Assembly (NCBI RefSeq): GCF_005144885.1
Contig: NZ_CP039690.1
Coordinates: 6,932,873-6,996,872 of the forward strand
Direction of reading: 5' to 3'
Length of the DNA: 64,000 nucleotides
From: Phreatobacter stygius
GTDB taxonomy: Bacteria; Pseudomonadota; Alphaproteobacteria; Rhizobiales; Phreatobacteraceae
Made by a program: the position numbers and the translations under genes. This document shows positions 1-64,000 of the stretch, piece after piece (the first letter of the stretch is position 1; each line of letters starts with the position of its first letter). The notes under the pieces were generated by a model. That model saw only the letters and a program-made list of their open reading frames with translations, made no database searches and was not told the DNA's origin.

Positions 1-1005
1 CTTTATGGCGGCGCCTCGGCCGCGCTCGACGCCCTGCCCGGCCTGACGCGCCGCGGCGGCGGGCGCGACATCCGCATCGCCACCCGCCAGGAGGCCGAGC
101 GCGAAACGGCCGCGGCGGCGCGCCATGGCGTGCGCCTGGTGGCGCTCTGCGAGCCCGGCTATCCGGAACTGCTGCGCGAGATCGCCGCGCCGCCGCCGAT
201 CATCGGCATCGGTGGCCGCGCCGAATGCCTTGGCCGCCCGATGGTTGGCCTGGTCGGCTCGCGCAATGCCTCGGTGCCCGGCCTGAAAATGGCTGGCCTC
301 CTGGCGCGCGGCCTCGGCCTGTCCGGTTTCACCACGGTGTCGGGCCTCGCCCGCGGCATCGATACGGCGGTGCATCAGGCCTCGCTCGCCAGCGGCACCG
401 TCGCCGTGCTCGCCGGCGGCCATGACCGCATCTACCCGCCGGAAAACCAGCCGCTCGTCGCGCGCATCCTGGAAACCGGCTGTGTGATCAGCGAAATGCC
501 CATGGGCCACGAGCCGCGCGCCAAGGACTTCCCGCGCCGCAACCGGCTGATCGCGGGCCTGGCGCTCGGCGTCGTGGTGGTCGAGGCGGCCGAACGCTCG
601 GGCTCGCTGATCACCGCGCGGCTCGCGCTCGAAGAAAACCGCGAGGTTTTCGCTGTGCCGGGATCGCCGCTCGATCCGCGCGCCGCCGGCACCAACCGGC
701 TGTTGAAGGACGGCGCCGTGCTGGTCACCGAGCTTGATGATGTCGAGAGCGTGCTGCGCCCCTTGCTGGCGCGCCATGGTCGCCCGCTGAGCGCCGAAGA
801 ACAGGACCACCCGATGCCGCAGGCCGAGCCTGGCGACGACGAGCGCGGCCGGGTTCTCGCCCTGCTCGGCCCGGTTCCGGTGACCGTCGACGACCTCATC
901 AGGCTCTCCGGGCTCGGCGTCGCGGCCGTTCGCATCATCGTGCTCGAACTGGAACTTGCCGGCCGGCTGATCCGCGATTCCGGCGGCCGTATCTCGCTGG
1001 CCTGA
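1..1005 (+). CDS. dprA: DNA-processing protein DprA, 5' end missing
   Basis: DprA (Smf) binds incoming single-stranded DNA and loads RecA during natural transformation. The open frame runs from base 1 without a start, so the N-terminus lies upstream; the first visible residues ([15 protein letters not shown]) match the family's N-terminal helical part. The Rossmann-like core shows [46 protein letters not shown] and [14 protein letters not shown], the last typical of the ssDNA pocket. The final 55 residues form the winged-helix domain found in many alphaproteobacterial DprA proteins. An in-frame GTG at 130 is not the real start, because homology continues upstream of it. It leads the dprA-topA-rnr block on the same strand. 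Confidence 0.96.
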
Positions 1006-1010
1006 CCAGC

Positions 1011-1026
1011 CTGGGCTTAAGCCCAG
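1011..1026. repeat. Perfect 16-bp palindrome after dprA
   Basis: CTGGGCTTAAGCCCAG starts 5 bases after the dprA stop codon. It could fold as a short hairpin, but no T-tract follows on either strand, so a role as intrinsic terminator is doubtful. It may be only a weak pause or 3'-end stabilising hairpin. Confidence 0.35.
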
Positions 1027-1119
1027 TCCGCTCCGCCGCCGACACCGCCGGATTTCCGCCGAGCGGCCGGCTGTGATGCCACAGCGCGACGCCAAAGCAC
1101 GATCCGCCGCTCCTGCCAT

Positions 1120-1148
1120 TTGACTTGATGCGACCTTGTGCCCATGTT
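1120..1148 (+). promoter_or_regulatory. Candidate promoter for topA
   Basis: TTGACT (1120-1125) is separated by 17 bases from CATGTT (1143-1148), a sigma70-like arrangement about 60 bases upstream of the topA start and downstream of the dprA palindrome. The -35 is good and the -10 is weak (3 of 6 consensus bases). This would allow topA to be transcribed independently of dprA. Confidence 0.35.
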
Positions 1149-1210
1149 CCGGCCGGTTTGCGGCACCGCATCATCGGAGCCGCCACGGCAAAGGACGCAA
1201 TCGATTGGGC

Positions 1211-3976
1211 GTGAACGTGGTCATCGTCGAATCGCCCGCCAAGGCGAAGACGATCAATAAATATCTCGGCTCGGACTACGAGGTCATCGCCTCGTTCGGC
1301 CACGTGCGCGATTTGCCCCCGAAAGACGGGTCGGTCGACCCGGATGCCGATTTCGCCATGATCTGGGAGGCCGACGGGCGCGGCGCCAAACGCATCGCCG
1401 AGATCGTCAAGGTGGTCAAGGGCGCCTCCAAGCTGATCCTGGCGACCGACCCTGACCGCGAGGGCGAGGCCATTTCCTGGCATCTCCTGGAAGCGCTGCG
1501 CGAAAAGCGCGTGCTGAAGGACATGCCGGTCGAACGCGTCACCTTCAACGCCATCACCAAGCAGGCGGTGCTGGAGGCGATGGCCAATCCGCGCGCCATC
1601 GACGTCGACCTGGTCGAAGCCTATCTCGCCCGCCGCGCGCTCGACTATCTCGTCGGCTTCAATCTCTCGCCGGTGCTCTGGCGCAAGCTGCCTGGCGCCC
1701 GCTCCGCCGGACGCGTGCAGTCGGTGGCGCTCCGCCTGGTCTGCGAGCGCGAATCCGAGATCGAGCGCTTCATCAAGAAGGAATACTGGTCGCTGGTGGC
1801 GACGCTGGCGACGCCACGCGCCGAGACCTTCGAGGCGCGCCTGGTCGGCGCCGATGGCAAGAAGATCCAAAGGCTCGACGTCGGCGCCGAAGCCGAGGCA
1901 CGTGCCTTCGAGAAGGCGCTGCACGAGGCCCATTTCGCCGTCGCCGGCGTCGAGGCGAAACCGGCCAGGCGCCACCCCTTCCCGCCATTCACCACCTCCA
2001 CCCTGCAGCAGGAGGCGAGCCGCAAGTTCGGCTTCGCGCCGAACCGCACCATGCAGGTGGCCCAGCGCCTCTACGAAGGCGTCGATATCGGCGGCGAGAC
2101 GGTTGGTCTGATCACCTATATGCGAACCGACGGCGTCGACGTGGCGCCCGAGGCGATCACCGAGATCCGTGGCCTGATCGGCAAGGATTTCGGCCCGCGC
2201 TACGTCCCGGGTTCACCGCGCAAATACGTCTCCAAGGTCAAGAACGCCCAGGAGGCCCACGAGGCGATCCGTCCGACCGATGCCCGCCGGCACCCCAAAG
2301 ATGTCGCCCGCTATCTGGAGGCCGAGCAGGCCAAGCTTTATGAGCTGATCTGGAAGCGCACCGTCGCCTCCCAGATGGAGAGCGCCGAACTCGAGCGCAC
2401 CACCGTCGACGTGACGGCCACCGTCGGCGGCCTCGGCTCGTCGCTCGGCCGCAAGCTCGAGCTGCGCGCCACCGGCCAGGTGGTCAAGTTCGACGGCTTC
2501 CTGACGCTTTATACCGAAGACCGCGACGACGACGGCGACGACGAGGACGGCAAGCGCCTGCCGGCCATGACGGTTGGCGAAAAGGTCACCAAACAGGCCA
2601 TCGCCACCACCCAGCATTTCACCGAACCGCCGCCGCGCTATTCCGAAGCGAGCCTGGTCAAGCGCATGGAAGAGCTTGGCATCGGCCGGCCCTCGACCTA
2701 TGCCGCGACCCTGCAGACGCTGCAGGACCGCGAATATGTCAAGATCGAGAAGAAGCGGCTGGTGCCCGAGGACAAGGGCCGGCTGGTCACCGCCTTCCTC
2801 GAGAACTTCTTCAACCGCTATGTCGAATATGGCTTCACCGCCGCGCTCGAGGAGAAGCTCGACCTCGTCTCCAACCACGAGCTCGACTGGAAGGCGCTGT
2901 TGCGTGACTTCTGGCGTGACTTCAACGCGGCGATCGACAGCACCAAGGAACTGCGTGTCACCGACGTTCTCGCGGCGCTCAACGACAGCCTGGGGCCGCA
3001 TATCTTCCCCGACAAGGGCGACGGTTCCAACCCGCGCCTCTGCCCGACCTGCGGCACCGGCGCGCTGTCCCTGAAGCTCGGCAAGTTCGGCGCCTTCATC
3101 GGCTGCTCGAACTATCCGGAATGCCGCTTCACCCGGCAATTGTCGGCGCCATCGGCCGAAGCTGTCGGCGACGGCCCGGCCGATGCCTCGCCCGACGGCA
3201 CGCGCCGGCTCGGCGAGGATCCGGTCAGCGGGCTGGAGGTCACCGTCCGCGACGGCCGCTTCGGCCCCTATATCCAGCTCGGCGAAGGTGAGAAGCCGAA
3301 ACGTTCGTCGCTGCCCAAGGGCATGACGCCGGCGGCCCTCGATCTCGAGCGGGCGCTGGCCCTGCTGGCCCTGCCGAAAGAAGTCGCGGTCCATCCCGAG
3401 AGCGGCAAGCCGATCCTGGTCGGCCTCGGCCGTTATGGCCCCTATGTCCAGCACGACCGGACCTATGCCAATCTGGAGAAGGACGACGATCTCCTGGCGA
3501 TCGGCGCCAACCGGGCGATCGACCTGATCGTCGCCAAGGAAAGCGGCGGCGGCAAAGGCCGCTTCGGCCGCGCCGCGGCGGCGCCCGGCCGCGAACTCGG
3601 CGACCACCCGACGCTCGGCGGGCCAATGACGGTCATGGCCGGCCGCTATGGCCCCTATGTCAAGCACGGCTCGGTCAACGCGACCTTGCCCAAGGGCAAG
3701 AGCCCGGAAGCCTTGACCATCGAGGAGGCCGTGCAGCTGATCGCGGCGCGTGCCGAGATGAGCGGCTCGTCGAAGAAGCCGTTCAAGCGGGGCAAGGCCG
3801 CATCCAATGGCGAAACCAAGCCGGAGGCCAAATCCGCCGGCAAGGCGCGGTCGGCCAAGACCGGCGCAGCCAAGATCGGCGCAGCCAAGACCGGCGCAGC
3901 CAAGACCGGCGCAGCCAAGGCCAGGACCGGTGCCGGCAAGTCCGCCGCCAAAGCCAAGCCGGCCGCCAAGGCATGA
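1211..3976 (+). CDS. topA: DNA topoisomerase I
   Basis: Type IA topoisomerase that relaxes negatively supercoiled DNA. From the GTG at 1211 the protein is 921 residues and begins MNVVIVESPAKAKT, as in family members. The Toprim domain carries TDPDREGEA (about 79-87), and the active-site tyrosine sits in LITYMRTDG (Tyr303). One C4-type zinc finger (CPTCGTG...CSNYPEC) starts near residue 611, followed by GRFGPY-type C-terminal repeats and a Lys/Ala-rich tail. An in-frame TTG at 1205 is the alternative start: AAAGGA at 1190-1195 is 9 bases from the TTG but 15 from the GTG, so two extra N-terminal residues are possible. Longer upstream extensions lack homology. Confidence 0.97.
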   Translation: MNVVIVESPAKAKTINKYLGSDYEVIASFGHVRDLPPKDGSVDPDADFAMIWEADGRGAKRIAEIVKVVKGASKLILATDPDREGEAISWHLLEALREKRVLKDMPVERVTFNAITKQAVLEAMANPRAIDVDLVEAYLARRALDYLVGFNLSPVLWRKLPGARSAGRVQSVALRLVCERESEIERFIKKEYWSLVATLATPRAETFEARLVGADGKKIQRLDVGAEAEARAFEKALHEAHFAVAGVEAKPARRHPFPPFTTSTLQQEASRKFGFAPNRTMQVAQRLYEGVDIGGETVGLITYMRTDGVDVAPEAITEIRGLIGKDFGPRYVPGSPRKYVSKVKNAQEAHEAIRPTDARRHPKDVARYLEAEQAKLYELIWKRTVASQMESAELERTTVDVTATVGGLGSSLGRKLELRATGQVVKFDGFLTLYTEDRDDDGDDEDGKRLPAMTVGEKVTKQAIATTQHFTEPPPRYSEASLVKRMEELGIGRPSTYAATLQTLQDREYVKIEKKRLVPEDKGRLVTAFLENFFNRYVEYGFTAALEEKLDLVSNHELDWKALLRDFWRDFNAAIDSTKELRVTDVLAALNDSLGPHIFPDKGDGSNPRLCPTCGTGALSLKLGKFGAFIGCSNYPECRFTRQLSAPSAEAVGDGPADASPDGTRRLGEDPVSGLEVTVRDGRFGPYIQLGEGEKPKRSSLPKGMTPAALDLERALALLALPKEVAVHPESGKPILVGLGRYGPYVQHDRTYANLEKDDDLLAIGANRAIDLIVAKESGGGKGRFGRAAAAPGRELGDHPTLGGPMTVMAGRYGPYVKHGSVNATLPKGKSPEALTIEEAVQLIAARAEMSGSSKKPFKRGKAASNGETKPEAKSAGKARSAKTGAAKIGAAKTGAAKTGAAKARTGAGKSAAKAKPAAKA
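3854..3919 (+). repeat. 15-bp tandem repeat in topA 3' end
   Basis: About 4.4 copies of the 15-base unit GCCAAGACCGGCGCA (one copy with T for C at the eighth base) lie in frame in topA and encode repeated AKTGA pentapeptides in the basic C-terminal tail. Such tails bind DNA nonspecifically in other proteins. Copy number is likely to vary between strains by slippage. Confidence 0.8.
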
Positions 3977-4081
3977 CGCCTGGCGCCAGGCGCGACACCG
4001 CGGATCGTCGTTTCGCCGAATCCACCGATAGGCTAGCGTCGAGGGGCCCTTGCTCCTCGCCGCTGCCAGGAACTCCGATCA

Positions 4082-6400
4082 TTGCCCCGTAAGCCGAAGA
4101 CCGAAGTTCACTCCCGCCTGCCCAGCCGCGAGGAGGTGCTCGCCTTCATCGCGACCCAGACCGTCCATATCGGCAAGCGTGAGGTCGCCCGCCATTTCGG
4201 CCTGCACGGTGCCGACAAGGTGGCGCTCAAGCACCTCCTGAAGGACATTGTCGACGAAGGCCTGGTCACCAAGGGCCGCGGCAAGCTGCACAAGCCCGGC
4301 GCGCTGCCGAACGTGCTGGTCGTCGACGTGATCAAGCGCGATGCCGACGGCGACCTGATCGGCAGCCCCGCCGAATGGGACGAGGCCGAGCACGGCGAGG
4401 CGCCCGACATCGTCGTCGCGGTTCCGCGCAAGGCCCGGCCGGGCGATCCGATCCCCGGCCTTGGCGACCGGGTCCTGGTTCGCATCGCCGATGGCGGCGC
4501 GCCGAGCGACGATCCCAGGCCCGTCGCCCGGGTCATGAAGATCCTCGATCGCGGCCGCGCCCGGATGATCGGCGTGTTCCGGGCGATCCCCGGCCATGGC
4601 GGCCGGCTTCTGCCGGTCGACAAGAAAAATCTCGGCCGCGAGCTGACCATTCCCGAAGAGGCCATGGCGGACGCCCGCGACGGCGACCTGATCGCGGTCG
4701 ACATCATCAGAAACTCCCGCTTCGGCCCGCCGGTCGCCAAGGTGCGCGAGCGGCTCGGCAACCTCAACTCCGAGCGGGCGATCTCGCAGATCGCCATTGA
4801 AGTCCACGCCATCCCCTATGTCTTCCGCGCCGACGCCCTGGCCGAGGCGGAACGGGCAAAGCCGGTGACGCCGGCCGGCCGCGAGGACTGGCGCAAGCTG
4901 GCGCTGGTCACCATCGACCCGCCGGACGCCAAGGACCACGACGACGCCGTTCATGCCGAGCCGGACCCCTCGCCCGAAAATGCCGGCGGCTTCATCCTGA
5001 CCATCGCCATTGCCGATGTCGCGGCCTATGTGCGCCCCGGTTCGGCGCTCGACCGCGAAGCGGCGCTGCGTGGCAATTCGGTCTATTTCCCCGATCGGGT
5101 CGTGCCAATGCTGCCCGAGCGCATTTCCAACGACCTCTGCTCGCTCCGGTCGGGCGAAGACCGGCCGGCCATCGCCTGCCGGGTGACCATCCGGGCCGAC
5201 GGCCGGCGCAAGTCGCATTCGTTCCACCGCATCCTGATGCGCTCGGCCGCCAAGCTCGCCTATGCCCAGGCGCAGGCTGCCGTCGACGGCCATCCGGACG
5301 AGACGACCGAGCCGATCGCCGGGCCGATCCTGACGCCGCTCTGGGAGGCCTATGCCGCGCTGAAGCGAGCGCGGGACGACCGCGAGCCGCTCGATCTCGA
5401 CCTGCCCGAGCGCAAGATCCTTCTCAAACCCGACGGCACGGTCGACCGGGTCGTGGTGCCGGCAAGGCTCGATGCCCACCGGCTGATCGAGGAGATGATG
5501 ATCCTCGCCAATGTCTGCGCCGCCGAGACATTGGAGAAGCATCGCCTCGCCTGCATGTACCGGATCCATGACGCGCCGAGCTACGAGAAGCTCCTGGCGC
5601 TGAAGGAGTTCCTCAAGACGCTCGACATCACCTTGCCGCAGGCGGCGCTGCTCCGGCCGTCGAACTTCAACCAGATCTTGGCCCGCGCCAAAGGCACCGA
5701 CTCGACCGAACTGGTGAACCAGGTGGTGCTGCGCTCGCAGTCCCAGGCCGAATATTCGCCCGAGAATATTGGCCATTTCGGCCTCAATCTCAGGCGTTAC
5801 GCCCATTTCACCTCGCCGATCCGCCGCTACGCCGACCTGATCGTCCATCGCGGGCTGGTTCGCGCGCTCGGCCTCGGCGACGACGGCCTGCCGGATGCCC
5901 AGGCCGCCGCGCTGTCCGAGATCGGCGCCGAGATTTCGGCGGCCGAGCGGCGCGCCATGGCGGCCGAACGCGAGACCGTCGACCGGCTGATCGCCGCGCA
6001 TCTGTCCGAGCGCGTCGGCGACATCTTCGGCGCGCGCATTTCGGGCATGACCCGGTCCGGCCTGTTCGTGAAGCTCGATGACACCGGTGCCGACGGTTTC
6101 GTGCCGGCAGCCAGCATTGGCGGCGATTATTTCCGCTACGAAGAGGGCCAGCAGGCCCTGGTCGGCACGCGCACCGGCGAGACCTACCGGCTCGGCGACC
6201 CGGTCACCGTCAAGCTGGTCGAGGCCGCGCCGGTTGCCGGAGCCCTGCGTTTCGAACTGATGAGCGATGGCCGGGCCGGCCTTGCGCCGAAGGGGCGCGG
6301 CGGGCACATACGGCGCGATGACGGTTTTGCCAATGGCCGGCGTGCCCGGCCGGGCGACAAGCCGGCGAAGCCACCGTGGAAACGCAAGGGCCGGAAATGA
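4082..6400 (+). CDS. rnr: Ribonuclease R
   Basis: 3'-to-5' exoribonuclease of the RNB family that degrades structured RNA and takes part in RNA quality control. 772 residues with a TTG start; AGGAA at 4068-4072 is 9 bases upstream. The order is an N-terminal helix-turn-helix region, cold-shock/OB domains, an RNB catalytic domain with the acidic cluster DAKDHDDAVH, the RNB signature TSPIRRYADLIVHRGL, an S1 domain near residues 650-720, and a basic C-terminal tail ending KPPWKRKGRK. It follows topA on the same strand after about 105 bases and overlaps the next gene by ATGA, indicating translational coupling. Confidence 0.96.
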   Translation: MPRKPKTEVHSRLPSREEVLAFIATQTVHIGKREVARHFGLHGADKVALKHLLKDIVDEGLVTKGRGKLHKPGALPNVLVVDVIKRDADGDLIGSPAEWDEAEHGEAPDIVVAVPRKARPGDPIPGLGDRVLVRIADGGAPSDDPRPVARVMKILDRGRARMIGVFRAIPGHGGRLLPVDKKNLGRELTIPEEAMADARDGDLIAVDIIRNSRFGPPVAKVRERLGNLNSERAISQIAIEVHAIPYVFRADALAEAERAKPVTPAGREDWRKLALVTIDPPDAKDHDDAVHAEPDPSPENAGGFILTIAIADVAAYVRPGSALDREAALRGNSVYFPDRVVPMLPERISNDLCSLRSGEDRPAIACRVTIRADGRRKSHSFHRILMRSAAKLAYAQAQAAVDGHPDETTEPIAGPILTPLWEAYAALKRARDDREPLDLDLPERKILLKPDGTVDRVVVPARLDAHRLIEEMMILANVCAAETLEKHRLACMYRIHDAPSYEKLLALKEFLKTLDITLPQAALLRPSNFNQILARAKGTDSTELVNQVVLRSQSQAEYSPENIGHFGLNLRRYAHFTSPIRRYADLIVHRGLVRALGLGDDGLPDAQAAALSEIGAEISAAERRAMAAERETVDRLIAAHLSERVGDIFGARISGMTRSGLFVKLDDTGADGFVPAASIGGDYFRYEEGQQALVGTRTGETYRLGDPVTVKLVEAAPVAGALRFELMSDGRAGLAPKGRGGHIRRDDGFANGRRARPGDKPAKPPWKRKGRK

Positions 6401-6834
6401 CTGTCCAGATCCTGCATGGCGCGCCGGTCGCCGAAGCACGACCGGATCGCAACCTGTGGACGGCGCTGAAGCGCGGCCTTCTCTGCCGCTGCCCGAATTG
6501 CGGCAAGGGACGCATGTTCTCGTCCTATCTGAAAGTTGCGCCGGCCTGCGACCATTGCGGCGAGGCCTTGCATCACCACCGGGCCGATGACGCGCCGCCC
6601 TACCTGACCATCATGGTGGTCGGCCATATCATCGTGCCGCTGCTGATGTGGATGGAACTGCGCTACCAACCGGAGTTATGGATCCATTTCATCCTCTGGC
6701 TGCCGCTGACCCTGGCCCTGTGCCTGGGCCTGCTGCCGCCGATCAAGGGCCTGGTGGTCGCGCTGCAATGGGCCCTGCGCATGCACGGCTTCGATCCCGA
6801 CAGCCCGGAAGCCAAAGAACAAGCGAGCGTCTGA
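6397..6834 (+). CDS. DUF983 membrane protein
   Basis: 145-residue protein of the DUF983 family, common in alphaproteobacteria; function unknown. Two CxxC pairs (CPNC and CDHC) near the N-terminus suggest a zinc ribbon, followed by two hydrophobic membrane segments (about residues 68-85 and 92-115). The ATG at 6397 overlaps the rnr stop in an ATGA arrangement; a GTG at 6376 is possible but less convincing. Its fixed position between rnr and a Nudix gene is a recurring rhizobial arrangement. Confidence 0.9.
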   Translation: MTVQILHGAPVAEARPDRNLWTALKRGLLCRCPNCGKGRMFSSYLKVAPACDHCGEALHHHRADDAPPYLTIMVVGHIIVPLLMWMELRYQPELWIHFILWLPLTLALCLGLLPPIKGLVVALQWALRMHGFDPDSPEAKEQASV

Positions 6835-6835
6835 C

Positions 6836-7579
6836 ATGAGCGACCAGGGCACGACACTGGCCGAGCGCCTGACCAAGACCGAGCGGGAACAGCGCTGGGC
6901 CAACCAGAAGCCGGTCGATGCGGCAACCCTCATCCTGATCGACCGCAACGGCCCCGAGCCGAAGGTCTTGATGGGCAAGCGCCGGCACGACCTGAAATTC
7001 ATGCCCGGCAAGTTCGTCTTCCCCGGCGGCCGGCGCGATCCCGACGACCGCAGCATGCCGGTGTTCGGCACGCTCGACAGCCATGCCGAGGAGCGGCTGA
7101 TGAAGCGCGTCCAGCGTCCCTCGCTGTCGCGCGCCCGCTCGCTGGCGCTGACCGCCATTCGCGAAACCTTCGAAGAAACCGGCCTGATGCTCGGCACCAA
7201 GGATGCCGGCGCGCCCGAGGGCGTGCCCAAGGGCTGGGAAGCGTTTGCCGAACATGGCGTCTTTCCCGACCTGGAATCGCTGCAGTTCGTCGCCCGCGCG
7301 ATCACCCCGCCGCGTCGGCCGAAGCGTTTCGACACGCGCTTCTTCGCCTGTGACGCCGACCATGTCGCGCACCGGATCGAAGGCGTGGTCGGTCCGCATG
7401 CCGAGCTGGTCGAGCTGAAATGGCTGACGCTGAAGGACGCGCTGCACGAGGATCTGCCGACCATCACCACGGTGGTCCTGGAAGAGCTCGGCGACCGCAT
7501 CGCCAAGGGCTTTTCGCCGCTCCTGCCGGTGCCGTTCTATTTCATGGTCCGCAAGGAATTCCGCCGCGAAGTGCTGTGA
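6836..7579 (+). CDS. Nudix hydrolase
   Basis: 247-residue Nudix-superfamily protein expected to cleave nucleoside-diphosphate-linked compounds; substrate unknown. The Nudix box core RETFEETGL is preceded by an extended insertion after GGRRDPDDRS, typical of the larger NUDT8/CoA-pyrophosphatase-like or NUDT19-like branch. The ATG lies one base after the DUF983 stop, so it is the last gene of the topA-rnr-DUF983 transcription unit. A following ribosomal L33 gene, often present here in relatives, is not seen; a convergent accessory operon begins instead. Confidence 0.9.
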   Translation: MSDQGTTLAERLTKTEREQRWANQKPVDAATLILIDRNGPEPKVLMGKRRHDLKFMPGKFVFPGGRRDPDDRSMPVFGTLDSHAEERLMKRVQRPSLSRARSLALTAIRETFEETGLMLGTKDAGAPEGVPKGWEAFAEHGVFPDLESLQFVARAITPPRRPKRFDTRFFACDADHVAHRIEGVVGPHAELVELKWLTLKDALHEDLPTITTVVLEELGDRIAKGFSPLLPVPFYFMVRKEFRREVL

Positions 7580-7654
7580 GCCCTCATCGTCTCACAGGAG
7601 GACGCGGCGTGCTTCGGTGCTCCGGCTCGGCGGTCTTTGCCGCCCGATGCCGGC

Positions 7655-8656
7655 TTAGTCCAGATCGTCCATGAGACCGAGTGTGGTCGGATTGTCGATG
7701 AAGATGCGCTGGCGCATCCGGGGCTCGATATCGCCGAGCTGTTGATGTGGATTGGGCAAGCCCATCGAAAACGGCCAATCCGACCCGAACAGCACATGAT
7801 CTTCGCCATGAACGGCCGCCGCCAGCGCGAGCGCATGCCGATCGTGGGTGATGCAATCCACGCAGAAGCGCCGAAACGCCCGCCGTGCCGTTTCAGCACC
7901 GGTATCCGCGCCGGGCCGGCCGGTGACCTGGCCCCGCTCGAGGCGCCCCGCAATGGCACCCGACGCGCCGCCGCCATGCGCGAGGCAAATTTGCAGGTCC
8001 GGGTGCTGCTCCAGCACCCCGGACATGGCCAGGTGGGCTGCCGCCAACGCCGTCTCGACCGGGCTACCCATGAGGTTGTGCAGATAGAACGGCTCGTAGC
8101 GCGGGTCGCAGCCCTTGCATGGATGCAGGAAGAGAAAGGCCTTCTCGGCGTTCAACACCGACCACAAGCGAGCATAGGCCGGGTCGCAGAGGGTAATCTT
8201 GTGCTCTTGCGAGCCCGCCGGCATCGCAAAGCGCGGTCTTCCGGTTATCGCCCGCTCGACCACGATGTCGGCGGCAAGCTCCGGGTGTTGAACCGGCAGA
8301 TGATAGAGCGGCGCAAGGCGATCCGGACGGCGCGCCGCATAGGCATCGAGGCCGTCATTGGCATAGTCCGTCCAGTCGCGGGCGGCGGCCTCGCCCAGGT
8401 TGAGCCGGTAGAGCGGTGGCGGGATCGAAATCCAGGCCCGATCCACCCGGTTGTCGTCCATCCAGGCGAGCAGCGCCTCCGGCCGATAGACCGATGTCGC
8501 GCCAAGGGTGTAGCCGTCGATCGTCATCACGCCGGCCTCCTGGTTCCAGTCGACGCCGGCGATGCCGGACAGGCGATCGATGACGACAGGAGCCAGGTGG
8601 GCGTGAACATCGAGGGCGATCCGCTGCGCGCCGCCATGGGGCACCGATCCGCTCAT
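7655..8656 (-). CDS. Amidohydrolase-2 family protein (ACMSD-like)
   Basis: 333-residue TIM-barrel metal-dependent hydrolase or decarboxylase of the amidohydrolase-2 group, which contains ACMSD, gamma-resorcylate decarboxylase and related nonoxidative decarboxylases. Metal-site motifs visible are DVHAHL near the N-terminus, FLHPCKG, CLAHGGG and FGSDWPFSM towards the C-terminus. The ATG at 8656 overlaps the upstream aldehyde dehydrogenase stop (ATGA), so this is the last gene of the minus-strand accessory operon. The pairing with an aldehyde dehydrogenase resembles meta-cleavage pathways in which a semialdehyde is decarboxylated and oxidised, but no ring-cleaving dioxygenase is present. The substrate is not assignable. 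Confidence 0.85.
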   Translation of the reverse strand: MSGSVPHGGAQRIALDVHAHLAPVVIDRLSGIAGVDWNQEAGVMTIDGYTLGATSVYRPEALLAWMDDNRVDRAWISIPPPLYRLNLGEAAARDWTDYANDGLDAYAARRPDRLAPLYHLPVQHPELAADIVVERAITGRPRFAMPAGSQEHKITLCDPAYARLWSVLNAEKAFLFLHPCKGCDPRYEPFYLHNLMGSPVETALAAAHLAMSGVLEQHPDLQICLAHGGGASGAIAGRLERGQVTGRPGADTGAETARRAFRRFCVDCITHDRHALALAAAVHGEDHVLFGSDWPFSMGLPNPHQQLGDIEPRMRQRIFIDNPTTLGLMDDLD

Positions 8657-10080
8657 GCCGCATATCCCATGATGGCCTTGACCTCGAGGAACTCGTTGAG
8701 GCCCCACGCCCCCCACTCACGCCCGTTGCCGGACTGCTTGTAGCCGCCGAACGGCGCGCGCCGGTCGATCGGCGGATAGTTGATGTGGACATTTCCGGCC
8801 CGGATGCGCCGTGCCACGCGCCGCGCCCGCGCGAGGTCCGCCCCTTGCACATAGGCCGACAGGCCATAGGGCGTGTCGTTGGCAATGGCGACGGCCTCGT
8901 CCTCGCTGCCATAAGGCATGATCACCAGGACCGGTCCGAAGATCTCCTCGCGCGCGATCGCCATGTTCGGACGCACGTTGCCGAAGATCGTCGGCCGCAC
9001 GAAATAGCCGCGGTCGAGGCCTTCGGGCCGGCCGGGGCCGCCGGTGATCAGCGTGGCGCCTTCGGCGATCCCGGTTTTGATGAGCCGCTGGACTTTGTCG
9101 AATTGGGCGGCGTTGACCAGCGGCCCGAGAACCGTGCCCTCGACATCCGGCAAGCCGACCTTGTAGGTCGCCGCTGCGGCCCGCGCATGGCTGGCGATCT
9201 CGTCATGCCTGTCGGCCGGCACCAGCAAGCGGGTGGCGGCGCTGCAGGACTGACCGGAATTGCTGAAGCAGCGCGCGACGCCCAAGTCGGTGCACCGTTT
9301 GAATTCCGCATCCGGCAGGAAAATGTTCGGCGATTTGCCTCCGAGTTCCTGGGCCACACGCTTTACCGTATCGGCGGCGGCCTTGGCGACCTGTATGCCG
9401 GCCCGCGTCGACCCGGTGATCGACACCATGTCGACTTCAGGGTGGGCCGCCAGCGCGGCTCCGACACCGGGGCCATCGCCGTTGACCAGATTGAAGACCC
9501 CGGCCGGCACCCCGGCCTCGTGGAAAATTTCCGCCATGATGATCGCGCTCAAGGGTGCGATCTCGCTCGGCTTCAGAACCATCGTGCACCCCGCCGCAAG
9601 CGCCGGCGCGACCTTGCAGATGACCTGATTGATCGGCCAGTTCCACGGGGTGATGAGCGCGCAGACACCGATCGGCTCCTTGGCGACCAGGGTTCGCCCT
9701 TGCTGCTCGTCGAACTGGAAGCTCTCGAGGACCCGGATCATCTCGTTGATGTGGTTCGGCCCGCTGGCCACCTGCGCGCTCATCGCGAAAGCCAGGGGCG
9801 CGCCCATTTCCATCGAGACGATGCGGGCCAGTTCGTCCCGGCGCGCGTCGAAACCGGCGAGGATCCGGCGCAACAGCGCGATGCGGGCGGCAACCGTCGT
9901 GTCCGAGAAACCGTCGAAGGCCCGCCGCGCGGCCGCGACCGCGCGGTCGACATCGGCAGAGCTGCCGATCGACACGTCCGCGAAGGCGAGTTCGGTGGAC
10001 GGGTTTACGACTGGAATCCGCCGCGGCTCGGCCGGTTCGATCCACCGGCCATCGATATAGAACAGTGTCGCATTTTGCAT
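8653..10080 (-). CDS. NAD(P)-dependent aldehyde dehydrogenase
   Basis: 475-residue member of the aldehyde dehydrogenase superfamily, oxidising an aldehyde to a carboxylate. The cofactor-binding Rossmann region contains ITPWNWPINQ, KPSEIAPLS and SITGSTRAG. The catalytic general-base Glu is in AQELGGKSPN and the nucleophilic Cys in NSGQSCSAATRL. The C-terminal FGGYKQSGNGREWG motif is typical. It lies 154 bases downstream of the M19 gene and overlaps the amidohydrolase. Family resemblance is to broad aldehyde and semialdehyde dehydrogenases; the substrate is inferred only from context. Confidence 0.93.
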   Translation of the reverse strand: MQNATLFYIDGRWIEPAEPRRIPVVNPSTELAFADVSIGSSADVDRAVAAARRAFDGFSDTTVAARIALLRRILAGFDARRDELARIVSMEMGAPLAFAMSAQVASGPNHINEMIRVLESFQFDEQQGRTLVAKEPIGVCALITPWNWPINQVICKVAPALAAGCTMVLKPSEIAPLSAIIMAEIFHEAGVPAGVFNLVNGDGPGVGAALAAHPEVDMVSITGSTRAGIQVAKAAADTVKRVAQELGGKSPNIFLPDAEFKRCTDLGVARCFSNSGQSCSAATRLLVPADRHDEIASHARAAAATYKVGLPDVEGTVLGPLVNAAQFDKVQRLIKTGIAEGATLITGGPGRPEGLDRGYFVRPTIFGNVRPNMAIAREEIFGPVLVIMPYGSEDEAVAIANDTPYGLSAYVQGADLARARRVARRIRAGNVHINYPPIDRRAPFGGYKQSGNGREWGAWGLNEFLEVKAIMGYAA

Positions 10081-10234
10081 GGTGAAGGCTCGTGCCTCGG
10101 CAATTGAGTTCAGGGGGAGCGTCGGGCGCCGGCCCGGCCGGGGATCAATGGCGGCATCAATGGCGGATCAATTGCGCGATCAACCTGGTCATGGCCGCGG
10201 GCCGGGCGACGAACGACGCCCAATTCCGGTGGCA

Positions 10235-11266
10235 TCAGGACAGAGCAAGCACGGGATCGGCCTGAACGAACTCCGCCTTGGCCGGCACGGCGGACCGGCC
10301 CGAAGCGAACACTTCGGAATAAAGCCGCAGCCAATTGCCGCTCGTGATCTTTTCGACCTCGTCGGGCGCAAACCCGACCACGCGCAATCCACCGGGGAGA
10401 AGGCCGAGATGACAGACTTCGGTGAACCAGGATGGCGGTGGTGCCTTGCCGGGCCTGGCTGCCGATCCGGCCCCGAAGTCGACGCTTCTTGTCCAGCGCC
10501 CCATGCGCATCCAGTCATAGTCCGGCTTGGTGAAATTGTGGCTGCGATCCGTACCGATCGCCACGTGATCGATGCCGATGATGTCGACCGTCTTGGCGAC
10601 CATCTCGCACCAGGACCGGAGCGAGCTTGAATAGTGATCGCCGGTAATATTGCGGTAGGTCGCGCAACCCAGCACTCCGCCACGCTCGGCCAGCGCCTTC
10701 AGCACATCATCGGTCTTGTTGCGCTTGTGCTGAAAGAGGCTGTCGGGATTGGCATGGGTGACGGCAACCGGCTTCTGCGAGCATTCGATGGCGTCCAGCG
10801 TTGTCCGATTGCCGACATGCGAGAGGTCGACCAGGATGCCGGCACGATTCATCTCCAGGATGACCTCCCGGCCAAAGCGCGCCAGGCCGGCATCGTTGGG
10901 CTCATAACAGCTGCCGCCCAGTTCATTCTGGTTGTTGTAGGTGAGCTGGATCACCCGCACGCCGAGTTCCGCGAAAATCTCGACAAAGCGGATGCGGCCT
11001 TCGAGCAGGTTGGAATTCTGATAGCCGAGCACGATCGCAGTCCGGCCAGCCGCCGCGGTCGCCACGATCTCCTCGGCCGTCGTCGCAATGGCGACCAGAT
11101 CGGAATTGGCGGCCACCAGATCGCGCCAGCGGGCAAGCGCATCGAGGGATTCGACGGTTCCCTCCCAGAATCCGCAGGTCACCGTCACGGCGCCGACATC
11201 GGCCCGGCGCAGCTCGGCAAATACCTCTCGGGTGAAATGTCCGCATTGGAGGCCATCGATCAACAT
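10235..11266 (-). CDS. M19 (renal dipeptidase)-family homologue with degenerate metal site
   Basis: 343-residue member of the zinc dipeptidase M19 fold. By eye alignment with human DPEP1, the N-terminal HND metal motif is replaced (IDGLQCG) and the bridging Glu of GVEGG is replaced by Gln (LGYQNSN). The second-site histidines (VDLSHVG and VTHANP), the substrate-binding Arg (KRNKTDD) and the catalytic Asp region (IAIGTD-like, here VAIGTDRSH) remain. Dipeptidase activity is therefore uncertain; it could be mononuclear, act on another bond, or be noncatalytic. Similar DGLQ-type homologues occur in other proteobacterial catabolic operons (recollection, not checked). It follows the LacI gene by 22 bases. 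Confidence 0.85.
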   Translation of the reverse strand: MLIDGLQCGHFTREVFAELRRADVGAVTVTCGFWEGTVESLDALARWRDLVAANSDLVAIATTAEEIVATAAAGRTAIVLGYQNSNLLEGRIRFVEIFAELGVRVIQLTYNNQNELGGSCYEPNDAGLARFGREVILEMNRAGILVDLSHVGNRTTLDAIECSQKPVAVTHANPDSLFQHKRNKTDDVLKALAERGGVLGCATYRNITGDHYSSSLRSWCEMVAKTVDIIGIDHVAIGTDRSHNFTKPDYDWMRMGRWTRSVDFGAGSAARPGKAPPPSWFTEVCHLGLLPGGLRVVGFAPDEVEKITSGNWLRLYSEVFASGRSAVPAKAEFVQADPVLALS

Positions 11267-11288
11267 GGCTTGGCTCCCTTTCTAAAAC

Positions 11289-12296
11289 TCACGCCGATTG
11301 GCGCACGATGAGTTGGGTAGGAATGACGCGGCACGCGGGCAAAGCCGCTCCATTGTCGCCGGCACTGAAAGTCTGTCCGACGGCGCGGGCGATGGCTTCA
11401 GTATCGAGTGCGACGCTGGTCAAGGATGGCCGGCAATAGACACCCCATTCGAGATTGCCAAAGCCGGAGAAGGCGACATCGCCGGGCACCGACAGGCCAT
11501 GGTCGGCGACCGCCGCCATCGCGCCGATGGCGAGTTCGTCACTCGCCGCGACCACGGAACGAAACCGCAATCCATCCGCCAGGGCCTTGCCGGTGACGCG
11601 GTAGCCGGCATCGGCGCGATAGCCGTGGGAGATGTCCCAAACGAGCGTCGGATCCGGCGCCTGCCCTTGCTCCGCAAGCCCCTTGCGGTAGCCCTCGAAA
11701 CGCGCGCGGCCGATCGCCGATGTCGCGATACGGCCGATGAAGGCGACCGGTCCCCGGTTCCGGCCGCAGAGGTGGCGGACGGCGGCGGCGGCCCCGCCGA
11801 CATTGTCATGAACGATGGAGCGAAGACCGAAATCGCTCAGGTCCTGACTGACCGACAGGACGTCGACCCCGGCAGCCGTCGCCGCTTCGACCACCGGTCC
11901 GATCCGCGCCATGTCCATGACATGCGGCGACGACAACAAGACGCCGCGCAAGCCGAGCGACGGCGCGCGTTCGAGCAAGTGATGCAACCGGTCTTCGCGG
12001 TGGCCGAGATTGAACAGCAGGAGGTCGAGGCCGATCGATTCGAGCTCGGCCTGGACATCACGCGCCAGCGCCGCATAGACGCCCTGCTCGATGTCGCCGG
12101 TGACCAGCGCGACACCCCGTCCCCGGCCGCTGCGAAGGCTGCGCGCCATCTCGTTCGGTTGATAGCCAAGCTGCTCGACCGCCTCGAGAACACGGGCACG
12201 CGTCTCGGCCGTGACCGGCAGCGAGCCTCGCAGAACGCGCGACACCGTGGCGGTGGACACGCCGGCATGTTTGGCGACGGCAAGGACGCTCGTCAT
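11289..12296 (-). CDS. LacI-family transcriptional regulator
   Basis: 335-residue LacI/GalR repressor. The N-terminal helix-turn-helix is classic (VAKHAGVSTATVSRVLRG, then the hinge helix NEMARSLRSGRG), followed by a periplasmic-binding-protein-like effector domain from about residue 60. Its ATG overlaps the stop of the FAD oxidoreductase (ATGA), so it is embedded in the operon it probably controls. The effector is unknown. The inverted repeat at 16689-16720 straddling the operon promoter is a candidate operator, although its wide spacing is not the compact LacI-type palindrome. Confidence 0.95.
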   Translation of the reverse strand: MTSVLAVAKHAGVSTATVSRVLRGSLPVTAETRARVLEAVEQLGYQPNEMARSLRSGRGRGVALVTGDIEQGVYAALARDVQAELESIGLDLLLFNLGHREDRLHHLLERAPSLGLRGVLLSSPHVMDMARIGPVVEAATAAGVDVLSVSQDLSDFGLRSIVHDNVGGAAAAVRHLCGRNRGPVAFIGRIATSAIGRARFEGYRKGLAEQGQAPDPTLVWDISHGYRADAGYRVTGKALADGLRFRSVVAASDELAIGAMAAVADHGLSVPGDVAFSGFGNLEWGVYCRPSLTSVALDTEAIARAVGQTFSAGDNGAALPACRVIPTQLIVRQSA

Positions 12297-13971
12297 GGGC
12301 AGCTCACCGCCGCCGCAACCGCCTGCGAGGCACCGGTGGCCCGGCCTTGCCTCAGGTCGGACAGCACGGCCTGGCTGGTATTGTGGCCCGACACCCCGGA
12401 AATGTAATTGCCGGGCCAGGTTCCGTTGCCGCTGAGATAGAGCCCCTGGGTCGGCGTCCGATAGGCGTGCAGGCCCGGCATCGGCCGCATCCAGAACATG
12501 TTCGGCGGCAGCGTATCGCCGTGGGTGATATTGGCCTCGACCAGGCCGAACTGGCTTTCGAACTGGGTCGGATCAATGACGCGGTAGTCGTTGATCAGGC
12601 CGGGCAGCGACGGCATGTATTCCGCGAGCTTGGCGATGGCACGCCTGGCGAAGACATCGCGCTGCTCGGCCCAGGTGCCCTCGCGCAGGTGATAGGGCGC
12701 ATTGCCGACATTCATGCTCAACACATGTTTGCCCGGCGGGGCGAGCTCCGGCGAGGTCATCGAGGGGCAAAGGCCCCAGATGACCGGCTTGTGCGACAGC
12801 CGGCCGAGCAGCATGTCGGAATGCCCTTCCTCGATATAATCGACCGTCGGGGCGATGCGGAACTGCGCGCAGGCCAGCATCGCGGCCTCCGCGTCCGAGG
12901 CCGCAGCCGCGAAACGCGGCATCCCGTCGAGCGCCAGCACCACTTTGAAGGCCCGGCCGCGCATGGTCTTGCGCTGCATCTTGGGTTTGAGTTCGCCCCA
13001 GTGATCGGCATCGTCGAGCAGCGACACCACTGTCGTGCGCGGGTTGATCGCCGAAATGACGATCGGCGCCTCGTATTCGTCACCGTCGCACGTCACGACG
13101 CCGACGACGCGTTCCCCCGCGTCTTGATCGTGGCGACGCCGACGCCGGTTTTCACCGCCCCGCCATGGGCCAGGACACTGGCGCGCAGCGCGTCGATGAT
13201 CGCGCCCAGGCCGCCAACCGGCAGCCCCGTGGAGCCGCGCAGCGGAATCAGCCGCGGATCCTGCGCGCCGCCCGCCTTGAGCGAGGCGAGCGAGAGCGGC
13301 CGCATCATCAGGTTGAACGGCGTGCCCGGCGTCGAGGGGCTGGCCTGGCCGCCGACCACCGCGAGCGGCGCGATGAGCGCCTGTGTCTCCTGGGCCAGTT
13401 CGAATTCCTGCATGAGGTCGCGGACATTGCCGAAGAAGATCCGGCTGAACGCCTCCTGGTCCTCCAGACGGGTCAGATTGCGCACCAGGTGGTGCAGCGA
13501 CGGCGGCGGCTCGAAGATCGAAATGCCCAGGCGGTCGGCGAACTTTTGCAGATAGGCGAAGAAGGCATCGTAACGGGCGGCCTCGCCGGGGGCGAAAGCC
13601 TCGATCTGCGCCTGGTTGCGAGCGGGATTGCGCCAGCCGACATAGAGCCTGTCATGGGCGAGCGGCTGCACCAGGGTCGGATCGGGCCGCACGAACGTGA
13701 GACCGTAGTGCTCGAGTTCGAGGTCGCGCACGATCTTGGGCTCGAGCGAGCCCGGCGAATTGGCGATCGACGAGAAATAGCCGGGCATGAACTCGACGGT
13801 GGCACCGGGGCCGCCGAGCATCGGGCGGGATTCGAGAACCAGTGTCTTCAGGCCGGCGCGGCCGAGATAGGCGGCGGCGACCAGACCGTTATGGCCGCCG
13901 CCGATGATGATCGCGTCATGGCGTCCGCTGGAACGCGGCCGGGACGCCGGCAGGCTCAAGAGACCGGTCAC
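12293..13971 (-). pseudogene. FAD-dependent phytoene-dehydrogenase-like oxidoreductase, frameshifted
   Basis: Two adjacent frames together encode one flavoprotein. The upstream part (13971-13093) has the dinucleotide-binding motif AIIIGGGHNGLVAAAYLG and LESRPMLGGPGA. The downstream part (to 12293) has the C-terminal FAD-binding end GLYLSGNGTWPGNYISG. Reading must shift by -1 at a run of five C on the + strand (13114-13118). One extra base in that run would give TRGERVVGVVTCDGDEYE and a continuous protein of about 559 residues, a normal length. The GTG start at 13971 overlaps the binding-protein stop; a TTG a few codons later is an alternative. Either a real inactivating deletion or a homopolymer sequencing error. 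No canonical slippery heptamer is present. Confidence 0.85.
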
Positions 13972-14978
13972 TGGGGCACGAAATCGTTGGTGTAATACTG
14001 CGCCGCCTGGACGTCCGCCGGCAGTTCGCCGACCGCCTGAAGCGTCCTGACCAACTGGTTCCATTCAGCCTCGGACATGCGCCCCCAGCCCGGGTCCGTG
14101 GGCGCGGTCGAGAGCGCCATCAGTCCTTTGAAGTAGTCGACGCAACGCTCGACGGTGCCGGCGAGATGGACCTTGGTCCTGATCAGCTCGCAGGCCGCCT
14201 GGGGGTCACGGGCTGCCTCGACGAAGCCGCGCCTGCTGGCGGCGAGAAACTGGCGTACGAGTTCGGGATTGCGGCCCAGGAACGCGGTGTTGGCGGCGAA
14301 GCCGAAGCCCAGCAGCGGCACGCCGGCATCGGCGAGTTGCAGCGTCTCGGGCTGCTGACCGGTCGCGCGGACATAGGCGTCAAAGGCCGGGCTGTCGCCA
14401 CTCACCACATCGATGCTGCCGCCGAACAGGGCGGTCGTCTTGGCATTGGAGTCGAGCGAGACGACGTTCAGATCGGTCGGGCCCATGCCGTTGGCGCGCA
14501 TGAAGATCCTCAGGCTGAGCGCGTCGGAGCCGCCCGGCGTGCTGCCGATCTTCAAGCCGCGCAGCGATCGCGGCCCATCGAGCTTCACCCTGCCGCGGAT
14601 GCCGATGAAGGCTGCTGCCGTCCGGTGCTGATACAGGCCGATGATCCTGATGCTGCCGCCACGGCCGATCATCTGGGTCGCGTTGGTGATGTTCAGATGG
14701 GCGATGTCGAAACCGCCCTGCGACAGCAGCAGCGCCGTTGTCGCCGAGCCACGGCCCTGTTCGAGGCTGACCGCGAGCCCGGCCTCCCTGTAGAAACCCC
14801 GCTCCTCGGCGATCAGGAACGGCGCGTGATAGGGCAGCCAGGCCCAGTCGAGCAGCACCTTCACCCGCGCCTGCGCCGCTGCCGGAACGGTGGCGGCGCC
14901 CAAGAGGCCCAGGGCGACCAGGCTCGCCGAAAGGACGGCGCGCAGACGGGCGCGCGAAACCGAAACACGTTCGACCAC
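13968..14978 (-). CDS. ABC transporter substrate-binding protein, NMT1/THI5-SsuA type
   Basis: 336-residue periplasmic binding protein with an N-terminal signal peptide (hydrophobic ALSASLVALGLLGAATVPAA, cleavage near AAAQA). The fold contains LLDWAWLPYHAPFLIAEERG, characteristic of NMT1/SsuA/ThiY-like receptors for thiamine precursors, sulfonates, nitrate and aromatic acids. The GTG start at 14978 is preceded by a GGAG element about 6 bases away. It is the third gene of the importer set after ATPase and permease. The ligand cannot be deduced from sequence; the neighbouring catabolic genes argue for a carboxylated organic compound rather than a vitamin. Confidence 0.92.
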   Translation of the reverse strand: MVERVSVSRARLRAVLSASLVALGLLGAATVPAAAQARVKVLLDWAWLPYHAPFLIAEERGFYREAGLAVSLEQGRGSATTALLLSQGGFDIAHLNITNATQMIGRGGSIRIIGLYQHRTAAAFIGIRGRVKLDGPRSLRGLKIGSTPGGSDALSLRIFMRANGMGPTDLNVVSLDSNAKTTALFGGSIDVVSGDSPAFDAYVRATGQQPETLQLADAGVPLLGFGFAANTAFLGRNPELVRQFLAASRRGFVEAARDPQAACELIRTKVHLAGTVERCVDYFKGLMALSTAPTDPGWGRMSEAEWNQLVRTLQAVGELPADVQAAQYYTNDFVPQ

Positions 14979-14994
14979 ACAACTCTCCTCAGGT

Positions 14995-15852
14995 TCAGAT
15001 GGTGGCGGGGCGCAGCAGCGCCGCGTCGCGCTGGCTCGGATGCCACGGCAGGACCAGACGTTCGCCCCATTCCGCCAGACGCCACAACAGGACGCCGAAG
15101 ACCGAGAACACCGTCACCGCGGCAAAGGCGAGCGGCGTGTCCATGTCGCCGACGGCCCGGATCAAGAGATGGCCGAGGCCCTTGTTGGATGCCACGAACT
15201 CGCCGATCACGGCGCCGACCGGCGCCAGTGTCACGGCCAGCTTGATGCCGGCACAGATGCTCGGCAGCGCGTTCGGAAACTGGATCTTGCGCAGCGTCTG
15301 CGCGCGTGTCGCCCCCATGGCACGCACCATGGTCAACTGCTCCGGGTCGGCTGACTTCAGCCCGGACACCGTGTTGACGATGACCGGGAAGAAGGTGAAC
15401 GCCACGACGAAGAACACTTCGCTCTGCAGTCCGAACCCGAACCAGACGAGGAACAAGGGCGCGATGACCACCTTGGGAACCGCATGGGCGATCACCAGCC
15501 AAGGCGTCAGCATCCGGTCGACCAGCCGCGAGGAGCTGATCGCCGCCCCCGCAGCGAGCCCCAGGACGACGGCCATGACCAGGCCCAGCGCGGCGGCAAA
15601 TGTCGTGATCGCCAACTGGCTCAACAGATAGGACCAGTATTGCACGATGGCGGCGACCACCACCGACGGCGCCGGCAGGATGAAGACCGGCACCTTGAAG
15701 ACCCGCACCAGCCCCTCCCACAGCGCCAGCCCCAGCGCGCCGCTGATCAGCGGCCAGAGCACGCCGGCGACCAGGTTGGCGAGACTGCGAAACATCGCCG
15801 CGCCGCGCGGCTCGACGTCATTGCCGGCGTCCGTCTCCATCACCGCGCTCAT
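14995..15852 (-). CDS. ABC transporter permease, SsuC/TauC type
   Basis: 285-residue inner-membrane subunit of the binding-protein-dependent transport family. About six hydrophobic segments are visible, with the cytoplasmic ATPase-contact loop region MVRAMGATRAQTLRKIQFPN matching the EAA motif. Its ATG overlaps the ATPase stop (ATGA), and its stop is 16 bases from the binding-protein start, so the three form one importer. Typical family length. Confidence 0.94.
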   Translation of the reverse strand: MSAVMETDAGNDVEPRGAAMFRSLANLVAGVLWPLISGALGLALWEGLVRVFKVPVFILPAPSVVVAAIVQYWSYLLSQLAITTFAAALGLVMAVVLGLAAGAAISSSRLVDRMLTPWLVIAHAVPKVVIAPLFLVWFGFGLQSEVFFVVAFTFFPVIVNTVSGLKSADPEQLTMVRAMGATRAQTLRKIQFPNALPSICAGIKLAVTLAPVGAVIGEFVASNKGLGHLLIRAVGDMDTPLAFAAVTVFSVFGVLLWRLAEWGERLVLPWHPSQRDAALLRPATI

Positions 15853-16661
15853 CCGACCAGAACTCCGACTTTCTCGAATTGCTCGCGAATGCGGCGGCCA
15901 ATGGCCGAGAACTCGCTGGTTTCACGAAGGGCGAGCCGCCGAGGGCGCTCGAACGGAATGGCAATGTCGTCGATGATCGCTCCCGGCCGGCCCGACATGA
16001 CGAGCACCCGGTCGGCGCAGAAAATGGCCTCCGGGATGCTGTGGGTGATCAACAGCGTCATGACGCTTCGGGTCGCCTGCACCCGCTGCAGCAGCACGTT
16101 CATCTGATCGCGCGTCAGGGCATCGAGTGCGCTGAACGGCTCATCGAGAAACAGCATGGTGGGGTTGGTGAGCAAGGCCCGGGCAATCGCCACGCGCTGA
16201 CGCATCCCGCCCGAAAGCTGCCAGGGATAGGAGCCGGCGAAGTCGGCGACGCCGAACTCTTCCAGCAGCGCCCTGGCCCGCGGCTCCATTCCGCTCAGTC
16301 CCTTGATCTCGGCGGGCAGCAGCACGTTGTCGAGGACGTTGCGCCACTCGAGCAGCAGGTCGCGCTGAAAGACGATGCCGACATCGTTCACCGGCCCCTT
16401 GACGGCCTTGTCGCCGAAACGGATCTCGCCGCGGCTCGGCATGTCCAGTCCGGCGATCAGCCGCAGAAGGGTGCTTTTGCCACAGCCGCTCGGCCCGACG
16501 ATGCTGACGGCCTCGCCCGACCGCAGCTCGGCGCTCAACGGCGCAATCGCGCGCACGCCCCCGGCACCGCCATACATTTTCTCGATCCGATCGAGGACGA
16601 TCGACCGCCCCTCGGCCTTCCGGCCAATGCCCGCGTCGCCAATCTGTGCTGTCACAGCCAT
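15849..16661 (-). CDS. ABC transporter ATP-binding protein, SsuB/TauB type
   Basis: 270-residue nucleotide-binding subunit. Walker A GPSGCGKST, Q-loop FQRDLLLEWRN, ABC signature LSGGMRQR, Walker B MLFLDEPFSALD and switch histidine LITHS are all intact. The sequence GIVFQRDLLLEWRNVLDNV is typical of the nitrate/sulfonate/taurine importer branch. It is the first gene of the accessory operon, downstream of the promoter/inverted-repeat region at 16689-16731. Confidence 0.95.
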   Translation of the reverse strand: MAVTAQIGDAGIGRKAEGRSIVLDRIEKMYGGAGGVRAIAPLSAELRSGEAVSIVGPSGCGKSTLLRLIAGLDMPSRGEIRFGDKAVKGPVNDVGIVFQRDLLLEWRNVLDNVLLPAEIKGLSGMEPRARALLEEFGVADFAGSYPWQLSGGMRQRVAIARALLTNPTMLFLDEPFSALDALTRDQMNVLLQRVQATRSVMTLLITHSIPEAIFCADRVLVMSGRPGAIIDDIAIPFERPRRLALRETSEFSAIGRRIREQFEKVGVLVG

Positions 16662-16688
16662 GCAGCTTGAACCCCGACTTCAGCGAAA

Positions 16689-16720
16689 AATGAAGCATGA
16701 CAACGATTACATGCGTCATT
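16689..16720. promoter_or_regulatory. Inverted repeat, candidate operator of the accessory operon
   Basis: Arms AATGAAGCATG (16689-16699) and CATGCGTCATT (16710-16720) are complementary at 10 of 11 positions with a 10-base spacer, giving about two helical turns between arm centres. It lies 28-59 bases upstream of the ABC ATPase start and encloses the proposed -10 element, where a repressor would block transcription. The binding protein could be the operon's LacI regulator or another dimeric factor. Confidence 0.45.
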
Positions 16721-16731
16721 TTGCCCGTCAA
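16704..16731 (-). promoter_or_regulatory. Candidate promoter of the accessory operon
   Basis: Reading the minus strand, TTGACG (16731-16726) is followed after 16 bases by TAATCG (16709-16704). The start point would be near 16697, leaving a leader of about 36 bases before the ATPase ATG. The -10 lies in the spacer of the inverted repeat 16689-16720. Confidence 0.4.
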
Positions 16732-16941
16732 GGCTCGATTTTCGGATATCTGGGACCGGCTTGTCGCAGGCCCGCCGGTATCATGCAGCCGTCGCAACGA
16801 CTGGCTGAACAATCCGCGATCTGCCGGATATCCCGTGCCTCCCCGCCGGTTCCGCCGAGGCCGGCGCGATCAAGCGCTGAGCAGCCCGGCGCGCTGCCGC
16901 CTTGTCATGGCCCTGTTGCTTGGCCATGACAGGCCGCAGCC

Positions 16942-18120
16942 ATGACCAGCACCGTGTTGAACCCCGATCCTGAAACGCGCCGCCTCGTTCTGTCGATCGG
17001 GGCCGCGGTCGCCTGCATCGTCGCCGTCGGCCTCGGCCTGTCGCTGTCGATCCCGCTTCTGTCCTTCGCGCTCGACGCCAAGGGCGCGTCGCGCACCATG
17101 ATCGGCCTCAACACGGCCATGGGCGGCGTCGCCACCATCATTTTTGCGCCGTTCATCTCGGGCTGGGCGCGCATCTACGGCGTGCGCGCCGTGCTGGCGG
17201 CGGCCATCGCCCTCGGCATCGCCTCGTTCCTCGGCTTCCTGGTGGTCGAGCCGCTCTGGGCCTGGTTCCCGTTGCGTTTCGTTTTCGGCGCGGCGCTCAC
17301 CGTGCTGTTCGTGCTGTCGGAATATTGGATCAACGCGGTCGCCCCGGAGGCGCGCCGCGGCCTGGTGCTCGGCATCTATGCCACCGCGCTGTCGCTCGGT
17401 TTCGCGTCCGGCCCGCAGATCCTGACCCTGGTCGGCACCTCCGGCCCGGCGCCCTATCTGGTCGGTTCGGCCCTGTTCGCCCTGGCCTCGCTGCCGGTGG
17501 CGCTGTCCAAGGGCATGGCCCCGACCATCGACGAAAAGCCCTCGCGCGGTTTCGCCGCCTTCCTGTGGGTGGCGCCGGCGGCAACGCTGGCGGCGCTGGT
17601 CTTCGGCGCCGCCGAGACCGGGGCCTTCGCGCTGCTGCCGCTCTATGGCACCTCGATCGGCTTCGACGCGGCCGGCGCCGCGACGCTGATTTCGCTGGTC
17701 TCGCTCGGCAATCTCCTGTTCCAGATCCCGATCGGGCTGGTCGCCGACCGCGTCGACCGGCGCTTCGTCCTGCTGTTCTGCGGTGTCGCCGGGACGATCG
17801 GCATGGCGCTCATTGCCATCGTGCCGATGCCACGCGAGGCGCTGATGGCGCTGCTGTTCGTCTGGGGCGGCATTGTCTCCGCCCTCTACACGGTTGGCCT
17901 CACCCATCTCGGCAGCCGCTTCCGCGGCGCCGATCTCGCCCAGGCCAATGCCGCCTTCGTCGTCATGTATTCGGTCGGTCTGATCGTCGGGCCGCCCATG
18001 GCCGGCCTCGGCATGGATCTGTGGCCGCCGAACGGCCTGCCGGCGACCCTGGCTCTATTGTTCCTGGCCTATGTCGTGGTGGTCTCGGCCCGCATCATCA
18101 GGACCCGCGGGCAGGTCTGA
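16942..18120 (+). CDS. MFS transporter (YcaD-like)
   Basis: 392-residue major facilitator superfamily protein with about 12 hydrophobic segments. Visible features are GLSLSIPLLSFALDAKGASRTMIGLN after the first segment and SEYWINAVAPEARRG near residues 128-142, a pattern seen in the YcaD/DHA1-like group. It is divergent from the accessory operon, separated by 280 bases, so it may share regulation with it or be independent. Substrate unknown; an efflux role is as likely as uptake. Confidence 0.88.
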   Translation: MTSTVLNPDPETRRLVLSIGAAVACIVAVGLGLSLSIPLLSFALDAKGASRTMIGLNTAMGGVATIIFAPFISGWARIYGVRAVLAAAIALGIASFLGFLVVEPLWAWFPLRFVFGAALTVLFVLSEYWINAVAPEARRGLVLGIYATALSLGFASGPQILTLVGTSGPAPYLVGSALFALASLPVALSKGMAPTIDEKPSRGFAAFLWVAPAATLAALVFGAAETGAFALLPLYGTSIGFDAAGAATLISLVSLGNLLFQIPIGLVADRVDRRFVLLFCGVAGTIGMALIAIVPMPREALMALLFVWGGIVSALYTVGLTHLGSRFRGADLAQANAAFVVMYSVGLIVGPPMAGLGMDLWPPNGLPATLALLFLAYVVVVSARIIRTRGQV

Positions 18121-18133
18121 GCGGATAAGCGCT

Positions 18134-18529
18134 TCAAGTCACGTGGTCGACCGACGCGAAGACGCGAAACCGGCCATCGATGCGACAGAGGTTGTAGGAC
18201 TCGCGCCACGAACTCATCACCACGCCCTCCCCCGACAAGAGCTCCCATGTCACGCTCGCCAGCGCGGATTGTCCGCCGAGCGGCGCCACGGCGAGGTCGT
18301 GGTAGCGGCAGGATCGACAGCCCTGGTCGTGATAGACGCTGACCACACGCTGAAAATATTGCGCTATTTCGATATCCGAGCCGAAACATTCCCGCGAGCC
18401 GTCATCGTGAAGCGCCACATAGGGAGCAACGTAGCGCCGCGCGATTTCGCTGCCCCGGAAGGATTGGAACGCCACGACGAATGCGTCGAAGAAAGCGGCG
18501 GCCTCGCGGTCGAGTTCGGACTGGTCCAT
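18134..18529 (-). CDS. SnoaL/NTF2-like small protein
   Basis: 131-residue protein beginning MDQSELDREAAAFFDAF. Its size and alternating helix/strand pattern (FRGSEIARRYVAPYVALHDDG, SSWRESYNLCRIDGRFRVF) resemble the NTF2-like cone fold used by SnoaL-type enzymes and ligand-binding proteins. Upstream codons up to 18637 are open but look non-homologous. It lies 61 bases downstream of glmS on the same strand and convergent with the MFS gene. Function unknown. Confidence 0.65.
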   Translation of the reverse strand: MDQSELDREAAAFFDAFVVAFQSFRGSEIARRYVAPYVALHDDGSRECFGSDIEIAQYFQRVVSVYHDQGCRSCRYHDLAVAPLGGQSALASVTWELLSGEGVVMSSWRESYNLCRIDGRFRVFASVDHVT

Positions 18530-18590
18530 GTGTCGCCGTCCCCCGCTCCATTGTCGCCGGGATTGACATCCGGAACCGGCCGAACCGGCG

Positions 18591-20417
18591 TCACTCCACC
18601 GTGACGCTCTTGGCGAGATTGCGCGGCTGGTCGACATCCGTGCCCATCTCCACCGCCGTGTGATAGGCGATCAGCTGGACCGGCACGGCATAGACCAGCG
18701 GCGTGATGGTCGATGGCAGGTCCGGCAGCACGATGGTGGCGATCGAATCGATGCCGGCATGTTCGGCACCCTTCTCGTCGGTGACCAGGATGATCTGGCC
18801 GCCGCGCGCCGCGACCTCCTGCATGTTCGAGACCGTCTTCTCGTAGATCCGGTCATAGGGCGCGATGACCACCACCGGCATGGCCTCGTCGACCAGCGCG
18901 ATGGGACCGTGCTTCAACTCGCCGGCAGCATAACCCTCGGCGTGGATATAGGACAGCTCCTTCAGTTTCAGCGCGCCTTCCAGCGCGATCGGATAGCTGG
19001 TGCCGCGGCCGAGATAGAGCACGTTCGGCGCCTTCGACAGCGACTTCGCGATCTGCGCGATATGGCCTTCGAGCTTCAAGGCCTCGTTGATATAGCGCGG
19101 CGCTTCCATCATGGCGCGGACCAGGCGGTCCTCGTCGGCTTCGTCGATGAAACCGCGGCCCTTGCCGGCGGCAATGGCGAGCGAAGCCAGCACCGCCAGC
19201 TGGCAGGTGAAGGCCTTGGTCGAGGCGACGCCGATCTCCGGTCCGCCCAGCGTCGGCATGACGATGTGGCTCTCCCGCGCGATCGTCGAGGTCGGCACGT
19301 TGACCACCGCCAGCACGTGCTGGCCGTTTTCCTTGGCATAGCGGAGCGACGCCAGCGTATCGGCGGTCTCGCCCGATTGCGACACCACGATCATCAGGCC
19401 GCCCGGCACCATCGGCGTCTCGCGATAGCGGAATTCCGAGGCGATATCGATGTCGACCTGGATGCGGGCGAAACGCTCGAACCAATATTTGGCGGTCAGT
19501 CCCGCGAGATAGGCGGTGCCGCAGGCGGCGATCGAGATGCGCGGCAGCTTGGCCCAGTCGAACGGCAGGTCGGCCGGCAGGCGCACCTTGCCGTTGGCCA
19601 TGTCGAGGTAATGGGCCGTGGTGCGCGCCACCACTTCCGGCTGCTCGTAGATTTCCTTGAGCATGAAGTGGCGGTGATTGCCCTTGTCGACCAGGAAGGC
19701 GGAAGCGGTCGACTGGATCACCGGGCGGTGGACCACCAGGCCGGCCTCGTCGCGGATCTCCACCGATTGCCGGTCGAGGATCGCCCAGTCGCCCTCTTCG
19801 AGATAGGCCACGGCCGAGGTGAACGGAGCCAGCGCAATGGCGTCCGAGCCGAGATACATCTCGCCCTCGCCATAACCGACCGCCAGGGGCGAGCCCTTGC
19901 GCGCGCCGATCAGCAGGTCGTCATTGCCCTCGAAGACGAAGGCGAGCGCGAAGGCGCCGCGCAGCCGCGGCAGAATATTGCCGACCGCCTCGACCGGGCT
20001 CTTGCCGGCCTTCATTTGCTGGCCGACCAGATGCGCCACCACTTCGGTGTCGGTCTGGGTCGAGAAGACCACGCCCCTGGCTTCGAGTTCGACCCTCAGC
20101 TCGCGGAAATTCTCGATGATGCCGTTATGGACCACCGCCACGCCGTCGGAGGCATGGGGATGGGCATTGACCTCGGTCGGCGCGCCATGGGTGGCCCAGC
20201 GGGTGTGGCCAATGCCGATCCGCCCCTGGAGCGGCTCGCGCGCCAGCACCGCCTCCAGATTGCGCAGCTTGCCCTCGGCACGCCGGCGCACCAGCACGCC
20301 GTTCTCCAGCGTCGCGACGCCGGCCGAATCATAACCGCGGTATTCGAGCCGCTTCAGGCTGTCGAGGAGTTGCGGAGCGACCGGGTTCTTGCCGAGGATG
20401 CCGATGATCCCACACAT
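18591..20417 (-). CDS. glmS: Glutamine-fructose-6-phosphate aminotransferase (isomerizing)
   Basis: Makes glucosamine-6-phosphate from fructose-6-phosphate and glutamine, the entry step to UDP-GlcNAc. 608 residues, starting MCGIIGILG with the N-terminal nucleophile Cys2. The class II glutaminase domain includes GHTRWATHG and HNGIIENF. Two SIS sugar-isomerase domains follow (ACGTAYLAG, SQSGETADT, and C-terminal LPDLPSTITPLVYAVPVQL), ending DQPRNLAKSVTVE as in family members. No glmS ribozyme core is recognisable upstream. It is separated from glmU by an inserted orphan binding-protein gene. Confidence 0.98.
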   Translation of the reverse strand: MCGIIGILGKNPVAPQLLDSLKRLEYRGYDSAGVATLENGVLVRRRAEGKLRNLEAVLAREPLQGRIGIGHTRWATHGAPTEVNAHPHASDGVAVVHNGIIENFRELRVELEARGVVFSTQTDTEVVAHLVGQQMKAGKSPVEAVGNILPRLRGAFALAFVFEGNDDLLIGARKGSPLAVGYGEGEMYLGSDAIALAPFTSAVAYLEEGDWAILDRQSVEIRDEAGLVVHRPVIQSTASAFLVDKGNHRHFMLKEIYEQPEVVARTTAHYLDMANGKVRLPADLPFDWAKLPRISIAACGTAYLAGLTAKYWFERFARIQVDIDIASEFRYRETPMVPGGLMIVVSQSGETADTLASLRYAKENGQHVLAVVNVPTSTIARESHIVMPTLGGPEIGVASTKAFTCQLAVLASLAIAAGKGRGFIDEADEDRLVRAMMEAPRYINEALKLEGHIAQIAKSLSKAPNVLYLGRGTSYPIALEGALKLKELSYIHAEGYAAGELKHGPIALVDEAMPVVVIAPYDRIYEKTVSNMQEVAARGGQIILVTDEKGAEHAGIDSIATIVLPDLPSTITPLVYAVPVQLIAYHTAVEMGTDVDQPRNLAKSVTVE

Positions 20418-20714
20418 GCGCGTTTGCTCCGTCCGAATCCGGCCCCTGATAGCCGATCCGTTGTCAAAGTCGGTTTAACGGTGAAGCCGGACACGACTGA
20501 AATGAATTGATGTTTCGGATTGAGACATGCAGCAGCGTGTACGAGGCCGGGCTATGCTGTGGATCAACGGGCCCGACCTGCCTTATGAACCGGCGGTCGC
20601 ATCGATCCGGCGGTTTCCCTGCTATAGCGCAGGAACCCGCCGGTGAAACCAAGGAAATGCCGTTGGCGGCCGGCCCGCGATCACCGGCATGGCGAGAAAT
20701 TCCAGGGAAATCCG

Positions 20715-22292
20715 ATGTCTATGATGAGAAGAGCGCTGGTTGCGGCCGTCCTGGCCCTCGCGCCGTTGCTGTCGGCATCGGCCGCCGTGGCCCAGTCCGT
20801 GCTGCGCGTGGCCATGCATGCGGACGTGCGCGCCATCGACCCGGTCTTTTCGACCGCCTATATCACCCGCAACCACGGCTACATGGTCTTCGACACCTTG
20901 TTCGCGATGGATGCGAATGGCGAGATCAAGCCGCAAATGGTCGACCGCTTCGAGGCCTCGGCCGACGGACTGACCTACACTTTCACCCTGCGCCAGGGCC
21001 TGGTCTGGCATGACGGCCAGCCGGTGACGGCGGAAGACTGCATCGCCTCGATCAGGCGCTGGGGCGCCCGCGACACGCTCGGCCAGACGGTGCTGGGCTT
21101 TGTCGACACGATGACCCCGGCCGGTCCGGATAGCTTCACCATCACCTTGAAGGAAAAGACCGGCCTGTTGATCTATGCGCTCGGCAAGCCGTCATCGACG
21201 GTTCCCTTCATGATGCCGAAACGCCTCGCCGAAACCCCGCCGACGGTGCAGATTTCCGAGGTCGTCGGTTCCGGGCCATTCGTCTTCCGGCGCGATGAAT
21301 GGCGGCCCGGCAACAAGGCGGTCTATACCCGCTTCGACGGCTACCGGCCGCGCGCCGAGCCGCCCTCCGGACTTGCCGGCGGCAAGGTGGCGCGTTTCGA
21401 CCGGATCGAGTGGCTCGTGCTGGCCGACCAGCAGCAGGCGGTCAACGCCCTGCTGGCCGGTGAGATCGATGTCCTGGAGGCCGTGCCCCACGATCAGGCG
21501 CCGCTGCTCGAGGCCGACCGCAACATCCGGATGTGGAACGCCAATCCGCTCGGCAGCCAGTACAGCTTCCGGCCCAATCACCTGCAGAAGCCGTTCGACG
21601 ACCCGCGGATCCGCCATGTCCTCTGGCACGCCCTGAACCAGGAGGATTTCCTGCAGGCGACCGTCGGCAATCCCGAGTTCTATTCGGTCTGCCGCTCGAT
21701 CTTCGTCTGTCCGTCGCGCCTGATGACGGAGGCCGGCATGGACGGACTGCTCGAGGGCAATGCCCGGCGGGCCCGCGAATTGCTCAAGGAGGCGGGTTAT
21801 GACGGCACGCCGATCGTGCTGCTGCACGCGACCGACGTCGCGGCGCTCGCCAACCTCGCCCCGGTGGCCAAGGCTCTCTTGGAGCGCGCCGGCTTTGTCG
21901 TCGACATGCAGGCGATGGATTGGGCGACCCTGGTCTCCAGGCTGCAGAAGCGCGATCCGGCCAATGCCGGCGGCTGGAGCGCCTATGCCTCGTCCTGGAG
22001 CGCCGCCGACATTCTCGATCCGGTGATGACCGGCTTCCTCAACTCGCGCTGCGAGCGCGCCATGATCGGCTGGCCCTGCGACCCCGAGATGGAGCGCCTG
22101 CGCGACAGCTTCGCCCGCGAAACCGACCCGGCACGCCAGAAAGAGATCGCCGCCGCCGTGCAGCTGAGGGCGATCGCATGGACACCGCTGGTCCCGCTCG
22201 GCCAGAGGCGCGACCGGATGGCCACACGCAGCAACATCACCGGCATTGTCCCGGCGCCGGTGACAGTGTTCTGGAACATGAGCCGGCAGTAG
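20715..22292 (+). CDS. Extracellular solute-binding protein family 5 (peptide/opine type), orphan
   Basis: 525-residue SBP_bac_5 protein. The signal peptide (RRALVAAVLALAPLLSASAAVAQS) follows the ATG at 20715, with an AGGGA element 7-8 bases upstream. Family features include DPVFSTAYITRNHGYMVFDTLF, TFTLRQGLVWHDGQPVTAEDC and SAADILDP near the end. Dipeptide/oligopeptide or nickel-type ABC systems use such receptors, but no permease or ATPase gene is adjacent, so it must work with transporters encoded elsewhere. It sits on the opposite strand between glmS and glmU and is followed by a long inverted repeat. Confidence 0.92.
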   Translation: MSMMRRALVAAVLALAPLLSASAAVAQSVLRVAMHADVRAIDPVFSTAYITRNHGYMVFDTLFAMDANGEIKPQMVDRFEASADGLTYTFTLRQGLVWHDGQPVTAEDCIASIRRWGARDTLGQTVLGFVDTMTPAGPDSFTITLKEKTGLLIYALGKPSSTVPFMMPKRLAETPPTVQISEVVGSGPFVFRRDEWRPGNKAVYTRFDGYRPRAEPPSGLAGGKVARFDRIEWLVLADQQQAVNALLAGEIDVLEAVPHDQAPLLEADRNIRMWNANPLGSQYSFRPNHLQKPFDDPRIRHVLWHALNQEDFLQATVGNPEFYSVCRSIFVCPSRLMTEAGMDGLLEGNARRARELLKEAGYDGTPIVLLHATDVAALANLAPVAKALLERAGFVVDMQAMDWATLVSRLQKRDPANAGGWSAYASSWSAADILDPVMTGFLNSRCERAMIGWPCDPEMERLRDSFARETDPARQKEIAAAVQLRAIAWTPLVPLGQRRDRMATRSNITGIVPAPVTVFWNMSRQ

Positions 22293-22324
22293 CGGCGCGC
22301 CTTCGGCGCCTGGCACCACGGTAG

Positions 22325-22495
22325 GCCGTCCTTCGAGGCTCGCAAGAGCTCGCACCTCCGGATGAGGAGTGGTGAGACTTGCATTGAGGTGATGCCAAAT
22401 GCGCTCAAGCGGTTGATATTCATTAGCAACATCAATGCATTAGACCAATCCCCCTCATCCTGAGGTGCGAGCTCTTGCGAGCCCCGAAGGACGGC
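22325..22495. repeat. Long inverted repeat (43-bp arms) between convergent genes
   Basis: Left arm 22325-22367 and right arm 22453-22495 are reverse complements at 41 of 43 positions, separated by an 85-base AT-richer loop. Each arm also contains GCTCGCAAGAGC, a small hairpin with a GCAA loop, and outer GAGG/CCTC complementarity, as in dispersed palindromic repeats of rhizobial genomes. It lies between the convergent orphan binding protein and glmU and could act as a bidirectional transcription barrier or mRNA 3'-end protector. Confidence 0.85.
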
Positions 22496-22535
22496 TAGCC
22501 GAAGTGCAAGGCCAAGTCCTCGCACCTCGCAAAAA

Positions 22536-23903
22536 CTACCCGCCGCGGGCCTTGCGTTCGGCCCGGCGCGTCTTGTTGGCGCGGATCTTCTCCGCGCCGC
22601 GCTCTGGGATCGTCGCCTGGCGCGGCCGGCCGAAGGCCAGCGCGCCGGCCTCGACATTCTGGGTGATCGTGCTGCCGGCGGCGATCAGCACCTCGTCGCC
22701 AATGGTCAGCGGCGCGATCAGCGTCGAATTCGAACCGACAAAGACATCCCGGCCGATCACCGTCGGGTGCTTGTCGGCGCCGTCGAAATTGCAGGTAATG
22801 GTGCCGGCGCCGATATTGGTGCCCTCGCCGACCGTCGTATCGCCGAGATAGGCCAGGTGATTGGCCTCAACCTTCGGCGCGAGCACGCTGCGATTGACCT
22901 CGACGAAATTGCCGATATGGACCTTCTCGCCGATCCGGCTTTTCGGCCGGATGCGCGCGAACGGGCCGATCACCGCGCCCGACGCGACATGGCAGCCGGC
23001 CAGATGCGAATAGGCGCGGATGCTGACATCGCTGTCGATGCTGACGCCCGGGCCGAACACGACATGCGGTTCCAGCACGACGTCCTGGCCGATCACCGTG
23101 TCGAAGCTCAGGAACACCGTGTCGGGAGCTGTCATGGTGACGCCCGCGCGCATCGCGGCGGCGCGCAGGCGGCCTTGCGCGATCGCCTCGACCTCGGCGA
23201 GCTGCACCCGGTCGTTGACGCCGCGCACCTCCTCTTCGGGGGCCACCACCACCGCCGTCGGCAAGCCCGCGGCGCGCGCCAGCGCCACCACGTCGGTCAG
23301 GTAATATTCACCCTTGGCATTGCCATTGCCGACCTGTTTCAGCAGCGCCAGCGCATGGGCGCCGGCAAGCGCCATCAGGCCGCCATTGCACAGCGTGATC
23401 AGCTGCTCGGCCAGCGATGCGTCCTTGTGCTCGACGATGCCGGTCAGTTCGCCCTGGTCGATCACCAGCCGGCCGTAGCCGGTCGGGTCGGCGGCCTCGA
23501 AGCCGAGCGCCACGACGGCGGCGCCCGCCGCCACCGCCTGGCGCAACCGGCCGAAAGTCTCCGGGCGCACCAGCGGCGTGTCGCCAAAGGCGATGATCAC
23601 GTCGTCATAACCTTTGGCCAGCTCGGTTTCGGCGTGAAGCACGGCATGGGCCGTTCCGAGCCGTTCGGTCTGGACATGAATGGTCGCGGCCGGCACCAGC
23701 CGCCGCGCTTCGGCAGCGACATCGTCGCGGCCCGGGCCGACCACGACCGCCGCGGCGGTGCCGCCAGCACCCGCCACCGCGTTCAGCACATGGCCGACCA
23801 TCGACAGGCCTGCGATGTCGTGCAGCACCTTGGGTTTGGCCGATTTCATGCGCGTGCCTTCGCCGGCGGCGAGCACGACGGACAGGCAGGTGCGGTCGGT
23901 CAT
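22536..23903 (-). CDS. glmU: Bifunctional UDP-GlcNAc pyrophosphorylase / GlcN-1-P N-acetyltransferase
   Basis: Final two steps to UDP-N-acetylglucosamine for peptidoglycan and lipopolysaccharide. 455 residues. The N-terminal uridylyltransferase domain has LAAGEGTRMKSAKPKVLH, and the C-terminal left-handed beta-helix shows hexapeptide repeats (GAVIGPFARIRPKS, GEKVHIGNFVEV, GTNIGAGTITCNFDG). The acetyltransferase active-site region includes NRSVLAPKVEANHLAYLGD. It starts 37 bases after kdsA on the same strand, linking two envelope-precursor genes. Confidence 0.98.
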   Translation of the reverse strand: MTDRTCLSVVLAAGEGTRMKSAKPKVLHDIAGLSMVGHVLNAVAGAGGTAAAVVVGPGRDDVAAEARRLVPAATIHVQTERLGTAHAVLHAETELAKGYDDVIIAFGDTPLVRPETFGRLRQAVAAGAAVVALGFEAADPTGYGRLVIDQGELTGIVEHKDASLAEQLITLCNGGLMALAGAHALALLKQVGNGNAKGEYYLTDVVALARAAGLPTAVVVAPEEEVRGVNDRVQLAEVEAIAQGRLRAAAMRAGVTMTAPDTVFLSFDTVIGQDVVLEPHVVFGPGVSIDSDVSIRAYSHLAGCHVASGAVIGPFARIRPKSRIGEKVHIGNFVEVNRSVLAPKVEANHLAYLGDTTVGEGTNIGAGTITCNFDGADKHPTVIGRDVFVGSNSTLIAPLTIGDEVLIAAGSTITQNVEAGALAFGRPRQATIPERGAEKIRANKTRRAERKARGG

Positions 23904-23940
23904 CGAGGATATCCGGTTCGAATCGTCGGCGATTTTGCCG

Positions 23941-24774
23941 TCAGGCCAGCCCTTTGGCGAGCTTGTCGAAGCTCACCAGGGTTTTCAGCAGGCTCTCCAT
24001 GTCGCGCAGGGGCACCATATTGGGCCCGTCGGACGGCGCCTTGTCCGGATCCGGGTGGGTCTCGATGAACACGCCGGCAACGCCGACCGCCACCGCCGCG
24101 CGCGCCAGCACCGGCACGAATTCGCGCTGGCCGCCCGACGATGCGCCCTTGCCGCCGGGCTGCTGCACCGAATGGGTGGCATCGAAGATGACCGGCGCGC
24201 CGGTCTCCGCCATGATCGGCAGGCCGCGCATGTCGGTGACCAGGGTGTTGTAGCCGAACGAGGCGCCCCGCTCGGTCACCATGACATTGGGATTGCCGGC
24301 TTCCGTCACCTTGGCCGCGACATTGGCCATGTCCCAGGGTGCCAGGAACTGGCCTTTCTTGACATTGACCGCGCGGCCGGTTTTCGCGGCGGCGACCAGA
24401 AGGTCGGTCTGGCGGCACAGGAAGGCCGGGATCTGCAGGATATCGACCACCTCGCCGACCGGCGCGCATTGCTCGATCTCATGGACATCGGTGACCACAG
24501 GCAGGCCGAGCGTCTGCTTGATCTCGGCGAAAATCGGCAGCGCGGCCTTTAATCCTATGCCCCGGGACGATTTTCCAGAGGTCCTGTTCGCTTTGTCGAA
24601 CGAGGATTTGTAGACGAGGCCAATGCCGACCCGCGCCGCGATCTCTTTCAGCGCAGCCGCCACTTCCAGCGCGTGCGCGCGGCTTTCCATCGCACAAGGG
24701 CCGGCGATCAACGCCAAGGGCAGGCGGTTGCCAAAGCGGACGGAACCGACGGTGACGGTCGTTTGCGCGGTCAT
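23941..24774 (-). CDS. kdsA: 3-deoxy-8-phosphooctulonate synthase
   Basis: Condenses arabinose-5-phosphate and phosphoenolpyruvate to KDO-8-phosphate for lipopolysaccharide. 277 residues, starting [15 protein letters not shown]. Key motifs are [10 protein letters not shown] near residues 22-31, [38 protein letters not shown] and [12 protein letters not shown], all typical of KdsA. A longer upstream open frame exists but the homology begins at the ATG at 24774. It is 47 bases downstream of the glutathionylspermidine-synthase-like gene and upstream of glmU. Confidence 0.98.
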
Positions 24775-24821
24775 GGGCTTCTCCGGATCGGAGAGGGTTC
24801 TGGCAGACCGCAGCCGCCGGA

Positions 24822-25982
24822 TCAACCGATGATCGCGTGGGGCACGAAGCGCGACATGTTGCCGGTGACCAATCCCTTGTCCTCGCGGATGCCGATGCCG
24901 GCCGGCTGGTCGTCGACGATCCACGAGCCGATCACCGGGCGCATGCCGTCGAACACGGCCTCGGGCGCCAGCGCCTGGACGATGCGCGGCAGGTTCTGGT
25001 AGGGCCCTTCCGGCGCCACCGCGGTGACGCCGCCCTTGCGGATCTCGATATTGGCGCCTTCGCGCGACATCAGCGGCTTGGCGACATAGGTGTTGCCGAG
25101 CGACTTGGCCGCCGCATCCTCTTCGAAATAGGCCTCGAGCAGGTTCGGATGGCCGGGCGCCAGCCGCCACAGCTCGGGCAGGATCGCCTTGGTCGACAAC
25201 AGCATCTTCCAGGCCGGTTCGATCCACACCGTCGAGGTCAGCGGAATCGAGACGCCGAACGGCTCGTGGATCAGCCATTCCCAGGGATAGAGCTTGAACA
25301 GGGTCTGGATCGGCCGGTCCTGCTCGTCGACGAAACGGCCCTGCCCGTCCCGGCCGATGCCGGCAATGTCGATCAGCACCACCTTGTGGCCGGCGGCGGT
25401 TGCGCATTCCGAGAGATATTCGACGGTCTTGCGATCCTCGATCTCGGTGGAATAGGCGGTCATGTGCATCGGGCCGACGCGCGGCCAGGCGGCGAAGCGG
25501 GCGATCAGCTTGTCGTGCAGGCTGTTGAACTGGTCGGCGTTCTTGGGCAGGACGCCGGCCGCCATGCGGTCCTCGAGCCACAGCCACTGGAACACCGCCG
25601 CCTCGTAGAGCGCGGTCGGGGTATCCGCGTTGAATTCGAGCAGCTTGGGCGGGCCATTGCCGCCATAGGCAAAATCGAACCGGCCATAGAGGCTCGGATC
25701 CGAGCGGTTCCAGCTCTCGGCGATCCAGTTCCAGAAATTCGAGGGTATCTTCAGGCGCTTGAGATAGGCCTCGTCGCGCACCGCCCGGCCGACCAACTCG
25801 CCGCACAGCGCCACCATTTCCGTCGCGGCATGTTCGAGGTCGTCCTCGATCTCGCGCATGGTGAACAGATAGGCCGCGCTCTCGTCCCAGTAGCGCTCGC
25901 CGTCCGGCATCGCATAGGCAAAGCCGTATTCATCCGCCAGCGCGCGCCAGTTCGGACGTTCCGCCATGGTTTTGCGCTGCAT
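24822..25982 (-). CDS. Glutathionylspermidine synthase family protein (YjfC/YgiC-like)
   Basis: 386-residue ATP-grasp protein of the GSP_synth family. In the characterised bifunctional enzyme this domain ligates glutathione to spermidine, but stand-alone YgiC/YjfC members lack the amidase and their substrates remain unclear. The conserved start is [51 protein letters not shown] and a C-terminal [17 protein letters not shown] motif are typical of the family. Start at 25982 ([10 protein letters not shown]); the internal ATG at 25967 is possible. It follows a DUF1190 gene by one base and a DUF350 gene, reproducing the E. coli yjfL-yjfM-yjfC order. Confidence 0.93.
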
Positions 25983-25983
25983 G

Positions 25984-26496
25984 TCAGCTCCCGCTCGAGC
26001 CGGACATGGCGTGGGCCGTGGATCCGAAGCCGGCGCGCTGGACGCCCTGGCTCTGGTTGGCGGTCGACCAGCCCGACGAGGTCCCGCCCGAGGAATGGCC
26101 GCCGCCCCAGAAATAATAGGATCCGGACGACCCCGAGCGGCAGGTGCGGCCGGCGGTGAAGGTCCGGCCGGACATGTCGACATAACTGCCGCCGGCGGCC
26201 GCACGCAGCGGTTGATGCTGCCACGTCCCGGCGCTGTTCTGGGTCAGTCCGACCGCCGGTGCCCCGCCGGCGAAGACGGTGGCGCAGCTCGGCCCCGGCA
26301 CCGACGCCTCGCATTGCTGGGCGGTCGTGGCGATCCGGTTGGTCGTGTTGCAGTTGCGCTGGCCACCAAGGCCGAAACCATTGGTCACGGCGAGTGCGCC
26401 GACGCCAACCACCGCGATCGCGCCGAGCCCGGCGGGCGACAGCAGGCGCGAACGCTTTTGGTCGGGATTGTCAGGGCGGGGAGATTGCATGGTCAT
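25984..26496 (-). CDS. DUF1190-like (YgiB/YjfM-type) protein
   Basis: 170-residue protein with an N-terminal hydrophobic segment (LLSPAGLGAIAVVGVGALAV, about residues 18-37), so probably anchored in the membrane or exported. The rest is Gly/Ser-rich with several cysteines (QRNCNT, QQCEAS, GPSCATVF, GRTCRSG). The CxxxFxxG pattern, a Gly/Ser-rich tail with YYFWGGGHSSG, and its place next to the YjfC-like gene identify it as the YgiB/YjfM partner. A GAGGG element lies 7 bases before the ATG. Function unknown; family assignment rests partly on context. Confidence 0.75.
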   Translation of the reverse strand: MTMQSPRPDNPDQKRSRLLSPAGLGAIAVVGVGALAVTNGFGLGGQRNCNTTNRIATTAQQCEASVPGPSCATVFAGGAPAVGLTQNSAGTWQHQPLRAAAGGSYVDMSGRTFTAGRTCRSGSSGSYYFWGGGHSSGGTSSGWSTANQSQGVQRAGFGSTAHAMSGSSGS

Positions 26497-26506
26497 GGCG
26501 CGACCC

Positions 26507-26911
26507 TCAAGTGGTCATCGACGCCGCGGCAAGCTGGCCGGCGGCAATGGACACACCGGCCAGCCAGATGCCGGCCGGCAGTTCGCCGTCTTCGATCCGC
26601 CGCGTCAGGTCCTTGAACACCAGTTTGACGAGCAGGTAGACGCCGAGCTGAACCAGCAGCGAAACGGCGGCCCAGATCGCATTGTCGAGGATCGACACCG
26701 AATATTCGATGGAGCTCGCCAGCGGCAGCGAAAAGCCGACAATACTGCCGGTGAAGGCAAGAGCGCAGGCGACATTGCCCTGGCGCATCAGGGCGATCTC
26801 GTCATGCCCGGTCAGCCAAGTATAGATCCAGACGAAGATGGCGACGAAACCGATCGCCATGACGAAATGCGCCAGGAATGCGGGAAACCCCGATAGATAA
26901 TCTGCGATCAT
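26507..26911 (-). CDS. DUF350 membrane protein (YjfL-like)
   Basis: 134-residue protein with four hydrophobic segments (around residues 8-32, 48-68, 75-97 and 112-130), matching DUF350 proteins made of two repeated two-helix units. The real start is MIADYLSGFPAFLAH at 26911; more upstream codons lack homology. It is the first gene of the DUF350-DUF1190-GSP-synthase-like operon and stops 10 bases before the next start. Function unknown. Confidence 0.85.
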   Translation of the reverse strand: MIADYLSGFPAFLAHFVMAIGFVAIFVWIYTWLTGHDEIALMRQGNVACALAFTGSIVGFSLPLASSIEYSVSILDNAIWAAVSLLVQLGVYLLVKLVFKDLTRRIEDGELPAGIWLAGVSIAAGQLAAASMTT

Positions 26912-27016
26912 GAGCCAGCCCCAGCCAAATCGGATGAGGCATGCTAGGGCAGGATTGTTTCCGGTTGAAGCCGTCAATCGGCGAAGCCGATGACGTGCAA
27001 GGGGGCGAATGGCTGA

Positions 27017-28657
<1,641 letters not shown>

Positions 28658-28717
28658 TTAAAGCTCTCAGTGCGATTCGGGTAGCGCCATGCGTCGCGAT
28701 GACGCCCGCACTCCCAC

Positions 28718-28745
28718 AAAAAAACGAGGGCCGGTTGCCCGGCCC
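28718..28745 (-). terminator. Intrinsic terminator downstream of secG
   Basis: On the minus strand a 7-bp GC stem (GGGCCGG with CCGGCCC) around a GCAA tetraloop (28745-28728) is followed within three bases by seven T (28724-28718). It lies 73 bases after the secG stop and separates tpiA-secG transcription from pyrG. Confidence 0.85.
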
Positions 28746-28817
28746 TTGCTGTGATCACGTCCGGCGCCCGAAAAGCGCCTTATGGCAGATGCCCGGACTG
28801 ACGTCCGGGGTCGCCGG

Positions 28818-29261
28818 TTACCGCGAGGGCGCGGCCGGCGGCTGCGAACCGGGCGCTGCCGGGGGCTGCGAACCCCCCGGTGCGGCCGGCGGCTGCGACA
28901 GGCCGCGAAGCCCTTCGAGCACGCCCGTGCCACCACCCTGCCCCGACGGCGGAACCTGCGGAGCTGCCGGCGCGCCGGGCACCGCGGGAGCGGATGGAGC
29001 CGCCGGTGCCGTGCCCTGTTCCAGGATGGAGCGCGGCCCGCGGGCCTGGGTGGCAAGCAGAGCCAGCACGATCGAGGTGAAGAAGAAGGCCGCCGCCAGA
29101 ATGGCGGTCGCCCTGGTCAACACATTGGCCGTGCCGCGCGACGACATGAAATTGCCGCCGCCGCCCATGCCGAGGCCACCGCCTTCGGAGCGCTGCAACA
29201 GAACAACGATGATCAGTGCAATCACGATCATCAGATGGACGACGAGAATGACGGTCTGCAT
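28818..29261 (-). CDS. secG: Preprotein translocase subunit SecG
   Basis: Accessory membrane subunit of the SecYEG channel. 147 residues with two transmembrane segments (residues 4-22 and about 52-70) flanking the conserved QRSEGGGLGMGGGG...RGTANVLTRATAILA region. The C-terminal half is an Ala/Pro/Gln-rich extension with repeated SQPPAAPG units, longer than the compact E. coli protein; such tails are common in alphaproteobacteria. Its neighbours tpiA (upstream) and pyrG (downstream) match the usual rhizobial order. Confidence 0.95.
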   Translation of the reverse strand: MQTVILVVHLMIVIALIIVVLLQRSEGGGLGMGGGGNFMSSRGTANVLTRATAILAAAFFFTSIVLALLATQARGPRSILEQGTAPAAPSAPAVPGAPAAPQVPPSGQGGGTGVLEGLRGLSQPPAAPGGSQPPAAPGSQPPAAPSR

Positions 29262-29475
29262 GGAGGCTCGACGGTCCTTCGAGATAAGGAAAGCGGGTCT
29301 CTACACGATCGAATTGGCCTTGCCTACCCCGGATTGCCCAGGAATGCGGCAAGCTTCATTCGCCTGGGGAAAGCCCGGCCGAAGGCCGCCCGCAGCCTTC
29401 GACTTAGCCTCCATATGGGCGCGCCCGCGGCCATTCGCCAGCCGGGCAAGACTGCCCTGCGGCAAGCCGCCGCCG

Positions 29476-30228
29476 TCAGCGATAGGCCGCGGCGATTCCC
29501 AGGAAGTCCGCCGCCTTCAGGCTGGCGCCGCCGACCAGGGCGCCGTCGACATTGGCGACCGCCATCAATTCCTTGGCGTTGGACGGCTTGACCGAGCCGC
29601 CATAGAGAATGCGGATGCCCGCCGCCTGCTTGCCGTGGCGCTGGATCAGCTTCTTGCGGATCAGCGCGTGGACCTCGGCGACATCGGCCGCGGTCGGCGT
29701 CAGGCCGGTGCCGATCGCCCAGACCGGCTCATAGGCGACAACCACGGCTTCCGGCGTGGCATCCTCCGGCACCGAGCGCTGAACCTGCCGGCCGACGACG
29801 GCGAGCGTCTTGCCGGCCTCGCGTTCGGCACGGGTCTCGCCGACGCAGACGATGGCCGTCAGCCCGGCGCGGATCGCGGCAAAGGCCTTGGCCGCGACCA
29901 GCGCATCGGTCTCGGCATGATACTGGCGGCGCTCGGAATGACCGACGATGACGGCGGTGGCGCCGCTTTCGACCAGCATGTCCGGGGCGATGTCGCCGGT
30001 GAAGGCGCCGGTGGTCTCGGTGTGGCAGTCCTGCGCGCCAATGGCGATGCGGGTGCCGAGCGCGCTGGTCGCGGCCAGTTGCAAAAGGGTCGCCGGCGGG
30101 CAGATCATCAGATCGACCTTGCCGCGCAGCGTCGCGTCATAGCCCTCGGCCATGGCGCCGATTTCCTCCAGCGCCTTCTTCGAGCCATTCATTTTCCAGT
30201 TGCCGGCGACTAGGGGACGCAGCGCCAT
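29476..30228 (-). CDS. tpiA: Triosephosphate isomerase
   Basis: Interconverts dihydroxyacetone phosphate and glyceraldehyde-3-phosphate. 250 residues. Catalytic Lys in AGNWKMNG, electrophilic His in VIVGHSERR, and catalytic Glu in [13 protein letters not shown] are present, as is the phosphate-binding [12 protein letters not shown] at 30228 has GAGGAGG 5 bases upstream; a TTG immediately before it is not needed. It is divergent from ppiD and lies 214 bases upstream of secG, a gap in which I see no gene. Confidence 0.98.
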
Positions 30229-30293
30229 CAAGACCTCCTCGGTTGTTTCGCGGCTTGCTACCAGATGGCGCGTTTCAGGGCTACCGCGCGACC

Positions 30294-30322
30294 TTGCCCG
30301 AACCAGGGGTGGTCACTATGCT
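30294..30322 (+). promoter_or_regulatory. Candidate promoter of ppiD-trpEGDC
   Basis: TTGCCC (30294-30299) and TATGCT (30317-30322) are spaced by 17 bases, 60 bases upstream of the ppiD start in the tpiA/ppiD divergent region. Both hexamers keep four of six consensus bases. Because trp genes follow ppiD with tiny gaps, this could drive the whole unit. Confidence 0.45.
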
Positions 30323-30381
30323 CCGCCAACTTTTTTGGGGCCCCACGGGCTCACGCCGTCATAACCGGAGATCGCACGGGC

Positions 30382-32265
30382 ATGCTGACCGGCATTCGCA
30401 CCACCTTCGCCACGGGCTTCATGCGTCTCGTGCTCATCGCCTTGATGAGCCTGCTCGTCGGCAGTTTCGCGATCTGGGGCATCGGCGACATTTTCCGCGG
30501 CGGCACATCGACGACACTGGCGACCATCGGCGGCACGCAGGTCTCCCAGCAGACCTTTCAGACCATGTATAATCGCGAGGTCCAGAACCTCGGCCGCATG
30601 CTCGGCCGCGGCGTGACGCCGGATCAGGCGCGCTCGTTCGGCATCGACCAGCGCGTGCTCAGCCAGCTCGTCACCGACGCCACGCTGGACGAGCGCGGCC
30701 GCCAGCTCGGCCTCGGCATCGACGACGCCACGATTCGCAACCGTATCGTCACCTCGCCGTCGTTCCGCGGGCCGACCGGCCAGTTCGACGTCAACACCTT
30801 CCGCGAGCTGCTGCGCCAGAACGGCTTCACCGAGCAGGCCTATATCGATAGCGAACGCCGGGTGGCGGTGCGCCAGCAGATCGCCGGCGCCATTTCCGAC
30901 AAGCTCGGCACGCCGCAGGTGCTGCTCGATGCCATGGCGCGCTACCAGGCGGAAACCCGCACCGCCCAGTTCGTGACGATCGGCGCGCGCTCGGCTGGCG
31001 ACGTGCCGGCCCCCGATGCCGCCACCCTGCAGACCTTCTTCGACGCGCGCCGCGCCGCCTTTCGTGCGCCGGAATACCGCAAGCTGGTGATGCTGACCCT
31101 GTCGCCCGAAGAACAGGCGGCCTTTGTCGAGGTTCCCGCCGATCAGATCGACGCCGAGGTCGCCCGCCTGCGCGACACCGCCGAGAAGCGCACGGTCCAG
31201 CAGATCACCTTCGCCAATGCCGAAGAGGCCGCCGCCGCCTCGGCGCGCATCAAGGCCGGCCTTGATTTCGCCGAGCTGGCCAAGGAACGCAACATTTCCG
31301 ACACCGACCTGACGCTCGGCACGCTGTCGCGCGCCGAGATAACCGATCCGCCGGTCCGCGACGCGACTTTCGCGCTCGCCGAAGGCACTGTCAGCGAGCC
31401 GGTTCGCGGCAGCTTCGGCACCGTGCTGCTGCGGGTCACCAAGGCCGAGCCGTTCAACGCCGAGGCCATGCGCGAGCAGGCCCGGATCCGGCTCGCCCGT
31501 GAACTGGGGCGTGTCGCGGTGAACGACCTGCACGACAAGATCGAGCGCGAGCGCGCCAGCGGCCTGCCGCTCGCCGACATCGCCAGCAAGGTCGGCCTGG
31601 CGGTGAGCGTCGTCGACGCCGTCGACCAGAGCGGCCAGGACCCGTCCGGCGCCCAGCTCAACCTGGTCGGTGGCGCCGAATTGCTGCCGGCCGCGTTCCG
31701 CGCCGATGTCGGCATGGAGAACGAGGCGGTCCAGGTCCGCCAGACCGGCGCGTCGATCTGGTACGAAGTGGCCGCCATCACGCCGGCGCGCGACCGCGCG
31801 CTCGACGAGGTCAAGGACCGCGTCGAGGCCCGATGGCGTGAGGAAGAGGTGAAGAACCGGATCGCCAAGGCGGCGACCGAGATGACCGAGGCGGTCCGCC
31901 AGGGCAAGACGCTCGCAGAGCTCGCCCAGCCGCTCGGTCTCGAGGTCAAGACCAGCGGCGCGCTCACCCGCACGGCGACTGAAGGCGATTGGGGTTCGGG
32001 CGCTGTCCAGACCCTGTTCGTCACGCCCAAGGGCAGCGTCGCCAATGCGCCAGCCGCCGACGGCATCGACCGGATCGTCTTCGTCACCCTGGATGTCGCG
32101 CTGCCGGCCAATGCCCCGGTCGATGCGCGAACCCAGGCCCAACTGACCCAGTCGATCGAGGACGACATCCTCGGTCAATATATCGCGCGCCTGCAAAAGG
32201 ACTTCGGTGCCAACGTCAATCAGACGGTGCTGCGCCGCGCGATCGGAGCCGGCGACGGCGGCTAG
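30382..32265 (+). CDS. ppiD: Peptidylprolyl isomerase, PpiD/SurA type
   Basis: Membrane-anchored periplasmic folding factor acting near the Sec translocon exit. 627 residues. A single N-terminal transmembrane segment (about 14-36: MRLVLIALMSLLVGSFAIWG) is followed by the SurA-N domain (FRGPTGQFDVNTFRELLRQNGF) and a PpiC rotamase domain near 240-370 (DFAELAKERNISDTD, GTVSEPVRGSFGTVLLRV). The ATG at 30382 has GGAG 11-14 bases before it; an upstream ATG at 30265 adds residues with no homology. It directly precedes trpE by 32 bases, a common alphaproteobacterial linkage. Confidence 0.93.
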   Translation: MLTGIRTTFATGFMRLVLIALMSLLVGSFAIWGIGDIFRGGTSTTLATIGGTQVSQQTFQTMYNREVQNLGRMLGRGVTPDQARSFGIDQRVLSQLVTDATLDERGRQLGLGIDDATIRNRIVTSPSFRGPTGQFDVNTFRELLRQNGFTEQAYIDSERRVAVRQQIAGAISDKLGTPQVLLDAMARYQAETRTAQFVTIGARSAGDVPAPDAATLQTFFDARRAAFRAPEYRKLVMLTLSPEEQAAFVEVPADQIDAEVARLRDTAEKRTVQQITFANAEEAAAASARIKAGLDFAELAKERNISDTDLTLGTLSRAEITDPPVRDATFALAEGTVSEPVRGSFGTVLLRVTKAEPFNAEAMREQARIRLARELGRVAVNDLHDKIERERASGLPLADIASKVGLAVSVVDAVDQSGQDPSGAQLNLVGGAELLPAAFRADVGMENEAVQVRQTGASIWYEVAAITPARDRALDEVKDRVEARWREEEVKNRIAKAATEMTEAVRQGKTLAELAQPLGLEVKTSGALTRTATEGDWGSGAVQTLFVTPKGSVANAPAADGIDRIVFVTLDVALPANAPVDARTQAQLTQSIEDDILGQYIARLQKDFGANVNQTVLRRAIGAGDGG

Positions 32266-32297
32266 ACGCCGCCCTGTTCGCCCTCGGGAGAACGACC

Positions 32298-33815
32298 ATG
32301 CAGATCGAACCGGCCTTCGAGGCCTTTGCGTCCGTTCACGCCACCGCCAAGCCGCAGGTGGTCTGGACGACCCTCGTTTCGGACCTGGAAACCCCCGTCT
32401 CGGCCTATCTCAAGATCGCCGGATCCAGGGCCAATGCCTTCCTGCTCGAATCGGTCGAGGGCGGTGCGGTCAAGGGCCGCTACTCGATCCTCGGCCTGGA
32501 GCCCGACCTGATCTGGCGCTGCCGCGGTTCGGTCGCCGAGATCAACCGGCGCCCGGGCGCCGACCGGGCCGCCTTCGCGCCGCTGCCGGAAGCGCCGCTG
32601 GTCGAGCTGCGCAAGCTTTTGGCCGAAAGCAAGATCGACATTCCCGACCGGCTGCCGCCCATGGCGGCCGGCGTGTTCGGCTATCTCGGTTACGACATGG
32701 TCCGCCAGATGGAGCATTTGCCGGATATCAATCCGGACCCGCTCGGCCTGCCCGATGCCTTGTTCATCCGGCCGACCGTGGTGCTGGTCTTCGATGCGGT
32801 GAAGGACCAGATCACCGTCGTCACCCCGGTCCGCGCACAGGCCGGCCAGGCCGCCAAGGCCGCCTATGACCGCGCCGTCGACCGGCTGATCGCGGTGGTC
32901 GACGCGCTCGACACGCCGCTCGACAAGCAGACCCCCCTGCCCGACCATGCCGAGATCATGGCGGGCCTCGTCTCGAACACCAGCGAGGCGGATTATTCGG
33001 CCATGGTCGACCGGGCCAAGGACTATATCGGCGCCGGCGACATCTTCCAGGTCGTGCTGTCGCAGCGCTTCTCGACGCCGTTCCAGCTGCCGCCGTTCTC
33101 GCTCTACCGGGCGCTCAGGCGGGTGAACCCGTCACCCTTTCTCTATTATCTGGCCTTTGACGGCTTTTCGGTCGCCGGTTCCTCGCCCGAGGTCCTGGTC
33201 CGGGTGCGCGACGGCCAGGTGACCATCCGCCCGATCGCCGGAACCCGGCCGCGCGGCGCGACGCCGGCCGACGACAAGCGGCTGGGCGAAGATCTGCTGG
33301 CCGATCCGAAGGAGCGTTCCGAACATCTCATGCTGCTCGATCTCGGCCGCAACGATGTCGGCCGGGTCTCGAAGATCGGCACGGTCAATGTCACCGACCA
33401 GTTCTTCCTCGAGTTCTATTCGCATGTCATGCACATCGTCTCGAATGTCGAAGGCGAGCTGGATCCCAGGCACGACCTGATCGACGCCATGGCCGCTGGC
33501 TTCCCGGCAGGCACCGTGTCGGGTGCGCCGAAAGTCCGCGCCATGCAGATCATCGACGAACTGGAGAAGGAAAAGCGCGGCCTCTATGCCGGCTGCGTCG
33601 GCTATTTCTCCGCCACCGGCGCCATGGACACCTGCATCGTGCTGCGCACCGCTGTGGTCAAGGACGGCGTCATGTATGTTCAGGCCGGCGCCGGCATTGT
33701 CGCCGACAGCGTCAACGCCATGGAACAGGCCGAATGCGTCAACAAGGCCAAGGCCCTGCTGACCGCGGCCGATGAAGCGGTGAAGACGGCGGCGCGCGCC
33801 GGGAGGGGCCAGTGA
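32298..33815 (+). CDS. trpE: Anthranilate synthase component I
   Basis: Converts chorismate to anthranilate with ammonia supplied by TrpG. 505 residues. The C-terminal chorismate-binding domain shows FQVVLSQRF, SPEVLVRV, PIAGTRPRG, LGRNDVGRV, GFPAGTVSGAPKVRAM and QAGAGIVADS. The N-terminal LLESVEGG and GRYSILG correspond to the tryptophan feedback site. TrpE and TrpG are separate genes here, unlike the fused TrpE(G) of Rhizobiaceae. The 32-base gap after ppiD leaves no room for a leader peptide and attenuator. Confidence 0.98.
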   Translation: MQIEPAFEAFASVHATAKPQVVWTTLVSDLETPVSAYLKIAGSRANAFLLESVEGGAVKGRYSILGLEPDLIWRCRGSVAEINRRPGADRAAFAPLPEAPLVELRKLLAESKIDIPDRLPPMAAGVFGYLGYDMVRQMEHLPDINPDPLGLPDALFIRPTVVLVFDAVKDQITVVTPVRAQAGQAAKAAYDRAVDRLIAVVDALDTPLDKQTPLPDHAEIMAGLVSNTSEADYSAMVDRAKDYIGAGDIFQVVLSQRFSTPFQLPPFSLYRALRRVNPSPFLYYLAFDGFSVAGSSPEVLVRVRDGQVTIRPIAGTRPRGATPADDKRLGEDLLADPKERSEHLMLLDLGRNDVGRVSKIGTVNVTDQFFLEFYSHVMHIVSNVEGELDPRHDLIDAMAAGFPAGTVSGAPKVRAMQIIDELEKEKRGLYAGCVGYFSATGAMDTCIVLRTAVVKDGVMYVQAGAGIVADSVNAMEQAECVNKAKALLTAADEAVKTAARAGRGQ

Positions 33816-34411
33816 AGATCACCCTCATCGACAATTACGACAGCTTCACCTGGAACCTGGTCCATTATATCGGCGGCCAGGGCGCCGAGGTCGAGGTCGT
33901 CAGGAACGACAAGATCAGCGCCGACCAGGTGATGGCGACCGATCCCGACGCCATCGTGCTGTCGCCCGGCCCCTGCACGCCGAACGAAGCCGGCATCTGC
34001 CTGGAGCTGGTCGACAAGGCCTCGGCGACCATTCCGATGCTGGGCGTCTGCCTCGGCCACCAGGCCATGGGCCAGGCCTTCGGCGGCACGGTCATCCGGG
34101 CGCCAGCGCCGATGCATGGCAAGCTCTCCGAGATCAGCCATTCCGGCCGTAGCGTGTTCCGCGGCATCAACGGCAAGTTCCAGGCGACCCGCTATCACTC
34201 GCTGACCGTCGACCGCCTCAGCTGGCCCGGCGACCTGGAAATCACCGCCGAGACCGCCGACGGCGTCATCATGGGCCTGATGCACAAGCAGCGGCCGGTG
34301 CACGGCGTGCAGTTCCACCCGGAAAGCATCGCCTCCGAGCACGGCCACCGGATGATCGGCAATTTCCTGGCCCTCGCCACCGAATGGAACCAGGCCCGGA
34401 GGCGACGCTGA
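33812..34411 (+). CDS. trpG: Anthranilate synthase component II (glutamine amidotransferase)
   Basis: Class I glutaminase that supplies ammonia to TrpE. 199 residues. Nucleophile Cys in [15 protein letters not shown], catalytic His in [13 protein letters not shown], and the oxyanion segment [11 protein letters not shown] are visible. The GTG start overlaps the trpE stop (GTGA), and the stop shares one base with the trpD ATG, indicating translational coupling through the operon. Confidence 0.98.
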
Positions 34412-35427
34412 TGGAACAGTTCAAGTCCCTGATCGCCACCGTCGCCGGTGGCGCCAGCCTCGACCGCGCCGAGGCCGAGCGCGCCTTCAACATGATCATG
34501 TCGGGCGAGGCGACGCCCTCGCAGGTCGGCGGTTTCCTGATGGCGCTGCGCGTGCGCGGCGAAACCGTCGAGGAAATCACCGCCGCGGTCGCCACCATGC
34601 GCGCCAAGATGGTGCGGGTCGACGCGCCGGCCGAGGCGGTCGACGTGGTCGGCACCGGCGGCGACGCCTCCCATTCGCTCAACATCTCGACCTGCGCCGC
34701 GTTCATCGTCGCCGGCGCCGGCGTGCCGGTGGCCAAGCACGGCAACCGCGCGCTGTCGTCGCGCTCGGGCGCCGCCGACTGCCTGATGGCGCTCGGCGTC
34801 AGGATCGACCTGACGCCGGAGGCGATCTCCCGCTGCATTCGTGACGCCGGCATCGGCTTCATGTTCGCCCCGGCGCATCATCCCGCGATGAAACATGTCG
34901 GCCCGACCCGGGTCGAGCTCGGCACCCGCACCGTGTTCAACCTGCTCGGCCCGCTGTCCAATCCGGCCGGCGTCAAGCGGCAGATGGTTGGCGTGTTCTC
35001 GCACCAATGGGTCGAGCCGCTCGCCGAAGTGCTGAATAATCTCGGCTCGACCCGCGCCTGGGTCGTCCATGGTTCGGACGGGCTCGACGAGATCACCGGC
35101 ACCGGCCCGACCGCCGTGGCCGAACTCAGGGACGGCCGCATCTCGACCTTCCAGATCAGCCCTGGCGATGTCGGGCTCGCGCTCTGCGCCACCGGTGCGT
35201 TGAAGGGTGGCGATGCCGGCTACAATGCCGATGCGCTGCGCGCCGTGCTGACCGGCGCCAGGAACGCCTATCGCGACGTCGCGGCGCTGAACGCCGCCGC
35301 GACCCTGGTCGTAGCCGGCAAAGCAGCGACCTTGCTGGAGGGTTTCGCCATGGCCGAGGCCTCGATCGATGGCGGCGGCGCGGCGCTCCGGCTCGAACGC
35401 CTGATCGCCATATCGCATGCCGAATGA
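34411..35427 (+). CDS. trpD: Anthranilate phosphoribosyltransferase
   Basis: Transfers phosphoribose from PRPP to anthranilate. 338 residues, start ATG at 34411 overlapping trpG by one base (TGATG). Motifs are [17 protein letters not shown] (PRPP/glycine-rich loop), [21 protein letters not shown] (anthranilate site), [31 protein letters not shown] spread over residues 150-185, and [11 protein letters not shown]. An upstream GTG at 34384 is in frame but unnecessary. Confidence 0.98.
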
Positions 35428-35445
35428 GCTGGGGACGCCGCCGCC

Positions 35446-36234
35446 ATGGCCGATATCCTGAAGACGATCGAGACCTATAAGCGCGCCGAAATCGTCGCGG
35501 CCAAACAGCAGAAGGCCTTCGCGGTCATCGACGCCGAGGCGCGCCGGGCCGCACCCGTGCGCGGTTTCGCCCGGGCCATCGAGGCGACCATCGCGGCAGG
35601 CCGCAAGGCGCTGATCGCCGAGATCAAAAAAGCGAGCCCGTCCAAAGGCTTGATCCGTCCTGATTTCGACCCGCCGGGGCTCGCCAGGGCCTATCAGGCC
35701 GGCGGCGCGACCTGCCTGTCGGTGCTGACGGATGCGCCGTCGTTTCAGGGCGCGCCCGAGTTCCTGACCGCCGCCCGCGCGGCAACGACGCTGCCGGCGC
35801 TGCGCAAGGACTTCATGCACGACGTCTACCAGGTCGCCGAAGCCCGCCTCTGGGGCGCCGACTGCATCCTGGTGATCATGGCGTCCGTCGACGACGCGCT
35901 CGCTGCCGACCTGGTCGCCGCCGCCACGGACTACGGCATGGACGCGCTGATCGAGGTGCATGACGACGCCGAGCTCGACCGGGCGCTGCGCCTGCCCTCG
36001 CGGCTGATCGGCATCAACAATCGCAACCTGCGGACGTTCGAGGTGACGCTGGCGACATCCGAGCGCCTGGCGCCGCGCGTGCCGAAGGACCGGATCATTG
36101 TCGGCGAGAGCGGCATTGCCACGCCGGCGGATGTCCAGCGGCTGGCCGCCATTGGCATCCGGACTTTGTTGGTCGGCGAAAGTTTAATGCGCCAATCTGA
36201 CGTTGCGGCAGCGACCAGGGCCCTCCTGACGTAA
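35446..36234 (+). CDS. trpC: Indole-3-glycerol phosphate synthase
   Basis: Ring-closing step of tryptophan synthesis. 262 residues, TIM barrel. Signature elements are [16 protein letters not shown] near residue 60, [48 protein letters not shown] and [14 protein letters not shown]. Separated from trpD by 18 bases. In many relatives moaC, moeA and lexA follow; here a 180-base AT-richer gap and a TadG-like gene follow instead. Confidence 0.98.
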
Positions 36235-36413
36235 CACGACCTAACGTAAAGCACTGTTTCGGCGGGTTTCCAGCATTCTTCCGGAGGCTCTAGGTAAATG
36301 TCAAGTTAATATCATCGGTAAAATCAATCAACAATTGAATCCCGTCCGATTCCGATTGCTTATTTTGTCGTCTCTATTGTGCTCCTGGGTCGTAGACACA
36401 GGATCACTCCTTG

Positions 36414-37613
36414 ATGTGGAACTTTTTTCGGCAATTTCGCGATGATCATCGTGGCGCCATAGCCGTCGCCTTCGCCGTCGCCCTGTATCCCATCATGATG
36501 ATGATCTGCGCGGCGGTCGACCTGAGTCGCGTCAGCCAGCAGGACGCGCGCCTGCAGGCGGCCGTCGATGCCGCGGCGCTGAGCGTGGCGCGCCAGGTCG
36601 CGGACGGCAGGCTGACCGGCGATCTGAATGCCGCGGCGCGCGCCGTCGTCGAAGGCAATATCAATCCGAGCATATTGACCGGCCTTGCCGTCACCGCCGT
36701 GCTGGATGGCCCCGCCGTCAGGGTCAACGGCAGCGGCCAGATCAAACCGATGGTCGCCAACCTCCTGAGCGACGGCAACCTGACCATTTCCGCCACCGCC
36801 AGCGCCATATGGCGCACCAAGAAGATCGATCTCGTGCTGGTGCTCGACAATACCGGCTCGATGGCGAGCGCCAACAAGATGACCGCGCTCAAGACCGCCG
36901 CCACCAACCTGATCAACACGCTGCAGGCGGTGTCGACCAACCGGCCCGATGCGGTCCGGATCGGCATCGTGCCTTTCGACACCCAGGTGAATGTCGGCAC
37001 GGCCTATCGCAACGAAACCTGGCTGCGCTACCCGAGCAATCTGACCGCGAGCAGCTGGACCGGCTGCGTCATCGACCGCGACCAGTCCCACGACGTCAGC
37101 GACACCACTCCGACATCGAATGCGACGAATTTTCCCGCCCGCAACTGTTCGACCGGCAAGCTTGCCACCATCCTGCCGCTGACCAACGACTGGACCGCCT
37201 TGACCAACAAGGTCGCGGCGATGAACCCCTCGGGCAATACCAATGTCACGATCGGCCTGGTCTGGGGCCTGCATATGCTGACGCCGTCGCTGCCCTTGAC
37301 CAATGCGCGCACGCTGGCCCAGGAGCCCGATCTCGAGCGGATCATCATCCTGCTGACCGATGGCGACAACACCCAGAACCGCTGGTCCACCACGGGTTCC
37401 GAGATCGACGCGCGCACCGAACTCGCCTGCGCCAATGTCAAGGCCAACGGCATCCGGCTCTACACGGTTCGGGTGGTCGACGGCGACGCCGCGATGCTGC
37501 GCCGCTGCGCCTCGGAGACGACGATGTATCATTCGGCCAGCACCGCCGAGCAGGTCGTCCCGGTGTTCCAGCAGATCGCCGGCGAGATCAGCCGGCTGCG
37601 CCTGAGCCAGTAG
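36414..37613 (+). CDS. TadE/TadG-like pilus protein with von Willebrand factor A domain
   Basis: 399 residues. The N-terminus (FRDDHRGAIAVAFAVALYPIMMMICAAVDLSR) is the TadE/G-type membrane anchor used for Flp/Tad pilus-associated proteins. A VWA domain starts near residue 140 with the MIDAS-like DNTGSMAS and later IILLTDGDNT. Several cysteines in the insert (SWTGCVID, ARNCSTG) could form disulfides outside the membrane. The ATG at 36414 has AGGA about 10 bases upstream; the TTG just before is less likely. No other tad genes are nearby. The upstream 180 bases are noticeably AT-richer than the surroundings. Confidence 0.85.
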   Translation: MWNFFRQFRDDHRGAIAVAFAVALYPIMMMICAAVDLSRVSQQDARLQAAVDAAALSVARQVADGRLTGDLNAAARAVVEGNINPSILTGLAVTAVLDGPAVRVNGSGQIKPMVANLLSDGNLTISATASAIWRTKKIDLVLVLDNTGSMASANKMTALKTAATNLINTLQAVSTNRPDAVRIGIVPFDTQVNVGTAYRNETWLRYPSNLTASSWTGCVIDRDQSHDVSDTTPTSNATNFPARNCSTGKLATILPLTNDWTALTNKVAAMNPSGNTNVTIGLVWGLHMLTPSLPLTNARTLAQEPDLERIIILLTDGDNTQNRWSTTGSEIDARTELACANVKANGIRLYTVRVVDGDAAMLRRCASETTMYHSASTAEQVVPVFQQIAGEISRLRLSQ

Positions 37614-37650
37614 GCGCGAGCCAGCAAGCCCTGCTGGCGCGGCATGAAAA

Positions 37651-37676
37651 AACCCGGCGCAAGGCGGCGCCGGGTT
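37651..37676. terminator. Bidirectional intrinsic terminator
   Basis: AACCCGGCGC (37651-37660) and GCGCCGGGTT (37667-37676) form a perfect 10-bp stem with a 6-base loop. A T-rich run follows on the + strand (from 37677), and six A precede the stem, giving a T-tract on the minus strand. It lies between the convergent TadG-like gene and the phasin gene and would terminate both. Confidence 0.9.
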
Positions 37677-37732
37677 TCTTTTATCGGTCTGGCTGGCATC
37701 GGCCGCGCCCCGGGGGGCGCGGCGGGACGCGG

Positions 37733-38071
37733 TCACTTCGCCGCGGCGGCCTTGCCGAACACACCCTCGTAGGGCTTGTAGATTTCTTTCGCGAGATCCG
37801 AATAGAGCTCGCCGATCTTGGTGGCGCGGGCGACCGCGGTCTCGTAGGCCGACTTGACCAAGGTCGACTGCAGTTCGATCGCCTTGTCCAGGCTCTTCAC
37901 CGCGGCGAATTTCTCGACCGCCGCCGAGCTCTCCTCGAAAGATTTCTTGGCATAGTCGACAACCTCGGCGGTGATCGCCTGGTAGCCCTTGGTCACTGCG
38001 GTCAGGCTCTTGACGGTCCGGTCGAGGCCGTCTTTGCCAAGCTTCTGCACGTCATCGAAATTCTGCAACAT
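37733..38071 (-). CDS. Phasin family protein
   Basis: 112-residue helical protein starting MLQNFDDVQKLGKDG. Phasins coat polyhydroxybutyrate granules. The pattern FAAVKSLDKAIELQSTLVKSAYETAVARATKIGELYSDLAKE spans residues 52-93, typical of the Phasin_2 family in alphaproteobacteria. The upstream in-frame extension to 38128 is basic and unlike phasins, so the 38071 ATG is chosen. A perfect TTGC-N3-GCAA palindrome upstream may bind the PHB regulator PhaR. Confidence 0.93.
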   Translation of the reverse strand: MLQNFDDVQKLGKDGLDRTVKSLTAVTKGYQAITAEVVDYAKKSFEESSAAVEKFAAVKSLDKAIELQSTLVKSAYETAVARATKIGELYSDLAKEIYKPYEGVFGKAAAAK

Positions 38072-38510
38072 GACATGGCTCCTGCGGCGGCTGCGCCGCT
38101 TTGGTTTAATTTTCCGCCAGGACGACAAACCCGGAAGACATATGTCCCCTAGCCGTCTTGCTGCACTGCGTCAATCACGCCTTTGCATCGCAACATGAGG
38201 AATATCAACGCTCTAAGACTGATCGAGCGATCAGCGTGCCGGCTTCAATTCGCAACTCCGCCTGATTCGCTTAACCAACTGGCAACCGCGACGCATTACC
38301 GTCTGCCTCACGTTCCCGTAATCGACGGGGGCGGCGTGAAGAGTACGGCTGCGTATCGCCGATAGTGGTGTTGCGTCGCCGGCGGCCCTTAACCGGGGTC
38401 GTCGGTTGCGCAAAGCCGGTCGAGCCGCGCCTGACCTCCAAACGCGAGGGACAGGGACGCGGACCGGTCGCCAGAAGGCACCCCGGCCGCCTGCAGTCAG
38501 GGGTGGTGCA
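38072..38510. other. 439-base divergent intergenic region, phasin / dacC-like
   Basis: No convincing ORF, tRNA or terminator is seen. It must hold the promoters of the phasin gene (minus) and the carboxypeptidase gene (plus). The palindrome at 38183-38193 is the only clear element. A TTGACG on the minus strand at 38174-38169 could be a -35 for the phasin gene, but no good -10 follows at normal spacing. Confidence 0.5.
38183..38193. promoter_or_regulatory. Candidate PhaR-type operator
   Basis: TTGCATCGCAA is a perfect interrupted palindrome (TTGC-N3-GCAA) 112 bases upstream of the phasin start. PhaR repressors of PHB metabolism in alphaproteobacteria recognise TGC-N3/4-GCA-type sites, so the match in front of a phasin gene is suggestive. 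It overlaps no coding sequence. Confidence 0.4.
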
Positions 38511-40082
38511 ATGGCGACCACAATCGGCGCCGGTCGGACCGGATCGGGACGTATTTTCCGGCAGATCGCCGCGATGGCCGTCACCGCAGGTTTGATTGCC
38601 AGCGCCCTGCCGAGCCAGGTCGAGGCTCGCCCGCGCCGTTACGACGGCTACATGCCGGCCTATGCGGCCATCGTCATCGATGCCAAGACCGGCCAGGCGC
38701 TGCATTCCGAAGCCGCCGACGCCCACCGTTTTCCCGCGTCCGTCACCAAGGTGATGACGCTTTATGTCCTGTTCGAACAGATCGAAGCCGGCCGCTTCTC
38801 GCTGCAGTCGCCGCTGCGCGTCTCGGCGGAGGCCGCCAGCCAGCCGCCCTCGAAGATCGGCGTGCGTGCCGGTTCCACCATTACGGTCGAGGAGGCGATC
38901 CGCGCGCTGGTGACCAAATCGGCCAATGATGTCGCCGTGGTCATCGCCGAGAACATTGCCGGCGACGAGGAGCGTTTCGCCAGCCTGATGACCCGCCGCG
39001 CGCGCGCCATCGGCATGAGCCGCACCACGTTCCGCAACGCCTCCGGCCTGCCGGATGCCGAACAGATGACCACCGCGCGCGACCTCGCGACGCTCGGCCG
39101 GGCGATCCAGGATCATTTCCCGCGCTACTGGAGCTATTTCCAGACCTATTCCTTCGCCTATCGCGGCGTGAACCACCGCAATCACAACCATCTGCTCGGC
39201 CGCGTCCAGGGCGTCGACGGCATCAAGACCGGCTATACCCGCGCCTCCGGCTTCAATCTCCTGACCTCGGCGCGCCGCGGCGACCGGCAGCTCGTCGCCG
39301 TCGTCCTCGGCGGCCGTTCGGGCGGCTGGCGCGATGCCCGCATGCGGCAGCTGCTGGAAGCCAATTTCCCGCAGGCCTTTGCCGGCCGCCGCACCGCCCC
39401 GATGGTGGCGCGCGCCAGCGAACCGGAGAACCGCGCGCCGACACGCATCGCGGTCGCGGCCCAGGTGCCGGTGCCCGGACGGCGCCAGCCGATCGCCGCC
39501 CCGATGCCGATCACGCCGATGGCCGCGGCCGTCGTCGCCGCCGGCCAGACCCGTGGCGGTGCCTCATCCGGTGCTTCCGCCGCGGCGCCGGTCACCGCCA
39601 GCGCCCAGGCGCCGCGCCAGGTCATCCGCGAAGAGACCGCCCCGGCGCCGGTCGCCGCCTCGCTCGCCGCGGCGAATGCCTATGCCGCCACCCTGCCCGG
39701 CAATCCCAATCCGCGCCCCGGCGTGCTCGGCCAGCTGCATTCCTCGCAGCTGACCACCGCTTCGGTGTCGCCGCGCTCGGTTCAGATGGCCTCGGCGTCG
39801 GGCCAGACGCCGCAGACCGAGGTCCTGCCCCAGCGCCGCGGCGAATGGTCGATCCAGCTCGGCGCCTTCCCGACCGAAGCCGCCGCCCAGGCGACGCTGA
39901 AGGAAGCCCGCGAGACCACCGGCCGCCAGCTCGGCTCGGCCGATCCCTATACCGAGCGTGTCGAGCGCAGCGGCATGACGCTGGTCCGCGCCCGCTTCGC
40001 CGGCTTCGATCGCGCCAGCGCCGACGCCGCCTGCCGGGTGCTGAAGAACAACGACTACGACTGCATGCTGGTCCGCAACTAA
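38511..40082 (+). CDS. D-alanyl-D-alanine carboxypeptidase with C-terminal SPOR domain
   Basis: 523 residues, exported (hydrophobic AAMAVTAGLIASALPSQVEA, cleavage near residue 38). The S11 penicillin-binding core has SxxK in FPASVTKVM, SxN in TKSANDVAV and KTG in GIKTGYTRASG, so it should trim peptidoglycan pentapeptides. An Ala/Pro-rich linker of about 130 residues leads to a SPOR domain (from about 445: GEWSIQLGAFPTEAAAQATL), which binds denuded septal glycan and would target the enzyme to division sites. ATG at 38511; the open frame upstream to 38406 is not homologous. Confidence 0.94.
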   Translation: MATTIGAGRTGSGRIFRQIAAMAVTAGLIASALPSQVEARPRRYDGYMPAYAAIVIDAKTGQALHSEAADAHRFPASVTKVMTLYVLFEQIEAGRFSLQSPLRVSAEAASQPPSKIGVRAGSTITVEEAIRALVTKSANDVAVVIAENIAGDEERFASLMTRRARAIGMSRTTFRNASGLPDAEQMTTARDLATLGRAIQDHFPRYWSYFQTYSFAYRGVNHRNHNHLLGRVQGVDGIKTGYTRASGFNLLTSARRGDRQLVAVVLGGRSGGWRDARMRQLLEANFPQAFAGRRTAPMVARASEPENRAPTRIAVAAQVPVPGRRQPIAAPMPITPMAAAVVAAGQTRGGASSGASAAAPVTASAQAPRQVIREETAPAPVAASLAAANAYAATLPGNPNPRPGVLGQLHSSQLTTASVSPRSVQMASASGQTPQTEVLPQRRGEWSIQLGAFPTEAAAQATLKEARETTGRQLGSADPYTERVERSGMTLVRARFAGFDRASADAACRVLKNNDYDCMLVRN

Positions 40083-40112
40083 AGCGGATCCGACGAAGCC
40101 CGGATGAATGTG

Positions 40113-40832
40113 TCAGGAGTTCCGGCGATGGTTGTCCAGGAGAATGTCCTTGGCCTGGTTGACGCGGGAAGCGAGCCACGTCGAGCCCCCTTGGTCGGGG
40201 TGCAGTTTCTTCATGAGCGTACGGTGCGCGCCACGGATGGCCTGCTCGTCCGCCCCCGGCTGAAGGCCAAGGATCTGGTAGGCCTCCTCTTTGGTCATCG
40301 CGCTCGAAGCCGGCGGGCCGCTTTGCCCCGCACCCGCATTGCCCTCAGCGTTTTCACGCCAGCGGGGGTCTCGGCGGTCAAGATAAGCTTCGAGTAGAGC
40401 CGCGCTCTCGCCGTCGATCTCGGCGAAAGCCTGCAACAGGCGGGCGATCGGGATCTGTTCCAGCGTCTGGCCGGCGAGCGAGCCGGCGACGAACCGGCCG
40501 GACATCCGGCCGGTATCGAGATCGAGCTCCATCTCGACGAAACGCGAACGCACGCTGGAGGTCTGGCGCGGCGTCTTGGTGCCGGCCTGACCCCAGCCGC
40601 CGAGCATGCCCTGGCCCGGGATCAGGCCGAGCAAGGTGGCGCCGGCGATCGCCGCGGGAATCGCCAGCTCCCACTGGCCGCGGGTCAGCAGAAACAGCCC
40701 GAAAACGATCGCCGCGACGCCGCCGATCTTGCGCATCTGCGCCGACAGCCATTTCGGATTGGCGCCGAGAATGGCGTTGAGACCGCCGGAGAAGACGATC
40801 AGCGCAATCACGCCTGCGATGAAATAGGTCAT
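40113..40832 (-). CDS. Membrane-anchored J-domain protein
   Basis: 239 residues. The N-terminal part has two hydrophobic segments (about 2-22 and 37-85, the second with a short break), then a soluble region. A C-terminal J-domain (from about 178: MTKEEAYQILGLQPGADEQAIRGAHRTLMKKLHPDQGG) carries the HPD motif needed to stimulate DnaK. This layout resembles DjlA-like and other rhizobial membrane J-proteins. It is 25 bases downstream of the VWA gene, so the two form an operon, and it is convergent with the carboxypeptidase gene. Confidence 0.88.
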   Translation of the reverse strand: MTYFIAGVIALIVFSGGLNAILGANPKWLSAQMRKIGGVAAIVFGLFLLTRGQWELAIPAAIAGATLLGLIPGQGMLGGWGQAGTKTPRQTSSVRSRFVEMELDLDTGRMSGRFVAGSLAGQTLEQIPIARLLQAFAEIDGESAALLEAYLDRRDPRWRENAEGNAGAGQSGPPASSAMTKEEAYQILGLQPGADEQAIRGAHRTLMKKLHPDQGGSTWLASRVNQAKDILLDNHRRNS

Positions 40833-40857
40833 GGCGCGGATCTCATGCGAACTTGGC

Positions 40858-41598
40858 TCACTTCATTTGCCCGAGCAGCAGCTGGGCACCGCGCGCGCCC
40901 TTGGCCGACGCATCGGTCAAGGCGGCGCGCCCGCCCGAGGCGAAGATCGCCACCGCCTTGAGCAGTTCGGCGAGCTGGGCTGCCGCCCCCGGGTCGAACC
41001 GGGCATAGGCTCCGCGGGTGATCCGCGCAATCTCCCGATAGGCCTGCTCGGCCGAGGGATCGCCACCTTCCTGGAACAGGAAGACCGGCACATTGGCAAG
41101 CCCCAGCCGTCCGGCCTTGGCGCAAAGATCGTCCAGGCTCTCCTCCATGGCGTCGCCGACATAGACCAGGGCATGGATCCTCTTGTCGCTCGCCTCCTCG
41201 GCGGCGTGGCTGAGCACGCGTCCGATCTGGGTCTGTCCGCCGACACACTGGATCTTCTGCATCAGCCCGGCGAGCTGGCCGGCTTGCGCCACCCAGCCGG
41301 AAGCGCGGCATTCGCCGACCCCGCGAAAGAAGACCAGCTGGATGTCGAGCGATCCGACCTTGGCGGCTTCGGTGAACATCTGGCCCTGGATCGCGCAGGC
41401 CATGTCCCACATCGGCTGGCGGCTCATCGTCGCGTCGAGCGCGAAGATCAGCCGGCCGCGCTCGCCGGCGACCTTCGGCCGGCCGACCGCCGCCGCGGTC
41501 TTGAGGAAAGCGGAAATATCTGCGGCACCCGCGGTCGGCACGCTGCCGGCCTTGGCCTTGGAGGGATCGACGATACCTGAGGGATCTTTGGGACTCAT
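40858..41598 (-). CDS. VWA-domain protein of unknown function
   Basis: 246 residues, no signal peptide, probably cytoplasmic. The VWA-type fold is suggested by the central strand RLIFALDATMSRQPMWD with a MIDAS-like DATMS, followed by IQLVFFRGVGECRASGW, GGQTQIGRVL and IHALVYVGDAMEE. It is co-transcribed with the J-domain gene, suggesting a chaperone-linked role, but no enzymatic activity can be proposed. The upstream gap of 260 bases is divergent with the kelch gene. Confidence 0.75.
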   Translation of the reverse strand: MSPKDPSGIVDPSKAKAGSVPTAGAADISAFLKTAAAVGRPKVAGERGRLIFALDATMSRQPMWDMACAIQGQMFTEAAKVGSLDIQLVFFRGVGECRASGWVAQAGQLAGLMQKIQCVGGQTQIGRVLSHAAEEASDKRIHALVYVGDAMEESLDDLCAKAGRLGLANVPVFLFQEGGDPSAEQAYREIARITRGAYARFDPGAAAQLAELLKAVAIFASGGRAALTDASAKGARGAQLLLGQMK

Positions 41599-41858
41599 GC
41601 CCTTGAATCTGGCGCAGCCGCGGTTGAATGCAAGCCGTCAGGCGGTCGCGGGGCTTGATACCCCATGTGTTTCTTTGCCCCACCATCCGGCGCGAGGCGA
41701 CACAAGCGCCTGTGGCCGCGCGAATTCGTGATTGGCATTCATGCCTGGCGCAAACGATTTCATTGGCGATTTCTCCTTTGGCATATGACGATCACTCCGC
41801 TTTTGGCCTGCCGCGACGTCGCTCGGCCGGCAGTCCTTGCCCGCGAGGAGGTCTCCCG

Positions 41859-42935
41859 ATGGCTCATCTGTCCCGCCGCTTCATGGTTGCCGGCGGCCTT
41901 GCCGTTTTCACCAGCCCGGTCCTGGCCCAGCACCAGCATCACCAGGGCCAGTTCGAGCGCCTGAGCCAGCCAGGCAGGGTCGACCTGCCGGCGATCCATC
42001 ACGAACAGGTGGTCAGCGATAGCCCCGCGCCGAAAGCCGCGACCCAGGGGCGCTGGATCGATCGTGCGCCGCTGCCCGTCCCGCGCACCGAAATGGCCTG
42101 GGGCGCCGAGCGCCAGGGCAAGATGCACCTGGTCGGCGGTTATGCCGAACAGCGCGTCGACCGGCAGTATCACCACGTCTATGACGCCGCGGCCAACCGC
42201 TGGATCGCCGCCGCCGAGCTGCCGCGCGGCGCCAACCATGTCGGCGTCGCGGTCGCCGGCAACCGGCTCTACGCCATTGGCGGCTTCATCGAGCAGAACC
42301 GCACGCCCCATGCCGACTGTTTCGTCTATGGCGTCGATGGCGACACCTGGTCGAAGATCCGGCCCCTGCCCGAGGCCTGCGGCGCCATGGCCTGCGTGAC
42401 CATTGGCGATACGGTCCATGCCATCGGCGGCGCGGTCGGCAACAGTTTCGAGAACCGGAAGTCGATCGACTGGCACCTGGTCTACGACCCGAAGGACGAC
42501 AGCTGGACCCGGCGCGCGCCGCTGTTCCTGGCGCGCGACCATACCGGCACCCTGGTGGTCAACGGCCTGATCCACGTCGTCGGCGGCCGGGTCGACAGCT
42601 TCCTGACCAATTCCAACCTGCACCACAGCTACGATCCGAAGACCGATCGCTGGACCGCGCGCACGCCCTTGCCCACCGCCCGCTCCGGCCACGGCGCGGT
42701 CTGGTACCGCAACCGCATCTTCGTCATGGGCGGCGAGGGCTGGAACCGGGTCTATGGCCAGAACGAGGCTTTCGACCCGGCCACCGACAAGTGGGAGTCC
42801 TATGCGCCCATGCTGACACCGCGCCACGGCACCGGCGCGGTGGTGGTCGGCGACGCCATCCATGTCGCCGGCGGCGGGCCGCAGATGGGCGGCGCCGTCA
42901 AGAGCGCCGTGCACGAGGCCTTCACGCTGGGATGA
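41859..42935 (+). CDS. Exported kelch-repeat protein with Tat-type signal
   Basis: 358 residues. The N-terminus MAHLSRRFMVAGGLAVFTSPVLAQ has a twin-arginine motif (SRRFM) and a hydrophobic core, indicating Tat export. After a His/Gln-rich stretch (HQHHQGQ) come about five kelch repeats, recognisable as VGGYAE, AIGGFIE, AIGGAVG, VVGGRVD and VMGGEGW followed by W-containing strands, forming a beta-propeller. GAGGAGG lies 7 bases before the ATG at 41859. Neighbours do not indicate the role; the histidine-rich N-terminus could bind metal. Confidence 0.88.
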   Translation: MAHLSRRFMVAGGLAVFTSPVLAQHQHHQGQFERLSQPGRVDLPAIHHEQVVSDSPAPKAATQGRWIDRAPLPVPRTEMAWGAERQGKMHLVGGYAEQRVDRQYHHVYDAAANRWIAAAELPRGANHVGVAVAGNRLYAIGGFIEQNRTPHADCFVYGVDGDTWSKIRPLPEACGAMACVTIGDTVHAIGGAVGNSFENRKSIDWHLVYDPKDDSWTRRAPLFLARDHTGTLVVNGLIHVVGGRVDSFLTNSNLHHSYDPKTDRWTARTPLPTARSGHGAVWYRNRIFVMGGEGWNRVYGQNEAFDPATDKWESYAPMLTPRHGTGAVVVGDAIHVAGGGPQMGGAVKSAVHEAFTLG

Positions 42936-42959
42936 GCCGCCGCCGGCGGCCGGCCGGCG

Positions 42960-43280
42960 TTACTCCGGCGAGACCAGCTTCAGGCCGGCAATGCCGACGA
43001 CGATGAGCCCGATGCAGGCGAGCCGCAGAAGTTGCGCGGATTCGCCGAGCAGCGCGATGCCGAGAACGACCGTGCCGACAGTGCCGACGCCGGTCCAGAT
43101 CGCATAGGCCGTGCCGAGCGGCAGGGTCTTCAGCGCCAGGCCGAGCAGGCCCAGGCTGATGATCATGCTGACGATGGTCAACACCGTGGGGCCGAGCCGG
43201 GAAAAGCCGTCGGTATATTTCAGGCCGATGGCCCAGCCGATTTCGAACAGGCCGGCCAGCAATAGATAAACCCAGGCCAT
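42960..43280 (-). CDS. gdx: SMR-family guanidinium exporter (Gdx/SugE)
   Basis: 106 residues, four transmembrane helices. The sequence [23 protein letters not shown] contains the conserved Glu13 and the KYTDGF motif of the SugE/Gdx subgroup, which exports guanidinium in exchange for protons, rather than the multidrug EmrE subgroup. [17 protein letters not shown] is also subgroup-typical. The mRNA leader holds a two-hairpin ACGA-loop guanidine-II riboswitch and its own promoter, strongly supporting guanidinium as substrate. GGAGG is 7 bases before the ATG. Confidence 0.95.
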
Positions 43281-43298
43281 GACAGAACCTCCGTCAAC

Positions 43299-43355
43299 GG
43301 CAGGGTCGTCCCTACCTCAATCTTTCAGGGGAAACGGCGAGGTCGTCCACGCCGT
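43299..43355 (-). promoter_or_regulatory. Guanidine-II (mini-ykkC) riboswitch
   Basis: On the minus strand two hairpins carry identical ACGA loops. P1 (43355-43334) has a 6-bp ACGGCG/CGCCGT stem, a T-T mismatch, and GG-ACGA-CC at the tip. P2 (43316-43299) has a 7-bp stem ending GGG-ACGA-CCC. The linker is 17 bases. Tandem ACGR-loop hairpins upstream of SugE-type genes define the mini-ykkC class, which binds guanidine at loop-loop contacts. P2 ends 6 bases before the gdx Shine-Dalgarno sequence, consistent with translational control. Confidence 0.93.
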
Positions 43356-43360
43356 CGTCT

Positions 43361-43389
43361 CAGATAGGCCGCCGGCGCCAGGAGTTCAA
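43361..43389 (-). promoter_or_regulatory. Promoter of the riboswitch-gdx transcript
   Basis: Minus-strand TTGAAC (43389-43384), 17-base spacer, TATCTG (43366-43361). The predicted start point near 43355 coincides with the 5' base of riboswitch hairpin P1, so the transcript would begin almost exactly at the aptamer. It lies between the proS stop at 43407 and the riboswitch. Confidence 0.65.
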
Positions 43390-43406
43390 CCGGGCGCGTT
43401 TGCGCC

Positions 43407-44738
43407 TCAGGCGGCAGCCCCAGTGACCCGCGCGACGAAATCCGCCGGGCTGAGCAGTTCGCGCTCGCCGGTATTGCGCATCTTCAGCTCGACCTTGCCT
43501 TCGGCCAGGCTGCGCGGGCCGATCATCACCTGGCAGGGAATGCCGATCAGGTCGGCGGTGGCGAATTTGGCGCCCGGCCGGTCGTCGCGGTCGTCATAGA
43601 GCACTTCGACGCCCTTGGCCGAGAGCGTGCGGTAGAGCTCCTCGCAAGCCGCGTCGACCGCGCTGTCGCCCTGCTTGAGGTTCAACAGCGCGACATCGAA
43701 GGGTGCCACCGCGGCCGGCCAGCGAATGCCGGCCTCGTCGTGGCTCGCCTCGATGATGGCGGCGACCACCCGCGACGGACCGATGCCGTAGGAGCCGCCG
43801 TGGACCGGCACCGGCTTGCCGTCGGGGCCCTGGACATGGGCGCCCATCGGCTCGGAATATTTGGTGCCGAAATAGAAGATATGGCCGACCTCGATGCCGC
43901 GCGCCGAAACCCGGCTCGCCTCTGGGATAGCGGCATAGGCCGTCTGGTCATGCATTTCCGAGGTCGCCGCATAAAGCCAGGTCCATTTGGCCACCGTCGC
44001 CTTCAGGGCGTCGGCATTGTCGAAATCCGTGTCGGCGCCCGGCACCTGGAAATCCAGGTAGTCGCGATGGCAGAAGACCTCCGATTCGCCGGTGTCGGCC
44101 AGGATGATGAATTCATGGCTGAGATCGCCGCCGATCGGGCCGGTATCGGCACGCATCGGGATCGCCTTCAGGCCCAGCCGCTCGAAGGTGCGCAGATAAG
44201 CGATGAACATCTTGTTGTAGGAATGGACGGCGCTGGCCTGGTCCAGGTCGAAGGAATAGGCATCCTTCATCAGGAACTCGCGCGAGCGCATGACGCCGAA
44301 GCGCGGGCGCACCTCGTCGCGGAACTTCCACTGGATGTGATAGAGGTTCAGCGGCAGGTCCTTGTAGGACTTCACATAGGCCCGGAAGATCTCGGTGATC
44401 ATTTCCTCATTGGTCGGGCCGAACAGCATTTCGCGGTCCTGCCGGTCCCTGATCCTGAGCATTTCCTTGCCATAGGCATCGTAGCGGCCGCTCTCGCGCC
44501 ACAGGTCGGCCGACTGGATGGTCGGCATCAGCAATTCGATCGCGCCGGAACGGTTCTGCTCCTCGCGAATGATCTTGCTGACCTTCTGCAGCACGCGGTG
44601 GCCAAGCGGCAGCCAGGCATAGATGCCGGCGCTTTCCTGGCGCACCATGCCGGCGCGCAGCATCAGCCGGTGCGAGACGATTTCGGCTTCTTTCGGCGTC
44701 TCGCGCAGGATCGGCAGGAAATAGCGGGACAGGCGCAT
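43407..44738 (-). CDS. proS: Prolyl-tRNA synthetase (short alphaproteobacterial form)
   Basis: Charges tRNA-Pro. 443 residues, start [15 protein letters not shown] at 44738. Class II motifs visible include [20 protein letters not shown], the motif 2 region [25 protein letters not shown] and motif 3 [10 protein letters not shown], then the anticodon-binding domain ([22 protein letters not shown]). It lacks the INS editing insertion of the longer bacterial enzyme, as usual in this class. An upstream open extension to 44942 is not homologous. It ends 52 bases before the gdx riboswitch. Confidence 0.97.
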
Positions 44739-44771
44739 CGAAGACCTCTGAAGCACACGCAAGAGACAAAC

Positions 44772-44788
44772 GGCGCCGAAATGGCGCC
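44772..44788 (-). promoter_or_regulatory. GC hairpin in the proS leader
   Basis: GGCGCC (44772-44777) and GGCGCC (44783-44788) form a 6-bp stem with a 5-base loop, followed on the minus strand by GTTTGTCTCTT. It lies 34 bases upstream of the proS start. It might be a weak attenuator or a leader stem; no T-box features (specifier loop, TGGN bulge) are seen. Confidence 0.25.
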
Positions 44789-44908
44789 GCGGATCGGATA
44801 AGGCTGAAGCGGCCGGACGACCGCAGTGCGGGAGCGGACTTGACCTGTTTTTGGCCGATTTCGCAAGGGCGAAGCCGGCAGTCCAGCCCGAGTGGATCGG
44901 CAAGCACC

Positions 44909-44939
44909 AAAAAGAAAAGGCGGGATCAAAGATCCCGCC
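44909..44939 (-). terminator. Strong intrinsic terminator
   Basis: Minus strand: GGCGGGATC (44939-44931), loop TTT, GATCCCGCC (44927-44919), then TTTTCTTTTT (44918-44909). A perfect 9-bp stem with a T-tract. It ends either the candidate small RNA or the rnj-mce-DUF1467 message and isolates proS, which must have its own promoter in 44739-44908. Confidence 0.92.
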
Positions 44940-45120
44940 CATTCCAGGTTATGCATCAGAGATTCCTTGTCGTCGCGGTTCATCGCGCCGAAAGTCTCTT
45001 CCTTGATTAACCCATGACGGACGTCCCGATGGACGCCACACCTTAGGGGGTCTTCCTCCCAAGACCTGAGCCACGAGACCTTCCCTCTTCGTCGAAGGGG
45101 CCTCTTTCTTTGCAGCAAGG
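44909..45120 (-). ncRNA. Candidate structured small RNA, family not recognised
   Basis: A gene-free stretch between DUF1467 and proS folds into clear local hairpins on the minus strand: CTTC-GAC-GAAG (45097-45087), GGTCTT-GGGAGG-AAGACC (45066-45049) and CGTCC-ATCG-GGACG (45035-45022). AAGGTCTC and GAGACTTT can pair at longer range. It ends in a 9-bp terminator with a T-tract. TTGATG at 45154-45149 with TCTAGC 18 bases downstream could be its promoter. No 6S, SRP, RNase P or tmRNA consensus was recognised. The alternative is a long structured 3' UTR of the rnj-mce-DUF1467 mRNA. Confidence 0.45.
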
Positions 45121-45212
45121 GGACGCTAGACGACCAAAATTCGTTTGTCATCAACTTGTGCAGTTGGTGGCGAAAAAAAGTGCACCATAGGACCCTCGGA
45201 AGAATACGTATT

Positions 45213-45485
45213 TCACCCTGCGGCAGGTCTCGGCAGGAGCGGAATGTTCTCCAGGGTCAGGAAGCCGCCGACATAATTGATGTAGAACAGGCTGAACAGC
45301 ACACTCGCCACCACCGTCGTCCAGATGATGTTGCGCAGCATATGGTGGTGCGCCGGCGCGCCGCGCTCGGTGCCCGGAACCACCCGGCCCTCCTCGATCT
45401 GCGAGCGCACGCCGAAGGGCAGGACCACGAACAGCGTGGTCCACCAGATGATGAAAAAGATCGCGATGCTGCTGATGAGGCTCAT
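45213..45485 (-). CDS. DUF1467 membrane protein
   Basis: 90-residue protein with two transmembrane segments (residues 5-24 and about 50-72), beginning MSLISSIAIFFIIWWTTLFVVLPFGVRSQ, the conserved opening of DUF1467. The ATG overlaps the mce stop (ATGA). This position between mce and proS is widespread in alphaproteobacteria. Function unknown. Confidence 0.93.
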   Translation of the reverse strand: MSLISSIAIFFIIWWTTLFVVLPFGVRSQIEEGRVVPGTERGAPAHHHMLRNIIWTTVVASVLFSLFYINYVGGFLTLENIPLLPRPAAG

Positions 45486-45886
45486 GCCTGTTCAAGCTCC
45501 ACGAGAGTGCCGCAGAAGTCCTTCGGATGCAGGAATAGCACAGGCTTGTCATGTGCGCCGATTTTCGGTTCGCCGTCGCCCAGCACGCGCGCGCCCTGCG
45601 CCTTCAATTGGTCGCGCGCGGCGATGATGTCGTCGACCTCGTAGCAGACATGGTGGATGCCGCCATCGGGGTTCTTGTCGAGGAACTTGCCGATCGGGCT
45701 GTCGGCCCCGAGCGGCTCCAGGAGCTCGATCTTGGTGTTGGGCAGTTCGATGAACACCACGGTGACGCCATGCGCGGCCTGCACGCTCGGCGGGGTCACC
45801 TTGGCGCCCAGCGTGTCGCGATAGACCGCCGTTGCCTTCTCGAGGTCGCGCACCGCGATGGCGACATGGTTCAAACGCCCGATCAT
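45482..45886 (-). CDS. mce: Methylmalonyl-CoA epimerase
   Basis: Vicinal-oxygen-chelate enzyme interconverting the R and S epimers of methylmalonyl-CoA in propionyl-CoA metabolism. 134 residues starting MIGRLNHVAIAVRDLEKA. Metal ligands are visible as the His in LNHVAIAV, the Glu in KIELLEPLG, the His in GGIHHVCYEV, and the Glu in GTLVELEQ. The open frame upstream to 46033 overlaps the rnj end and is not homologous. It follows rnj by 101 bases. Confidence 0.95.
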   Translation of the reverse strand: MIGRLNHVAIAVRDLEKATAVYRDTLGAKVTPPSVQAAHGVTVVFIELPNTKIELLEPLGADSPIGKFLDKNPDGGIHHVCYEVDDIIAARDQLKAQGARVLGDGEPKIGAHDKPVLFLHPKDFCGTLVELEQA

Positions 45887-45987
45887 CCGGACCTCCAGCG
45901 CAAGCGAGTTCTGTTCACAAGGGTCACCGCACGTCACGCCGCCGGCTTTCACCGGCCCTTGCACGACATGCGCCGCGACCGAGGCGC

Positions 45988-47676
45988 TTATACCGTGATG
46001 ACCAGCACGTGGCACATCGGCTTTTTGCCCCATCGGCCGTTCAGCGTACCCCGGATGGTCTTGGTGACGCTTTCGCGGACCGCTTCCGGATCGCGCCGGC
46101 GCGCCTTGGGCAGCGTCTCGATGCAGTCGAGCACGGCATCGCCGATGAGATCGCCGAGATCTTCGCCGAGCGCGTCGGTCTCGGGGATGCCGGCCATGTC
46201 GAGCTCGATATCGCCGACCAGATGGCCGCGCTCGTCCATGGCGAAGGCCACCGAGACGATGCCGGCAAAGGCGAGCTTGCGCCGTTCGGGCACCGCCCGC
46301 GCCGCCTCTTCGACCAGCAGCATGCCGTCCTTGAACAGCCGCGCGGCGGGAATGGCGTCGACCACGTCGGGCTCGCCCGGCGCCAGCCGAATGACATCGC
46401 CGTCAGAGGCCAGAATGACGTCCTTCACGCCCATGCGCTTGGCGAGCGCCGCGTGTTCGGCCAGATGCAGCGGCTCGCCATGGACGGGAATGGCGATCGC
46501 GGGGCGGACCCAGCGATACATCTGTTCCAGTTCGCCCCGGCGCGGGTGGCCGGAGACATGCACCAGGCCGTCGCGATCGGTGATGATCTTGATGCCCTGC
46601 TTGACCAGGCCGTTGACGATATTGCCGACCGCCTTCTCATTGCCCGGAATGGTGCGCGACGAGAAGATCACCGTGTCGCCCGGCGTCAGCGTCACCTCCG
46701 GATGATCGTCCGTGGCGACACGCGCCAGGGCCGCGCGCGGCTCACCTTGGCTGCCGGTGAGAATGGCGACCACCTTGTCGCGCGGCAGGTAGCCGTAGGA
46801 TTCGGCCCCGACAAAAGGCGGCAGCCCGTCGAGCATGCCCTGTTCGCGGGCGATATTGACCACCCGGTCCATGGCGCGGCCGACCAGCACGACCTGCCGG
46901 TCGCAGGTCAGCGCGGCCTGGGCGACCGAGCGGATGCGCGCGACATTCGAGGCGAAGGTGGTGACCGCCACCCTGCCCTTCGCCTTGGCGATGATCTTGG
47001 CGAGTTCGACCGCCACGTCGGTCTCGGACGGCGACTGGCCTTCGCGAATGGCATTGGTGGAATCGCCGATCAGCGCCAGCACGCCCTCGTCGCCGATCGC
47101 GGTGAACCGCGCCTCGTCGGTCTTGTCGCCCAGCACCGGATTGGTATCGATCTTCCAGTCGCCGGTGTGGATGACCGTGCCGAGCGGCGTGCGGATGGCA
47201 AGCGAGGTCGATTCCGGGATCGAGTGGGCGACCGCGATCATCTCGACCTCGAACGGCTCGAGCCGGATGCGTTCACCCGGCCGCACCACATGGAGCGGCA
47301 CCTTGGGCGAGCCGGAATCGCCGAACCGTTTGGCCTCCAGCATGGCGGCGGCAAACGGCGTCGCGTAGATCGGGCATTGCAGCCGCGGCCAGAGGTCGGC
47401 CACCGCGCCGATATGGTCCTCATGGGCATGGGTGATGATCAGGCCCTTGAGATGTTTGCGCTGCTCTTCGATGAAGCGCGGATCGGGCATGATCAGGTCG
47501 ACGCCGGGCAGATCGGGACCTGCAAAGGCGACGCCGCAATCGACCGCCAGCCAGTCCTTCCGGTGCGGCGCGCCGTAACCGTAGAGCGACAGGTTCATGC
47601 CGATCTCGCCGACGCCGCCGAGCGGAACGAAGACCAGTTCCGGGCTGTTGCCCTGCGATCGCGGTTGTTTAGCCAT
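45988..47676 (-). CDS. rnj: Ribonuclease J
   Basis: Metallo-beta-lactamase/beta-CASP RNase with 5'-to-3' exo- and endonuclease activity in mRNA and rRNA processing. 562 residues. The metal site HAHEDHIGAV is near residue 79; GDWKID and the CASP motifs (GDSTNA, FASNVARI, SSRTIPGNEKAV, HVSGHPRRGEL) are intact. The C-terminal domain ends KPMCHVLVITV. Its start overlaps the birA stop by 8 bases, so it is translated from the same message. Confidence 0.96.
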   Translation of the reverse strand: MAKQPRSQGNSPELVFVPLGGVGEIGMNLSLYGYGAPHRKDWLAVDCGVAFAGPDLPGVDLIMPDPRFIEEQRKHLKGLIITHAHEDHIGAVADLWPRLQCPIYATPFAAAMLEAKRFGDSGSPKVPLHVVRPGERIRLEPFEVEMIAVAHSIPESTSLAIRTPLGTVIHTGDWKIDTNPVLGDKTDEARFTAIGDEGVLALIGDSTNAIREGQSPSETDVAVELAKIIAKAKGRVAVTTFASNVARIRSVAQAALTCDRQVVLVGRAMDRVVNIAREQGMLDGLPPFVGAESYGYLPRDKVVAILTGSQGEPRAALARVATDDHPEVTLTPGDTVIFSSRTIPGNEKAVGNIVNGLVKQGIKIITDRDGLVHVSGHPRRGELEQMYRWVRPAIAIPVHGEPLHLAEHAALAKRMGVKDVILASDGDVIRLAPGEPDVVDAIPAARLFKDGMLLVEEAARAVPERRKLAFAGIVSVAFAMDERGHLVGDIELDMAGIPETDALGEDLGDLIGDAVLDCIETLPKARRRDPEAVRESVTKTIRGTLNGRWGKKPMCHVLVITV

Positions 47677-48451
47677 GGTGGTGCACCGTCTTTTCCGGTG
47701 CCAGCAGCACCTCGCCGGCGGTGATCAACTGACGGCCATCCGGCGTGTCGAGGATCAGCCGGCCGTGGGCGTCGAGCCCTGTGAATATGCCTTCGGCGCG
47801 CTTGCCGTCGGATTGAATGACCAGAGGCCCGCCGAGACCGGCGGCGCGCGCCAGCCAGCCGGCGCGGATCTGGGCGAAACCCTCGCCGCGGTTCCACACC
47901 GCCAGCGCCCGGACCATGGAGGCGCTCAAGGCCTCGAACAACTGGTCGCGGCCGACGGCAAACCCCTTTGCCGCAAACGAGGTGGTTGGATAGGGCGTAT
48001 CGACCGGGTGATGGGCAACGTTGACGCCAATGCCGATCGCCACCTGGGTGGTGGCGGCCCGCGTCGTCGCCTCCACCAGCATGCCGACGACCTTGGCGCC
48101 GCCGAGCAGCCCGTCATTCGGCCATTTCAGCCGGAACTGGTCGAAAGCGTCCGGGACCACTGCCAGGAGCGCGTCGTCGACCGCCAGCGCGGCGACGAAA
48201 CAGAGTTCGGCGATATGGGCGACCGGCGCCGGATCGACCAGCAGGAGCGAGGCGAACAGATTGCCCTTGAGCGACGTCCAACTGCGTCCGCGCCGGCCGC
48301 GACCGGCGGTCTGCCGGTCGGTGACGAACCAGGTCGGCCGGGTTTCGCCCTCGGCCGCCCGTTGCAGCGCGACCGCATTGGTCGAGCCGATCTCGTCGAA
48401 CGTTTCGAGGCGGTACCCCGCCGCCGCCGCTGCTTGCGCGAGCTCTGTCAC
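47669..48451 (-). CDS. birA: Biotin-[acetyl-CoA-carboxylase] ligase
   Basis: Attaches biotin to carboxyl-carrier proteins. 260 residues without the N-terminal DNA-binding domain of E. coli BirA, so not a repressor of biotin genes. Motifs: FDEIGSTNAVA, TDRQTAGRGRRGRSW (biotinyl-AMP loop), LKWPNDGLLGGAKVVGMLVE and GIGVNVAHHP. It starts 4 bases after the nuoN stop, at the end of the complex I operon, a conserved alphaproteobacterial arrangement. Confidence 0.96.
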   Translation of the reverse strand: MTELAQAAAAAGYRLETFDEIGSTNAVALQRAAEGETRPTWFVTDRQTAGRGRRGRSWTSLKGNLFASLLLVDPAPVAHIAELCFVAALAVDDALLAVVPDAFDQFRLKWPNDGLLGGAKVVGMLVEATTRAATTQVAIGIGVNVAHHPVDTPYPTTSFAAKGFAVGRDQLFEALSASMVRALAVWNRGEGFAQIRAGWLARAAGLGGPLVIQSDGKRAEGIFTGLDAHGRLILDTPDGRQLITAGEVLLAPEKTVHHHG

Positions 48452-48455
48452 CGGA

Positions 48456-49892
48456 TCAGAACAGCGACCGGGCCGCGGCGCCCGCGGCCGCGACCAGTGG
48501 CGCGGGATAGACGACGAACAGCACGACGAACAGGGCCGAGACCGCCAGCACTACCTTCAGCTCGGTCGCCATCGGCTCGAACGGCGCCGCCGGTTCGTCG
48601 AAATACATCAGCTTGACGACCCGGAGGTAGTAGTAGCAGCCAACCACGCTCGCCAGCACGCCGAGCACGGCGAGCGTATAGAGCTTGGCCTCGATCGCGG
48701 CGGCGAAGACGTAGAACTTGGCGAAGAAGCCGGCGAGCGGCGGGATGCCGGCCAGCGAGAACAGCAGTGCCGCCAGCGCCGCCGCCATGAACGGGTTGGT
48801 GCGCGACAGGCCGGCGAGGTCGTCGATCGTCTCGATCGAGCCTTCCTTGCGGCGCATGGCGATGATGCAGGCGAAGGTGCCGAGCGTCATGATCATGTAG
48901 ATGGCGATATAGATGGCCACGCCCTGCACGCCATTGGCCGTGCCGGCGGCGAGACCGACCAGCGCGAAGCCCATATGGCCGATCGAGGAATAGGCCATCA
49001 GGCGCTTGATATTGGACTGGCCGATGGCGGCGAACGAACCGAGCGCCATGGAGGCGATCGAGACGAACACGACGATCTGCTGCCATTGCGGCGCAGCCGT
49101 CGGGAAACCGTCGATCATCGCGCGGACGAACAGCGCCATGGCGGCGACTTTCGGGCCGGCGGCGAAAAAGGCGGTCACCGGGCTCGGCGCGCCCTCATAG
49201 ACGTCGGGCGTCCACATGTGGAACGGCACGGCCGAGATCTTGAAGGCAAGGCCTGCCATCAGGAAGACCAGGCCGAAGATCAGCCCGAGGCCGATCGTGC
49301 CGGTCTTGATCTGGGCGGCGATGCCGGGCAGCGACACCGTGCCGGTGAAGCCGTAGATCAGCGAGCAGCCATAGAGCAGCATGCCCGACGACAGCGCGCC
49401 GAGGACGAAATATTTCAGGCCGGCTTCGGTCGAGCGCTCGTTGTCGCGGTGGAACGAGGCGATGACGTAGAGCGCCAGCGACATCAGCTCGAGGCCCATA
49501 TAGAGCGCGATCAGGTCGTTGGCCGAGATCATGATGCCCATGCCGGTGGCCGACAGCAGCACCAGCACGGGAAACTCGAAACGGTCGATGCCTTCGCGCT
49601 TGAAATAGTCCCAGGACAAGAGCAGCGCCGCGGCGGCGCCGACAAAGGCCAGGACCTTCATGAACTTGGCGAAGCCGTCGAGGATGAAGGAGCCGCCGAA
49701 GGTCAGCCGCGGCGCGCCGCCGATCCAGGTCACGGCAACAGCCGCGACGACCAGCAGCACGATGCCGGCGACGGTCACCGACCCGGCCGATTTCTCGCCG
49801 GTGAAGACGCCGAACATCAACAGCGCCATGGCGCCGATCGCCAGGATCAGTTCCGGCAGCACCGGGGCGAGATCGAGAAGCGGAGCGTTCAT
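48456..49892 (-). CDS. nuoN: NADH-quinone oxidoreductase subunit N
   Basis: Antiporter-like proton-pumping membrane subunit of complex I. 478 residues, about 14 hydrophobic segments. Conserved elements include [31 protein letters not shown] around residues 130-160, [27 protein letters not shown] near 220 with the key Lys, and [22 protein letters not shown]. It follows nuoM by 13 bases. Confidence 0.98.
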
Positions 49893-49905
49893 CGTATTGG
49901 CTCCG

Positions 49906-51429
49906 TCAGCGCGGCAGAACGGCGGCGGCCTTGCCGGCCGCGGCGTTCGCCTGATTGTAGGATTCGACGAGCGCGTTCACCGCCACCTCGGATGTGTTCA
50001 GGACCGGCGCCGGGTAGAAGCCGAGCACGATGGTCAGCACCACCAGCGGCAGCAGGATCGCCAGTTCGCGCCGGTCGACATCGGTGATGGTCTTCAACGA
50101 CGGCTTGTCGAGCACGCCCCAGATCACCTGGCGATAGAGCCAGAGCGCGTAGCAGGCCGAGAAGATCACGCCCGAGGTTGCCAGGAAGGCGACCCAGGTA
50201 TTGGTCTTGAACGTGCCGACCAGCGTCAGGAACTCGCCGACGAAACCGGATGTGCCGGGCAGTCCGACATTGGCCAGTGTGAACACCATGAAGACCACGG
50301 CATAAATCGGCATGCGGTTGACCAGCCCGCCATAGGCGGCGATCTCGCGGGTGTGCATGCGGTCGTAGACGACGCCGACGCAGAGGAACAGCGCGCCGGA
50401 GACGATGCCGTGCGACACCATCTGGAACACCGCGCCCTGGATGCCCTCGGCATTGCCGGCGAAGATGCCCATGGTCACGAAGCCCATATGGGCAACGGAC
50501 GAATAGGCGATCAGCTTCTTGATGTCCTCCTGCATCATGGCGACCAGCGAGGTATAGACGATGGCGATCACCGAGAGCGTGAAGACGAAGGGCGCGAAGA
50601 AGGTCGAGGCCTCCGGGAACATCGGCAGCGAGAAGCGCAGGAAACCGTAGCCGCCCATCTTCAGGAGCACGCCGGCGAGGATCACCGAACCGGCGGTGGG
50701 GGCTTCCACGTGGGCATCCGGCAGCCAGGTATGCACCGGCCACATCGGCATCTTCACCGCGAAGGACGCGAAGAAGGCGATCCACAGCCAGAACTGCATG
50801 TTGCGGCTGAACAGCGTCGGGCCGACCCTCAGGAGCTCGACGATGTCGCTGGTGCCGGCGGTCCAGATCATCGCCATGATGGCCAGCAGCATCAGCACCG
50901 AGCCGAGCAGCGTGTAGAGGAAGAACTTGAACGAGGCGTAGATGCGCCGCTTGCCGCCCCAGATGCCGATGATCAGGAACATCGGGATCAGGCCGGCCTC
51001 GAAGAACAGGTAGAACAGCACGATGTCGAGCGCGCAGAACACGCCGACCATCAGCGTCTCCAGCACCAGGAAGGCGATCATGTATTCCTTGACGCGCTTA
51101 TCGATCGCTTCCCACGAGGCCAGGATGCAGAACGGCATCAGGAAAGTGGTCAGGATGATCAGCGGCAGCGAAATGCCGTCAATGCCCATGCGGTAAGAAA
51201 TGACGCCGCCGAGCCAGCCGGCCTTCTCGACGAACTGGAACTCCGCCGTCGAGGCGTTGAACAGGTAGAGCGGGATCAGCGACAGCCCGAAGGTCACCAG
51301 CGTCGTGAACAGCGCGATCATCCGGATATTGCGCTTGGCGGCTTCGTCCTCGCCACGCACGGAGAACACCAGCAGCGCGCCGAGCAGCGGCAGGAAGGTG
51401 ATGATCGACAGGATCGGAGCGTTCGACAT
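49906..51429 (-). CDS. nuoM: NADH-quinone oxidoreductase subunit M
   Basis: 507-residue antiporter-like membrane subunit. The conserved Glu is in [20 protein letters not shown] near residue 150; [40 protein letters not shown] holds the core Lys region near 230. [17 protein letters not shown] follows. Its ATG overlaps the nuoL stop by one base (TGATG), indicating coupling. Confidence 0.98.
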
Positions 51430-53453
51430 CAGTGCAATCCGCCCGAGAACATGAACCAGGTGGCGAGCGCGGCGACGCCGATCAGCATGGCGAAGGCGTA
51501 GTGATAGACGTAGCCGGTCTGGATCCGGACGACGCCGCGGGTGACGTCGACGACACGGGCGGCGACGCCGTCGGGGCCGAAGCCGTCGATCAGCCAGCCG
51601 TCACCCTGCTTCCAGAAGAACCGGCCGAGAGCGCGGGCCGGCCGCACGAAGATGCGGTCGTAGAGCTCGTCGAAATACCACTTGTGCAGGAGGAACTGGT
51701 ACAGCGCCGGGTGACGCCTGGCGAGCTGGCCGGGCATCTCCGGATGCCGGATATACATGTACCAGGCGAGCACGAAGCCGAAGGCCATCATGACGAAGGG
51801 CGTCCACGGCACCCAGCCCGGCACGTGATGGAACTCGTCCATGATGTGGTTGTCCGGGCGGAAGAACAGTGACTCGCGGAAGAACTTCTCGACCCCGTGA
51901 TGGTCGGCGAACTGGTAGGCGAAGACGACACCTGCGAACACCGCGCCGATCGCCAGGAGGACGAGCGGGATCAGCATGACCGCCGGGCTCTCGTGCGGCT
52001 GGTGGTCGTGGCCATTGCCGGGCTCATGGCCGATCCCATGCTCTTCCTCGTCATGCGCGTCGTGACCATGGGCGCCGTGGCCATTGGCCCAGCGCGGCTT
52101 GCCGTGGAAGGTCATGAAGATCAGGCGCCAGGAATAGAACGAGGTCATGGCCGCCGCGACCACCGTCAGCGCGAAGGCATAAGGCCCCATGACATTGTGC
52201 GAGGCATAGGCGACCTCGATGATCGCGTCCTTCGAATGGAAGCCGGCGAAGCCGACATGCAGGAAGGGAATGCCGAAGCCGGTGAGCGCCAGCGTGCCGA
52301 TCAGCATCATCGCATAGGTGACTTTGATGTGCGGCGCGAGCCCGCCCATGTTCCGCATGTCCTGCTCGTGATGCATCGCGTGGATGACCGAGCCGGCGCC
52401 GAGGAACAGCAGCGCCTTGAAGAAGGCGTGGGTGAACAGGTGGAAGATGCCGACCGAATAGGCACCGGCGCCGAGCGCCACGAACATGTAGCCGAGCTGC
52501 GAACAGGTCGAATAGGCGATGACCCGCTTGATGTCGTTCTGCACCAGGCCGACGGTCGCCGCGAAAAAGGCGGTGGTGGCGCCGAAGAACATGACGACCG
52601 AGAGCGCGGTCGGCGAATATTCGAACACCGGCGACAGGCGCGCCACCATGAAGACACCGGCGGTGACCATGGTCGCGGCATGGATGAGGGCTGAGACCGG
52701 CGTCGGGCCTTCCATGGCGTCCGGCAGCCAGGTGTGCAGCAGGAACTGCGCCGACTTGCCCATGGCGCCCATGAACAAGAGCAGGCAGACCACGGTCAGC
52801 GCGTCCAGCTGATAACCGAGGAACTCCATCTTCTTGCCGACGAGGCCCTGGGCCGCGCCGAAAATGGTGTCGAGCTCGATCGAGCCGGTCAGCTTGTAGA
52901 GGCCGAAAATACCGAGCGCGAAGCCGAAATCGCCAACCCGGTTGACGATGAAGGCCTTCATCGCGGCGGCATTGGCCGAAGGCTTCTGATACCAGAAGCC
53001 GATCAGGAGGTAGCTCGCCAGGCCGACGCCTTCCCAGCCGAAGAACATCTGCAAGAGGTCGTCGGCGGTCACCAGCATGAGCATGGCGAAGGTGAACAGC
53101 GACAGATAGGCGAAGAACCGCGGCCGATGCGGATCCTCGTTCATGTAGCCGATCGAATAGAGGTGGACCAGGAAGGAGACCGAGTTGACCACCACCAGCA
53201 TGACCGCGGTCAGCGTGTCGATGCGCAGCGTCCAGGACACTTCCAGCGCGCCGGCGGAAATCCACGGGAACAATTCGATGCTGGCGGTCTGGCCGCCGAA
53301 CCCGACCTGGACGAAGGCGACCCAGGACAGCAGGGCGGAAATGCCGAGCAGGCTGGTGGTGACGATTTCCGAGCCGCGCGCGCCGATGGCGCGGCCGAAC
53401 AGCCCGGCGATCAGGAAGCCTACGAGCGGCAGGAAGACGATGGCTTGATACAT
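51429..53453 (-). CDS. nuoL: NADH-quinone oxidoreductase subunit L
   Basis: 674-residue distal antiporter-like subunit with the long lateral helix at its C-terminus. Conserved features are [20 protein letters not shown] (Glu near residue 140), [37 protein letters not shown] (Lys and His of the channel) and [19 protein letters not shown] His-rich loop near residues 455-490 ([24 protein letters not shown]) is longer than in E. coli NuoL and may bind metal. Confidence 0.98.
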
Positions 53454-53460
53454 GTCCCCG

Positions 53461-53772
53461 TCAGCCCTTCATCATGTTGACGTCTTCGACCGCGATCGAC
53501 CCGCGGTTGCGGAAGAAGACCACGAGGATGGCCAGCCCAATGGCGGCCTCGGCGGCGGCAACCGTGAGCACCAGCAGCGCGAAGACCTGGCCGACGATGT
53601 CGCCCATATGGGTCGAGAAGGCGACAAAATTGATGTTCACCGCCAGCAGGATCAGCTCGATCGACATCAGGATGACGATGATGTTCTTGCGGTTGAGGAA
53701 AATGCCGAGAACGCCGAGCGTGAACAGGATCGCGGCGACCGAGAGGTAGTGCGAAAGACCGATCGTCAGCAT
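53461..53772 (-). CDS. nuoK: NADH-quinone oxidoreductase subunit K
   Basis: 103-residue subunit with three transmembrane helices. The two buried glutamates are in [14 protein letters not shown] (Glu39) and [15 protein letters not shown] (Glu75). ATG at 53772, two bases after the nuoJ stop; ends 7 bases before nuoL. An open frame extends far upstream but overlaps nuoJ out of frame. Confidence 0.98.
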
Positions 53773-53774
53773 GG

Positions 53775-54380
53775 TCAGACCCCCTGCCCCGACTTGACCT
53801 TGACCACCTCGATGGCGGTCTCCGGCGTCCGCGCCGACTGCGCCGCCGGGTCCTGCCGCTTGACCCCGACCTTGTGGCGCAGCGTCAGCACGATGGCGCC
53901 GATCATGGCGACCAGCAGAATCAGGCCAGAGACTTGGAAATAGAACAGATATTTGGTGTAGAGCACCTGTCCGAGCGCCTCGGCATTGGTGACATTGGTC
54001 GGGATCGCCGCGACCACGGTGCGCGCCGAGCCGCCGCCGATGGTCCAGGAGCCGAGCACCATCAAGAGCTCGGCCAGGATCACCAGGCCGAGCAGCACGC
54101 CGACCGGCAGATATTGCAGGAAGCCCTGGCGCAGCTCGGCGAAATCGACGTCGAGCATCATGACGACGAACAGGAACAGCACCGCCACCGCGCCGACATA
54201 GACCACGACCAGGATCATGGCGAGGAACTCCGCCCCCATCAGCACGAACAGTCCGGACGCGTTGACGAACGCCAGGATCAGGAAGAGCACGGAGTGCACA
54301 GGGTTGCGCGCGGCGATCACCATGAAGGCGGAGGCCACGAGCACGGCTGCGAATAGGTAAAAGAAGAGACCGGCGAGCAT
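53775..54380 (-). CDS. nuoJ: NADH-quinone oxidoreductase subunit J
   Basis: 201-residue membrane subunit with five hydrophobic segments. The conserved third-helix region [25 protein letters not shown] contains the pi-bulge segment that moves during coupling. The hydrophilic C-terminal tail (about 30 residues) is Lys/Ala/Gln-containing. It lies 161 bases downstream of nuoI, a gap in which I see no gene. Confidence 0.97.
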
Positions 54381-54541
54381 GCTGCCCCTTTGCCCCGTTC
54401 CTGTTCTCGATGACGGTTGGGACTCGAAGGTCCGCGCGCGCCGTTCTTAAAGTCCAAGTTGGAACCCGTCCAGACAGCAAAGCCCGGACGCATCCCTCAC
54501 ATTCGCTTATGACCGCGCGGCAAGGCCGCCCGGCCGGACCG

Positions 54542-55042
54542 TCACCGGTAGGGCGCGTCGAGCGCCTGGTTGGCGGCGATCTCGCGTTCCCACCGGTCGC
54601 CATTGGCGAGCAGCCGGTCCTTGTCGTAATAGAGCTCTTCGCGGGTTTCGACGGCGAATTCGAAATTCGGTCCTTCGACGATCGCGTCGACCGGGCAGGC
54701 TTCCTGGCAGAAGCCGCAATAGATGCACTTCACCATGTCGATGTCGTAACGGGTGGTGCGGCGCGTGCCGTCATTGCGGCGCGGGCCGGCCTCGATGGTG
54801 ATCGCCTGGGCCGGGCAGATCGCCTCGCACAGCTTGCAGGCGATGCAGCGCTCCTCGCCGTTCGGATAACGGCGCAACGCATGCTCGCCCCGGAAGCGCG
54901 GCGAAATCTGGCCCTTCTCGAAGGGATAGTTGATGGTCGCCTTCGGCTTGAAGAAATAGCGCATCGACAGGAAGAACGCCGAGACGAACTCCTTCAGGAA
55001 TATCGCCTTGGCCACCTGGTCGAGCCGCATTGCCGACGCCAT
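54542..55042 (-). CDS. nuoI: NADH-quinone oxidoreductase subunit I
   Basis: 166-residue ferredoxin-like subunit carrying two [4Fe-4S] clusters (N6a, N6b), ligated by [12 protein letters not shown] and [12 protein letters not shown], between the peripheral arm and the quinone site. The ATG at 55042 (MASAMRLDQ) has GGAGAGG 4 bases upstream; the ATG at 55030 (MRLDQ) is the alternative but lacks a ribosome-binding site. Upstream open frame to 55681 overlaps nuoH in another frame. Confidence 0.98.
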
Positions 55043-55155
55043 GGGACCTCTCCTCGGAGGGCTCGGGCGCAACCGCGACCGGGCCGGAACATCACAACCG
55101 GTCAGCCGTTGGTACCGGCCGACCGAACTTGAAACCTTGGGCGAGCCGGACGCCG

Positions 55156-56175
55156 TTACGGCGCCCAGCCGGTGATCTGCAGCGTTGCCGCCACGATGAC
55201 CACCATGGCGAGCGAGATCGGCAGGAACACCTTCCAGCCGAGCCGCATCAACTGGTCGTAGCGGTAGCGCGGCACGAAGGCCTTCACCATGGCGAACATG
55301 AAGAAGACCATCGACACCTTGAGCACGAACCAGACCACGCCCGGCACCCAGGTGAAGGGCGCGAATGGGAACGGCGGCAGCCAGCCGCCGAGGAACAGGA
55401 TCGTGGTCAGCGAACACATGGTCATGATCGCCACGTATTCGGCCAGCATGAACATCATGTAGGGGGTCGAGGCATATTCGACCATGAAGCCGGCGACCAG
55501 CTCGGATTCGGCTTCCGGCAGGTCGAAGGGCGGCCGGTTGGTCTCGGCCAGCGCCGAAATGAAGAAGATCACGAAGACCGGGAACAGCGGCAGCCAGAAC
55601 CAGCCGAACAGGCCGATGCCCTTGTCCTGCGCCTTGACGATGTCGCTGAGGTTGAGCGACCCGACGCAGAGCAGCACGCAAATGATCACGAAGCCGATCG
55701 AGACCTCGTAGGACACCATTTGCGCCGCCGAACGGAGCGCGCCGAGGAACGGATATTTCGAGTTCGACGCCCAGCCGCCCATGATCACGCCATAGACGCC
55801 GAGCGACGACACCGCGAAGATGAAGAGGACGCCGACATTCAGGTCGGCAATGGCCCAGCCGTCGGCGAGCGGGATCACCGCCCAGGCGGCCAGCGCCAGG
55901 ATGACGCTGACCAGCGGCGCCAGCAGGAACACGCCCTTGTTGGCGCCGGACGGGATCACCGGCTCCTTGAAGACGAATTTCAGAAGGTCGGCGAAGGACT
56001 GCAACAGCCCGAAGGGACCGACGACGTTCGGCCCCCGGCGCAACTGCACCGCCGCCCAGATCTTGCGGTCGGCGAGCAGGATGAAAGCGACGAAGACCAG
56101 CAACGCGACCATCAGCACCAGGCTTTGGATCGCGATCAGCAGCAGCGGCCAGAGATTGGTCCAGAAGAATTCCAT
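55156..56175 (-). CDS. nuoH: NADH-quinone oxidoreductase subunit H
   Basis: 339-residue membrane subunit forming much of the quinone chamber. Conserved segments are [38 protein letters not shown] around residues 35-72 and [28 protein letters not shown] near 205-232. About eight transmembrane helices. It begins 4 bases after the nuoG stop. Confidence 0.98.
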
Positions 56176-56179
56176 CGTC

Positions 56180-58255
56180 TCACTCCGCCGCGATTGCGGC
56201 CGGACCGCGCGCCAGCGCCGAACATTCCGCCATGGTGGCGGAGGCCCGTGCGATGGGGTTGGTCAGGTAGAAATCGTCGATCGCGACCTTGAACGGCTGC
56301 GGTTCGATGGCGCCGCCCCTGGCGGCCAGCGCCGCCAGCGGTGCGGCATCGACCGTGCCGAGCGAACCGACCCTGAGCGTGCCGGGATGATCCCGGCCCA
56401 TGGCGGCGCGCAGCGCGCTGAGCGAATCGAACGGCAGCCTGGCACCGAGCACATCCGACAGCGCGCGCAGGATCGCCCAGTCTTCCTTGGCCTCGCCCGG
56501 CGCGAAGCCGGCGCGGTTGATCGCCTGGACCCGGCCCTCGGTATTCATCGTCAGGCCGGACTTCTCGGTATAGGTCGCGCCCGGCAGGATGACGTCGGCG
56601 CGGTGTGCGCCGCGATCGCCATGGGTGCCGATATAGACGACGAAGGCACCGTCGGCGATGTCGATCTCGTCGGCCCCGAGATTGAACAGCACGTCGACGC
56701 CGCCCTTGGCCATGGCCTGGGCATCGAGGCCGCCCGCGCCCGGCACCAGGCCGAGATCGAGCGCGCCGACGCGCGCGGCCGCGGTGTGCAGCACGGCAAA
56801 GCCGGTCCAGCCGTCCTTGACCGCGCCGACCGTAACAGCCGCATGGGCTGCCAGCGACAGGACGGCGGCGCCGTCGGGCCGGGTCAGGGCCCCCTGCCCG
56901 ACAATGATCAGCGGCTTCTGGGCCGCCCGCAGCACCTCGGCGAACGAATGTTTGCCGGCGACGATGTCGGCGAGCGTGTCGGGACCGGCGCCGAGATAGT
57001 CGTAAGCGTAGGTGAGATCGACCACCTCGCCGATCACGCCGATCTTCAGGTTGCCCATGCGCCAGCGCTTGCGGATGCGCGCATTGACCAGCGAGGCTTC
57101 CTTGCGCGGGTTCGAACCGACGATGAGGATGGCGTCCGCCTCCTCGATGCCGGCAATGCCCGGATTGAACAGATAGGAGGCGCGGCCGAAAGCCGGATCG
57201 AGCTTGGTGCCGTCCTGCCGGCCGTCGAGATGGACCGAACCGAGGCCGGCGATCAGGCCTTTCAGCGCATACATTTCCTCGAGCGTCGCCAGGTCGCCGG
57301 CGACAGCGCCGGTCTTGGCGCCGCCGACCGCCTTCACCTGCGCCGCGATCGCCGCGAAGGCCTGGCTCCAGGAGGCCGGCACCAGGCGGCCGTTCTGACG
57401 CAGATAGGGCCGGTCGAGGCGCTGGGTGCGGATGCCGTCGGCGACATGGCGCGTCTTGTCCGAGATCCATTCCTCGTTGACCGCCTCGTTGAGGCGCGGC
57501 AGCACGCGCATCACCTCGCGGCCGCGGCTGTCGACCCGAATGGCCGAGCCGACCGCGTCCATCATGTCGGTCGATTCGGTCTTCTGCAGTTCCCAGGGGC
57601 GGGCATTGAAGGCGAAGGGCTTGGAGGTCAAGGCGCCGACCGGGCAGAGGTCGACGACATTGCCCTGCAGTTCCGAGGTCATCGCCTGTTCGAGATAGGT
57701 GGTGATTTCGGCATCTTCGCCGCGGCCGATCAGGCCGAGCTCGGAAATGCCGGCGACCTCGGTGGTGAAGCGGACGCAGCGCGTGCAGTGGATGCAGCGG
57801 GTCATCACCGTCTTGACCAGCGGGCCGATATATTTGTCTTCGACCGCCCGCTTGTTCTCGTGATAGCGCGACTTGTCGACGCCATAGGCCATGGCCTGGT
57901 CCTGCAGGTCGCACTCGCCGCCCTGGTCGCAGATCGGGCAATCCAGCGGGTGGTTGATGAGCAGGAACTCCATCACCCCTTCGCGCGCCTTCTTGACCAG
58001 CGGCGTGCGGGTGTTGATGACAGGCGCCTCGCCGTTCGGGCCCGGGCGCAGGTCGCGGACATTCTGCGCGCAGCTGGCGATCGGCTTGGGCGAACCCTTC
58101 ACCTCGACCAGGCACATGCGGCAATTGCCGGCGATCGACAGTCGCTCGTGGTAGCAGAAGCGCGGAATCTCGGCGCCAGCCGCCTCGCACGCCTGCATCA
58201 GCGTGTATTCGGCCGGAACTTCGATCTCTTGCCCGTCGACGATCAGCTTCGTCAT
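56180..58255 (-). CDS. nuoG: NADH-quinone oxidoreductase subunit G
   Basis: 691-residue peripheral-arm subunit with an N-terminal [2Fe-2S] ferredoxin domain ([15 protein letters not shown]), the His/Cys [4Fe-4S] N5 motif ([14 protein letters not shown]), a further [4Fe-4S] site ([10 protein letters not shown]) and a molybdopterin-oxidoreductase-like C-terminal domain. ATG at 58255 gives [14 protein letters not shown]; an ATG at 58267 adds four residues. The gene is separated from nuoF by an additional, non-canonical gene. Confidence 0.98.
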
Positions 58256-58416
58256 CGGCCTTCCCATTCGGTCGGTTCAGGCCGCGCCGGGGCGCGACCT
58301 TGTGATGTCAGTCCGGCGGCCGCGGGCGCCTCATGCGGCCCGCGATCGCCCGGTCCCTATCCCATCCGCAGCCCGGCTCCAAGGTCGTTGGACCTCAGGC
58401 CTGACCGCCGATGCGT

Positions 58417-59547
58417 TCAAATCTCGCCCGGACCCTTCGCCGGTTCCCGGCGCGGGGTCTTGGCCTTGTCGCTGGTCGCGGCGGGAGCCGCTGCCGGCGT
58501 GTCGTCCTGGATCGACACTTTGGCCAGCGAAATCCCCTTCGCCGACGCCTGGGTCTTGATCTCGGCCGGCGCGGCCGGAGCCTTGGCCGCGGGGGCCTTC
58601 GGTTCGGCCTTGGCCTTGGCCGCTGCCGATTTCGGCTTCGGCGGCGTGCCGCCCGGCGTCGTCGGCTTCGGCGGAGCGCCCGGCGAAGCGGGTTTCGGCG
58701 GCGTGCCGGCCGGCTTCGGCGCGGCTTCGGCCGGAATGGCTGCGGATGCGACCTTGGCTACGGCTTCGGCGGCCGCCGGCGTCTTTGCCACCGTCTTCGA
58801 CGCGGTCTTAGCCGCGGCCGATTTCGGCTTCGGCGGCGAGCCGCCAGGGGTCGTCGGCTTGGGCGGCGCACCGGGCGATGCCGGCTTCGGCGGCGTACCG
58901 GCGGGCTTCGGCCCGGCAACCTCGAGCGGCGGCGCGACGACGGCAGGCGTCACCACCGGAACCTCCGCCACCGGCGCGACCGCGACCGGCACGGGCGCCA
59001 CGGGTGCCGCGACAACCGGCATTGCCGCGACCGGCGCGGGCGCCGCGGGTGCGGCGACAACCGGCACTGCCGCGATGGTCTCGACCTTGGCCGGCGCTTC
59101 CGCGACCGGCTTCGGCGCCTCCACCACGCTGGCGGCCGGAGCTGCCTTCGCCACAACCGGCGCGGGCTTCGACCTGGCCAGCCTCGCCTTGACGATCTCC
59201 GGCTTGACGATCTCGGGTTTGATCACCCTGGCCTTGACCACTTTCGGCTCGGCCACCCTGGCCGTCAGCGGCACGACGTCGGGCACCACGGTCAGATGCG
59301 GCACGGCAAGCTTCGCCTTGACGGCCGTGTCGGCGTTCGCCGCCTTGCCCGTCCCCGTCCCCGTCCCCGGCATGAACGCCCGCATCAGACCGATGCCGAC
59401 GCCCCACAGCGCCACCCAGCCGGTCATTGCGATCGTCATCGGCAGCACGGCCGCGGCGACCGCCGGCCCTGCCAGCTCTTCAGCGGCCCGATAGGTCCTG
59501 GGCCTGTCCTTCAACTTTGCATTCACGTCCACGACCGGAAGCGACAT
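58417..59547 (-). CDS. Membrane-anchored Pro/Ala/Lys-rich repeat protein inside the nuo operon
   Basis: 376 residues, no recognised family. The first 30 residues are soluble (NAKLKDRPRTYRAAEELAG), followed by one hydrophobic segment (about 30-57: AAAVLPMTIAMTGWVALWG). A long low-complexity tail of Ala, Pro, Val and Lys has two near-identical copies of PKPAGTPPKPASPGAPPKP...PPKPKSAAAK. Start MSLPVVDVN with AGGGTGA about 7 bases upstream; MSFKAAVH at 59598 is an alternative. It lies between nuoF and nuoG on the same strand. Function unknown; an operon-specific accessory or an unrelated passenger are both possible. Confidence 0.75.
   Translation of the reverse strand: MSLPVVDVNAKLKDRPRTYRAAEELAGPAVAAAVLPMTIAMTGWVALWGVGIGLMRAFMPGTGTGTGKAANADTAVKAKLAVPHLTVVPDVVPLTARVAEPKVVKARVIKPEIVKPEIVKARLARSKPAPVVAKAAPAASVVEAPKPVAEAPAKVETIAAVPVVAAPAAPAPVAAMPVVAAPVAPVPVAVAPVAEVPVVTPAVVAPPLEVAGPKPAGTPPKPASPGAPPKPTTPGGSPPKPKSAAAKTASKTVAKTPAAAEAVAKVASAAIPAEAAPKPAGTPPKPASPGAPPKPTTPGGTPPKPKSAAAKAKAEPKAPAAKAPAAPAEIKTQASAKGISLAKVSIQDDTPAAAPAATSDKAKTPRREPAKGPGEI
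58621..58912. repeat. Direct repeat, two ~100-bp copies 192 bp apart
   Basis: Copies 58621-58720 and 58813-58912 encode the duplicated Pro/Lys-rich block of the nuo-operon repeat protein. They differ mostly at third positions and at a few Ser/Thr or Gly codons, so the duplication is old enough to have diverged. A shorter Ala/Pro/Val repeat lies next to it (about 58970-59070). Confidence 0.75.
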
Positions 59548-59618
59548 GGCTTTCACCCTGTTCTCGTTGCGCACATGCACTGCGGCCTTGAAGGACATTT
59601 CCCCGTTGCTCGCCTTGA

Positions 59619-60923
<1,305 letters not shown>

Positions 60924-60924
60924 C

Positions 60925-61668
60925 TCACTCCTTCACGGACGGCTTGTCAGCCGCCGACGTCTTGGTGGTCGCCTTCTTGGCCGGGGCCTTCTTGGCCGCG
61001 GCCTTCTCGGCGGCCGGCCTGTCGGCAACCGCCTGATCGCCCGGGCTCGCCGCGTTGAACGGCAGGTCGTGCAGCGTCAGCGCGCCACCGGCGGGCTCGG
61101 CGCCATGGCGGCCGTTCTGCGGGCCGGGCGTCGCCTTTTCGCCACGCGCGAAGGCATCCAGCACCTTCTCGAAGCTTTCCGGCGTCAGGTCTTCATAGGT
61201 ATCGGAGAACACCTGGATCATCGGCGCGTTGACGCAGGCGCCGGCGCATTCGACCTCTTCCCAGGAAAACGCGCCGTCATCCGACAGATGGAACTGGTCG
61301 TGATGGATGCGCGACTTGCAGATCTTGATCAGGTCTTCGGCGCCGCGCAGCATGCAGGGCGTGGTGCCGCAGACTTGGACATGCGCCTTGGTGCCAACCG
61401 GCTGCAGCTGGAACATGGTGTAGAAGGTGGCGACCTCGAACACCCGGATATAGGGCATGCCCAGCATGTCGGCGATATATTCGATCGCCGCCTTAGGCAG
61501 CCAATAGGCATGCTGCTCCTGGGCCCGCCACAACAGTGGGATGACGGCGGAGGCCTTCCGCTCGACCGGATATTTGCCCATCGTTTCCGTCGCCCAGGCA
61601 AGGTTCTCCGCCGTGAAGGCGAAGGAGGCCGGTTGGACCTCGTCAGGGGCAAGTCTGCGGACGCTCAT
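60925..61668 (-). CDS. nuoE: NADH-quinone oxidoreductase subunit E with basic C-terminal extension
   Basis: Thioredoxin-like subunit holding [2Fe-2S] cluster N1a, ligated by Cys in [11 protein letters not shown] and [10 protein letters not shown]. The core ends near residue 165 ([16 protein letters not shown]). An extra tail of about 80 residues follows, ending in Lys/Ala repeats ([16 protein letters not shown]). Total 247 residues, longer than E. coli NuoE (about 166). Tails of this type occur in other alphaproteobacteria; their role is unknown. It is 24 bases downstream of the small secreted protein gene. Confidence 0.97.
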
Positions 61669-61692
61669 CGGTCGATGCTCTCGTGATTGTCG

Positions 61693-61980
61693 TCAGTTCA
61701 GCGGAATGCAGGGAAGCGCCGTCAGCCGCGCCGGCGGATCCGACTGGTTGGTTCCCCGTGCGCCGGTGACGACGCAAATAAAAGCCCTGGCGCCCTGCTG
61801 CACGGTCAGCACCACCTCGCCCGGCCGGCCATTATTGGTCGAGGACGAGATCGCGAAGCCCGAATTGATCAGTTCGCCGAGCGGCTTGCCCGCGGCCATG
61901 TCGAGCGCCTGGGCCCGGACCTCGGAACCAACCGACAGGACCGTCATGAACGACATCGCCAACAGGCGCATGACTGTCAT
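61693..61980 (-). CDS. Small secreted protein in the nuo operon
   Basis: 95 residues with an N-terminal signal peptide ([25 protein letters not shown], likely cleaved after RAQA). The mature part of about 70 residues has two cysteines (FICVVTG and LPCIPLN) that could form a disulfide in the periplasm. The ATG overlaps the nuoD stop (ATGA), and the stop is 24 bases before nuoE, so it is translated within the complex I message. No family recognised; export would place it on the other side of the membrane from the peripheral arm. Confidence 0.8.
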
Positions 61981-63161
61981 CGATCGACCTCCCCGAAGAC
62001 GATGTCGATCGAGCCCAGGATCGCCGACACGTCGGCCAGCATGTGGCCCTTGCACAGGAAGTCCATGGCTTGCAGATGGGCAAAACCCGGCGCCCGGATC
62101 TTGCAGCGATAGGGCTTGTTGGAGCCGTCGGCGACCAGATAGACGCCGAACTCGCCTTTCGGCGCCTCGACCGCGGCATAGACCTCGCCGGCCGGCACGT
62201 GGAAGCCTTCGGTATAAAGCTTGAAGTGGTGGATCAGCGCTTCCATCGAACGCTTCATCTCGCCGCGCTTCGGCGGCACCACCTTCTGGTCCTTGGCGGA
62301 GACCGGCCCCGGCGTCTCGCGCAAGAGCCTGGTCACCTGCTTCATGATCTTGACCGACTGGCGCATCTCTTCCATGCGGATGAGATAACGGTCGTAGCAG
62401 TCGCCGTTCTTGCCGATCGGTATGTCGAAATCGAGCTCGGCATAACATTCATAGGGCTGCGACTTGCGCAGGTCCCAGGGCGTGCCGGACCCGCGGATCA
62501 TCACGCCGGAAAAACCCCAGGCCCAGCATTCCTCGATCGACACGACGCCGATATCGACATTGCGCTGCTTGAAGATGCGGTTCGGCGTCAACAGCGCGTC
62601 GAGGTCGTCGACCACCTTCAGGAACGGGTCGCACCAGGCTTCGATATCGTCGACGAGCTTCACCGGCAGGTCCTGGTGCACGCCGCCGACGCGGAAATAG
62701 GCCGCGTGCATGCGCGAGCCGGAGGCGCGCTCGTAGAAGATCATCAGCTTCTCGCGCTCCTCGAAGCCCCAGAGCGGCGGCGTCAGCGCGCCGACATCCA
62801 TGGCTTGCGTGGTGACGTTGAGAAGATGCGACAGGATGCGGCCGATTTCGCTGTAGAGCACCCGGATCAGCTGGGCCCGGCGCGGCACCTCGATGCCGAG
62901 CATCCGCTCGATCGCCAGACAGAAGGCATGTTCCTGGTTCATTGGCGCGACATAGTCGAGCCGGTCGAAATAGGGGATCGCCTGCAGATAGGTCTTGGTC
63001 TCGATCAGCTTTTCGGTGCCGCGATGCAGCAGGCCGATATGCGGATCGACACGCTCGACCACCTCGCCGTCGAGCTCCATCACCAGGCGCAGCACGCCGT
63101 GGGCCGCCGGGTGCTGCGGGCCCCAGTTGAAGGTGAAATTACGGATATCGTGTTCGCCCAT
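61977..63161 (-). CDS. nuoD: NADH-quinone oxidoreductase subunit D
   Basis: 394-residue 49-kDa-type subunit lining the quinone-binding site. [20 protein letters not shown] near residue 8 includes the quinone-contacting His. [39 protein letters not shown] and the C-terminal [11 protein letters not shown] are conserved. It is a separate gene from nuoC, as usual in alphaproteobacteria, and starts 12 bases after nuoC. Confidence 0.98.
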
Positions 63162-63173
63162 CTCGATCTCCGC

Positions 63174-63779
63174 TCAATTCGCCTTGGATTTCTCGTCGCC
63201 GGGCAGCACGTAATCCGTACCCTCCCATGGTGACAGGAAGTCGAACTGGCGGAATTCCTGGGCAAGCCGGACCGGCTCGTAGACGACCCGCTTCTGCTGG
63301 TCGTCGTAACGCACCTCGACGAAACCGGAGGTCGGAAAGTCCTTGCGCAGCGGATGGCCGTCGAAGCCGTAATCGGTCAACAGCCGGCGCAGGTCCGGGT
63401 GCCCGGTGAACAGCACGCCGTAGAGATCGTAGGTCTCGCGCTCGAACCAGACGGCGCCGGGGAAAACCGGCGTGATCGAGGCGACCGGCGTGGTTTCGTC
63501 GGTCTGCACCTTCACGCGGACGCGCGTGTTCTGCTTCGGCGACAGGAAGTGGTAGACCACGTCGAAACGTCTGGCCCGGCCGGGATAGTCGACGCCGCAG
63601 ACGTCGATGATGTTCCAGAACTGGCAGCGCGCGTCGTCGCGCAGGAAGGTCACCACCTTGGTGATCTCGCTGGCTTCCGCCGTCAGCGTCAGTTCGCCAT
63701 AGGCCACCGTCGCGCCGGTGACGGCGCCAGCAAGGGCCTTGGCGATGTAGTCGCCGAGATCGTTCAGCGTCCCGTCCAT
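63174..63779 (-). CDS. nuoC: NADH-quinone oxidoreductase subunit C
   Basis: 201-residue 30-kDa-type subunit of the peripheral arm. Conserved [11 protein letters not shown]-like region is present as [38 protein letters not shown] around residues 112-150. Start [12 protein letters not shown] at 63779, 18 bases after the nuoB stop. Confidence 0.98.
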
Positions 63780-63797
63780 TCGATACCCCTGCCCGTC

Positions 63798-64000
63798 TCA
63801 GCGCTCGATCGTGCCGGTGCGGCGGATCTTCTTTTGCAGAAGCAGCACACCATAAAGCAGCGCTTCCGCGGTCGGCGGGCAGCCCGGCACATAGATGTCG
63901 ACCGGCACGATGCGGTCGCAGCCGCGCACCACCGCGTAGGAATAGTGGTAATAGCCGCCGCCATTGGCGCAGGAGCCCATCGAGATGACGTAGCGCGGCT
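63798..64000 (-). CDS. nuoB: NADH-quinone oxidoreductase subunit B, 5' part outside the window
   Basis: C-terminal 66 or so codons of the subunit carrying cluster N2, the last electron donor to quinone. Visible are [21 protein letters not shown] and [19 protein letters not shown], which contain two of the four cluster cysteines. The remaining tandem-cysteine motif and start lie beyond base 64000, as must nuoA. Confidence 0.97.

Follow-up and report, generated by a model that had tools for sequence, protein, structure and literature searches.

The gdx gene and its neighbours

The window, meaning the whole 64-kb stretch of Phreatobacter stygius DNA that was analysed, carries a gdx (sugE) gene at 42960-43280 on the minus strand. 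It encodes a 106-residue protein of the SMR family, for which curated models and matches to solved sequences predict guanidinium export. The protein scores 134.7 bits against the NCBIfam SugE equivalog model NF008512 (cut-off 126) and 101 bits against the Pfam SMR family PF00893 (cut-off 23.7), and the other 20 SMR models listed for it in NCBIfam all score under their own cut-offs. The nearest solved sequence is 6wk5, which we take to be Gdx-Clo (103.6 bits, E 7.2e-29), while EmrE reaches 43.4 bits (E 3.9e-10). Gdx-Clo and the window protein align without gaps over residues 1-104, and Glu13, Trp16, Ser42, Tyr59, Trp62 and Lys101, presumably the pocket residues, are the same in both. At the sequence level no difference was found between the window protein and Gdx-Clo or the SugE exporters. 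An earlier, sequence-only reading of this DNA had noted SugE/Gdx signatures in this protein, and the SugE model above its cut-off and Gdx-Clo as the closest solved sequence bear this out; by homology, the protein is assigned to the Gdx/SugE subtype, nearer to SugE/Gdx than to Qac/EmrE.

The upstream gene, on the same strand as gdx, is proS (proline--tRNA ligase, 43407-44942, minus strand, from gene and domain calls), which serves as context only and whose stop lies 52 bases ahead of the aptamer match described below. On the other side, a kelch-repeat protein gene on the plus strand (41628-42960) stands tail to tail with gdx and ends 24 bases from the gdx end. A search for terminator-like sites between 42900 and 43700 found none.

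A guanidine-II aptamer ahead of gdx

The leader of gdx contains two hairpins with ACGA loops. The first, P1 (43334-43355, minus strand), reads ACGGCG-U-GG-ACGA-CC-U-CGCCGU from 43355 to 43334 and forms eight pairs and one U.U mismatch, its arms on the minus strand being ACGGCGUGG-ACGA-CCUCGCCGU. It is followed by a linker of 17 bases (43317-43333, minus strand) and by P2 (43299-43316, minus strand), which reads GGUAGGG-ACGA-CCCUGCC from 43316 to 43299 and forms seven pairs. Six bases (GUUGAC) separate P2 from the Shine-Dalgarno sequence GGAGG (43288-43292, minus strand), which is placed 7 bases before the ATG at 43280. The hairpins, loops, linker and Shine-Dalgarno spacing given in the earlier reading are correct in every position, base for base.

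The Rfam guanidine-II (mini-ykkC) model RF01068 gives a full-length match (1-48 of 48) at 43354-43301, scoring 36.9 bits against a gathering threshold of 32, so that the mini-ykkC design proposed from the letters passed the covariance-model check. The match has an E-value of 0.00092 when reckoned for 64 kb and all 4227 Rfam families, and among these families it is the sole match at gathering within the window; the gdx start follows 20 bases past its end. In a search of the whole genome (7.35 Mb) with this one family the locus has an E-value of 2.5e-5, a match that exceeds chance, and the genome holds two copies. Guanidine-I and guanidine-III riboswitches (RF00442, RF01763), which are described as responding to the same ligand and standing with similar kinds of gene (PMC12186494), gave no match at E 0.001 anywhere in the genome. 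The segment 43355-43299 on the minus strand is thus a guanidine-II (mini-ykkC) aptamer by its sequence, with ligand binding predicted.

The locus shares with the guanidine-II class the two ACGA-loop hairpins, the short linker, the Shine-Dalgarno sequence soon after P2 and the SMR exporter gene, and departs from it by normal variation only, such as the U.U mismatch of P1. It is an ordinary further example of a well-known control element: the available text of two papers puts the guanidine-II examples on record at 611 (PMC12186494) and at over 800 (PMC9561414), and the window contributes one more, a clean and compact guanidine-II/gdx unit.

Conservation in relatives

RF01068 was found in 23 of 101 genomes, the window's own included, at 25 places, 24 of them over the cut-off, in a search whose stricter filters lost some weak matches. 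Behind these 25 aptamers stand 14 SMR genes, five PACE genes and three DUF1989 genes, and the remaining three have none of these; the SMR labels rest on motifs except for the window's own gene, whereas all five PACE genes and two of the three DUF1989 genes are called by Pfam. The aptamer-gdx unit occurs in eight of the 12 genomes of the same genus, and proS, recognised by motif, lies upstream in all eight of these aptamer-SMR loci. Further leaders came from named genomes, where 33 of the best 80 of 562 confirmed Gdx-like loci have RF01068 at gathering (6, 12, 5 and 10 in successive batches of 20). After removal of the duplicates L030 and L031 and of the doubtful L022, which resembles GC-rich repeat sequence, the pooled set holds 55 leaders.

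Across these 55 leaders the pairing and loops of P1 and P2 are kept. The six inner positions of P1 are paired in 51-55 leaders and the four inner positions of P2 in 54-55, while the outer positions are weaker (P1 positions 7 and 8 paired in 33 and 26, P2 position 5 in 40). Changes in the stems occur on both sides; position 4 of P2, for example, is GC in 21 leaders, CG in 21 and AT in three. All 55 leaders have ACGA or ACGG as the P1 loop, and 54 have one of these as the P2 loop. This pattern indicates that both stems are maintained in relatives through compensating changes.

Some features of these loci lie beside the unit itself. An acetyltransferase-like motif, labelled by eye, occurs upstream of the aptamer in five of the eight same-genus loci (L006, L008, L012, L013 and L019), and in L008 (1604-2047) the gene that carries it is flanked by proS and the aptamer. 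In the other loci, that is in the window (43355-43406), in sister genome G003 and in L014, the motif was not found upstream of the aptamer. Movement of the unit between two kinds of locus, one with proS upstream and one with the acetyltransferase-like gene, was considered and rejected, as L008 has proS on the far side of that gene and the proS motif is upstream in all eight loci. In L004, L005 and L015 guanidine-II aptamers precede the three DUF1989 genes, which presumably fit the known guanidine carboxylase context. Near the riboswitch-gdx unit of L102, an Oxalobacteraceae record, the other strand carries two copies of RF02278, a betaproteobacterial toxic small RNA (924-987 and 1145-1208).

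Promoter and transcript start

A putative promoter precedes P1 on the minus strand, with a -35 element TTGAAC (43384-43389) and a -10 element TATCTG (43361-43366) spaced by 17 bases, as the sequence-only reading had described. A generic sigma-70 scan of 42900-43700 returned no promoter; it requires the second hexamer to end in T, and TATCTG does not. Across the 55 leaders TTG is enriched at this distance, and a positional score for the -35 and -10 elements peaks, about 10 standard deviations over background, where the -10 element ends 4-5 bases before the start of P1 in the model; in the window this element ends 6 bases before the aptamer match. At this place 33 of the 55 leaders have an element of the form TTG-N(16-18)-xA; at 15 shifted positions 1-4 of 55 do. 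This criterion was chosen after inspecting the leaders and treats the -10 element loosely. The promoter at the locus is well supported by this comparison, in which the hexamers show position-specific conservation.

The transcript is predicted to start at about 43352-43355. The earlier reading had let the transcript begin with the first base of P1 and had taken the aptamer for essentially the whole leader. For the window the first part fits the distance to the -10 element, but the closest sister genome, G003, speaks against it as a general rule. Its leader (L025, the same as named record L030) is among the 22 of the 55 that fail the promoter criterion; both TTGAAC and TATCTG are kept there, the spacer has diverged and measures 16 bases, and 36 bases separate the -10 element from the aptamer match as against 6 in the window, about 30 more. 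With these extra bases in the sister, the window transcript probably begins with P1's first base, and an aptamer that makes up the whole leader is plausible, yet neither would be a conserved requirement. The 36 bases in the sister leader (region L030:1364-1427) hold an inverted repeat, GGCCTGTCC-A-GGACAGGCC.

Switching mechanism and alternative explanations

Guanidine-II riboswitches are translational ON switches (PMC12186494, PMC9561414, PMC9094411). In the class mechanism, as the available text of two of these papers describes it, the pair of ACGR loops takes up two guanidinium ions, P1 and P2 make a kissing contact, and translation increases (PMC9561414, PMC12186494). The switch of P. aeruginosa gave a half-response at 2.2 mM guanidine in a ribosome assay, and mutation of its L1 loop abolished the response (PMC9561414). 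For the OFF state of that switch a P0 helix formed from 5' and 3' flanking sequence has been proposed (PMC9561414), while another published model locates the anti-Shine-Dalgarno sequence in the linker (PMC9094411).

The preferred interpretation, held with high confidence, is that the locus is a guanidine-II riboswitch controlling the translation of the Gdx exporter, in a promoter-aptamer-gene unit behind proS. The class-level translational ON mechanism can be applied to it firmly; the particular OFF helix suggested here, which comes from folding predictions, can be applied only loosely. In the absence of guanidine P2 would open and its 3' arm (43307-43297) would pair with the AUG and codons 2-4, lengthening a small hairpin already present over the Shine-Dalgarno sequence, and the CCCUG of the linker would pair with the 5' arm of P2. 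In the presence of guanidine the loop-loop contact would hold P2 closed, the long hairpin could not form, and Gdx would be made until guanidine had been pumped out. The proposed OFF partner in the window would thus be the 3' arm of P2, as opposed to the published linker or P0.

The predicted OFF hairpin (43269-43307, minus strand) has 16 pairs in three helices: 43307-43303 with 43273-43269 (codons 3-4), 43301-43297 with 43280-43276 (AUG and codon 2), and 43295-43290 with 43286-43281. The last of these is the small Shine-Dalgarno hairpin, which is predicted in the aptamer fold too. Folding thus yields two rival forms of the leader, the aptamer form and the long-hairpin form, and their ranking flips with the length of RNA taken. 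In RNA starting at 43354 the aptamer form is ahead by about 5 kcal/mol as long as the RNA stops short of the start codon; in RNA from 43354 to 43270-43260 the long hairpin is ahead by 2.9-4.4 kcal/mol, and in longer RNA the two forms lie within 4 kcal/mol.

The same pairing was evaluated in 43 leaders (38 gdx and 5 PACE). The P2 loop and 3' arm show more pairing with the region downstream than shuffles do (mean 4.75 against 2.02), and 16 of the 43 leaders are at or below 0.05; the leaders are interrelated, with all seven Pseudomonas leaders among these 16 and nine of the 36 others. Taken by itself, the window leader gives no significant OFF pairing, since a fraction of 0.16 of its shuffles are as strong. 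Folding with the aptamer forced makes the initiation region more open, by prediction, in 27 of the 43 leaders, less open in 11 and equally open in five (Wilcoxon 0.0014, uncorrected for relatedness). In the window this openness is 0.23 with or without the aptamer forced, as the small hairpin over the Shine-Dalgarno sequence persists in either fold. The Shine-Dalgarno sequence taken by itself is more open with the aptamer forced in only 15 of 41 leaders (two of the 43 have no recognised Shine-Dalgarno sequence), with a mean of 0.31 free and 0.28 forced, in a comparison in which P1 is mis-set in some leaders that begin with ACGC.

A different OFF helix in the same riboswitch and gene is possible but less likely than not: the linker or the P1 3' arm (ACCUC) would mask the Shine-Dalgarno sequence, as in the published linker and P0 models for E. 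coli and P. aeruginosa (PMC9094411, PMC9561414). The Shine-Dalgarno sequence is indeed predicted to pair mostly with the linker in L038, L046, L063, L067 and L101 and with P1 in L023, and in the window the ACCUC of P1 is complementary to GAGGU at the Shine-Dalgarno sequence. Against this, the window Shine-Dalgarno sequence has a predicted pairing of 0.0 with P1 or the linker; its value with P2 is likewise 0.0, and the small local hairpin accounts for all of its pairing. Moreover, if the window transcript starts at P1, no 5' flank would be available before P1 to build the published P0 helix. The minimal leader would then have a modest value of its own, in that it could test masking by P2's own 3' arm.

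In another alternative, read-through from proS, or a start farther upstream, would give most of the gdx transcript, and the aptamer would not be the whole leader; we consider this unlikely. The same-strand proS gene ending so close to the aptamer, the lack of a terminator-like site between 42900 and 43700 and the more distant hexamers of sister G003 would all suit such a transcript, but 33 of the 55 leaders have a promoter-like element about as far from P1, which argues for a local start. That the two hairpins arose by chance and form no riboswitch is extremely improbable. The Rfam score is just 4.9 bits over gathering and one of the 25 family matches (L022) looks like a repeat, but the genome-wide E-value, the position directly ahead of gdx, the eight of 12 same-genus genomes with the aptamer before gdx and the compensating stem changes all stand against it, so that comparative evidence already contradicts a chance origin. 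The guanidine-II riboswitch controlling gdx translation remains the preferred interpretation.

A second aptamer copy in the genome

The other guanidine-II aptamer of the window's genome lies at L028:4366-4408 (G000:C1:4510365-4510407) and scores 40.7 bits. It has a promoter-like TTGCAT-N17-TAGGAA element, and occurs in two of the 12 genus genomes, the window's own and G003. No Gdx gene was found behind it; the genome has a second SMR gene (72 bits), far from both RF01068 matches. About 240 bases past the second aptamer, on the same strand, stands the second of two ATP synthase subunit a genes. The suggestion that this aptamer heads a small coding gene was unsupported, one frame being open in both genomes but poorly conserved.

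Guanidine-II aptamers ahead of PACE genes

Outside the window, the aptamers of five relatives (L009, L016, L018, L021 and L023) are followed by genes of the PACE family (PF05232, chlorhexidine-type). When one riboswitch-associated PACE protein was used as the query, 40 of 297 genomes of the order proved to have homologues. Among the best 30 homologue loci (L114-L143), which are not a random sample since the query itself was riboswitch-associated, 14 have RF01068 at gathering just upstream, four of them already among the first five. In L131 the aptamer precedes the first of three tandem PACE genes. Another six of the 30 loci show RF01068 at 27.4-30.4 bits (E 0.027-0.15), and inspection of the remaining ten by eye revealed two ACGA hairpins set farther apart in three, one degenerate hairpin in three and none in four. 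The PACE homologue in the window's own genome (L130) has no RF01068 match.

It is quite probable from these gene neighbourhoods that guanidine-II riboswitches in the same order (Hyphomicrobiales, judging from the named relatives) also control a PACE subfamily. Whether guanidinium or a guanidine derivative would be the natural substrate of this riboswitch-linked subfamily is about evenly balanced. The available text of a review of PACE pumps considers it very unlikely that the recognised biocides are the pumps' physiological substrates (PMC6195760), and for that reason the association would matter more than the unit in the window. The PACE association is a better lead than the window locus. It may already be known; our search of the available literature found no paper joining the guanidine-II riboswitch and PACE. 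The term PACE is absent from the available text of PMC7266159, and in that of PMC12186494 'Pace' appears as an author name and not as a transporter.

In 21 PACE-type leaders the 3' arm of P1 and the next bases (CCUCCCC in many) are predicted to pair with the region after P2, at a mean of 3.9 against 2.0 in shuffles; seven of the 21 are at or below 0.05, in a set where some leaders are near-identical. The PACE leaders L133, L134 and L142, which RF01068 does not match, have ACGA loops 50-51 bases apart and a predicted extra hairpin between them, and possibly represent a long-linker variant.
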